Shown here one piece after another: positions 1 through 35,329 of a stretch of 35,329 bases of DNA. Under the pieces are notes generated by a model. The model searched no databases and was not told where the DNA came from. It saw only the letters and a list, made by a program, of their open reading frames with translations. The stretch spans positions 1 to 35,329 of IMG/VR virus record IMGVR_UViG_3300005613_000216; one strand, given 5' to 3'. Positions within the stretch are counted from its first letter, which is position 1; every line of letters starts with the position of its first letter. The DNA is from a virus. The position numbers and the translations under genes were made by a program.

Positions 1-1
1 G

Positions 2-166
2 ACTGGGTTTAGAGTTCCTGAAGATGGCACATATACCCCAGATTCTTTAGAGTCTCTATATAAAAATAAGGAGCTTGATAAAGAACAATATAGGACCTAC
101 ATAATGTCTAGAATATATGGTCCTCTAAGAAAGATTAGCAGACTCCCACAACAGGAGATTAGATAA
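2..166 (+). CDS. C-terminal end of an unidentified protein (partial)
   Basis: An open frame runs in from the left edge and ends with TAA at 164-166, giving the last 54 residues of a protein whose start is outside the window. The visible part is charged and probably helical and ends LPQQEIR. Its stop overlaps the next ATG as TAATG, so it belongs to the same translationally coupled tail operon. A position directly before a tape-measure-like gene would suit a tail-assembly or hub-assembly protein, but I see no motif that identifies it. Confidence 0.7.
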   Translation, partial: TGFRVPEDGTYTPDSLESLYKNKELDKEQYRTYIMSRIYGPLRKISRLPQQEIR

Positions 167-1947
167 TGGTAAGTGATATTGCACTCGCAGGACTAACAAA
201 GTCCATGGATGCTTTGACCAGTCAGATAAAGACAGCTATGGACTTTGCTGATAAGGCTCAAAAAGCTTCCTTGGCATTGGGACAGACCTACGATACCACT
301 AAAGATCAGCTTGGTGGGACAATGCAGGGTCTCCGAGGGGATATCAACCAGAGGTTTGGTGCTGCTATCGCAGGATTAGAATCTGGTTTACAGGGGAACA
401 CCGCAGGAGTCGCTAGACTTATTAACCAGCAACAACTTACGGGAACCGCCTTTGGTAAAACCGCGACGGCGTTTGCTGGATTAGAGTCTTCTTTACAGAT
501 TTCTAGAGATCAGACAAATAGGCTGTCTAATAGTCTGGTTGATACAGGGGCTGAATGGCAGATCAGCACAGACAAGCTCGTAGACGCAATTGATTCGCTT
601 AAGGAAACATTCCCTGCTCAAGCTCTAGCGGGCATGGGTGATAAAGTTATGGGCGCAGTCGCTGGCTTACAAGGTGAGCTAGGTCCTCAGCTTGCTGGAC
701 CATTACAGAGCGTCATGAAGATGGTAATGGACACCAGTATGGATGGGTATGAGCGTCTTACCAAGCTAGGAATTGGAGATGTGCGGGAGCGATTGTCTGC
801 GGCAAAAAGCTCTGCTGAAGCACAGCAGATCCTTAAGGACGCATTCGTAACTGCTTCAGATAACTTTAAATCAGTGGCAGGAGATGCAAGCCAGGGATTC
901 TTTCAGATTGGGGTAGCTTCGGAGATCTTCGGAAGCCAAGCCATACAGCTTACAACTGTTGCAGACAATTTAGGACAGAGAGTAAAGGAAGAAGGTGACC
1001 AAGCAGTGGACTTCGGCATGACCTTGGCAAACCTCAAAGCGGAGATTCTTGTGCCATTCCAAGAGGGTTTAACTAACATGTATCCATTCTTGGTAAAGCT
1101 TGCTGATGTTATTTCGGGGGTTGCAAATACTATAGGACAGCGGTTCAAGGCGTTCACTGATGGTCTTGGAGATGGTGACGAGGCTCTAAAAAATCTACAA
1201 TTAGGAATCATTGATTTTGCTATTAATGCCATGGGCAGACTCAGGGGAACATTTGCCTTTGCTGAAGAAATAATAACAAAGGGCGTCCCCATGCTAGTTG
1301 ATAAACTACAGGGAGCTTTCTTTGAAGTGTTCAGAGAAGGCGGCATCATTGACAAGGTTAAGGCGGGATTCTACAGGTTCTCAGAAGTTCTTCACGATGC
1401 CATGCAGTTTGTATTATTTGGTGATGCCGACACCGCTGCGAAGGAGAGAGAAGCAGAAGCTAAGAAACTAGCCGATGCCTTAGAACGCAAAATTAAAGCC
1501 AATGAGGGCATGACTTATGAGGCCATGAAAAAAGCTCTAGAAGAAAAAGGAGGCGAGGAGGGAACAACTAGTCCTCTTGGTAAGTTGTTAGCCGATGCTA
1601 AAAAAAGCATGGATTTTGCTGCAAAGAATGATCCTACTGTGAAAGCTTTGGAAGAGGCTAGACTAGCTATTGAAGAGGGTAATGGGTTTGGTAGAAAACG
1701 AAATGAAGAATTAGATCGCCTAAACGAAACTCAAGATGAAATAAACAGAAAAACTCCTGAGATAGAAACCTCCCCACAATTTTTAGACGAGACAGCGAAC
1801 ATGCTAGGTAGAAGTATTGAAGGCATCCTGGGTGTTGGGCGAGATACAACTGCCGCTGAGATGCTAGAAGAACTTAGGGTTGCTAATGAGCAAAGGTCCG
1901 CTCAACAGAATCAACCTAATGAAGGAATGACTAATACAGGATCATGA
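166..1947 (+). CDS. Probable tail tape-measure protein (T4 gp29 position)
   Basis: 593 residues, almost entirely predicted alpha-helical and rich in Ala, Gly, Gln and Lys. Regularly spaced hydrophobics run through residues 1-300, and a Lys/Glu-rich segment lies near 420-530. Between about 290 and 400 there is a more hydrophobic stretch with segments such as LVPFQEGLTNMYPFLVKLAD, typical of the membrane-active part of tape measures. T4 gp29, the tail-length determinant, is about 590 residues, which matches. It sits just before a gp48/gp54-position gene, gp53-like and the hub genes, the expected neighbourhood. The start overlaps the upstream stop (TAATG). No sequence motif is diagnostic, so the assignment rests on length, composition and context. 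It would set tail length inside the tube and leave through the hub on infection. Confidence 0.6.
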   Translation: MVSDIALAGLTKSMDALTSQIKTAMDFADKAQKASLALGQTYDTTKDQLGGTMQGLRGDINQRFGAAIAGLESGLQGNTAGVARLINQQQLTGTAFGKTATAFAGLESSLQISRDQTNRLSNSLVDTGAEWQISTDKLVDAIDSLKETFPAQALAGMGDKVMGAVAGLQGELGPQLAGPLQSVMKMVMDTSMDGYERLTKLGIGDVRERLSAAKSSAEAQQILKDAFVTASDNFKSVAGDASQGFFQIGVASEIFGSQAIQLTTVADNLGQRVKEEGDQAVDFGMTLANLKAEILVPFQEGLTNMYPFLVKLADVISGVANTIGQRFKAFTDGLGDGDEALKNLQLGIIDFAINAMGRLRGTFAFAEEIITKGVPMLVDKLQGAFFEVFREGGIIDKVKAGFYRFSEVLHDAMQFVLFGDADTAAKEREAEAKKLADALERKIKANEGMTYEAMKKALEEKGGEEGTTSPLGKLLADAKKSMDFAAKNDPTVKALEEARLAIEEGNGFGRKRNEELDRLNETQDEINRKTPEIETSPQFLDETANMLGRSIEGILGVGRDTTAAEMLEELRVANEQRSAQQNQPNEGMTNTGS

Positions 1948-2960
1948 CAAACAGACACATAGTAGACAGGCATTTGCCTGAGAGAACTAAGTTAATGTTC
2001 TATTTCCCAATGCCAACAGCGGGGGATAGTTACTACACTGTGGAGATGCCTTTCTTTGAAAACGTGACCATAAAGGAATCTAAAAAAGCACGTTATCAAA
2101 AGTATTCTCTCATTTCCAGGTCCAGTAACTTGTACAGTTACCTTGGAGCGGATTCTAGAGTGCTAAACCTGACCTTCAACATAAGCCTTCCTCACCTTCT
2201 TGAGGAGCATCCTGGTATTAACTTAGATAAGTATGTAAGTTATATGCAGGACAAGGATAACGAAGAATTAGAAAAACAAAAGTTCAAGGAGCCATATAAG
2301 CAGCAATCCATCCCAGAAGGGATGGCCTTTAGACTCGGAACTGATTATACTCAAAAGTTAGCTCCTGATTCAGCAAAGCAAGTAATCAATAGCCTTACAG
2401 CTTCAGGCACGGGAGTTACCCTTGAAGAGAAAGCTAGGCTTGCCGCAAGATATAATTTACAAGGTTTAATTGGTCAAGATATTTCAAATCAGTATCTAGA
2501 AAACCAAGTAAAAACAAATCCTCAAGGGGGAGTATTTAATCTTATTGGGGCTCAGGCAAATCTTTTTCAAGCTACAGCAGGGTATCAACAAGATCAACAA
2601 GTAAAGTTTAGAATTATTGATATAATTATTTATTGGACAAACATTATTAGATCTAGTGTGGTAAACTACTCTAAAAACCCAATCTATGGACCTCCTATCA
2701 TAAGATTGAATCATGGAATATTGTATCAAAATATTCCCTGTATTTGTACCAATTATTCCATTGATTATAATGAAGCAGCAGGGTATGACATTGATACATT
2801 ACTTCCTAGACAGTTAAAAGTTAACCTGAAACTAGAAGAAATCAGAACGGGTGATTTTGGTGAATTTGCTCCTAAAGGAAACCCAATTGAACGCGACAAC
2901 TTGGCTGGTTGGGAAGCCGTTGTTCTAGGGGAAACTAACAGCATGGATCCAGGGTATTAA
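1944..2960 (+). CDS. Baseplate hub-associated or tail-tube initiator-like protein
   Basis: 338 residues, starting at an ATGA overlap with the upstream gene. The N-terminal 100 residues contain a beta-rich stretch ending in SYLGADSRVLNLTFNISLPH, a type I associate with phage proteins that cap the tail tube or adapt it to the baseplate. The middle, about 110-220, is helical and charged. The C-terminal part returns to beta segments with the tail KVNLKLEEIRTGDFGEF. In T4 the order is 29-48-54, and gp48 and gp54 (about 364 and 320 residues) are the tube cap and tube initiator. This gene follows the tape-measure candidate and has a similar length. A LysM-like hub adapter is the other option. The function is therefore positional inference; the structural role itself is fairly secure. 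Confidence 0.5.
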   Translation: MTNRHIVDRHLPERTKLMFYFPMPTAGDSYYTVEMPFFENVTIKESKKARYQKYSLISRSSNLYSYLGADSRVLNLTFNISLPHLLEEHPGINLDKYVSYMQDKDNEELEKQKFKEPYKQQSIPEGMAFRLGTDYTQKLAPDSAKQVINSLTASGTGVTLEEKARLAARYNLQGLIGQDISNQYLENQVKTNPQGGVFNLIGAQANLFQATAGYQQDQQVKFRIIDIIIYWTNIIRSSVVNYSKNPIYGPPIIRLNHGILYQNIPCICTNYSIDYNEAAGYDIDTLLPRQLKVNLKLEEIRTGDFGEFAPKGNPIERDNLAGWEAVVLGETNSMDPGY

Positions 2961-2961
2961 T

Positions 2962-3264
2962 ATGGCAAAGCAAGATAAAGGACCATACAGTCTTGATGAA
3001 GTGCGTGTTCAGCATAAGAATATAACTACTAATACCATCGTAAATGCGGAAAAGTTTGATACTTTACTGGCTAACTTAGACACCGCGTTTGAGTATGAAG
3101 TGGGCTACATTCCAGCAGGCTACGAGCATAGACCTGATTTAATTTCTAATCTATTTTACGGATCTCCAAAAAACTGGTGGCTCTTAATGTTAGTTAATAG
3201 TATAGAAGATCCATTTGAAGGTTTTAACGTAGGAGACGCAATTCTGATCCCTAAGATTCAATGA
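2962..3264 (+). CDS. gp53: Baseplate wedge protein, T4 gp53-like
   Basis: 100 residues. The C-terminal half carries the recognisable gp53 signature: FYGSPKNWWLLMLVNSIEDP followed by an F-x-V-G-D-x-I-x-I-P ending. In this family that is a LysM-like fold in which the paired Trp and the final GD-x-I-x-IP strand are conserved. The protein is shorter than T4 gp53 (about 196 residues) but has the conserved core. In the T4 baseplate gp53 clamps neighbouring wedges around the hub. The gene starts one base after the upstream stop and ends in an ATGA overlap with the hub gene, so wedge and hub components are made from one message. The name is well supported by the motif. Confidence 0.8.
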   Translation: MAKQDKGPYSLDEVRVQHKNITTNTIVNAEKFDTLLANLDTAFEYEVGYIPAGYEHRPDLISNLFYGSPKNWWLLMLVNSIEDPFEGFNVGDAILIPKIQ

Positions 3265-5831
3265 AGATACCTACAGCGAATATAGTGGTAGCCTTTAACA
3301 AGGAAACCATGGAAAGACTCTTCTCATCGGGAGCCACCTACAAGAGTTTGGTAGCTGAGTTATCTGATGGTAACGAGGATGCTTTACTATTCAATAATGT
3401 TGCTAATCCCAATTTTATCTCGTTTGAGCACTCTCTAGGATTGGGTGGTGGGATGAAGATGGTTCTCACCTTTATTGATCCTAAAGGAGAGTTTGAATCT
3501 AGATTCGTTACTACTACTAATCCAGCAAAGATAATTAAAGAATTTTCTAATCCAGAAGCTCAAAGCACAAAGTCTTTTATTACAGATAAACCTGACGATG
3601 TAAAGCAAAGCCAGGAGGAGTATTCTAAAGAGTATGTGGCTCAGTATAAAGCTGAGTTAGAAAAAAGCGTAGGCCAAAGAGAGATTTATGTGGCTTATGG
3701 AACAGGAAATAATTTGGATCTTTGGTCAGGCCCTCATAGGACAATACTAACTAATGCCAATATTGATGTAAAAGGGGCTAGAAAGATAACAATTACACTA
3801 ACTCCAACCGCAAACGCTCTTGATATTGGACAGAGAAGAGGATCTTATAACGAAATAGTTAATTTAAATCTTCAAGGGTTAAAAGTTAGATACGCAGGTG
3901 AATCTCAAGAAGTAAAATTTTTAGATAATATAGCATATGACCCTACAGAATACCTGGATATCCCAGATAAAAATAAAATTACAACATATAGAGACGAAAC
4001 ACAAGAAGCTCTAGTTGCGGCTGGCTTTTCAGAACTGTCTAGTAAGTTAGAGAGATTTGATTTTCATACAATAATTGTTGACGCCATACGCAGTTATGTT
4101 CAAAAAGCCACGGGTAACAAAAATGTAATTGTGTTACTTCCTAATATAAATTTGATCTGTCGTCAAGCAATTAATGACGAAGCTAGAAAATATGATTTGA
4201 TTCAATCAGCGGTGGATGCGGGTGCTCCTGCGGCTTCTAACTTGGTTAGTAAAGTTCCTGTGTTTGGTGGATTTTTATCTGATAGAGTTAATGATTTACA
4301 TGCTCAATCACAAACTACTCTAGGTAAAGAAGAAATGTTCCTTGAGGGAACTCTAAAGTCTTTTGGACTTAGGCTTCATACGGCAGATAAAGGAAAAGCA
4401 GAAAAACTACAAAAGCAAGCAGACCCAAATGGAATGCTCGCAGCACAAGCTGCTCATGAGCGTCACCCCGTCTCAAAGGATGCAGTTCAAAGCTTTTATG
4501 AAAAAAGGTATTTTACTGCTGTAATTGATAAAACTGATAGACAAGTCCCCGACCATACGGGAGTTTTAAAGACTATTTTTGATAAGATAAAAGCACTATC
4601 ACAAGAGTCCTATAAAATGTCTAGTTTAGCGATCATGAATGAAACTGACATTAATGTGTTAAAAGCTTGGGGATCAAAAAGTGATAAAAACCCTTGGAGT
4701 AAATTTTACACTTTAGCAGGGTACGATGAATTTACTGAAAACAGTTCTGCTATTATTGTAGGAGACTTAGCTTTAATCAAAGAGTATCTATACGGTGGAG
4801 TTGATTTAGATCAAAAAGCAGCAAACATAAATCAACTTAAGAGCAAAGCAAAACAAGTAAAAGAAGAAAATAAAGAAGGAGAAGAAGAGGGGCCAACATC
4901 AGTGGACTATTTGATCTCAGCAGCCTCTCAAGTCCCCCTTCATCCATTAGATAAAATTTTATTAGATAAAAAAGAGTACAATAAAAATATAAGGGAAATA
5001 GTAAATCCTGTTTTAAAGGGTGTTGGTGCTTTTGGAGATATCTCCTACTTACCAGATGATTTTGCTTATCAGGACGCATCTTTTACTGATGAGGAAAAAC
5101 AGTATATTGACGAAAATGGTATTCCTACTTTTAGGTACAATACTCAAAATCCAAACATACTAGACATGAAGTTCAAGTTTGGAGGCGTGTATTTCGCCGC
5201 TTTGAAAACTTTAGGATATCAAAAAGAGATCAAACGTCTAACGTCCGCAGTAGCTGAGGGGGTTCTTCCTACAGGTATTGGAACTTTTCCTATTAGAAGT
5301 AGAGGAGCAGCCATAGCTTACATGCTGACTAAGGCCTCTTCCATGGGCCTTGGAGATGACAACAAAAAACAAATTATCAACTCATTAGCTGCAAAGATCT
5401 CCCCAGAACTAGCAAAGGAAATGGAAGTTGATTCTTCTGAAGCTGCGGCAGATAGTATTGCGGCACTCCTTGAAGATGAGGAGAAGACTAACTTGAAAGG
5501 ACTAATATTAGTAGATCAAGAGCTCCCAGGGAATCCAAATAGTATTTTAGCAGATCTTAGTGAAGATGTATATCGCAAAGCTTTACAAATGAGCATCACC
5601 ACTCTACCTACTTTTCATATTTCAAGACCAGCTTCAATAAGTAGTCCATGTATTGTTTTTGCCCAAGACCAACCAATCACTCAATCTGTTCGTCTAGAGA
5701 GAAATCTTATGAACAAGTTTTTTAGTGGGCTCTATAAAATAATGGGATTCAAACATACAATCACAACTAGCGCCGCATCATCAGAGTTTAAGCTGGTAAA
5801 AAATGCGCCAGATTTTAAAGTAGAGGAATAA
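3261..5831 (+). CDS. Enlarged baseplate hub protein (T4 gp27-like)
   Basis: 856 residues, about twice T4 gp27 (391). The N-terminal 200 residues are beta-rich, with strands such as MKMVLTFIDPKGEF and GARKITITLTPTANA. The last 80 residues contain FFSGLYKIMGFKHTIT followed by SSEFKLVKNAP, the kind of strand pair that closes the hub barrel in gp27/gpD-type proteins. The middle, about 260-700, is mainly helical and carries a very acidic/basic low-complexity linker near 530-546 (KEENKEGEEEG). The gene lies between gp53-like and the gp5-like spike, where a hub protein is expected. In the particle it would form the ring between tail tube and spike. The large helical insertion has no T4 counterpart that I recognise. 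The hub call is reasonable, the insertion is unexplained. Confidence 0.6.
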   Translation: MKIPTANIVVAFNKETMERLFSSGATYKSLVAELSDGNEDALLFNNVANPNFISFEHSLGLGGGMKMVLTFIDPKGEFESRFVTTTNPAKIIKEFSNPEAQSTKSFITDKPDDVKQSQEEYSKEYVAQYKAELEKSVGQREIYVAYGTGNNLDLWSGPHRTILTNANIDVKGARKITITLTPTANALDIGQRRGSYNEIVNLNLQGLKVRYAGESQEVKFLDNIAYDPTEYLDIPDKNKITTYRDETQEALVAAGFSELSSKLERFDFHTIIVDAIRSYVQKATGNKNVIVLLPNINLICRQAINDEARKYDLIQSAVDAGAPAASNLVSKVPVFGGFLSDRVNDLHAQSQTTLGKEEMFLEGTLKSFGLRLHTADKGKAEKLQKQADPNGMLAAQAAHERHPVSKDAVQSFYEKRYFTAVIDKTDRQVPDHTGVLKTIFDKIKALSQESYKMSSLAIMNETDINVLKAWGSKSDKNPWSKFYTLAGYDEFTENSSAIIVGDLALIKEYLYGGVDLDQKAANINQLKSKAKQVKEENKEGEEEGPTSVDYLISAASQVPLHPLDKILLDKKEYNKNIREIVNPVLKGVGAFGDISYLPDDFAYQDASFTDEEKQYIDENGIPTFRYNTQNPNILDMKFKFGGVYFAALKTLGYQKEIKRLTSAVAEGVLPTGIGTFPIRSRGAAIAYMLTKASSMGLGDDNKKQIINSLAAKISPELAKEMEVDSSEAAADSIAALLEDEEKTNLKGLILVDQELPGNPNSILADLSEDVYRKALQMSITTLPTFHISRPASISSPCIVFAQDQPITQSVRLERNLMNKFFSGLYKIMGFKHTITTSAASSEFKLVKNAPDFKVEE

Positions 5832-5832
5832 A

Positions 5833-6939
5833 ATGCAAGAGTATAGAAATGAAGGAGCAATCTCCTTAGCTGAAGTAAGGAGTAGGGTAGACCCAGGTAG
5901 GAGCGGTGCATTCAGGGCTAAGGTGGACGCTGAAGGCAATGATGAGCAGACTGTGTACTATGTCAGCCCTTATGGATCAAATGGTGAGGGTGCATTCGTA
6001 GCGGTTCCTGAGGTTGGAACGCAAGTGTTGGTTTGTAAGCCCACTGGATCTACTAGTTGGTATTACATGGGAACAACCTTCTCTTCTGAGCCCAAGGGGG
6101 TTGTAGGGGGTAGGATTAAGGACGCATCCCTAATGCCTTTAGAGCGTGTAGACCCAGAGATGTATAAGGCTCGGAGTGTTCCACTGAAGTATGTATTCAA
6201 GAGTCCTTTTGGGGCGGGTATAACTTTAAGTGATGAGTACAATCCAGAATACTTCAATAGAAAAACAGAAATTACTTCAACACAAAACAAAAAAATCATG
6301 TTACATGATGGTCCTGCAATAGACTCCATCACAATTGATAGCGGGAATGGAAGTAAAATAACTCTTACTGATGATCCTCAAACAGGCACCATAGCATCAC
6401 GCGCTATTGAGGTAGATTCTGTAGGTCCACAAAAGTATATTTGTAGAGAGTCCCAAACCGACATTGTAGTCGGTGCTGCTGGCAGAGAGCTACAACTTAT
6501 TAACAATGCTAATGGAGTTCCCTACGGAGATACTAATGTTAACTCTGGAAATGTTAATATTCAGAGTAAATGGAAAGACATCAATGTTTTTACTCAAGCA
6601 GAGCAGGGTAGGATATTTATTGAGTGCTTAGATGAGGCTGGAGCCAATCAGCAGATAGTTATAGAAACTAACGGAACTGGTGGTGGGATCATTGTTAAAA
6701 CAAAAGGAACCATTAGCATGGAGGCTGCTACCTCAATTAATCTAAACTCTCCAAACGTAAACATATCATGTAGCAAATTTAGTGTAGATGCTGGAGGAAG
6801 TGTAGATATTAAGGCTGGAGGAAACGCAAATATTGATGGTAGTCAGATTTATCTTGCGAGTGGTAAAGCCTCCCCAACGCCTGCAACTATAGCAGACGCA
6901 CAAAGTACCTATAATAATATTGGGGTAACTACATACTAA
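5833..6939 (+). CDS. gp5: Central tail spike, gp5/gpV-like OB-fold plus beta-helix
   Basis: 368 residues. Residues about 10-95 form the OB-fold typical of tail-spike proteins: a strand with GRSGAFRAKV, then YYVSPYGSNGEGAFVAVPEV, then GTQVLVCKPTGSTSWYYMG. From about 150 on the protein is a repetitive beta-structure with alternating V/I/N/G residues, such as NVNISCSKFSVDAGGSVDIK, as in the intertwined trimeric beta-helix of gp5 and gpV. T4 gp5 (575 residues) has a lysozyme domain between these parts; here there is no room for one and no lysozyme motif. It follows the hub gene by one base. The spike would puncture the outer membrane, and cell-wall cutting must come from another protein. Confidence 0.85.
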   Translation: MQEYRNEGAISLAEVRSRVDPGRSGAFRAKVDAEGNDEQTVYYVSPYGSNGEGAFVAVPEVGTQVLVCKPTGSTSWYYMGTTFSSEPKGVVGGRIKDASLMPLERVDPEMYKARSVPLKYVFKSPFGAGITLSDEYNPEYFNRKTEITSTQNKKIMLHDGPAIDSITIDSGNGSKITLTDDPQTGTIASRAIEVDSVGPQKYICRESQTDIVVGAAGRELQLINNANGVPYGDTNVNSGNVNIQSKWKDINVFTQAEQGRIFIECLDEAGANQQIVIETNGTGGGIIVKTKGTISMEAATSINLNSPNVNISCSKFSVDAGGSVDIKAGGNANIDGSQIYLASGKASPTPATIADAQSTYNNIGVTTY

Positions 6940-6940
6940 T

Positions 6941-9646
6941 ATGGCTTCATTTGATTTAGAAACATTTGCCAAGGTTCAAGGGCAAACAGGAGCAGGGATC
7001 CTTCCATCTTTAGGGATGGCTTTTGGATTGCCTAGTTGTATATTAAATTTGGGAGCACAAGCTTTAAATTTACTTCCCACTTCTGTTCTCGCTAATATTC
7101 AGTCAGAGGTTCAGTCTGGAAAGGCTAAAGCCAATGAGGTAACAAAAGAGGTTTTAAAGAAGCTAAGTTTAAACACAGGGATTACGGAGTTTGACACAGA
7201 GACAGGAACTTTTAAGTTTCAGTCTGACTCAGCTTGGCTAGGCATTGATAATGATGACAAACAAAAAAAGAGTAATCTAGCTGGCTTACTAGGAGCACTC
7301 CAGTACGCATCATCTTTTGGGGCTCAGGTTTATCAAAATGTCATAAGCGCAAAGAATGAAGTTGATGCCATATTAAACTGTCTTGATAAGTTAAATACTA
7401 TTAATAAATTTCAATCAGGAAACTCTTCTGATGAAAAAGCAGCACTACCCCCAGAACCTGACGGAGCATATGAAGCGGAGAAAGCTAAACTACAAGAGGC
7501 AGGAGACTTCATTCAAGCAGCTAATGAAACCATTGCGATAATCAATGACATCTTAGCTGCGCGTGCGGCTGACCCTTCCCTAGAGCCAAAGTTCTTAGAC
7601 TCAGCAGAGTTAGATCAATTCTTAAACGATACCACGTTTGATAGAACTACATTAGAGGATCCTGGCCTAGAAGATGACGATGTTTTTCGATTAACTTACG
7701 GTCCTCCTATTACCACTGACGGCTTGTATGTCCTTACAAACGATGGATTGTACTACGATTCCTACGAAGGTGGATTAGACCCTGTATACTTGGCGATATC
7801 TGGAATCGTCCCAGTAGGTGATGCTTGGAAATACGATTACGACCCAAACCTGGGAGGTAAAGGTCAGGCCATTTCGTTGAAAGCACTAGACAAGTTTACT
7901 GATAATATCTTTGACCCAAATAAGATTGATGATAGTAGAGGACTTCAGCACTACTATGATCAGGATCATTTCCTGGCCGTTCTAAAACAACAAAGGGATA
8001 AGCACGTTTATGATCTTTCTTCAGACCTAACTGGCTTTATTTCAGAGTTTGGTGAAGGCACCTCAATTGTAACTAATCAACGAAACTTGATTATGTCTGA
8101 GATTGCCAACCACAACACTAAAATGAACAGAAGAAAGAAACAGATTGAGGTAGCGGTAAAGGCTGGTCAAATCTATGGAGGACTAACTTCACCAGAGTTC
8201 CCTCCTGGTGAGATCCCAATCAACGATTTCTCTTATCTACAAAAGTATAACTTGTCTGTAGACTTAGAAAAGCAGAAAGCCCTTGTGTTTCAGCAAGCAG
8301 ATGTTGATGGTATTGTGCTTCCTCTAGAGACTAAGTTTGTAAAGGCTGCTCAACCCAAACCAGCATCTCTAAGTTTTAATCAATTAAAAGTTCCTACTGT
8401 CGGAAAAGGAGGTATCCTATACTCGCCTTCCTCAACTAACGCTGGAACTGTGTTGTCTTTAACGGATCAAGTAGTTGCCGATGGATTGTTTGCCATCTAC
8501 AACTTCTTGGATACTTCTCTGGAACTGCCATCCTCTATCAACTTCAATGTCACAAACTGTGCTACAGAAAACATGTACAATAACGCACAGCTTGTGGGAA
8601 CATCAAAGCAATCCATCTTCTTCTCAGGACTAGCCATTCCATACTTGGAGGGTATAGTGAAGAACAAGAGCACAGACCCAGCAGGAGCTTCCGCTCTTGG
8701 ATCATTCGTCAAGCTGCCAGATACCCCAGAGTTTAGAGATCTAACTTACTCGTCAACAGGATTCACTGTTGAGTGTTGGGCTTATGTTCCAAATATTACA
8801 GATGGTGCTTTAGGCTGGGCTAGTGGGTCCTCTCCAGGCACACCTTCCCCATCTTCTTTGACGAAGGTATTGTTTGGGTGTGAGAATACAGGAAATAACC
8901 CTAACGTGTCTGCAATTAATCATGTTGGGGAGCTTAGAGATTTAGATTTCTTAAAGAACCAGAGGGGTGGTGAGTTTGTTCGTGGTATGCTTTGCGGGTT
9001 CACTAGAGACCGTAGGATAACTCAAGTATCCTCATCCTTTAGTAATAATAATTACGACAATGATCCAGTGTCTTCTTTGAGTTTCTTCATAGCACCAACT
9101 CAAGCCAGAGATTCTTCATCGGCTTCGTTCATCAATAACGATGAGTGCCAAGACTATGAGACCTTCTACAAGATGAAAGTAGATTTATCAGCTACTGATT
9201 TTGGAAATGTGTCTTCCCAGTTTGTTCTAATTGATATTGCGTGCGAGCCTGAAAAAGATGAAATAAGGATGTACGCTGATGGTTCTCTTGTCGCTACATC
9301 ATCTATAACTTCTGTATTCGGAGTGGATAAAGGTATTGGCCCATCACTACCTTCATTCAAGAAAGATAACAGTTTCCAATACTCTTCAACAACTGTGGAT
9401 GGACCTTCGACTGTAAAGCAAGGTCCGCTACTAAACCCCTTCTATACACCTTGGATCGTGGGGGGAGGGTACACTGACGGTATGTACCAACATGGTAATT
9501 TCTTGGGAGGAGATCGAGGGGGTGTGGTTAGTGGTCTTCGTGGACACATAGGAAGTTTAAAGTTTTATTCTAGACCTCTAGATACTTCGGAAGTAAAGAA
9601 AAACTATGATGCACAGCAAGGGTTTTTCAAAAATATTAAGATCTAA
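6941..9646 (+). CDS. Large baseplate-region protein with C-terminal LamG-like domain
   Basis: 901 residues. The N-terminal 220 residues are helical with a hydrophobic Gly/Leu-rich start (GILPSLGMAFGLPSCILNLG). The middle, about 220-560, is mixed and Asp-rich. Residues about 605-895 read as a laminin-G/concanavalin-type jelly roll: TGFTVECWAYVPN at the start, DEIRMYADGSLVATSSI for the strand pair, then GLRGHIGSLKFYSRPLDTSE near the end, a very common closing motif of such domains. The LamG fold usually binds glycans or other surface ligands. The gene sits between the central spike and gp25-like, joined by a TAATG overlap, so it should be a virion protein near the hub or wedge. I know of no T4 counterpart. 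Domain call good, role inferred. Confidence 0.7.
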   Translation: MASFDLETFAKVQGQTGAGILPSLGMAFGLPSCILNLGAQALNLLPTSVLANIQSEVQSGKAKANEVTKEVLKKLSLNTGITEFDTETGTFKFQSDSAWLGIDNDDKQKKSNLAGLLGALQYASSFGAQVYQNVISAKNEVDAILNCLDKLNTINKFQSGNSSDEKAALPPEPDGAYEAEKAKLQEAGDFIQAANETIAIINDILAARAADPSLEPKFLDSAELDQFLNDTTFDRTTLEDPGLEDDDVFRLTYGPPITTDGLYVLTNDGLYYDSYEGGLDPVYLAISGIVPVGDAWKYDYDPNLGGKGQAISLKALDKFTDNIFDPNKIDDSRGLQHYYDQDHFLAVLKQQRDKHVYDLSSDLTGFISEFGEGTSIVTNQRNLIMSEIANHNTKMNRRKKQIEVAVKAGQIYGGLTSPEFPPGEIPINDFSYLQKYNLSVDLEKQKALVFQQADVDGIVLPLETKFVKAAQPKPASLSFNQLKVPTVGKGGILYSPSSTNAGTVLSLTDQVVADGLFAIYNFLDTSLELPSSINFNVTNCATENMYNNAQLVGTSKQSIFFSGLAIPYLEGIVKNKSTDPAGASALGSFVKLPDTPEFRDLTYSSTGFTVECWAYVPNITDGALGWASGSSPGTPSPSSLTKVLFGCENTGNNPNVSAINHVGELRDLDFLKNQRGGEFVRGMLCGFTRDRRITQVSSSFSNNNYDNDPVSSLSFFIAPTQARDSSSASFINNDECQDYETFYKMKVDLSATDFGNVSSQFVLIDIACEPEKDEIRMYADGSLVATSSITSVFGVDKGIGPSLPSFKKDNSFQYSSTTVDGPSTVKQGPLLNPFYTPWIVGGGYTDGMYQHGNFLGGDRGGVVSGLRGHIGSLKFYSRPLDTSEVKKNYDAQQGFFKNIKI

Positions 9647-10110
9647 TGGCAGCTAATCTTACAACAAATATTTATGGAAAAATACAGGGAAGATATAACA
9701 TCCAACCTGTAAGAAGCCAGAAGCAGGAAATCTATGGACTCCAGTATCCATTGGGTTCACAGGCTAATGGGGGCATATTTTCTAAGTCTTCTGGAATAAA
9801 CATGATAAAAAACTCAGTTGAGCAGCTACTTCTAACTGAGCGAGGTGAGAGGGTAATGCTACCTAATTACGGGTGTAATCTTAGGAGATACTTATTTCAA
9901 CCATTAGACGAATCCACCTTCCAAGGAATTAGAAACGAAATAGAAACATCATTTAGAAACTACATTGTGGGAGCAAGAATCGCCAAGCTTGCTGTGTTCC
10001 CTACAGGAGATGCTGGCCCAGCAGGGGGCAACTCCTTACAGGTCATTCTCACATTAAAGTTGAACAAGTCTGACTTGGAAGTATTTGATGTCGGAGTCAC
10101 TATATCATGA
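9646..10110 (+). CDS. gp25: Baseplate wedge protein, T4 gp25 / GPW family
   Basis: 154 residues (T4 gp25 is 132). The family signature is clear: a helix NMIKNSVEQLLLTERGERVM, then LPNYGCNLRRYLFQPLDEST, then a helix with R-N-E-I-E-T-S-F-R-N-Y and the closing strands LAVFP and LQVILTLKLN. The ERGER segment corresponds to the conserved E-[PR]-R core of gp25-type sheath initiators. In contractile tails this protein starts sheath polymerisation and binds gp6 and gp7-like wedges. It begins at a TAATG overlap and ends in an ATGA overlap with the gp6-like gene, the usual pairing of these two genes. Nothing unusual apart from a slightly longer N-terminus. Confidence 0.92.
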   Translation: MAANLTTNIYGKIQGRYNIQPVRSQKQEIYGLQYPLGSQANGGIFSKSSGINMIKNSVEQLLLTERGERVMLPNYGCNLRRYLFQPLDESTFQGIRNEIETSFRNYIVGARIAKLAVFPTGDAGPAGGNSLQVILTLKLNKSDLEVFDVGVTIS

Positions 10111-11690
10111 ATTTTTCTGGAACAATAAGTTCAGACTTTATGAAGCTGGCTACAATACCAGTTTCTAAGCGTCCATCCTTTATTAATTTTGCAGCTACAG
10201 ACTTTACCACCTTGCGTCAATCATTGATTGATTACGCCAAAACGGTATATCCAAACGATTATAAGTATTTTGTGGAATCAGATTTAGGTCTAATGTTCCT
10301 TGAGCTTACAGCTTACATGGGCGCGGTGATGTCTATGAAGGCAGATATGTTGGCTAATGAAAACTTCTTGGCGACCGCGAAACAGAGATCAAGTGTAAAG
10401 AAGCTGCTTGAGCTTATTGGTATTAGCATGAAAGGTCCTCTCTCAGCAGCGTGCGATGCTAAGATAACTTTTCCAGAGTCCATGAATAATACCAGTATAA
10501 CCCCGCAAAATAGAAATATAAACATAGCTTCTCCACAGGACGGTGGTAATTTAAGTTATACTTTATATAAAGTTGTAAATGGGGTAGCTGATACTGTTAA
10601 TAAAACAGGATCAATTAGGTTATTTGATTTGGAGTCCGATGATGGTGGGGGCACTGTGTTTACAAACTTTGTGTTACAGGAGGGGGCTTTAGTTAGTGAA
10701 TCTGGCGAGTTCGCTGCTACAGAAGGGGTCAAGACAATTCAACTTAGCCAAGGGCCTGTTGTTGAGGGTAGTGTCATGGTTTATGTCACTAGCCCTAATC
10801 CCGCAACGGAGGGAGCTTACTCAGAGGTTGAGAATGTTTACTTTGCTTCAGGCTCTTCAGACAAGATATTTGAAGTTCTTTATGACGAAGAGTATAACGC
10901 CACTGTAGTCTTTGGTGATGGATCAGTGGGCGTATCTCCAGAGGATACAGCCTCTTTTAGAGTCGAGTACCGAGTGGGTGGAGGAACCAGAGGCAATATT
11001 GCAAAGGACGTTATAAATGCTTCTATTCAAGTTAGGAAGGGGGCTGATTTTATAAATGGTACTGTAACTAATACGAGCAAGGGTACTGGTGGTGCTAACG
11101 CTGAGACTATTGAACACGCAAAAAAGTACGCTCCCCTAAACTTTAGAAGACAAGACCGCTTGGTTACTCTGGAAGATTACTCTGTTTTCGCTAACACTTT
11201 TATCAGCACCTTTGGTACTGTTGGAAAGGCCACAGCGGCCACAAGAAAAGCTTATGCATCTGCTAATGTTGTTGATATTTATGTTCTAGAAAAAGCATCA
11301 GACTTACAGCTTCAACGAGCCACAACAAATTTTAAAACAGGGCTTTTAGCTGCTGTAAATAAGAAAAGAATGGCAACTGATGATGTTGTTATTGTTGATG
11401 GTTTGATTAGAACAATTGACCTTGATGTTACAATATCAATCGACAGGGAAGAAGAGGATGGTCAAGACCAAATTAAAACAAAAGTTAGAGATAAGATTCT
11501 AAAGTATATGAATGCTGACAATCGTGATTTCGGTCAAGACTTGAATATTGCTGAATTGAACAGGCAAATATTTGAGGTCGATGAGGTTAGATTTTCTACG
11601 ATAGACAGTTTGGATCAGGATGTCACAATTGATTTTAATGAAATTATTCAGTTGAATAATCTCACAATCTCAGTAACCTTGTTAGACTGA
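10107..11690 (+). CDS. gp6: Baseplate wedge protein, T4 gp6-like (baseplate J family)
   Basis: 527 residues (T4 gp6 about 660). The N-terminal domain has RPSFINFAATDFTTLRQSLI, DLGLMFLELTAYMGAVMS and a following helix with L-A-N-E-N-F-L-A-T-A, all typical of gp6/gpJ wedge proteins. The middle is the beta domain with a V-F-G-D-G motif near residue 270 and VEYRVGGGTRGNIAKDVI. The third part begins NFRRQDRLVTLEDYSVFANT, the conserved start of the J C-terminal domain. It forms the iris ring linking the wedges in a T4-type baseplate. It is translationally coupled on both sides (ATGA upstream, TGATG downstream). Confidence 0.92.
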   Translation: MNFSGTISSDFMKLATIPVSKRPSFINFAATDFTTLRQSLIDYAKTVYPNDYKYFVESDLGLMFLELTAYMGAVMSMKADMLANENFLATAKQRSSVKKLLELIGISMKGPLSAACDAKITFPESMNNTSITPQNRNINIASPQDGGNLSYTLYKVVNGVADTVNKTGSIRLFDLESDDGGGTVFTNFVLQEGALVSESGEFAATEGVKTIQLSQGPVVEGSVMVYVTSPNPATEGAYSEVENVYFASGSSDKIFEVLYDEEYNATVVFGDGSVGVSPEDTASFRVEYRVGGGTRGNIAKDVINASIQVRKGADFINGTVTNTSKGTGGANAETIEHAKKYAPLNFRRQDRLVTLEDYSVFANTFISTFGTVGKATAATRKAYASANVVDIYVLEKASDLQLQRATTNFKTGLLAAVNKKRMATDDVVIVDGLIRTIDLDVTISIDREEEDGQDQIKTKVRDKILKYMNADNRDFGQDLNIAELNRQIFEVDEVRFSTIDSLDQDVTIDFNEIIQLNNLTISVTLLD

Positions 11691-14600
11691 TGGGAGTTAA
11701 TAAGTATACACCAAAATCTAGAAACTACTACAAAACAAATTTTGTAGAGTTACTTGAATTAATTACTCCTGAATTATACAAGGAGAAAGATCTAGATCTT
11801 AGTGGCACTGAACTAAACCCTGTTTCGGACTTAATCAATAAACACTTATCACTAGCAAATAATATCTCTGATGTAATCTCTTTGTCTGGAGTTACTGATA
11901 CACAAACAAGTTCTTTAGGAAATATAAACGGTATAGCCCAATACTTTGTAAAGCAGAACGAGCTTACAAAGATTAATCCCTTTTTGCTTGAGTCTAAAAT
12001 CCTTTTACCTCTTGGAACCTCATTAGCGGATTATGATACCAGTGGGCAATTCAATACTTACTTATCAGGCACACTGCTGCCTTTGATAGTTCCTGCGTCC
12101 CAAACGCAGCCAGGCTCCCTAGAAGCAAACATTACCACATTGTCAGCGTTAACTGATAACGCAGACGCTAGTTCGGTTCACAACTACCTTGTAGATACAC
12201 TAGGGTGGTTTTACTTCCTAAACACTTCGGCTGACGGTGGGTTAGATTACTCGCCTTCAAGCTATGTCTTGTCTTCGCTGAACTCCTTGTATGTTGGAAA
12301 CACCCTGGAGACAGTTGATGGTATACGAGGACTAACTGAGTATCTTTGGAGAAACAACGAAACCTGCTCCTTCGGGTCTTACTTACCCAGCAATTTTGTT
12401 TCTGGTGCTGCTGATGCCATTCTAGACGCAAGTGATGGTGTGGTTGCAACGTATACAAGTGGAACACAGAAGTTAGATGCATTACAGACTTTGGTTGATA
12501 TTGTTTACTCACCCCTGTACATCGACCAAAGGGACTACACTGTTCGAGACGCTTTTGATAGCTTTATTGATGCGTCAACGGAATTAGAAGATCTAGTACC
12601 AAAAGGTCCGCACAGAAAGTTCACAAACTTAATGGGACTTCAGTTTGCCGACATCACAGATCAGATAGAAAACATTGGGCTCATATACGACATAGAGAAT
12701 GTTAAAGATGAGCAACTACAATATATTGCGGACTTAGTTGGATTCAAACTCAGAGGTAACTCCCCAGCTAAATGGAGACATCAGCTTCGACTTGCTTTAG
12801 ATCTATACAAAAAATCAGGAACTATCGAAGCAATACAGACTGCTATTAACGCTCTAATTGTTGATTCTGTTTTCGACGTTTCAGGCAAAGTTGAAGAGTT
12901 GTGGGAATCATATATCCCCCATCTTATTTGGTACTCTCTAGGAACAGAATCTCCACTGTTCAAAAATCTTACTACTTGGACTCCAAGCCTAGCAGTACAG
13001 GGTGGAGTCTTCGCTTATAGCACTAGTAGTTTAGAAGAAAACTTAAAGTTAGTTACTGACAGCATTCTATTAGATTTATATAAAGCCTTCCCAGAAAACT
13101 TTTTGTTCCACGGGGAACCTTTTCCAGTTCCAGAGTTCTTTGAACTTGATAATGAGGGATGTGAAGTAAAGAGGTATACAATCGTGGGTGATCCCGTCAT
13201 GAGGGGATTCCATATTCACAGACCCACTGATGAGGGCTTCCAAGCATTTAAACAAGATGCCAAACTATTTGGAGAAAGTAAAGCCTGGGATGCCGCGTAT
13301 TCTTTTGGTCCTTTAGGAGAGGGTGTCTACATGGCAGGTGAATCTCACCCCAAAACAGGTGAGCGCCCAGTCTATCTTAAATTCTCTGGTGATGTAGAAT
13401 TCTTGTTCAACTATCGTGGAAAGTTTAACTATCCAATTCCACCATTTGAAGAAGTAAAATATTACAGGGACAGCACCGTCACCAAACCCATGGTGGACCT
13501 TTTGGTTGAGCGGTTGAAGTGTTTTAAAGTTAAAGACTTTTTTGCGAACGAAGTGGGTAACTTCATAGTCAGCAGCGCAGTTACAGATGAATCGGATCTT
13601 GGAGCCTTGAATGAATTTTTGATGTTCTTCAGCGCAACCCAAACTCCTTCAAACTTCAACGACGTAATGCTGAGTATTTCTGACTACGAGAAAAACTTGC
13701 TAAGTCTGTGGAATGGTAAATCCTCTCACCTATTCATAAACTTTAACGACACCGATTTTGATTTCTCCAAGACCACACTTGAAGGTGATGGTAAGTATGC
13801 TCTGTATGAGGCGTCCAGGGTTGCTAGGGAGTTTTCTCCAGCCCACGCCATAACCAGAGTTAACCTTACTTCCAGCGCAGAAGAATTCTTTGACATGTCC
13901 AGCACTAAGTATGAATACTTGGGTTTAGATCATGACGATACAAGAGCTGGATACACCTCTGCGGCTATCTTTGGAAACTTTGAGTTTAGCGGTGCCGCAA
14001 TGTCGTTTGCTACTGGTGGTGGAGATGATGGGCGCGGATCCGATGGAGGTCGTGGAGGATTAAATACATTCAAGAGAGCAGACGCTAATGATTTCTCGGA
14101 TGCCCTAATATCAGGAACAGCGGTTATTACTGATCATGGCAGTGTGGCTCGAAGGGCGATGCGTAGGCGCAACCTGAAGTACCTGCTACCCCACGAAGGG
14201 TATTACGACAGGACGGGCTTCAATGGCCCTGTGAGCTACGATGCTTCGACGCTTGAGGAATCTATGCCTTCGTCCCTAGGTGAGCTTGCGCTGGGTTATG
14301 TGGCGTCTGCGGGCAAGTTCCATCCTGTGGACGATCCTGTAGATCCAACAGGCGTTTGGGACGAGTGCGAGAGCCTGAACTCATCTAGAACTTTTTCGGG
14401 AATAGACACAAGCACTACGTTCCCATACCGAGGTTTGTCTGCTCTAGGATCAAACGCCAAGATGCCAGAAGTAGCTTCTGCTACTGCAAGGTACGTTGAT
14501 AGAGGACAACTGCCTGAGATTTACAACACCATGCATGAGCTTTATGAAGCTAAAGCTTTTGACAATGGAATTCAAATTCTATCATCCACATCAGCTTACG

Positions 14601-16060
14601 ACTCTGATTCTTATTGGAAGAACAACGCTCAGAGTCTAGCAAACGAAGCAATAGCTAGTGGCTTTGTCTTGAATTCATTTGCTGACTATGAAAACTTCAG
14701 CTTCGGGCTAGGACTACATAAACTACACCGAGACTACTGTAAGTATTTTGCCAAACACGAACTTGGTCTAAATGAGATAGAGAAGACTGGGGGTAACATC
14801 TTTGGTCAAGTTTACGGGCTTGGACTCTTTAACTGTGACATGAAGTTAGACGGTTCTGCTGTGAGCAATCTGGTGGCTTCTAGCATCGCTTCAGCCAGCG
14901 CCATTAATACAGTTAGCGTGTGGAAGGAAGATGGGGACGGGACCTTCATCGCGAGTGATTCAGGGGATAGTGTGATTCCTCTATCAGGAAGCTTTGTTTC
15001 TGGAAATGTTAACAATGCCGAGTACAGGAACCCTGCTATCCTGAGCGGTATCGAGTTCTGCGATATCTCAGGTGCTCCATCGGCTAACGAATTTAGAATT
15101 TTTGATTTAGATCCAAACTTTAGAGTTCCTGGCCTAGAAAACTATTTGATAGAAAACAGAGTCATCAAATGTAAGTCCTTAGGTGGACTGCCTAGAATGC
15201 GATTTGATCTATCGTCCTACGGTGACAGAAGAAACTACTTCATTAAGGATCACAAGTTTAGTCTAAAGGTTAAGTCTCTGATTGCGGAGGAAGACACAGC
15301 TACGCTGGGAGGAGGCAAGCTTGGAGTGTGGATTCACACTCAGCCAGTAAGCGGATTGATGTGGAACTGGACACCAAACCACAAGTGGGAGCCTCTACGG
15401 GAAACTGATATATCAATAAACACTGTAGTAAATACTCTATCCCATATTTACAAATTTGATACTAAGCTTCCTGATCCTAATGATCAAATAAACTGTATAG
15501 GTAACTTAACTGAAACAGGAACAGTTATAAATGATGTTTCCTTGAACAACATCAAGGCTTCCTACTTTGAAGACTTTGTTGTAGATTTTGATACTAGAAA
15601 CTTTACTGACCAGAACAACTCTGAGTATCTAGATATCATCCCTATACAGAATCCCGAATATAAAATTACTGAACAAGTTCATAGGGATGATACTAATTAT
15701 ATTGTTGAAATCTTCTTTATTCCAACAAAAAATGAAAAAAAATACTTACTCATTGATTCAATCGAGCTTCAAGATCTAACTCAAAGAGATAACGCTGGAA
15801 TTGGAACGGGCTACGGTGTAGAGACTAGTGGAGTTCCCTTACGCCCATTTGTAAAAGAAAATAAATTAGAACTATCAAAAGACCAACTTCGGGATGTTTT
15901 AAAGTTCTATAATGGGTTAATAGGCCAAGGCGTTGGACAATATGCTACGACTATTGCTTCTAGAGATGCTACGATTACATCAGGAACTCTAGAGGTTAGT
16001 GGAGGAAGTAGATTGAACTACAGAGTTCATCCTGAATGGGATGGCGCTATTAGAGTCTAG
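11690..16060 (+). CDS. Very large baseplate wedge protein, T4 gp7-like with P2 gpI-like segment
   Basis: 1456 residues (T4 gp7 is 1032). Residues about 330-430 carry the gpI-type core: LQYIADLVGFKLRGNSPAKW, RHQLRLALDLYKKSGTIEAI, then an E-x-W-x-S-Y-x-P-H ending. Next to gp25- and gp6-like genes this points to the gp7 wedge backbone. Downstream are beta-rich insertions, a Gly/Asp/Arg-rich linker near residue 773-790 (GGGDDGRGSDGGRG), an Arg-rich patch (ARRAMRRRNLKYLLPHEGYY) near 820, and a long C-terminal beta region. In T4, gp7 folds around the gp6 dimer and holds peripheral proteins. The added domains may anchor the fibres encoded next. Base composition in 14140-14400 is clearly richer in G+C than the flanks. 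The wedge role is well supported, the added domains are not identified. Confidence 0.75.
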   Translation: MGVNKYTPKSRNYYKTNFVELLELITPELYKEKDLDLSGTELNPVSDLINKHLSLANNISDVISLSGVTDTQTSSLGNINGIAQYFVKQNELTKINPFLLESKILLPLGTSLADYDTSGQFNTYLSGTLLPLIVPASQTQPGSLEANITTLSALTDNADASSVHNYLVDTLGWFYFLNTSADGGLDYSPSSYVLSSLNSLYVGNTLETVDGIRGLTEYLWRNNETCSFGSYLPSNFVSGAADAILDASDGVVATYTSGTQKLDALQTLVDIVYSPLYIDQRDYTVRDAFDSFIDASTELEDLVPKGPHRKFTNLMGLQFADITDQIENIGLIYDIENVKDEQLQYIADLVGFKLRGNSPAKWRHQLRLALDLYKKSGTIEAIQTAINALIVDSVFDVSGKVEELWESYIPHLIWYSLGTESPLFKNLTTWTPSLAVQGGVFAYSTSSLEENLKLVTDSILLDLYKAFPENFLFHGEPFPVPEFFELDNEGCEVKRYTIVGDPVMRGFHIHRPTDEGFQAFKQDAKLFGESKAWDAAYSFGPLGEGVYMAGESHPKTGERPVYLKFSGDVEFLFNYRGKFNYPIPPFEEVKYYRDSTVTKPMVDLLVERLKCFKVKDFFANEVGNFIVSSAVTDESDLGALNEFLMFFSATQTPSNFNDVMLSISDYEKNLLSLWNGKSSHLFINFNDTDFDFSKTTLEGDGKYALYEASRVAREFSPAHAITRVNLTSSAEEFFDMSSTKYEYLGLDHDDTRAGYTSAAIFGNFEFSGAAMSFATGGGDDGRGSDGGRGGLNTFKRADANDFSDALISGTAVITDHGSVARRAMRRRNLKYLLPHEGYYDRTGFNGPVSYDASTLEESMPSSLGELALGYVASAGKFHPVDDPVDPTGVWDECESLNSSRTFSGIDTSTTFPYRGLSALGSNAKMPEVASATARYVDRGQLPEIYNTMHELYEAKAFDNGIQILSSTSAYDSDSYWKNNAQSLANEAIASGFVLNSFADYENFSFGLGLHKLHRDYCKYFAKHELGLNEIEKTGGNIFGQVYGLGLFNCDMKLDGSAVSNLVASSIASASAINTVSVWKEDGDGTFIASDSGDSVIPLSGSFVSGNVNNAEYRNPAILSGIEFCDISGAPSANEFRIFDLDPNFRVPGLENYLIENRVIKCKSLGGLPRMRFDLSSYGDRRNYFIKDHKFSLKVKSLIAEEDTATLGGGKLGVWIHTQPVSGLMWNWTPNHKWEPLRETDISINTVVNTLSHIYKFDTKLPDPNDQINCIGNLTETGTVINDVSLNNIKASYFEDFVVDFDTRNFTDQNNSEYLDIIPIQNPEYKITEQVHRDDTNYIVEIFFIPTKNEKKYLLIDSIELQDLTQRDNAGIGTGYGVETSGVPLRPFVKENKLELSKDQLRDVLKFYNGLIGQGVGQYATTIASRDATITSGTLEVSGGSRLNYRVHPEWDGAIRV

Positions 16061-16115
16061 ATATCATGAGAAAAAAACCATTTAAAAAAATAATGTTCTC
16101 AATAAGAAGACTCTT

Positions 16116-16122
16116 AAGGAGG
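16116..16122 (+). promoter_or_regulatory. Strong Shine-Dalgarno that decides the start at 16132
   Basis: AAGGAGG lies 9 bases before the ATG at 16132. The frame is open further upstream to an ATG at 16066, but that codon has no purine-rich site before it. The 22 extra residues (M-R-K-K-P-F-K-K...) would be an isolated basic peptide ahead of a normal-looking N-terminus. I therefore place the start at 16132. It is one of the best ribosome sites in a window where most genes rely on overlapping stop/start codons. Confidence 0.8.
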
Positions 16123-16131
16123 ATCAAAAGA

Positions 16132-18093
16132 ATGCCAACTAATCAATACATTTCTATATTTATTAATAGGCCCGTAGGGGCTGTTCCTGGTGGTGGCGGC
16201 GATCCTGGTGGTGGTGAACCTTTGGCGGATAACCCTGCTAGTGGTATTGAAATAGGAGTAAATGTTTCTCCATTCTATTCCTTCCAACCTAGCCACAAGA
16301 TGCGTAAGGACATTTTCCACATTTGTCAAGATAGTTGGAGAACGCCCACTGCTGCTGACATTGCTTCTTTTAACTACTTTTCCACTACTGGTACTCTTAC
16401 TTCTCAAGATAGCAACGGTTATCCCACAGGCTATGGAACCGCCGCTTCTGCTGGAGCGGTTTTGCTTGATGGTAACAATGGTACAGCCCCAACAGGAACT
16501 TATGTAGTTGAATTCGATGCTGTTGGATCTGTGTCAGGTGCTGTCCAGGTCTGGGAAGGCAGTATAAAGACTCTAACTTACCTTGATACTCTTGGTAATG
16601 GTAATGTAAGAGTAACTTTCAACTATACAGGCGGAACTGTATTAGTGCTCGTTGGTCCTGATGTGTATGTAAGCAAGATCAAAATGTATGAAAATACGTT
16701 TGTGAATGACGATCTTGACACTGAGCCTTGGCAACAAGCCTTCTTAGATGATCTTAGTGGGTTCTCATACATTAGATACCTAGACTGGATTCATACCAAT
16801 AACTCTGTAGAAGATACTTCGGTCAACCTAAACCCTGTTGATTACTTTAGCCATTCTAAGGTTACAAAGTCTTTGCCTATTGAATGGATGGTAGATCTAG
16901 CCAACCGTACTAATACAGATATGTGGATACCTATTCCACACTTGGCAGAGCAAGACCTTATTACTTATTGGGTAGACTACATCCGTGACAACCTAAACCC
17001 AGGTCTAAAACTATACCTTGAATGGTCTAATGAAACTTGGAACACTTTGTTTACTCAAGCAAGTTATATTATTAATCAGGCATCTAACCCTGACATTGCT
17101 GCTCTAACTGCGGACGCTTTTACGGGTAGACTCTACTTCCACGGTCAAAAGTCAGCAGAAATGTTTAAGTGGGCTTATGACTCCTACATTGCTGGAGGTA
17201 GGTCTACTGATGAGATCGTTCGTGTTGTAGCGGGCCAGCAAGTAAATACTTTCATTGCAGAGAAAAACCTAGACGGTGCTTGCTACTTCGGAGCCTCTGC
17301 GTTCGGAGGGGTTGGTGGAGATTTAGCAACTACCGCAGTAAACCTTGAAACCTCCACTGTGGTCGATCTTGTTGCTATTGGTGGTTATGTATACTACAGT
17401 GCAAGCTACGACGATACTCTTCCAGTAATCTTCTCTGGTGATTGGAACCCAGGAACGGGCTCTATGCCTGGTGCTGATACCTCTGGTGTATTTTATAATG
17501 TTACCGCTGATGGTACTGTTGGGGGTTATAATTTCTCTGCCAACCACATTATCGTAGCCGCTCAAGCTTCTGGTTTCGCTTTCGGTGATCCTTCTGAAGA
17601 AACTTACACTAACTGGACAGATGCTAGTACTTGGTATCAGGCCTCTGGAAGTATTCCGAACACTATGACTGGTAATGATGCTGCTGTTAGTGCTTTGATT
17701 AGTATTATGAATAATGATGTTCAGGATAGAATTTCAGACTTCAATACTCATGATTCTGTAATCTCCCCAAGAGGTATAAAGATAAGTATTTATGAGGGTG
17801 GTTCTCACTTGACACCTTCAAAGGCTGATGTTCCTGGAGCTGCTGGAAGTCCTGAAACTGATCCAGAGCTTCGTATTCTACAACTGACTTCTAGTTCTGT
17901 TGGAATGGAAAACATTTACAAGGACCTTATTAGTGGATTATCTGCTATAAATGATGAGATAAAGTTTAGCCATTTCGGTATGCACACTCGTTCTACAAAC
18001 ACGGGTCAGTTTGGTTTCTCTGAGGACTTTGGACTAAACTCTGGTAAGCTTGATGCTCTTCATTACTTTATTGAACAATCAGGAAAAGAATAA
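16132..18093 (+). CDS. Tail-associated glycoside hydrolase, clan GH-A-like
   Basis: 653 residues from the ATG with a strong ribosome site. A 14-residue start is followed by a flexible linker (GAVPGGGGDPGGGEP), then a beta domain (about 45-190), then a TIM-barrel-like catalytic part from about 200. Catalytic signatures are LKLYLEWSNETWN with Asn300-Glu301, the Asn-Glu acid/base pair of clan GH-A, and GIKISIYEGGSH with Glu555 as candidate nucleophile. Supporting family motifs are YIRYLDWIHTNNS and VRVVAGQQVN. A fibre-type module of about 70 residues seems inserted near 430-500 between the two glutamates. It is followed by TAATG coupling to fibre-type genes. The likely role is a virion depolymerase cutting a host-surface or environmental polysaccharide; the exact family and substrate cannot be told. 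A catalytically dead binding protein is less likely because both Glu motifs are intact. Confidence 0.7.
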   Translation: MPTNQYISIFINRPVGAVPGGGGDPGGGEPLADNPASGIEIGVNVSPFYSFQPSHKMRKDIFHICQDSWRTPTAADIASFNYFSTTGTLTSQDSNGYPTGYGTAASAGAVLLDGNNGTAPTGTYVVEFDAVGSVSGAVQVWEGSIKTLTYLDTLGNGNVRVTFNYTGGTVLVLVGPDVYVSKIKMYENTFVNDDLDTEPWQQAFLDDLSGFSYIRYLDWIHTNNSVEDTSVNLNPVDYFSHSKVTKSLPIEWMVDLANRTNTDMWIPIPHLAEQDLITYWVDYIRDNLNPGLKLYLEWSNETWNTLFTQASYIINQASNPDIAALTADAFTGRLYFHGQKSAEMFKWAYDSYIAGGRSTDEIVRVVAGQQVNTFIAEKNLDGACYFGASAFGGVGGDLATTAVNLETSTVVDLVAIGGYVYYSASYDDTLPVIFSGDWNPGTGSMPGADTSGVFYNVTADGTVGGYNFSANHIIVAAQASGFAFGDPSEETYTNWTDASTWYQASGSIPNTMTGNDAAVSALISIMNNDVQDRISDFNTHDSVISPRGIKISIYEGGSHLTPSKADVPGAAGSPETDPELRILQLTSSSVGMENIYKDLISGLSAINDEIKFSHFGMHTRSTNTGQFGFSEDFGLNSGKLDALHYFIEQSGKE

Positions 18094-19202
18094 TGAGAGG
18101 TGAAGTAGAAATTTGGAAAGGGGGTGAGATGGTCCTTAAGGAGCATAATATGCTCGTTAATGGTGGCGGTGAGCTATTGGCTGACATTATGACAGTATCT
18201 CGTTCGCTCTCTGGGGTCGAGGATCATGCCACTTCATCCATATTAGATGCTTCAAACTACAGAATCAACGCTATCTCTTTTGGAACTGGGCCCGAAGCTT
18301 TTAGTAGAAATGGTCACACTTTTAACAATAATTATTTCTTGTTATACCAAGCTCAGTACGCGGGTGATGTTCAAGCTGGACTCGAAGCTAATGTCACATT
18401 ATTCCCTGAAGATGATCCTGTTGCTGCTACTAAAGTACCATCAGATCCAGGGTTCCCAAAAGCCCCAACTCCAGAGGAGACCTTATTACAAGAAGGATGC
18501 GATATTGCTGGTATAGTCAGTAATTTTATTCCCAGTTCTATATTCCCAGCAAATGGGCAACTTCAAAACTTTTTACCAAGTGCCATAGCGAGCGGTTATT
18601 TAGAGCAAAACTTTCCTATCCTGGCGTCAGGAGCTCTTGGACAAACTATTAGAACGGTGGGAGGATCTATTGTAGGTTGTTTCCCTGATGGAAGTAGTGC
18701 TCCACATGGAACACTAAATAAGCTTGTATTTTATGATCCCCTTAATATTGCTACTTACTCTGAAAAACATACTTCTGTAGGTGGATTTTTTAATGAAGTA
18801 AGTTCCATGGATAGTGGAGGCTTTGTTAACATGGTCATGAGTTCTGTGCCTCATGCTGGTTTAAATTTCAGTGGTGGGGCTAGTGGTTTGTGCTTATCAG
18901 CGGAGGCACCAGCAAATGATTATGAGGGGTTCCCTTTTGTAGAGTATATCGTGTCACTATCAAAAGATGATTGTTTATTTGCAAACGCTTATGGTGGAAT
19001 CACTGATCTTGGATTATGGTCCATTGATATGCAAAAGTCCCTTCAGGCTGGAAATTCCCCTCCTTTTGAGTTTGCTCTAGTAAATAATCCTAGAAAGTAC
19101 AAGTTATTTAGTAGAAAAGGTTTTAGCGTTAACATAGTTGCTGCTGACACAATCTCTGGATACCAAGACTTAACCATTATGTGGAGAATATATTTCCGAT
19201 GA
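18093..19202 (+). CDS. Fibre-type structural protein, paralogue of the next gene
   Basis: 369 residues, starting in a TAATG overlap with the hydrolase. The N-terminus GEVEIWKGGEMVLKEHNMLV is followed by N-G-G-G-E-L-L-A and by YRINAISFGTGPEA. The C-terminus ends in strands with FSVNIVAA and YQDLTIMWRIYF. This pattern (a hairpin, an H-N-x-[LV]-V turn, an I-x-[FY]-G-x-G strand, a closing W-x-[IL]-x-F strand) occurs in phage tail-fibre and receptor-binding proteins. The next gene shows the same order in shorter form. The central 200 residues are Pro/Ser/Gly-rich and look like an inserted loop or domain. It is probably a fibre subunit or adhesin tip next to the hydrolase. No receptor or enzyme motif is visible. 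Confidence 0.55.
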   Translation: MRGEVEIWKGGEMVLKEHNMLVNGGGELLADIMTVSRSLSGVEDHATSSILDASNYRINAISFGTGPEAFSRNGHTFNNNYFLLYQAQYAGDVQAGLEANVTLFPEDDPVAATKVPSDPGFPKAPTPEETLLQEGCDIAGIVSNFIPSSIFPANGQLQNFLPSAIASGYLEQNFPILASGALGQTIRTVGGSIVGCFPDGSSAPHGTLNKLVFYDPLNIATYSEKHTSVGGFFNEVSSMDSGGFVNMVMSSVPHAGLNFSGGASGLCLSAEAPANDYEGFPFVEYIVSLSKDDCLFANAYGGITDLGLWSIDMQKSLQAGNSPPFEFALVNNPRKYKLFSRKGFSVNIVAADTISGYQDLTIMWRIYFR

Positions 19203-19804
19203 AAAACTTTGCTGAAGACATGGGCATTACAGGGCACCTTACCATTATTCGTAAATGGAATACTGGGGATGAGGAAGTCCTTTTAGACGATAGTAATATT
19301 ATCGTATCGGGAATGGGTGTGGGCCTTTCCTATCTTTTTACTGGATCTGGTTCCGATAGTGTTCTTGATTACCAAATTGACAGGTTCCAGGTGGGAGTTT
19401 CTGGTCCTCCAGCAGGTGGGGTCACTAGCGCCATCAACCAACTATCTGGTCAAATTTCAGAGTCTCAGTATGGAGCAGGTAGCAATTTATTTATAAAGGT
19501 TAACGGTCAGATTGTAGGAGACTCCCTAACCTCGAATAGGGCGTTTGCTTTAATACCTAACAACAAAATAACTAGAATCGGGGACTCATCAGTTAGATAC
19601 ACTTTAGTTTTAGATGAGGAAGCTTGTAACAATCTACAGGGTGCTTCGTCGGAAGACTTAAATATTAATGAGGTTGGTATGTTTATGAAGAACCCTACAG
19701 GGGCTGCTGATGACCGATCTCTTTTAGTTTGCTATAGAACATTTAGTAATATACGAAAGACTACTGATTTTAGTCTCATATTCCGTTGGACGCTTTCGTT
19801 CTGA
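19199..19804 (+). CDS. Short fibre-type structural protein, paralogue of the preceding gene
   Basis: 201 residues from the ATG at 19199, which overlaps the preceding stop as ATGA. An in-frame ATG at 19181 lies inside the upstream gene and is less likely. The N-terminal segment GHLTIIRKWNTGDEEVLLDD, then S-N-I-I-V-S-G-M-G, aligns with the start of the preceding protein. YQIDRFQVGVSGPPA aligns with its YRINAISFGTGPEA. Both end in an aromatic strand, here DFSLIFRWTLSF. The loop between these elements is much shorter than in the neighbour. The pair probably arose by duplication, with insertion or loss in one copy. The expected role is a virion fibre or tip protein. No enzymatic motif is seen. Confidence 0.55.
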   Translation: MKNFAEDMGITGHLTIIRKWNTGDEEVLLDDSNIIVSGMGVGLSYLFTGSGSDSVLDYQIDRFQVGVSGPPAGGVTSAINQLSGQISESQYGAGSNLFIKVNGQIVGDSLTSNRAFALIPNNKITRIGDSSVRYTLVLDEEACNNLQGASSEDLNINEVGMFMKNPTGAADDRSLLVCYRTFSNIRKTTDFSLIFRWTLSF

Positions 19805-19944
19805 TGAAAGTATGTAATCGTTGCGGAGAGAAAAAACCGCTAATAGATTTTTATAAACACCCTAAAAGCAAAGATGGGCACCTTAACCAATGCAAATCTT
19901 GCAAAATCAAGAGCTGGATAAGCTTACTCATATTCATAGGTTAA
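19804..19944 (+). CDS. 46-residue zinc-ribbon microprotein
   Basis: The reading frame ATG AAA GTA TGT ... GGT TAA encodes 46 residues. It has two Cys pairs: C4-N-R-C7 and C30-K-S-C33, with an aromatic F-Y and K-x-x-D-G-H-L between them. This spacing is the small zinc ribbon often seen fused to or beside phage HNH endonucleases, where the usual pattern is C-x2-C-x2-[KE]-K-x3-F-x7-8-D-G-x3-x-C-x2-C. It starts in an ATGA overlap with the upstream gene and ends 7 bases before the next ATG. The C-terminal ten residues (SWISLLIFIG) are hydrophobic, unlike the basic helix usually found there. It may be a functional small regulator or the remnant of a homing-endonuclease gene cut short. Length alone makes it easy to miss. 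Confidence 0.65.
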   Translation: MKVCNRCGEKKPLIDFYKHPKSKDGHLNQCKSCKIKSWISLLIFIG

Positions 19945-19951
19945 TCTAATC

Positions 19952-22900
19952 ATGCCTTTTAATCAGAACGACATCTATACCAGTAGCGGGAGCGTAAAGC
20001 TATTCAATGAATGGGTTCCTTACGTTTCCAAATTTGACACTAGCTCTTTCTACAATTGGGAGCAGGATAACCTTCCTCTGTATGACCTAGAAGAGCGTAC
20101 CTATGAGCTATGGGAGCAGGGTGGTTTCAATACTTCTGCTGGCGTTCCTGGTCTAGCACTCGTCGTGTCTGGTGATGCTCCTGCGGCAACACTCGCTGCT
20201 AACAGGAATATGTTCACTGAAGTAAGCTCCTGTATTGCTGCCATTCCTAAGGTTGTTAGATTCCCTGTGCTAGTTGAGGTCGCAAGCTTCGGTGATATGG
20301 GCGACCTAGAGCTACATAATTTCCGAATTGAAGAGGGTGGCTCCATTGAGATTATTAACAGAGCTTTCGGTAGAACTTATGATGCTTCTAGTGAGGCTCA
20401 TACTGTTGTAACTCCAACGGAAAATGCTTCTCACAATTTAGTAGAAACTCTTAGTTCCCTAGATCTAAGTAACGCTTTGACAGATGCTTCTTGTTTATCA
20501 GTTTCAACCGCAGTCCTTACAGGCGGTGGTGATTCAAGAACTGCTAACAATACAAACAGGGTTTTGTACCCACAACATACTCTAAGAAACGCTCCACTGA
20601 GCGTTGCCATTGATCAAACTGTACTTCCTGGTTCTAATCAGAACGAGTTTGTAGCAAATCCTTATGAGTCTAATCCTGCTACAAGTGATGACACTCTTCC
20701 TACTCTGGATGTTAGCGCCCAGAATCAAGCCACTGGGAACAGTCTTTATAGAGCAAGCATGACCGCTGAAGAGGACGGTGTTGGGGGAAACACTTACTTC
20801 AATAAGCTTGGGAAAATTACAGTAAAGAACTGTGACGGACCCATCTACATTAGAAACTTCTTTGTGGACGCAGGAAAGGATAATATTTTAGCCCCCAATG
20901 CTTACGGTATAGAAGTGGTTAACTCAGATGTGCTTTTAGAAAACTGTGCTGCCATTCGTGCCGCTGAAGCTGGTTGGAAGTTTAATAATTCAAAAATTGT
21001 TCTGTCCAGGTCAGCAGCTTCGTACAGAAACTATAAACTTACTAGCACAACCACAAGAGAAGACGGTGTTGGATATGGATTCCATGCTGTAAACAGTGAT
21101 GTCTCTATTAGCTCCTTGCCCACTGCGGTTACAGACCTTACTTCTGTAGGGGACACAGGGGCCTCTGGAGCGGACTGTAAGGTGATCGCATCTAGAAACT
21201 ATGCTGGCTTTGTTCTAGATAACTCTAAGCTTACAGGGGGTGTTCAAAGGGCGCTATCTAACCAAGCTCTTGATGGCAGTATCCTTGGGTCAGAGCTTAA
21301 CACTGGTTACGGATTCCTATTGGATAACTCAAAGGTCGATGTCAAGGGTCTGATTGATGTCTATGGAAACGACAAAGGTATTCAAGCGGACAACTCAAAG
21401 TTCGTATTTGAAAACCTGTGTATCGACGCCCACAGTAACGAAGCAATCAGATGTAGAAACACTCAGTTTATATTTGATTCTCTGACTGGTCCTACAGAAG
21501 CAGGCCAAAATGACAGAAAGCAGCTTGATATGTCTGCTAACGGCCAACATGTGGATCTCCAAAACAACAGCGCGTTTACTTTCCGTAGAAAAAATAATGT
21601 TCCACAAAAGTATGGTAACTCAAAGTTTGCTGTAGCTCACGGAACAATTAATTTTGATGGGCAGAACCAAGCAATGCTCCCCGCTTTCTCTGTAAATGAT
21701 GGATCCATGCTTGATCTAGTTCATCCCTACATTGATGTAAATGGAGCAAATGAAAACGTCACTAAGCCTGCTTTTGGTAGGGCTATAAAAGCTAACAATT
21801 CTTCAAAAGTAAGTTTGTTCGGTAGTAAGACTGGTTGTACGTTTATTATTGGACCTAATGCGTATGACAAGCAACAATACGCTGCTGGAGTTTATGGCTC
21901 GAATAACTCTACTATTAACATACACGGACCCACTGCCATAGCACAGTTTGGTGTTGACATTTTAGTAGAAGACAACTCTGTTCTAAACATTGAGCCCGCT
22001 AGAAAAAGAGATGAATTTGGCTTGGAGGCAAGTGGATTTGATCTAAGCTCTGGAGAAAACCACACTTCTGTTGAGCTTCACTCAACTAGAGCCTGTTTGG
22101 TAGCAAATAAAAACTCTACCATCAACATGAATGACCTTGGAGCATTCCCCAAGAACTGGGGTAGAACAGGTCTAGGGCAAGCGTACTTGCTTGAGGGGCA
22201 TGACTACGATAGTATTGTTGACACTAGTGCGCTCACGGTTTCAGGCTCTCTTCAGTTTTATCCTAACCCACAAGACTCTGGCGCTATCGCTGGCCTTAGC
22301 TTAGATAATCTTGGCCTTAGTAAGGGAGAGTTTCCTAAGTTTACTACAACAGCAGGATTGCTAAGATTTATTAATACTAATAACCTTATCGGTTCTCCGC
22401 TAACAAATGATCAAGTTGACAACATAACCCAAGGTGGAGTTTGTGTTAGAGCTACACAGGATAGCATGGTCAACGTAAGAAATGTTCACTTCCCTGCTGG
22501 AACGAATGATTCACCATTAGATGGGTTTTACTACACCACCAGTGGATCTCTTTGTGATAGGCTAATGATTTGGAACATGGCTGATACTTCCAAGCTAAAT
22601 GCTTCTTATATTTCTGTAAGTGGTATGCACCCTGCTAGTATCCAGTACCATGGACCTAGTGCAATTTGGGCATCCTCCGTTGATGGAGTAAACTCTGGTA
22701 ATCAATATGATGTCCCTGCAAGTGGAGCACCTTCTGGAACTCCAGGAACAGGGAGCTTGAGTGTTCTCGATGCCTTCGGAGCAGGAAGTTCCGTTTGGAC
22801 TATACCCTCTGGTGTTGATATTAATTCAACATTTAATAGATTCTATCCAGTATCAGGTGATTTAAACGACGCTACAAAGCTGGCTCTTGGAGCGGCTGGA

Positions 22901-23494
22901 ATAAATGTTGATGATGCTACTACATACAAAATTGGTGCTGGCCCACATAAATCTGCCAACCAGGGGGTATTCAGAATATACTGGACTCCAAAATCAAGTG
23001 CGAAGGCTTTGCAAACTGATTTAAGTGGATACTTCAATGGTGCTCACCCACATACGGGCGATTTTAGTGGCACAGTCGGCCCTGCATACCAGCTATTCGC
23101 TCAAGGGTATAACTGCTCTGCTCCTCTATCATCAATTATAATCACCGACCCAGATACGGGAGATGATATCACTAGTGGCACATATCCAGATTTGTTGAGG
23201 CTAATCGACTCTAATGGTGATGGAGTGCCTGACCAACTACATACTTCTGGGTTCTACTACTGCCGAGAGTTTGTAGAGGACAACCCAACACAATGTATTT
23301 TGGATGAATCTGCCGCGAGAGCTTTCGCTAACGCTCAAAATGCGAGTGTGAACTTAGCTGGAACGCCAGTTAAAGTGACACTAATCAAGGCGAGAGCTAG
23401 TGATGGAAGATTATCGGAAGCATATACTGGAGATACGTCAGGGTCTGTTGGATTTAAATCTGCTTCAATATTTGACCTGTCGAGGGATAACTAA
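19952..23494 (+). CDS. Large beta-helical tail fibre or tailspike protein
   Basis: 1180 residues. The N-terminus has WEQDNLPLYDLEE (residues 36-48), which matches FEVDNIPLKQLQE in the next protein and is probably a baseplate attachment motif. Residues about 290-720 form a right-handed beta-helix. Successive rungs contain N-S-x-[hydrophobic] turns: VVNSDVLLENC, FNNSKIVLSRS, LDNSKVDVKGL, ADNSKFVFENL, SNNSTINIHG and others, at least a dozen. A D-S-N-G-D-G-V-P-D loop at 1086-1094 looks like a calcium site. No pectate-lyase or other catalytic signature is obvious, so it may bind without cutting. No Shine-Dalgarno is visible before this ATG; it lies 7 bases after the microprotein stop and probably depends on coupling. 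Virion fibre is well supported, receptor unknown. Confidence 0.75.
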   Translation: MPFNQNDIYTSSGSVKLFNEWVPYVSKFDTSSFYNWEQDNLPLYDLEERTYELWEQGGFNTSAGVPGLALVVSGDAPAATLAANRNMFTEVSSCIAAIPKVVRFPVLVEVASFGDMGDLELHNFRIEEGGSIEIINRAFGRTYDASSEAHTVVTPTENASHNLVETLSSLDLSNALTDASCLSVSTAVLTGGGDSRTANNTNRVLYPQHTLRNAPLSVAIDQTVLPGSNQNEFVANPYESNPATSDDTLPTLDVSAQNQATGNSLYRASMTAEEDGVGGNTYFNKLGKITVKNCDGPIYIRNFFVDAGKDNILAPNAYGIEVVNSDVLLENCAAIRAAEAGWKFNNSKIVLSRSAASYRNYKLTSTTTREDGVGYGFHAVNSDVSISSLPTAVTDLTSVGDTGASGADCKVIASRNYAGFVLDNSKLTGGVQRALSNQALDGSILGSELNTGYGFLLDNSKVDVKGLIDVYGNDKGIQADNSKFVFENLCIDAHSNEAIRCRNTQFIFDSLTGPTEAGQNDRKQLDMSANGQHVDLQNNSAFTFRRKNNVPQKYGNSKFAVAHGTINFDGQNQAMLPAFSVNDGSMLDLVHPYIDVNGANENVTKPAFGRAIKANNSSKVSLFGSKTGCTFIIGPNAYDKQQYAAGVYGSNNSTINIHGPTAIAQFGVDILVEDNSVLNIEPARKRDEFGLEASGFDLSSGENHTSVELHSTRACLVANKNSTINMNDLGAFPKNWGRTGLGQAYLLEGHDYDSIVDTSALTVSGSLQFYPNPQDSGAIAGLSLDNLGLSKGEFPKFTTTAGLLRFINTNNLIGSPLTNDQVDNITQGGVCVRATQDSMVNVRNVHFPAGTNDSPLDGFYYTTSGSLCDRLMIWNMADTSKLNASYISVSGMHPASIQYHGPSAIWASSVDGVNSGNQYDVPASGAPSGTPGTGSLSVLDAFGAGSSVWTIPSGVDINSTFNRFYPVSGDLNDATKLALGAAGINVDDATTYKIGAGPHKSANQGVFRIYWTPKSSAKALQTDLSGYFNGAHPHTGDFSGTVGPAYQLFAQGYNCSAPLSSIIITDPDTGDDITSGTYPDLLRLIDSNGDGVPDQLHTSGFYYCREFVEDNPTQCILDESAARAFANAQNASVNLAGTPVKVTLIKARASDGRLSEAYTGDTSGSVGFKSASIFDLSRDN

Positions 23495-26046
23495 TGGCTG
23501 AACAACAATATCAAGAAAGTAACTATCGTTTTACTGATCCTATTCGCTTTTTCAAAGCGAATGATCCTTACTACTTTGAAGTAGATAACATCCCTTTGAA
23601 GCAGCTTCAAGAAAACTGCTTGTGGCTAAAGGATCAAGTTAAAAAAGATACCAACAAGCTATTGGGTGTTAAGAGATCAGATATTGATGAGCTTAGACCA
23701 TACGCTACAGGTGGGGATAGGTTAGTCCGTGTCAAGCCAGGTAGATACACCTCTAGAATAAATGATGCTTCCACACGCGAGCCTCTGGCTTACCTTAGAA
23801 AGGTGATGGGTGAGGCTGTTGGCGATGTTGACGCTTGGGCTGCGGCTACACCAAACCCTGGCACTTTCCCAGGGGGTAAAAATGCTATCTTGGAGGCTGC
23901 TCTAGACAAGTTCAAAGAGACCACCGCTGAAAATGCTTTGGGTATGAACGGTTTGGTAGAGCGAGCTTTTACTTGGCCTGTTGTTACTTCAGATACGCCA
24001 ATTGATAACGATGGAGCGGATCTAGACACAACTAAATCCTGGTTGTCATTTGGCGGTGAGGATGTAAACACTCCTGGGGGTGGCGCTGGTATTTCTCCAT
24101 TCCCAATCACTGAGGCCATCGCTTGGGCAAAGTCTCAAGGATCCACCGTGTCAGAGGTTGTTCTACCCAGCTTTGAAATTACAAATATGAACAGTGGTTG
24201 GGCAAAGTTCCCCCTGACTGAAAGTTACTTTATCAAAGCTTGGAGAGGCGTTTCAAGACTAGCTATTGTTGATATTGATGATGAGATTACAGTTGAAGTA
24301 CCACAGTTTGATTCCACCGATTTCTCATACACAGGTGAAGATGGGCAGTCGGTTGATGTAACTGGTGTTAGCCAAAGAATTGATCTTGTATTCATCTACA
24401 GTAAGCCCGTTGATACTAGCTCAGTTGATACTATTCAAAATGGGGCAGTTGAAAGAATTACAAAGCCAACCCTGGGCATTGTAAAGGGTGCTGGAATCAA
24501 AGCATCGTTTGAAGGAAAGAGCACAGATCTTGCTGCTGGATACAAGGTGGACGCTAACGATTCGATTCTAGCTTCCCCTGGGGATCAAAGTAATACAGGA
24601 ATGGGCTTCAACAGCACTTCCGCAAATGATATAGCTTACCCAATAAGAGGCAGTTTCCCAGCACCCGATGATCTTTTGAACTTGGCTCCATTGATCTCTG
24701 AGAAGCTTGAAGACAACGCATATGAACTTGTAGGACAATCAATCCTACCTGTAGCTTACGTCTTTGTTCAAGACGGGTCACAGATTGTTCTGAGCACAGA
24801 CGTTGTAGATATTAGACCTTTGTTTAGAACAGCAGAGCTAACTTATAACGAGAGAGCAGGTATTGGTGCTGCGTTCCCACAACTGTCATTAGCAAACCCA
24901 GCAGTGGGAAAAGGCCAATTAGACTATGAACTCAAGAGAATGTACAACGATGTTAATACTAGAATTAACATTCTTGAGAATGAATCTGATTTTTTAGAAT
25001 CCATCTCTACTCTCGCCACTGGTTATGTATTTGGTGGATGGAATTTTGGTCCTGAGGGCGCATTGTTTGATTATTATCAAGGTGTTTTTGCTGCTGATAA
25101 TGATCCTGATGATGTTACAACTTTAACCAATGATGCCACCGCCTACATCAAATCATACATTAGAGGAAAGTATGGATTTGGAAATTTGACAAGCCAAATT
25201 ACAATTCCATCATACCCAGACTGGGATCTGGCTCAGTGGTGCGTAGAAGGTGATATTGATGCGAAAGGTTTGTACCCTAATGATTACATCAATACGTTCG
25301 TATCCACTAACAATAAAGATGCTAATGCTGATGATTCAATTGTAGCAGGTAGTTATGATCAAGGAGTAAACGCAGATGGTACAGCAGTTGGAGGGGGTCA
25401 GCCAACTAGACTGAAAAACTTTAGCAATGCTCAAAATGCCAAAGACGCTGCTACGGGTTTATTAGATTCAAGAGTAAACTTTCACTACATTTCTAAAAGA
25501 ATAAAGTTTAATAGACCAGCTTGGTTGGCTGATTACACTGTAGACACCACCTTAATAAACTGCTTGGCACAAAACAATTCAGGAACCAACTCAGATGAAA
25601 CAGCCGCAGGGTCTTATTTTGGATGCTGGGTTGAAAAAGGTTTTGATGAGTTTACTATATATGTTGCTTTCTCTGCTCATACAAATAACTTTGCATTTAA
25701 AGGAAGCAACAAAACCTCGCCAGGATCTCCCTACCCTGCTCCTAACTCATCAGTCACCACTTCAGGTGGAAAGAAAAAGAAGAAGACTACTACCGTCTCA
25801 GTTCAGGAAAGAGATGGTGGAAGATTCAGCGGCTTTATAGTCCCTGTAAGTGACATCCTTTATTCTAACACAAGCCCTGTAAAAGAGGCTTTTGCACAAG
25901 GCTACGCAGGAAACCCAAGGGTTGGCAAGTGTACATACCCCACTGTCATATGGAGAATTACGGGTGTTCCCCAAAACGCAATAAGTTTCTTATACGGAAA
26001 CCTTAACACACCACAAACTTCAGTAGTTAATCTCAAGAGTGAATAA
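23494..26046 (+). CDS. Virion structural protein with fibre-anchor motif
   Basis: 850 residues, TAATG-coupled to the beta-helix gene. The N-terminus FFKANDPYYFEVDNIPLKQL, followed by a helix with E-N-C-L-W-L-K-D-Q, resembles virion structural proteins I know from marine T4-like phages. It shares the E-x-D-N-[IL]-P-L-x-x-L-x-E motif with the preceding gene. The body is mixed alpha/beta. Near residue 759 a lysine-rich loop (GGKKKKKTTTVSV) interrupts a beta region. The C-terminus ends with CTYPTVIWRITGVPQNAISF. It is probably a peripheral baseplate or fibre-connector protein; no enzymatic or adhesin motif is identified. The common N-terminus with a neighbour suggests both occupy similar attachment sites. 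Confidence 0.6.
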   Translation: MAEQQYQESNYRFTDPIRFFKANDPYYFEVDNIPLKQLQENCLWLKDQVKKDTNKLLGVKRSDIDELRPYATGGDRLVRVKPGRYTSRINDASTREPLAYLRKVMGEAVGDVDAWAAATPNPGTFPGGKNAILEAALDKFKETTAENALGMNGLVERAFTWPVVTSDTPIDNDGADLDTTKSWLSFGGEDVNTPGGGAGISPFPITEAIAWAKSQGSTVSEVVLPSFEITNMNSGWAKFPLTESYFIKAWRGVSRLAIVDIDDEITVEVPQFDSTDFSYTGEDGQSVDVTGVSQRIDLVFIYSKPVDTSSVDTIQNGAVERITKPTLGIVKGAGIKASFEGKSTDLAAGYKVDANDSILASPGDQSNTGMGFNSTSANDIAYPIRGSFPAPDDLLNLAPLISEKLEDNAYELVGQSILPVAYVFVQDGSQIVLSTDVVDIRPLFRTAELTYNERAGIGAAFPQLSLANPAVGKGQLDYELKRMYNDVNTRINILENESDFLESISTLATGYVFGGWNFGPEGALFDYYQGVFAADNDPDDVTTLTNDATAYIKSYIRGKYGFGNLTSQITIPSYPDWDLAQWCVEGDIDAKGLYPNDYINTFVSTNNKDANADDSIVAGSYDQGVNADGTAVGGGQPTRLKNFSNAQNAKDAATGLLDSRVNFHYISKRIKFNRPAWLADYTVDTTLINCLAQNNSGTNSDETAAGSYFGCWVEKGFDEFTIYVAFSAHTNNFAFKGSNKTSPGSPYPAPNSSVTTSGGKKKKKTTTVSVQERDGGRFSGFIVPVSDILYSNTSPVKEAFAQGYAGNPRVGKCTYPTVIWRITGVPQNAISFLYGNLNTPQTSVVNLKSE

Positions 26047-28934
26047 TGAGTAAGGCCACGTTCGGATGTGGGACTTTTCTTCCAGGGGAAGGTCCTGGGA
26101 ATATTCCTGATTTTGAGGGTGGTGGAACCATTGATTCTGGTGGTGGCGGCGTCGTCGAACCCCCAGAGCCTCCTGGACCAGAGCCTCCCTTTGTTGATCC
26201 TGTCCGTGGTGATGTAACTCTCACAACTCCTGGTGCGGGTGGTCCTCCGCCTGGTCCTGACCCTGGTCCTGACCCTGGTCCTCCCCCTGGTCCTCCAACA
26301 GGACCAACTACGGGAGCCAGGGGACCAACTACCCCTGGAACGGGTCCTACAGGCCCTACAACTCCAGGTACAGGCGGTCCTCCCCCTGCTCCTCCAACAG
26401 GACCCACGGGACCAACTACCCCTGGAACGGGTCCTACAGGCCCTACAACAGGCGGTCCATTAGGTCCTGATTGTGCTTGTACCATAGAGAATCCTGATGC
26501 TGTTCCTAGCCCAATCACAGGGCAAGAAGCAGGGGTTTCAGTGTGGATTGTAGAGTATACGTTTAGTTGTACTGAGGATGAAGAAGGGCAGAGTTTATCT
26601 GATGTTATTTCAGGGGCTTTATCCAACCTACAAGCTAATAGTCCTAACAGCCCAAATCCAAATGTTACAGTTGTTTGGACCGTAGACCAAGAAGAAGTAG
26701 GATCTGGTGCTAGTCCTGGTGAGGACTGCTCTGAGGAAGTTCCTCTAGGGCCTCCAGGTATTGAAGGAGTATCTATTACAATTACTCAATGTACGGGTGA
26801 TTGTAATTCTGTCGTAGTTAGATTTACAAGGACTACGACAATTATTGATGAGCCAGATGAGCCAGATGAGCCTACTGATCCAGGTGTCATTGATGGTGGT
26901 GGCCCTGCTGTTCCTGGAGATCCTGGAGTTGGAGTTACCCCTGATAGTGATTCGGGGGGTGGAGGCCAAGGTGGTGGTGTTGGTAACAAGCAACCAAACT
27001 CTGAAAGTGGGGTTATCAGCAACGCTATATCTAAAGGTGAGATTGATCTAGATGACCCTGTATTTGTTCAAAATGTTTTAACAAAAAAGCCATTTGGAAT
27101 ACAAGACAGTAAGATTGCTTTTAAAACAACACCTGATCCTATCCAGTTGGTGTTCAATGACACTGGGTATACTGAGCTTTTTGATGGAGCGATTGATAGC
27201 AATCTACATTACATCTTAAAGAATAAAAATAACAAAGGTAATTGGGAAAGCACCAAGACTGCTGGTATAACTCCAGAAGTAATTTATGATAACCTTAAGC
27301 CTGAAGTAAAGGAAATACTAAGCCAGATTAAAAACTACGATGGAACAAACCTTTCAGTAAACCAAATATTCAATATGATTGGTTCCAGGGTTTTAGATGG
27401 TACTATTAGTAGGTTATCAGTTAAGTATTTAAAGAAGCTCGCTCAGGATAGCAAAAAGCGAGTTCCTGTTGTCATTAAGAAATCTACTCTTTCGCAGGTC
27501 AACGAAGTAGCTGCTTTGTCCTTGGTTGATAGAAACAAGTTCACACTCGATAAAGAACAAGTGAACGGTAGAGATAAAGAGATTTTAAAGAACTGGAAAG
27601 TTCTACCTTCTGATGTTGATATGTACGTCCCAATCACGATTAACGGGGTTGAGAAGAGGTATTATATCAATGACGATGGTACATTTATTGATGATAATTC
27701 ATTGTCATTAGAAGACGGGGACTTTATCAACATAAGAATCAGGGGTGGAGTTCAAAAGTTCTTCGCTAAGTCTGAGAAAGACCATGCGTTCTTACTGCCA
27801 GAGAAAACCAGACAAAAAGCAATCAGTTTACTTGGTGGGGAAGGTGGAAGAACCTTGATGGCTAGTGGATCTCCATCGGTAGCTTCTAGTATTGAGTTTG
27901 ATTCCTCCCTGTCTTCCCCAAGGCAAGAGTATTACTTGCTGAGTGCTAACTTAGAAACCTTAGATACTAAACCAGGGCTGGTAGGGTCTTTCCTGCTAAA
28001 AGACACAACCATAGAGTATGGAATCATGGACACTTCTACTGTCGCAGGCAAACAGGCAGCAGATGAGTATATCAAATACAAAGCAAATAAAAGAATTTTC
28101 TTGCTTGATGACACTGATTTATTGCTTGATTACGTTGAAAGCACAGGTAAGATTAGTCTTAAGCAGACAGATATTATCTTTGATTCCCCAAAGGAAAATA
28201 AGTCCATACCCCTCCTTACTAGACAAATCCCTTGGTTTATTATGCTGTACCCAACTAATAGACCAGACTACAACTTGTTTAACCAGAAGTCTAAAATTGA
28301 AGATATTCAGGGTGATGGAACGATCACTAGAGTTTTGGAATGTAAAACCTCTATCGTTCCAGAGTTCTCAAAGGGTCAGACGAATAAATTTATCAGATAC
28401 GCTACAGTTGACAGAGACGGTGTAGATGTCTACGGAGACAAGAACACTCAGGCTAGAAAGACTGTGATTAACGTCAACGATGCTGAGTTCAAAACTGCGT
28501 ACAGAGACAGGGGTGTTTTCAAGAGCACTTCAGAATATACGCACAAGAGACCTAAGACCAGCTTCAGGCTCCTAAAAGAAATAATTACAGAGCTAGACAC
28601 TAACTACGAACTATCTATTAATGGGATTGGAAAATCCCTAACAGAGTTTGATGTCTACAGTAGACTTAACCTAGAACAATTTAACAAACTTTCTAGACTA
28701 GAAAACTTTAACAGCATTAAATCTTCAATACAAAATGGATTGATTAACAACGTAAAGGTCGTTCCCGCTATCAGTAGAGCCGATAAAAGAATATCCTTTA
28801 GAGGAACCCAGCTTGTTCAAAGAAAACGTGGAGCGGGTGCTGATACGTTTAAATCAATCAAAAGAACTAACACAGGAGAGACGATTGTACCTCCTGATAC
28901 TGAAGGCCAAGGTGGTTTTGAGCCTGGTCGATAG
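26046..28934 (+). CDS. Virion protein with Gly/Pro/Thr-rich collagen-like segment
   Basis: 962 residues, overlapping the upstream stop as TAATG. Residues about 15-140 are almost only G, P, T and D, with blocks such as PGPDPGPDPGPPPGPP and GPTTPGTGPTGPTTPG. This is collagen-like but not a strict G-x-y array. A small Cys-containing beta domain follows (C-A-C at about 145). Next come an acidic DEPDEPDEPTDP linker and a second Gly-rich stretch to about 320. Residues 330-962 form a mixed alpha/beta domain with strands like DMYVPITINGVEKRYYIND and RQIPWFIMLYPTNRP. No catalytic motif is recognised. It is the last gene of the fibre cluster, before a promoter-like site. Likely an extended fibre or baseplate decoration with the flexible part as stalk. 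The reverse-strand open frame over the repeat is a composition artefact. Confidence 0.55.
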   Translation: MSKATFGCGTFLPGEGPGNIPDFEGGGTIDSGGGGVVEPPEPPGPEPPFVDPVRGDVTLTTPGAGGPPPGPDPGPDPGPPPGPPTGPTTGARGPTTPGTGPTGPTTPGTGGPPPAPPTGPTGPTTPGTGPTGPTTGGPLGPDCACTIENPDAVPSPITGQEAGVSVWIVEYTFSCTEDEEGQSLSDVISGALSNLQANSPNSPNPNVTVVWTVDQEEVGSGASPGEDCSEEVPLGPPGIEGVSITITQCTGDCNSVVVRFTRTTTIIDEPDEPDEPTDPGVIDGGGPAVPGDPGVGVTPDSDSGGGGQGGGVGNKQPNSESGVISNAISKGEIDLDDPVFVQNVLTKKPFGIQDSKIAFKTTPDPIQLVFNDTGYTELFDGAIDSNLHYILKNKNNKGNWESTKTAGITPEVIYDNLKPEVKEILSQIKNYDGTNLSVNQIFNMIGSRVLDGTISRLSVKYLKKLAQDSKKRVPVVIKKSTLSQVNEVAALSLVDRNKFTLDKEQVNGRDKEILKNWKVLPSDVDMYVPITINGVEKRYYINDDGTFIDDNSLSLEDGDFINIRIRGGVQKFFAKSEKDHAFLLPEKTRQKAISLLGGEGGRTLMASGSPSVASSIEFDSSLSSPRQEYYLLSANLETLDTKPGLVGSFLLKDTTIEYGIMDTSTVAGKQAADEYIKYKANKRIFLLDDTDLLLDYVESTGKISLKQTDIIFDSPKENKSIPLLTRQIPWFIMLYPTNRPDYNLFNQKSKIEDIQGDGTITRVLECKTSIVPEFSKGQTNKFIRYATVDRDGVDVYGDKNTQARKTVINVNDAEFKTAYRDRGVFKSTSEYTHKRPKTSFRLLKEIITELDTNYELSINGIGKSLTEFDVYSRLNLEQFNKLSRLENFNSIKSSIQNGLINNVKVVPAISRADKRISFRGTQLVQRKRGAGADTFKSIKRTNTGETIVPPDTEGQGGFEPGR
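26277..26449 (+). repeat. Imperfect tandem duplication in the Gly/Pro/Thr coding segment
   Basis: A 42-base stretch at 26321-26362 recurs without change at 26408-26449. The preceding 29 bases (from 26277) recur with one change from 26376. The first copy carries 12 extra bases between these two parts, so the unit is 99 or 87 bases long, always a multiple of three. The reading frame is kept (repeat peptide GPTTPGTGPTGPTT). This is the mark of recent slippage or unequal recombination that lengthens or shortens a stalk without frameshift. Confidence 0.9.
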
Positions 28935-28955
28935 TTCACAAAAAAGAAAATAAAA

Positions 28956-28984
28956 TTGACAATGGCGTGAAAGTACGCTAGATA
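28956..28984 (+). promoter_or_regulatory. Sigma70-like promoter ahead of the head operon
   Basis: A perfect TTGACA (28956-28961) is followed after 17 bases by TAGATA (28979-28984), a weak -10 with three matches to TATAAT. It lies in the 96-base gap after the fibre genes, 46 bases before the first head gene, the only sizeable gap between the tail and head blocks. I see no terminator in this gap, so read-through from the fibre genes is also likely. A T4-type late TATAAATA box is not present. The spacing and -35 are good, the -10 is not. Confidence 0.45.
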
Positions 28985-29030
28985 TGTTTAGAGATGCAAA
29001 TCTTAACCGAATTTTTTATGAGATATAAAA

Positions 29031-29435
29031 ATGGATCATTACAGATTAAGTGACGAACTTCGTCAACAACTACTAGAGAACGCTGCCTGGGGTAAGGCTG
29101 GTGTTACTCCTCGCCTAGACGAGAAGAAATCAAGCCGCGCTGATGACAGTGAAATGCCCGCCAAGAAGAAGGCAAAGAAGAAGGAAATGGAAATGGAAAT
29201 GGAAGAGTCCGAAGAGGTCGAAGGTGAAGGTCTTGAAGAAGCCGTTCATGTTTGCCCCCTTTGCGTTTCTCAGCTTGACCAGCCTCTTGATGAGGAGAGC
29301 ATTCTTGAGCACCTTAACGTAGTTATGGGCCTCGTTGATCGTCTTACCCAACTTCAAGAGGGTGAAGAGGATATCGAGTCAGTAATTGACGAGACTCTTG
29401 CCGAGCTTCTGTTCCAAGACCTGGAAGAAGAGTGA
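29031..29435 (+). CDS. Acidic prohead-core-type protein with a Cys/His motif
   Basis: 134 residues. The N-terminal 35 residues are mixed. A charged low-complexity segment follows (K-K-K-A-K-K-K-E-M-E-M-E-M, then Glu-rich to residue 70). It then has H73-V-C75-P-L-C78 and a second His at 94, a possible metal site, and an acidic helical C-terminus (ETLAELLFQDLEEE). It is the first gene of the head operon, in the place where T4 has the small acidic core protein gp67, and acidity and size agree with a prohead-core role. The Cys/His site is not part of T4 gp67, so the identity is uncertain. A zinc-dependent assembly factor is an alternative. Only a weak GAG lies 8 bases before the start. Confidence 0.5.
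   Translation: MDHYRLSDELRQQLLENAAWGKAGVTPRLDEKKSSRADDSEMPAKKKAKKKEMEMEMEESEEVEGEGLEEAVHVCPLCVSQLDQPLDEESILEHLNVVMGLVDRLTQLQEGEEDIESVIDETLAELLFQDLEEE
29183..29200 (+). repeat. GGAAAT triplicate microsatellite
   Basis: Three perfect copies of GGAAAT, followed by a degenerate fourth, encode the alternating Met-Glu run of the first head-operon protein. Changes in copy number would keep the reading frame and alter the length of the charged linker by two residues per unit. Confidence 0.85.
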
Positions 29436-29454
29436 GGAAACAGGGGACCTACAG

Positions 29455-29955
29455 ATGAAAAGTATCGGAGACTTCGCAGAAAAGCTAATCCTAAACCAAA
29501 CTCAAAGCATTAAAGAGGGGAAAGAACTTCCTCCCCAAGCTAAGAGCAGTGGTTTAGCACCTGCTGGTAGGGACATCTCAAATGTTGAGGTTGATGATAC
29601 TTTCATGCGTCAGGTCCTGGGCGAAAGTTTTCACCCACAGGATACTCCACCCACAGACTCTATTCCTGAGCTAGTTTGGTCAGAAGCAGAATCAGAGAAG
29701 CCTGCTCAATCTTTAACTGAGGAAACTGCACAGCAACTTGTTCCTCTTCTAGAAGAGGTCAGAGATCTCTTAAAGGAAATGAGTGCTGCTGCCACAACCA
29801 CGGGTCAGATTGGTGCTAATATGACTGGTTCCCAAAGTAGTGATAGCTGCATTGGTAAAGAAGAAAAGAAGTATGGTTATATTTCTGCTCGCCCTGCTAC
29901 ATCAAAGAAAGAAATTCTTAAACAATCAATTAGAAACAAAGCCAGAAGACGATGA
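29455..29955 (+). CDS. Probable prohead-core or internal protein sharing a capsid-protein maturation site
   Basis: 166 residues from the ATG at 29455, which has AGGGGA 7 bases upstream. The open frame extends to an ATG at 29386 inside the previous gene, which is less likely. Residues 1-105 are acidic to neutral and partly helical. At 106-118 comes LKE-MS-AAATTTGQ, and the rest (119-166) becomes strongly basic, ending KARRR. The L-x-E plus AAATTTGQ sequence also occurs at the proposed maturation site of the major capsid protein. I infer that the prohead protease cuts here and releases a basic C-terminal peptide into the head. In T4 the genes at this position encode prohead-core proteins. No other domain is recognised. 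Confidence 0.5.
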   Translation: MKSIGDFAEKLILNQTQSIKEGKELPPQAKSSGLAPAGRDISNVEVDDTFMRQVLGESFHPQDTPPTDSIPELVWSEAESEKPAQSLTEETAQQLVPLLEEVRDLLKEMSAAATTTGQIGANMTGSQSSDSCIGKEEKKYGYISARPATSKKEILKQSIRNKARRR

Positions 29956-30371
29956 AACTGACGGAGGCCATTGATAGCATTACGGAAGCGCGAGGCTCTA
30001 AAGAGGGTAGAAAAGTCTACACCTCTAGAGAAGGAGCCAAGCGTGACGTAAAGAAGTCTTTCAAAGGCCGAGTTAGAACTTACGATAGTATCAAGAGTGC
30101 TTTATCAGATGGTAAGTTTGGAGACATATTTACTACCAAAGCTGCTGGTCGTTTGTATGTTATTTCTAAGGGTAAGTGGGGAAGCAAGAGCGGTAGAGGC
30201 AAGATTGCGAAAGGCTTCACAAAAGGTAGCGCAACTCCATCAGCAGATTGGGGTAGTGTCAAGAAACACGCTGCTAGAACCATGCTTAGGTATGGTAAAG
30301 CTTCCAACAAGTTAGCTCAAAAATACGGTAGTAGATCTATCAAAAAAGAACGAGGATTAAAGTACAAATGA
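29952..30371 (+). CDS. Small basic core or internal head protein with N-terminal targeting-like peptide
   Basis: 139 residues, very basic, dominated by Lys, Arg, Gly and Ser (for example KGKWGSKSGRGKIAKGFTKG). It starts MKLTEAIDSITEARGSK. This resembles the capsid-targeting peptides of T4 internal proteins, short N-terminal peptides that end at an L/I-x-E site for gp21 and are removed on maturation. Here I11-T-E13 followed by Ala would be the cut. T4 gp68, a basic prohead-core protein of about 141 residues, has the same size and place directly before gp21. I expect a DNA-binding or scaffold-core role inside the capsid. It overlaps both neighbours by ATGA. Composition and order support the class; the cleavage is inferred. 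Confidence 0.55.
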   Translation: MKLTEAIDSITEARGSKEGRKVYTSREGAKRDVKKSFKGRVRTYDSIKSALSDGKFGDIFTTKAAGRLYVISKGKWGSKSGRGKIAKGFTKGSATPSADWGSVKKHAARTMLRYGKASNKLAQKYGSRSIKKERGLKYK

Positions 30372-31801
30372 CACAGTTGCTCCAAGATGTATTTATTGTA
30401 GAGAACCTTCAAGTTCTTACCGAGGGTAAGAATAGTGACACCATGAGAATTAAGGGTGTCTTCGGTCGGTGTAATGAAAAGAATAACAATGGTAGAATCT
30501 ATCCTACCACTGTTTTTGAAGGTCAACTTAAAAAGGTTCAACCTCTTATCTCAGAGCGGCGTTTGTGCGGTGAGCTTGATCACCCACAAAACGATACCGT
30601 CAAGCTTTCAAATGCATCTCACTTAATTACTAAGCTTGAGATGAAGGGTAACGAACTTATTGGAGAGGCTGAAATCCTCAAAACTCCTGCTGGTCTTACT
30701 GCCAAAGCTCTCGTAGAGGGTGGTGTGAAGATCGGTATTTCTTCCCGTGGAATGGGCACTCTATCTGAGGACGCCCAAGGTAACAAGATCGTCAACGAAG
30801 ATTTCCGCCTAGTCACCTTCGATCTTGTTGCCGATCCATCCACCCGTGGAGCTTTCCCTGGCCTTTCCGAGTCTACTCAATCCCAGTTCGCAAGAGAAAG
30901 CCAAAGCAAGCTTGAGAAAGAGTCCAACTTTGTAACCATGCTTCAGTCCAAGCTGCGCGAAGCGTATGATCCTTGGATCGAAGAAGCTAAGAAAAAGAAG
31001 AAAGGTAGTTTCCCAGATCTTAATAAAGATGGAGAAATTACCAAAGCTGATGTGCTTGTTGGTCGAGGTGTTATTTCTGGTCCAAAAAAGAATAAGATGA
31101 TGGAAGCAGTTAAGGCTGAGGGTAGCTGGCACCAGATCGCTTATGCTCTTGCTGAAGCCTTTGATGATGAACTTGAAAAATCAGGAGAAGATGACCCAGA
31201 AAAAAGAATGAAAGCGGCTGATTCGGAAACCAGGGCTGCCAAGGCGCAAGTAAAAGCTGCTAGAGAAAGAAGAAAAGCCACTCAAGCAGAAAGAGAAGCG
31301 AAGGGTCAAGGCGTTCGAGGAGCCATCAAACAAAGAGTTGGCAAAAGAATTTCTCAGGGCGGTGAAGTAAAACAAGCCCAGAGACAAGGCGATATTGATG
31401 TTGCTAAAGCTCGCTTTGCTGGTCGTGCTGGTGCTGAACACGCAAAAGCTCAAGGCGCTGTTGAAAGAGAAAAGGCCCGCCAAGCGGCCAAAACCAAACT
31501 CGCAAAAGCGCGAGGTAAAAGGTATGGAGCTACTACCTTAGCAGGAGTGGCAGGCCAGAAAGTAATAGGAACTGCTAAAAGGCTTGGTACAAAAATGGGC
31601 CTAACGGCACATACTGAATACAAGCAAATTGGTCTTCACCTTGCCGAAGCTTTTGGTCTCATTGAAGGTGCAGATGCTCCCATGAAGGGTAGCCGCCAAG
31701 AGGGCCAAACTGAGGTTCGCAAGGCAAGCTATAATGTTCGGGCACACCGCAAGAAGAACCAAGCTGCCAAAAAACGCGAGAAGGCAAAACAACATCGTTG
31801 A
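30368..31801 (+). CDS. gp21: Prohead maturation protease (gp21-like) with EF-hand-like loop and long basic extension
   Basis: 477 residues; T4 gp21 is about 212. Residues 1-165 are the protease: CGELDHP with catalytic His72, GISSRGMGT with Ser125/Ser126, and FDLVADPS with Asp152/156, as in the T4 gp21 (S80) serine proteases. The added 310 residues contain LREAYDPWIEEA (196-207), a perfect EF-hand/dockerin-like loop D-L-N-K-D-G-E-I-T-K-A-D (217-228), LAEAF (261-265), then a helical Ala/Lys/Arg/Gln-rich region to about 410, a second LAEAF (425-429) and a basic tail. L-x-E before Ala is the gp21 cleavage rule. The extension may therefore be cut off by the enzyme itself and stay in the head as a histone-like protein. 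It overlaps the core gene by ATGA. Protease certain, fate of the extension inferred. Confidence 0.85.
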   Translation: MTQLLQDVFIVENLQVLTEGKNSDTMRIKGVFGRCNEKNNNGRIYPTTVFEGQLKKVQPLISERRLCGELDHPQNDTVKLSNASHLITKLEMKGNELIGEAEILKTPAGLTAKALVEGGVKIGISSRGMGTLSEDAQGNKIVNEDFRLVTFDLVADPSTRGAFPGLSESTQSQFARESQSKLEKESNFVTMLQSKLREAYDPWIEEAKKKKKGSFPDLNKDGEITKADVLVGRGVISGPKKNKMMEAVKAEGSWHQIAYALAEAFDDELEKSGEDDPEKRMKAADSETRAAKAQVKAARERRKATQAEREAKGQGVRGAIKQRVGKRISQGGEVKQAQRQGDIDVAKARFAGRAGAEHAKAQGAVEREKARQAAKTKLAKARGKRYGATTLAGVAGQKVIGTAKRLGTKMGLTAHTEYKQIGLHLAEAFGLIEGADAPMKGSRQEGQTEVRKASYNVRAHRKKNQAAKKREKAKQHR

Positions 31802-31880
31802 TTACATACATTTTCTAAAAAAAATCACATTTTAGGAAACGAACCTATAGATATCTAATAGAATCTAGGAGATCTAACTC
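31802..31880. other. 79-base gap before scaffold and capsid genes
   Basis: AT-rich gap. It holds a weak imperfect hairpin (31812-31820 with 31830-31839, nine-base loop) without a T-run after it, so not a convincing terminator. TATAGA at 31846-31851 could be a -10 element but no fitting -35 is seen. AGGAG at 31867-31871, nine bases before the scaffold ATG, is a good ribosome site. A separate late promoter for scaffold and capsid would make sense but cannot be shown here. Confidence 0.35.
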
Positions 31881-32525
31881 ATGAGTAATTTAAAGAATAT
31901 TGCTGATATTCTTCCTGAAGGACTTGATGAATCCACCGTTCAAGCTGTCTTTGAACTGGTGGATTCCACTATTAATGAGCAAGTCGCTGAGAAAGTTGGT
32001 TTACTTGAGGCCAAAGTAAACGCTTATCTAAGAACAAAGGTTGATCGGCTAAAGGAACAAGCTCTTGCTGAACTTAGTGAAGAGAACGAGGTTTTCCGCA
32101 ACGCTCGTCTGTTTGAATCAGTGAGAACTCTAATGGCCCTAGAAATAAATGGTGCGGACGAAGACAATGCTCTTTCTGAAATGACAAGCCAACACGGCGA
32201 ACTTCAGGAAGAGTTTGACGTTTTAATTGACCAAGTTAATGCTTTGGTAGTTGAAAACGAAAAGCTTCAAGGCACCATCAAAGTTCTTAACGACAAAGTT
32301 TCCATTTCGGAGGGGACAGTCGAACAGCTTGAAGGCCACAAAGCACAGCTTCTTGAAGAAGTTGAGAATTTAGTAGCTGCACGCGACGAGGCATTTGCTT
32401 CCTCTGAGCAAGCAGTAGTTGTATCTCAAGCCGATGTTGAGATCAACGAATCGAAAACTCAAACTGGTAATGAGTTTTTAACTGATGAGGTCATGAAGTT
32501 CATGCCCTTTTCCTCCCAAAAATAA
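31881..32525 (+). CDS. gp22: Prohead scaffold protein, T4 gp22-like
   Basis: 214 residues (T4 gp22 is 269), acidic and almost fully helical. Heptad-like stretches at about 40-70 and 105-170 (ENEKLQGTIKVLNDKVSISE) suggest coiled coil. Several L-x-E sites (LPE at 11-13, LLE at 41-43, LAE at 62-64, LSE at 98-100) fit the known destruction of gp22 by gp21 after head assembly. The C-terminus NEFLTDEVMKFMPF is a short hydrophobic end that probably touches the capsid protein. It lies between protease and major capsid protein, the same order as T4 21-22-23, and has a good AGGAG ribosome site. Composition, position and length agree. Confidence 0.8.
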   Translation: MSNLKNIADILPEGLDESTVQAVFELVDSTINEQVAEKVGLLEAKVNAYLRTKVDRLKEQALAELSEENEVFRNARLFESVRTLMALEINGADEDNALSEMTSQHGELQEEFDVLIDQVNALVVENEKLQGTIKVLNDKVSISEGTVEQLEGHKAQLLEEVENLVAARDEAFASSEQAVVVSQADVEINESKTQTGNEFLTDEVMKFMPFSSQK

Positions 32526-32540
32526 TAGGAATTTATTCAA

Positions 32541-34166
32541 ATGGAAATGATGCATCGCACAGACGATTCGCTTGTCCAGAAGTGGGAGCCTGTCCTTGAG
32601 GGCATCGACAGTGACTATACTCGTCGTATCACAGCTCAACTTCTTGAGAACCAAGCTAAGTCTATTGTCGAGGAAAGACTTTCTGAGGATATTACCGCTG
32701 CTGCTACCACCACTGGTCAGCTTGGTACTTTCCAAAAGTTCGCTTTCCCTCTCGTTCGTCGGGTTTACCCACAACTTCTAGCCAACAGCCTTGTTGGTGT
32801 TCAGCCCATGCAGGGTCCAGTCTCACAGGTTTTCTACCTTGGTAACGACCGTGCCCGTAATGGTGGTGGTGCTGGTAACGTACAAACTATTTACAGCAAG
32901 TACAACCTGACCTACAGAGGTCTGACTGCTTCCGCTATCGGTTCTGATTCTGGTGTTGGCGCTGCTGGCGGTGGTTTCACCCCCGACACTGGTGCTGGTC
33001 TAGATGGTGATGACGCTCAAAGCGGCTTCGACCTTTCTAACGTCCTCAACACCCTCTCTGGTAGCACCGAGATGGTCGGTGCTGGTGCTCCATCAGGCAC
33101 CTTCGGTGGTCAGATCGCTGCTTGGCCTAACGAGAACGCTATTATGGGCTTCAATGTTTCTGCTGGTGAGCGTCTAACTGGAACTGGTATTCCAGAGATG
33201 ACCTTCCACATCGAGCAGGAAGCCGTTGTTGCCAACACTCGTAAGATGCGTGCTCTCTGGACTCTTGAGGCTTCTCAGGACCTTAAGGCTTACCACAACC
33301 TTGACCTTGAGCGCGAGCTTACTGACCTTCTCTCGAAGGAGCTTCAGCTTGAGATCGACCGCGAGCTTATCGAAGATCTCCGCATGATCGCTTACGGTCT
33401 TCGTGATCGTAACCTTGGTGGTGTTGATCAGCGTCTCATGGATTCTGATTATGTTTCTCTAGGCACTGTTGGTGAGAGATTCCCTGGTCTTGGTGGAGCT
33501 ACTAACGCTACTGATGCCACAACTTTCGTTCCTGCTCAGTTCACCTACGACTTTGCGAGCGATGTCCCCACCACAGGCTCTGAAAGCTCTAACATCTTTG
33601 TTATTGATTTCAGTCAGTCAAGCCTAGCCCTCTACCCACGCCACGTTGGTGAGGTCTACGCAAACCTGCTCGCAATCATCAACCTTGCTTCGCAGGATAT
33701 TTACCGCACCACCATGCGTGGTCCTGGTAACTGGCTACTGACTTCACCACTAGTCGCTTCACTCCTTGAGAGTGCTTCCAAGCTTGAGGGCGGTGTTCAG
33801 CCTGCCGATGGTCCCACCAACATCGGTGGAAACTCAATTGAGTACAAGGGCAAGTTTATGGGTCGCTACGATCTATATGTTGACCCAATGTACCCAACTG
33901 ACGAAATTATGGTTGGTTACAAGGGTGCGAACGCTATGGACGCTGGTTACATCTACGCTCCATACATCCCACTCCAGCAGCTTCCAACTATTACGGATCC
34001 TGAGTCCTTCCAGCCCAGGAAGGGTATCCTTACCCGTTACGGTAAGGTCCAGATTGAGCCTTACAACAGGTTCTACCGCATCATCCGTATCATTGGCCCA
34101 ACTGCCAACTACCTGTTCAGCCCCTTCAGTAGAAACACCACCGCCCTGGGTGGTTCAGTGAGCTGA
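32541..34166 (+). CDS. gp23: Major capsid protein, T4 gp23-like
   Basis: 541 residues (T4 gp23 is 521). Signature stretches include FQKFAFPLVRRVYPQLLANS, LVGVQPMQGPVSQVFYLGND, and the C-terminal KGILTRYGKVQIEPYNRFYR with NYLFSPFSRN. The first 49 residues are helical and charged and end RLSE-D; L-x-E fits the gp21 rule, so mature protein probably starts at Asp50, just before ITAAATTTGQ. In T4 a 65-residue propeptide is removed. Codon use is more C-ending and G+C-rich than in neighbouring genes, as expected for the most abundant virion protein. AGGA lies 10 bases before the ATG. A strong terminator follows 23 bases after the stop. The fold is HK97-type, forming the hexamers of the head. Confidence 0.95.
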   Translation: MEMMHRTDDSLVQKWEPVLEGIDSDYTRRITAQLLENQAKSIVEERLSEDITAAATTTGQLGTFQKFAFPLVRRVYPQLLANSLVGVQPMQGPVSQVFYLGNDRARNGGGAGNVQTIYSKYNLTYRGLTASAIGSDSGVGAAGGGFTPDTGAGLDGDDAQSGFDLSNVLNTLSGSTEMVGAGAPSGTFGGQIAAWPNENAIMGFNVSAGERLTGTGIPEMTFHIEQEAVVANTRKMRALWTLEASQDLKAYHNLDLERELTDLLSKELQLEIDRELIEDLRMIAYGLRDRNLGGVDQRLMDSDYVSLGTVGERFPGLGGATNATDATTFVPAQFTYDFASDVPTTGSESSNIFVIDFSQSSLALYPRHVGEVYANLLAIINLASQDIYRTTMRGPGNWLLTSPLVASLLESASKLEGGVQPADGPTNIGGNSIEYKGKFMGRYDLYVDPMYPTDEIMVGYKGANAMDAGYIYAPYIPLQQLPTITDPESFQPRKGILTRYGKVQIEPYNRFYRIIRIIGPTANYLFSPFSRNTTALGGSVS

Positions 34167-34189
34167 TCTGACTAGGTAATCAAACTTTT

Positions 34190-34231
34190 GAGGGCCAGAG
34201 GTTTTTTGTTCCTCTGGCCCTCTTTCTTTCC
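34190..34231 (+). terminator. Strong intrinsic terminator after the capsid gene
   Basis: A perfect 12-base-pair stem, GAGGGCCAGAGG (34190-34201) with CCTCTGGCCCTC (34211-34222), closes a nine-base T-rich loop and is followed by TTTCTTTCC. It is the only convincing rho-independent terminator I find in the window. It separates the head operon from the neck genes. Confidence 0.93.
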
Positions 34232-34250
34232 TATATAAGTTAGAAATATT

Positions 34251-34460
34251 ATGCATAAATACAGAAGCAAGTGTCGTTGGAACATGCTTCTTCACATTGA
34301 TGGGGAAGTGGTTGAAATTAGACCATCAGAGCTTTTTGAATCAAAAGGCCCTGTAGACTCTAGATATTTGGAATTAGTCTCTGAGCCCAAGAAAATTGGG
34401 CGACCTTCAAAAAATAAAACGGAGAGTTTAGATGGCAGCAGCACCCAAAGTAGATCCTAG
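34251..34460 (+). CDS. Small conserved-looking protein between capsid and neck genes
   Basis: 69 residues. The first 45 form a small beta-rich unit (WNMLLHIDGEVVEIRPSELF), and the end is basic with KKIGRPSKNK, a G-R-P core like an AT-hook. Small proteins of this kind occur after capsid genes in T4-like marine phages, but I cannot name a function. It lies just behind the terminator, with an AT-rich TATATAA at 34232-34238 that may be part of a promoter. No Shine-Dalgarno is visible. The last 29 bases overlap the following gene in another frame. Confidence 0.55.
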   Translation: MHKYRSKCRWNMLLHIDGEVVEIRPSELFESKGPVDSRYLELVSEPKKIGRPSKNKTESLDGSSTQSRS

Positions 34461-35310
34461 ACTGTTAGGTTATGGTGATACCTTTGGAACCTACGCAGGT
34501 AGGAACCTTGGGGATACAGACATTTATTCAACTGCTATTGACACGACTAAACTCAACATTAGTACATTTGAAGATGGGATTGAACTTAACCAGTTCGAAC
34601 AGACGATCAAGGATTACATCTTAGGTAGACTGGGATATCCTGTAATCAGAGTAGAGCTTACTGATTTTCAAGTCAAGACAGCTATTGATGAATCAATCAC
34701 ACATCTAGACTATCATGCACCTTTTTGGTGTACTCAGATGGCTGCGTTTGAGACCTCCGCTGGAGTAAACGCTTATATGCTGCCAATGCATATCGCTCAC
34801 GGTCTTACTTACTGTGCTTACAAGAAGTCCCTGCTTAGTATTCAGAACATGGCGGGGACTTTGGAGTATGATTTCTTTATTAAATACTTCCAAGACAACT
34901 TCCTGTTCAGCAACTTTGCCGTATCTGATTTCTACCTGCTACAAACACACTTAGAGATGATCCGTAAAATCCTTAGCCAAGAAGGCTCTTGGGATATCAT
35001 CAACGGAAACATCCTCCAGTTATATCCAACTCCATCTAGAAATGGAGAAACAGTTATCTTGGTTTACCGTGGTCTCGATACAGCGACCATGCATCCTTAC
35101 TACAAGAACTGGATTCAACGCTACGCTCTTGCGGTCGCCAAAGGCATCCTTGGTGAGATAAGAGGTAAGTACGCATCACTACCTTCTCCTGGTGGTGGTG
35201 CATCGTTAAATGGCGCTGCTCTTACTCAACAAAGTGAGCAAGAAAAAGAAAAGCTCAAAGAAGAGCTTCTATCTGAAATTGAAGAGCCACCTGCCTTCAC
35301 GATGTTCTGA
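34432..35310 (+). CDS. gp13: Neck / head-tail connector protein, T4 gp13-like
   Basis: 292 residues (T4 gp13 is 309). The family pattern is visible: IKDYILGRLGYPVIRVELTD, then a helix with A-I-D-E-S-I, and near the C-terminus NWIQRYALAVAKGILGEIRG followed by SLPSPGGGASLNGAALTQQ and a Glu/Lys-rich helix. In T4, gp13 and gp14 close the filled head and accept the tail. GGAG lies 7 bases before the ATG, inside the preceding small gene. The stop overlaps the next ATG as TGATG, so a second neck protein could follow. The position after the capsid gene agrees with this role in T4-like phages. Confidence 0.72.
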   Translation: MAAAPKVDPRLLGYGDTFGTYAGRNLGDTDIYSTAIDTTKLNISTFEDGIELNQFEQTIKDYILGRLGYPVIRVELTDFQVKTAIDESITHLDYHAPFWCTQMAAFETSAGVNAYMLPMHIAHGLTYCAYKKSLLSIQNMAGTLEYDFFIKYFQDNFLFSNFAVSDFYLLQTHLEMIRKILSQEGSWDIINGNILQLYPTPSRNGETVILVYRGLDTATMHPYYKNWIQRYALAVAKGILGEIRGKYASLPSPGGGASLNGAALTQQSEQEKEKLKEELLSEIEEPPAFTMF

Positions 35311-35329
35311 TGCCACTTACACCAAAAGG
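35310..35329 (+). CDS. Start of a further gene (partial)
   Basis: ATG at 35310 overlaps the preceding stop as TGATG and opens a frame M-P-L-T-P-K that runs off the right edge. Translational coupling is as elsewhere in the window. By analogy with T4 order a second neck protein is possible, but six residues identify nothing. Confidence 0.5.

Follow-up and report, generated by a model that had tools for sequence, protein, structure and literature searches.

How proteases of the T4 type enter the prohead, and why they cut themselves at the C-terminus, has been described as a major gap (PMC9026906), and the question is raised again by the head-gene cluster of an uncultured phage carried on a 35.3-kb virus record of IMG/VR (IMGVR_UViG_3300005613_000216; its whole stretch of 35,329 nucleotides is referred to here as the window, and ranges written with two dots lie on the + strand). 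The cluster encodes a 134-aa acidic protein (29031-29435; net charge -24), a 166-aa protein (ATG at 29455), a 139-aa basic protein (29952..30371; net +26) directly 5' of the protease gene, a 477-aa prohead protease with a long C-terminal tail (30368..31801), a 214-aa scaffold-like protein in a gene separate from that of the protease (31881-32525) and the major capsid protein, which starts at 32541 and matches Gp23 of Pfam with E=3.5e-80. The protease gene precedes the scaffold-like and major capsid genes, as in the head gene order of T4. Just 5' of the head genes lies a 962-aa protein (26046-28934) with a Pro/Gly/Thr-rich N-terminal region, PPGPDPGPDPGPPPGPP, for which no Pfam match was found at E 0.01. 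The reading we favour, and consider probable, is that the protease is a polyprotein-like precursor, in which a core would be followed by a tail of capsid-targeting and cleavage tags and basic cargo.

Peptidase_S77 (PF03420) covers residues 10-173 of the protease with a match above the family cutoff (E=2.4e-23), and a profile search also matched PDB 5jbl, T4 gp21 (E=3e-15). The catalytic residues H72 (ELDHP) and S126 (SSRGMG) align with H85 and S140 of T4 gp21 and are invariant in 22 protease homologues; judged by its sequence, the window protein is a T4-type prohead protease of the gp21/S77 family. Named phages, the best of them cyanophages, show less than 60% identity to this protease and about 29% to the capsid protein, which places the lineage far from cultured phages, and a distant, uncultured T4-like phage is the likely explanation of the record as a whole. 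A scan of IMG/VR recovered 48 relatives in which the protease core is conserved while the tails range from nearly none to more than 600 aa. In one of these records (L046:4900-8500) the protease and capsid genes show several apparent frameshifts, which are probably sequencing or assembly errors. AlphaFold modelled the full-length protease poorly (mean pLDDT 57), and this model gives weak support to a helix at the tail modules described below.

An earlier note on this DNA had read four strings, LTEAI from residue 3 of the 139-aa protein and LREAY196, LAEAF261 and LAEAF425 in the protease, as copies of a single L-x-E-A-[IYF] pattern with, often, a second [IL]-x-E behind it. The strings do lie at these places and are not random: the pattern occurs five times in the 23 genes of the window (11,568 aa), and four of the five fall in these two genes (616 aa) against 0.03 after shuffling, a count of four being reached in none of 2000 shuffles of the two genes. 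We nevertheless rejected it as one motif, since alignments of 18 homologues of the 139-aa protein and 22 of the protease show that it mixes two motif classes, with the register wrong in the 139-aa protein and at protease residue 196. At the latter (LREAYDPWIEE206/AKKK, the slash marking the predicted cut here and below; 30953..30997), E198 of LREA varies, E206 of I-E-E206/A (codon 30983-30985) is invariant in 22/22 proteases, and past E185 no other residue is. The conserved cut-rule element, as placed by the alignment, is IEE206 and not LREA, and it marks a predicted autocleavage site that would end a mature core of residues 1-206 (30368..30985; pI 5.4). The 139-aa protein begins with a capsid-targeting-like peptide, MKLTEAIDSITE (29952..29987), with a predicted cut after E12 (ITE/AR). 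E12 of I-T-E12/A is invariant in all 18 homologues, and M1 is the only other invariant residue among the first 37; the first LxEA drifts to LTDA, LVEI, LVNI or IDEI. The second [IL]-x-E is the conserved element at both of these places; LAEAFDDELEKS lacks one, which also counts against a single pattern. The Q-I noted upstream of both LAEAF copies is real and belongs to a longer module.

L/I-x-E is the published cut rule of gp21 (PMC9026906), and several other head proteins of the clade carry such a site. The predicted N-terminal propeptide of the 139-aa protein, like that of the free genes discussed below, is 10-19 residues long and ends in L/I-x-E. The major capsid protein has LSE49 before DITAAATTTGQLG (32679..32687), a predicted propeptide cut where [LIM]-x-E is nearly always present in the aligned relatives. 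In the 166-aa protein, LKE108 stands in front of MSAAATTTGQIG (29770..29778) and is a predicted cut site within a conserved L-x-E-M, of which L and E are invariant in 34/34 sequences and M is found in 33/34, and a conserved N-terminal L-x-E in the 134-aa protein retains E16 in 35/36. Because these proteins share the site, the protease of this clade plausibly cuts after L/I-x-E. Right behind their conserved L-x-E, the 166-aa core protein (29770-29820) and the major capsid protein (32679-32730) have in common a stretch AAATTTGQ[IL]G, and the 134-aa protein contains an H-x-C-P-L-C knuckle (residues 73-78) that is invariant in 36/36. The 139-aa protein sits at the place of T4 gp68, a likeness of position only; it found no match in Pfam, PHROG or PDB nor among named phages, and a fold search with its (weak) model gave nothing better than E=0.5.

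The longer module of the tail reads [YW]-x-x-I-[GA]-x-x-[LI]-A-E-[AM]-[FL] and is present twice in the window protease, in WHQIAYALAEAF and YKQIGLHLAEAF. Copy 1 is WHQIAYALAE263/AFDDE (31115..31171; core residues 254-265) and copy 2 YKQIGLHLAE427/AFGLIE433/G (31607..31669; core residues 418-429). A relaxed expression in which the E was required gave 38 matches in 26 of 39 non-redundant relative tails against 0.12 in composition-preserving shuffles, the 38 being dependent events since the tails are related to one another. The other 13 tails, mostly short, gave none, which shows that a protease of this clade can do without the module. Could helical tails rich in Lys, Ala and Glu simply give LxEA strings by composition? 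Chance alone yields many short L-x-E sites, plain L/I/M-x-E sites being just 1.8-fold enriched in the tails (148 observed against 82 shuffled), and many of the L-x-E-A-[IYF] matches in five other contigs belong either to unrelated proteins or to the 134-aa protein, where the sequence reads CPLCTSQLxEAIDEE. Against such an origin stand the shuffled counts of the full module, a DNA pattern of it that matched 33 times over 39 whole records and not once as a reversed control, and its constraint: dN/dS, calculated for the window against three relatives, is about 0-0.15 in the modules, 0.25-0.44 over the whole tail and 0.03-0.05 in the core. The modules are thus under purifying selection inside a fast-diverging tail, as far as these comparisons reach, and chance or composition, which the shuffles and the reversed control rule out as the origin of the module, is left with a very small probability.

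A second question is whether the E of the module serves cleavage. Since the main expression itself demands this residue, the count was repeated with the upstream half only (YxxIG or WHxIA) as anchor: E then stands at +9 in 25/33 YxxIG and 11/17 WHxIA places, unforced by the search, and the residue after it is mostly Ala, Met or Gly. These frequencies speak against the modules being core- or scaffold-docking helices only, with LAE as a binding face and E206 as the one site that is cut. The eight YxxIG places without E do not resemble the module, but the six WHxIA places without E keep the remainder of it, as docking alone would allow, so not every copy is cleavable; under the precursor model these six would be targeting-only copies. 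In T4 IPIII, likewise, targeting and processing are separable, residues 4 and 7 serving the former and 8 and 10 being needed for the latter, and changing position 10 to Asp stops processing without abolishing targeting (PMC9026906). On balance docking alone seems unlikely, though it deserves more weight than chance, and the combined targeting and cleavage role of the precursor model is preferred.

A profile built from the protease tails alone found the module in many non-protease ORFs of the relatives; these ORFs are otherwise unrelated and mostly small and basic, and several have the module at the very start of the protein. In five contigs (306 ORFs) 23 matches were counted where shuffled sequences gave 5.5, and the carriers have a median charge of +0.086 per residue compared with -0.020 in other ORFs (p=2e-7); chance probably accounts for the few matches that fall in large or acidic proteins. 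The earlier note had named a lack of enrichment in head proteins as one outcome that would undo its proposal of a portable capsid-targeting and cleavage tag; the DNA pattern counts and the basic charge of the carriers go the other way. The proposal has good support as far as the module is a sequence unit, which recurs in many ORFs and moves between fused and free forms, its targeting and cleavage roles staying putative, and fails in its register at the two sites named above. In relative L028, for example, the gene immediately 3' of the protease encodes 101 aa and has MNNTYKNIGLIIAEALNLVE at its N-terminus; L016, L025/L026 and L046 have counterparts. In G036 (4262-5443) three consecutive genes carry the module near residues 15-17; these small basic genes (G036:C1:4262-5443) have a common N-terminus, I-[GA]-E-S-[IM]-W-x-x-Y-[KR]-x-[ML]-A, as if the module had been doubled. 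None of the remaining ORFs of the window carries the module convincingly, and the region that holds the free copies in the relatives lies past the window end. Searches of Pfam and PHROGs gave no convincing name to those free module proteins that were queried, scans with three free units found further copies only in records of the known relatives, and a two-copy consensus query against named phages returned nothing at E<=10, low-complexity filtering and the short query limiting the sensitivity of that search.

The clearest case of exchange is a separate 85-aa gene in L046 that shares 87% and 85% identity with the C-terminal 78 aa of the L028 and L016 proteases, respectively. A frameshift origin of this free gene was considered and discarded, as the gene has its own ATG and lies past the stop of another ORF read in that frame. 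Weaker pairs link the third unit of the L023 protease to a separate L016 gene (E=3e-7) and a tail unit of L007 to a separate L028 gene (E=2e-5). Because of these fused and free pairs the tail looks assembled from units able to stand alone as genes, and that module-plus-cargo units have moved between the tail and genes of their own is well supported at the level of the sequence unit.

The predicted cuts would divide the tail of the window protease into three basic units, against the acidic core of pI 5.4. Unit 1 (residues 207-263, 30986..31156; pI 9.7) includes a dockerin/EF-hand-like loop, DLNKDGEITKADV; unit 2 (residues 264-427, 31157..31648; pI 10.3) is a Lys/Arg/Ala-rich putative cargo; and unit 3 (residues 428-477, 31649..31801; pI 10.8, or 11.1 if cut at E433) is a putative basic C-terminal cargo. 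The loop DLNKDGEITKADVLVGR (30998-31066) gave a weak Dockerin_1 match (E=0.007, below the Pfam cutoff), and a DxDxDG-like loop is kept at the same tail place in several relatives. The peptides predicted to follow the cuts in this protease and in the 139-aa protein start with AKKKKK, AFDDELEK, AFGLIEGADAPMK, GADAPMK and ARGSKEGR. Long and basic, and with little conservation beyond its modules, such a tail might instead be a protease domain that acts like a scaffold or condenses DNA, its fragments having no separate role. Protease-scaffold fusions are known from lambda gpC/Nu3, P2 gpO and herpesvirus UL26. A C-terminal targeting role has also been proposed for the propeptide of the SPN3US prohead protease, but the window has a separate scaffold-like gene (31881-32525), and if the tail were just a scaffold domain, free-standing genes for its units would not be expected. 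We regard this explanation as improbable, more so than docking alone.

We return, then, to the polyprotein-like precursor. The layout of the module, which resembles that of T4 IPIII, and the packaging signal proposed for the C-terminus of the SPN3US protease suggest a targeting role for the repeated modules, which would guide the precursor to the core. The copies would be helices that direct their protein to the capsid and close with the L/I-x-E cleavage signal of the clade itself. By docking on the scaffold core, the tail modules, like the lone copies carried by separate small basic proteins, would bring the protease and the internal proteins into the prohead. On closure of the shell the protease would cut after L/I-x-E; the cut at E206 would free the acidic core from the tail, and those at E263, E427 or E433 would free basic cargo (pI 9.7-11.1), which might remain with the packaged DNA or leave with it on ejection. 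Core binding, cleavage at each site and the fate of the pieces are what we infer from the arrangement of the sites. More tentatively, at slightly less than an even chance, the protease may be a true self-processing polyprotein whose repeated tags take it into the head together with several cargo proteins, DNA-binding or ejected, and which then frees these by a cut after each tag, with lineages shuffling tag-plus-cargo units between the protease and free genes.

With one tag on the protease tail and on many small basic proteins, the enzyme and its cargo may be targeted by the same signal, and a shared tag makes the targeting question testable by defined point mutations. The tag also provides a sequence handle for internal or ejected head proteins without recognisable domains in uncultured phages.

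The capsid-targeting sequences (CTS) of T4 are 10-19 aa long (PMC9026906), and those of IPI, IPII and IPIII resemble the module as short peptides at the N-terminus of small proteins, with a Tyr/hydrophobic face and an end in L/I-x-E/A. The likeness to T4 targeting peptides remarked on by the earlier note is borne out, the hydrophobic/E layout being like the published CTS of IPIII, whose residues 4, 7, 8 and 10 are Y, F, I and E, and the layout of T4 IPII (MKTYQEFIAE/AR) is matched by the 139-aa protein (MKLTEAIDSITE/AR) and by free genes such as MNNTYKNIGLIIAE/A. In contrast to the T4 CTS, the module has a Y-to-E spacing of 9 rather than 6, the three extra residues amounting to about one helical turn, and it is also found internally, at C-termini and repeated within one chain, so that the protease copies at 254 and 418, being internal, are termed CTS-like only and their CTS function is putative.

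T4 gp21 itself shares with the window protease the S77 family, the matching His and Ser, the head gene order and a single element at its own C-terminus, ...DDAYMALAE/AMKKAL, that resembles the module; its homologues in 14 named phages are 208-230 aa long, compared with 477 aa in the window, and none of them showed a long tail with modules and cargo. The element is nearly the same in phage IME281, a variant occurs in Vibrio phage D486, and several other phages lack it. The gp21 end, DDAYMALAEAMKKAL (L119:1990-2025), could be its own targeting or autocleavage signal; gp21 autocleavage has been called a major gap and a CTS-like role suggested (PMC9026906). The protease gp245 of SPN3US sheds a 64-aa C-terminal propeptide at AQE-203, and when 26 of the 64 residues are missing it is active but not packaged, which led that study to propose a packaging signal at the C-terminus (PMC7411985). 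The window protease resembles gp245 and phiKZ gp175 in its predicted C-terminal autocleavage near residue 203-206, with which the invariant E206 of the 22 homologues is consistent; it differs from gp245 in that the SPN3US motif is A-x-E and, in the part of the account available, modules repeated and common to other head proteins are not described. Phages and conjugative elements also have polyvalent proteins (PMC5512222), multi-part proteins that are delivered, have been compared with polyproteins and are released by an embedded peptidase, but theirs are metallopeptidases and recognisable enzymatic domains, in contrast to a prohead protease and cargo without recognised domains. Among open-licence papers we found no description of a protease tail of this kind, and on present comparisons we rate the long tail, with its repeated putative tags and cargo, as a variation on the gp21/CTS system of T4.

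Follow-up and report, generated by a model that had tools for sequence, protein, structure and literature searches.

Putative targeting-cleavage motifs in the long, mosaic basic C-terminal extension of a T4 gp21-type prohead protease from a clade of uncultivated viruses

The window analyzed here is a virus record of 35,329 bases, and the features with which this analysis is concerned surround a homolog of the T4 prohead protease gp21:

30368..31801, plus strand: gp21-type prohead protease gene, 477 aa, ATG start, stop included
30368..30862, plus strand: protease domain, residues 1-165, assigned from sequence family, predicted fold, and conserved H72/S125
30875..30964, plus strand: helix, residues 170-199, where the gp21 of short relatives ends (..VFITMLKNKLRKK-stop)
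31010..31069, plus strand: EF-hand-like stretch FPDLNKDGEITKADVLVGRG, residues 215-234
31127..31156, plus strand: first targeting-like motif WHQIAYALAE, residues 254-263, predicted cut after E263
31157..31648, plus strand: predicted basic Ala/Lys/Arg-rich cargo fragment, residues 264-427, 164 aa, pI 10.3
31619..31648, plus strand: second targeting-like motif YKQIGLHLAE, residues 418-427, predicted cut after E427
31649..31798, plus strand: basic C-terminal piece, residues 428-477, 50 aa, pI 10.8
31881..32525, plus strand: separate acidic core/scaffold gene in the gp22 position, 214 aa, pI 4.3
32541..34166, plus strand: major capsid protein gp23, presumed to be what the protease chiefly cleaves
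35311..35329, plus strand: opening bases of a following gene (MPLTPKG..), truncated where the window ends; the gene at the same place in relatives carries the targeting-like motif

Ahead of gp21 lie genes for an acidic 134-aa protein, one further protein, and a basic 139-aa protein, and behind it come the gp22-position gene and gp23; this order matches that of T4, where portal-side core genes are followed by 21, 22, and 23. Cyanophages provide the best-ranked cultured relatives of the major capsid protein, at just 29% identity. An earlier sequence-only reading of this DNA had placed the start of the feature at 30934; this position is inside the gp21 open reading frame, at residue ~189, but the frame itself begins at 30368.

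Residues 10-173 of the protein match Peptidase_S77 (E = 2e-23, 83.1 bits versus a gathering cut-off of 27), and gp21 also matches phrog_207 (E = 3e-51). The sole sequence match in the PDB is T4 gp21 (5JBL), which aligns with residues 26-179, and 5JBL chains are likewise the top Foldseek matches to the predicted structure (E ~1e-13), followed by weak matches to herpesvirus proteases. The catalytic His and Ser are conserved as H72 and S125, which do not vary among 32 relatives and which align with two Ala positions of the 5JBL chain that are His and Ser in wild-type T4 gp21. The gp21 fold ends near residue 165, bearing out the original estimate of where the protease domain is complete. Judged from its sequence, the window gene is an intact T4 gp21-type prohead protease with predicted activity after L/I-X-E, the sites discussed below being candidates. 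It shares with T4 gp21 the sequence family, fold, gene order, and a C-terminal LAE/A site (T4 gp21 ends in ..AYMALAE/AMKKAL, the slash marking the cut), whereas T4 gp21 is 212 aa long with a tail of a few residues and the window protein has 278 further residues containing two motifs.

The length of this add-on is set by comparison with short gp21 forms in and around the window's clade, which are about 200 aa in length and whose last helix corresponds to residues 187-199 of the window protein. The long extension reported by the sequence-only reading is real, but by this comparison its 310 residues reduce to a true add-on of ~278. Ala, Lys, Arg, and Gln make up 45% of residues 166-477 and 50% of residues 264-427, so that calling the tail "mostly" these residues was slightly generous; the net charge from residue 166 onward is +28. 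The basic fragment of about 164 residues proposed to lie between the last two cut sites is present in the sequence as stated (264-427, 164 aa, pI 10.3, net +17). A Pfam search of the extension returned no family at E 0.05, and the term "histone-like", which described composition only, should be dropped as a name because the extension has no Pfam family and is moderately basic. Nor is the extension uniform: it contains the EF-hand-like stretch, the two targeting-like motifs, and predicted helices between low-confidence linkers, and a search for tandem repeats within it found none. AlphaFold, structure prediction having been one of the checks suggested earlier, modeled the extension as helical, with low confidence (mean pLDDT 67; pTM 0.36 for the whole protein). 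Pelagibacter phage HTVC027P has a small protein with a stretch similar to residues 215-234, and this EF-hand-like stretch is the only match to the extension found in cultured phages.

Within one clade of uncultivated T4-like viruses, such an extension on gp21 is widespread, hypervariable, and mosaic. A maximum-likelihood tree built from 94 protease cores placed every one of the 44 proteins extended by at least 60 aa within a single 56-row clade (support 99/97), together with nine short and three intermediate proteins, while a 34-row sister group consisted entirely of short gp21. Tails range from 60 to 638 residues within the tight 25-row subclade that holds the window, and across the extended clade the protease cores are nearly identical while tail lengths vary several-fold. 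All of the extended relatives are metagenomic contigs. An assembly error or lost stop codon was rejected as an explanation, as many contigs carry the open reading frame uninterrupted, L002 among them over its full length. A search of the open-access literature found no prior description of a gp21 of this kind.

A comparison of gp21 lengths, also suggested by the sequence-only reading, showed that the cultured T4-like phages sampled have proteins of about 203-224 aa, with two exceptions, Maribacter phage Molly_4 (436 aa) and Listeria phage LIS04 (559 aa). In both, the long gp21 lies directly before the capsid gene, and these proteins look like protease-scaffold fusions, an arrangement also known from P2 gpO and herpesvirus UL26. 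They resemble the window protein in having a long C-terminal domain on a prohead protease that would be expected to be released by self-cleavage, and they raise the question of whether the window tail could itself be a fused scaffold domain, as in phages that have no gp22 gene. Their tails, however, are acidic (net −20 in Molly_4 and −24 in LIS04), unlike the basic, cassette-like tail of the window, and a separate acidic gene in the gp22 position follows the window gp21. On charge and on the presence of this separate gene a scaffold fusion was rejected as very improbable.

All three of the candidate gp21 cleavage sites listed by the sequence-only reading are present: L-R-E at 196-198, L-A-E at 261-263, and L-A-E at 425-427. 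The first is not conserved, 13 relatives having D versus 18 with E. E263 and E427 each terminate a 10-residue motif, [YW]..I[GA]..LAE. Counted with the pattern [YWF]..[IVFLM][GA]..[LIVMF][AML]E, it gave 37 matches among 49 distinct extensions, compared with 0.0 on average and 1 at most after shuffling. Since the pattern was drawn from these same sequences, a strand control is the fairer test, and across 85 loci the pattern had 35 occurrences in gp21 and 15 in other ORFs of the plus strand, with none on the minus strand; one of those 15, in L142, looks like a chance match. A profile search of whole contigs with the motif recovered mostly gp21 and a gene ~4 kb downstream, behind a 292-aa gene in the neck position; this downstream gene is the one that starts at 35311 in the window. 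The W-type motif has lost its final E in several relatives, many of which keep an I-A-E inside the motif.

T4 offers precedents for L/I-X-E cleavage, for a capsid targeting sequence (CTS), and for C-terminal processing of gp21 (PMC9026906). Targeting by the T4 CTS depends mainly on residues 4 and 7 (Tyr, Phe) and processing on residues 8 and 10 (Ile, Glu), according to studies reviewed there (PMC9026906). The T4 internal proteins IPII and IPIII both start MKTYQEFIAE/A, a short signal of Tyr and hydrophobic residues ending in xAE/A before variable, often basic proteins, and the window motifs broadly resemble it. The Tyr/Trp with a hydrophobic residue at +3, equivalent to T4 residues 4 and 7, is found as [YW]..I in both window motifs, although its invariance among the aligned motif rows is partly by construction, as the rows were chosen by a pattern that requires [YW]..I. 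L-A-E is present, but about 3 residues farther from the targeting half than the corresponding site of the T4 CTS. T4 internal proteins are each separately encoded with an N-terminal tag, whereas in the window the units stand in tandem on the protease and the motif is internal; in relatives, stand-alone small genes between gp21 and gp22 do carry it at the N terminus, starting MNNTYKNIGLIIAE/A (L028), MYNTYKHLGFLIAE/A (L016), and MSLFNAYKLIGSLLAE/A (L046). The motif resembles the CTS in a by-eye comparison of a short sequence, which is not a homology test, and its role in head targeting is putative. As a separate observation, the first motif of L005 (gp21 residues ~269-278) ends in ..LAD, not ..LAE; in the T4 CTS, Asp at the position of the final Glu permits targeting and blocks processing (PMC9026906).

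The extension is not confined to the fused form. Sequence matches give at least four cases in which a piece of the gp21 tail forms a gene of its own elsewhere. In L028 and L016, the C-terminal gp21 unit matches a separate 85-aa gene in L046 (87% identity for L028), and a unit in L023 matches a separate gene behind gp21 in L016. A tail segment of L128 has its counterpart in a separate gene of L087 (E = 3e-17), and one of L036 in a separate ORF of L007 (E = 1e-11). In L031, gp21 is just 261 aa and its stop is overlapped by a basic 290-aa gene; the product of this gene aligns with the tail fused to gp21 in L029, a near relative of L031, with a score of 150, whereas shuffling gave a mean of 64 and at most 110. 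In L043 and L045, too, a short gp21 is followed by a basic gene, but these genes have no significant similarity to the fused tails and so count only as analogues in the same place. The sequence-only reading had foreseen that relatives might encode the extension separately as a sign of assembly error; separate genes do exist in some relatives, but as gene fusion or fission, not as error. The gp21, gp22, and gp23 frames of L046 all appear broken between 4001 and 8595, and since gp22 and gp23 look broken too, its broken gp21 was treated as a sequencing error; the stand-alone cassette gene of the same contig (6935-7192) is intact. A small cysteine-containing module, KKGRCWxGYxPxxGxxPYSKGSC, was seen both in the gp21 tail of L133 and in a separate gene, L096:863 (plus strand).

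These separate genes bear on a rival reading in which the extension has no cargo role, its helices serving to dock the protease to the scaffold or core before being digested and expelled. Proposals that gp21 propeptides target the enzyme fit such an anchor, as does the freedom with which extension length varies, and the C-terminal tails of T4 gp21, phiKZ gp175, and SPN3US gp245 are thought or have been shown to be auto-removed. Self-processing of the C terminus after glutamate in phiKZ gp175 and SPN3US gp245 parallels what is proposed here, but their propeptides are short, with no cassette structure in the published descriptions examined. The anchor would also accommodate the absence of any depletion of cleavage sites: family-wide, cargo regions contain 118 L/I-X-E sites versus 94 expected, so that the cargo could be cut further, and the idea that cargo is protected from cleavage was rejected on this basis. 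Residues 264-424 of the window do contain zero [LIVMF]xE sites, which runs against digestion, though not significantly (P = 0.13). What weighs against a mere anchor is that tail units also occur as separate genes with their own N-terminal motif, for which an anchor would have no need, and we regard this reading as a real but rather unlikely alternative.

Comparison of the window with L002, its nearest relative, shows how abruptly the extension changes. Measured as the fraction of synonymous sites that differ, divergence is 0.14 for residues 1-180, 0.61 for 181-300, 0.02 for 301-427, and 0.79 for 428-477, each step being significant at p < 1e-11, with segment limits chosen by eye from 20-residue blocks. 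One step falls near the predicted cut at E427, a coincidence not to be pressed as exact because the limits were set by eye, and neither of the first two matches the position of the first motif. Purifying selection is strong on residues 1-180, while the 12 nonsynonymous and 2 synonymous changes in residues 301-427 are indistinguishable from neutrality. An average dN/dS of 0.44 over residues 264-417 was discarded because this segment is mosaic.

The lack of purifying selection in residues 301-427 would suit a fast-evolving disordered tail under weak constraint and with no dedicated function, as would the low-complexity composition, the missing Pfam match, and the low model confidence. A neutral tail would, however, be expected to gain stops and shrink, and most extended relatives keep theirs long and open; nor would it account for highly non-random recurring motifs, mosaic exchange, and cassettes shared with separate genes. 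We consider a functionless tail improbable. Still less credence can be given to the basic part being also, or mainly, a separate protein made from an internal start, like the short form of T4 gp21. T4 gp21 and gp17 both have internal starts and the window has ATG-ATG at codons 244-245, but no Shine-Dalgarno-like sequence lies at a suitable distance from these codons, and many relatives have Phe rather than Met there; an internal start was rejected for want of a suitable ribosome-binding site.

We favor, with a probability of roughly 60%, a gp21 that carries C-terminal, CTS-delimited, exchangeable internal-protein cassettes released by self-cleavage. In this model, the basic extension fused to the gp21 C terminus is made up of one or more cassettes, each behind a targeting- and cleavage-like helix of ~10 residues, [YW]..I[GA]..LAE/, and the motifs would help draw the protease into the prohead core. 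Upon head closure the enzyme would cut its own tail after E263 and E427, and the basic ~164-aa fragment and basic ~50-aa tail would stay in the head alongside the DNA. The cassettes may be swapped because they do virus- or host-specific jobs, like T4's internal proteins. The hypothesis of a protease carrying releasable basic cargo has substantial comparative support, in a stronger form than the sequence-only reading proposed, with exchangeable cassettes bounded by signals and moving between gp21 and separate genes. That reading's further suggestion, that fusion ties the dose of the cargo to that of the enzyme, may apply to the fused forms but is not universal, as some relatives encode the basic protein separately. 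Copy number counts against a cargo function, since T4 contains 72 gp21 versus ~360 of each IP (PMC9026906), and at T4-like gp21 levels the cargo would be scarce. The longer spacing of the motif compared with the T4 CTS, its internal position, the loss of the final E from the W-type motif in several relatives, the undiminished number of L/I-X-E sites in cargo regions, and the lack of purifying selection in residues 301-427 also weigh against the model. A broader proposal, which we offer tentatively and at less than even odds, is that gp21 in this clade acts as both a polyprotein and a recombination landing site, at which targeting-cleavage and cargo cassettes are swapped with neighboring genes, and that it processes its own cargo in the head. 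The cargo itself could perhaps consist of anti-defence or takeover proteins.

The mechanism and purpose of tail self-cleavage by prohead proteases have been called a major gap in knowledge of the T4 head (PMC9026906). A clade with a long, exchangeable, motif-delimited tail makes the proposal that the gp21 propeptide is a targeting signal directly testable. If the cassette reading is true, injected internal proteins of uncultivated phages could be found by searching for [YW]..I[GA]..LAE behind gp21 or at N termini.

Several neighboring genes have features of their own. The gene starting at 35311 overlaps the stop of the 292-aa gene, and the first ~40 residues of its relative in L010 match small proteins of Puniceispirillum and Pelagibacter phages. 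Immediately upstream of gp21, the basic 139-aa protein (29952-30371, plus strand; net +26, pI 10.6) has the N terminus MKLTEAIDSITE/ARGSKEG, with a hydrophobic-x-E/A site that is kept in relatives, and is possibly a separately encoded internal protein at the place of gp68. The gene before it (~29461-29955, plus strand) has relatives whose protein starts MKSIGDFAEKLIL, so the TTG at 29386 is probably not its start; this N terminus resembles the T4 CTS, and the protein contains LKEMSAAATTTGQIG, which is close to LSEDITAAATTTGQLG near the N terminus of gp23.
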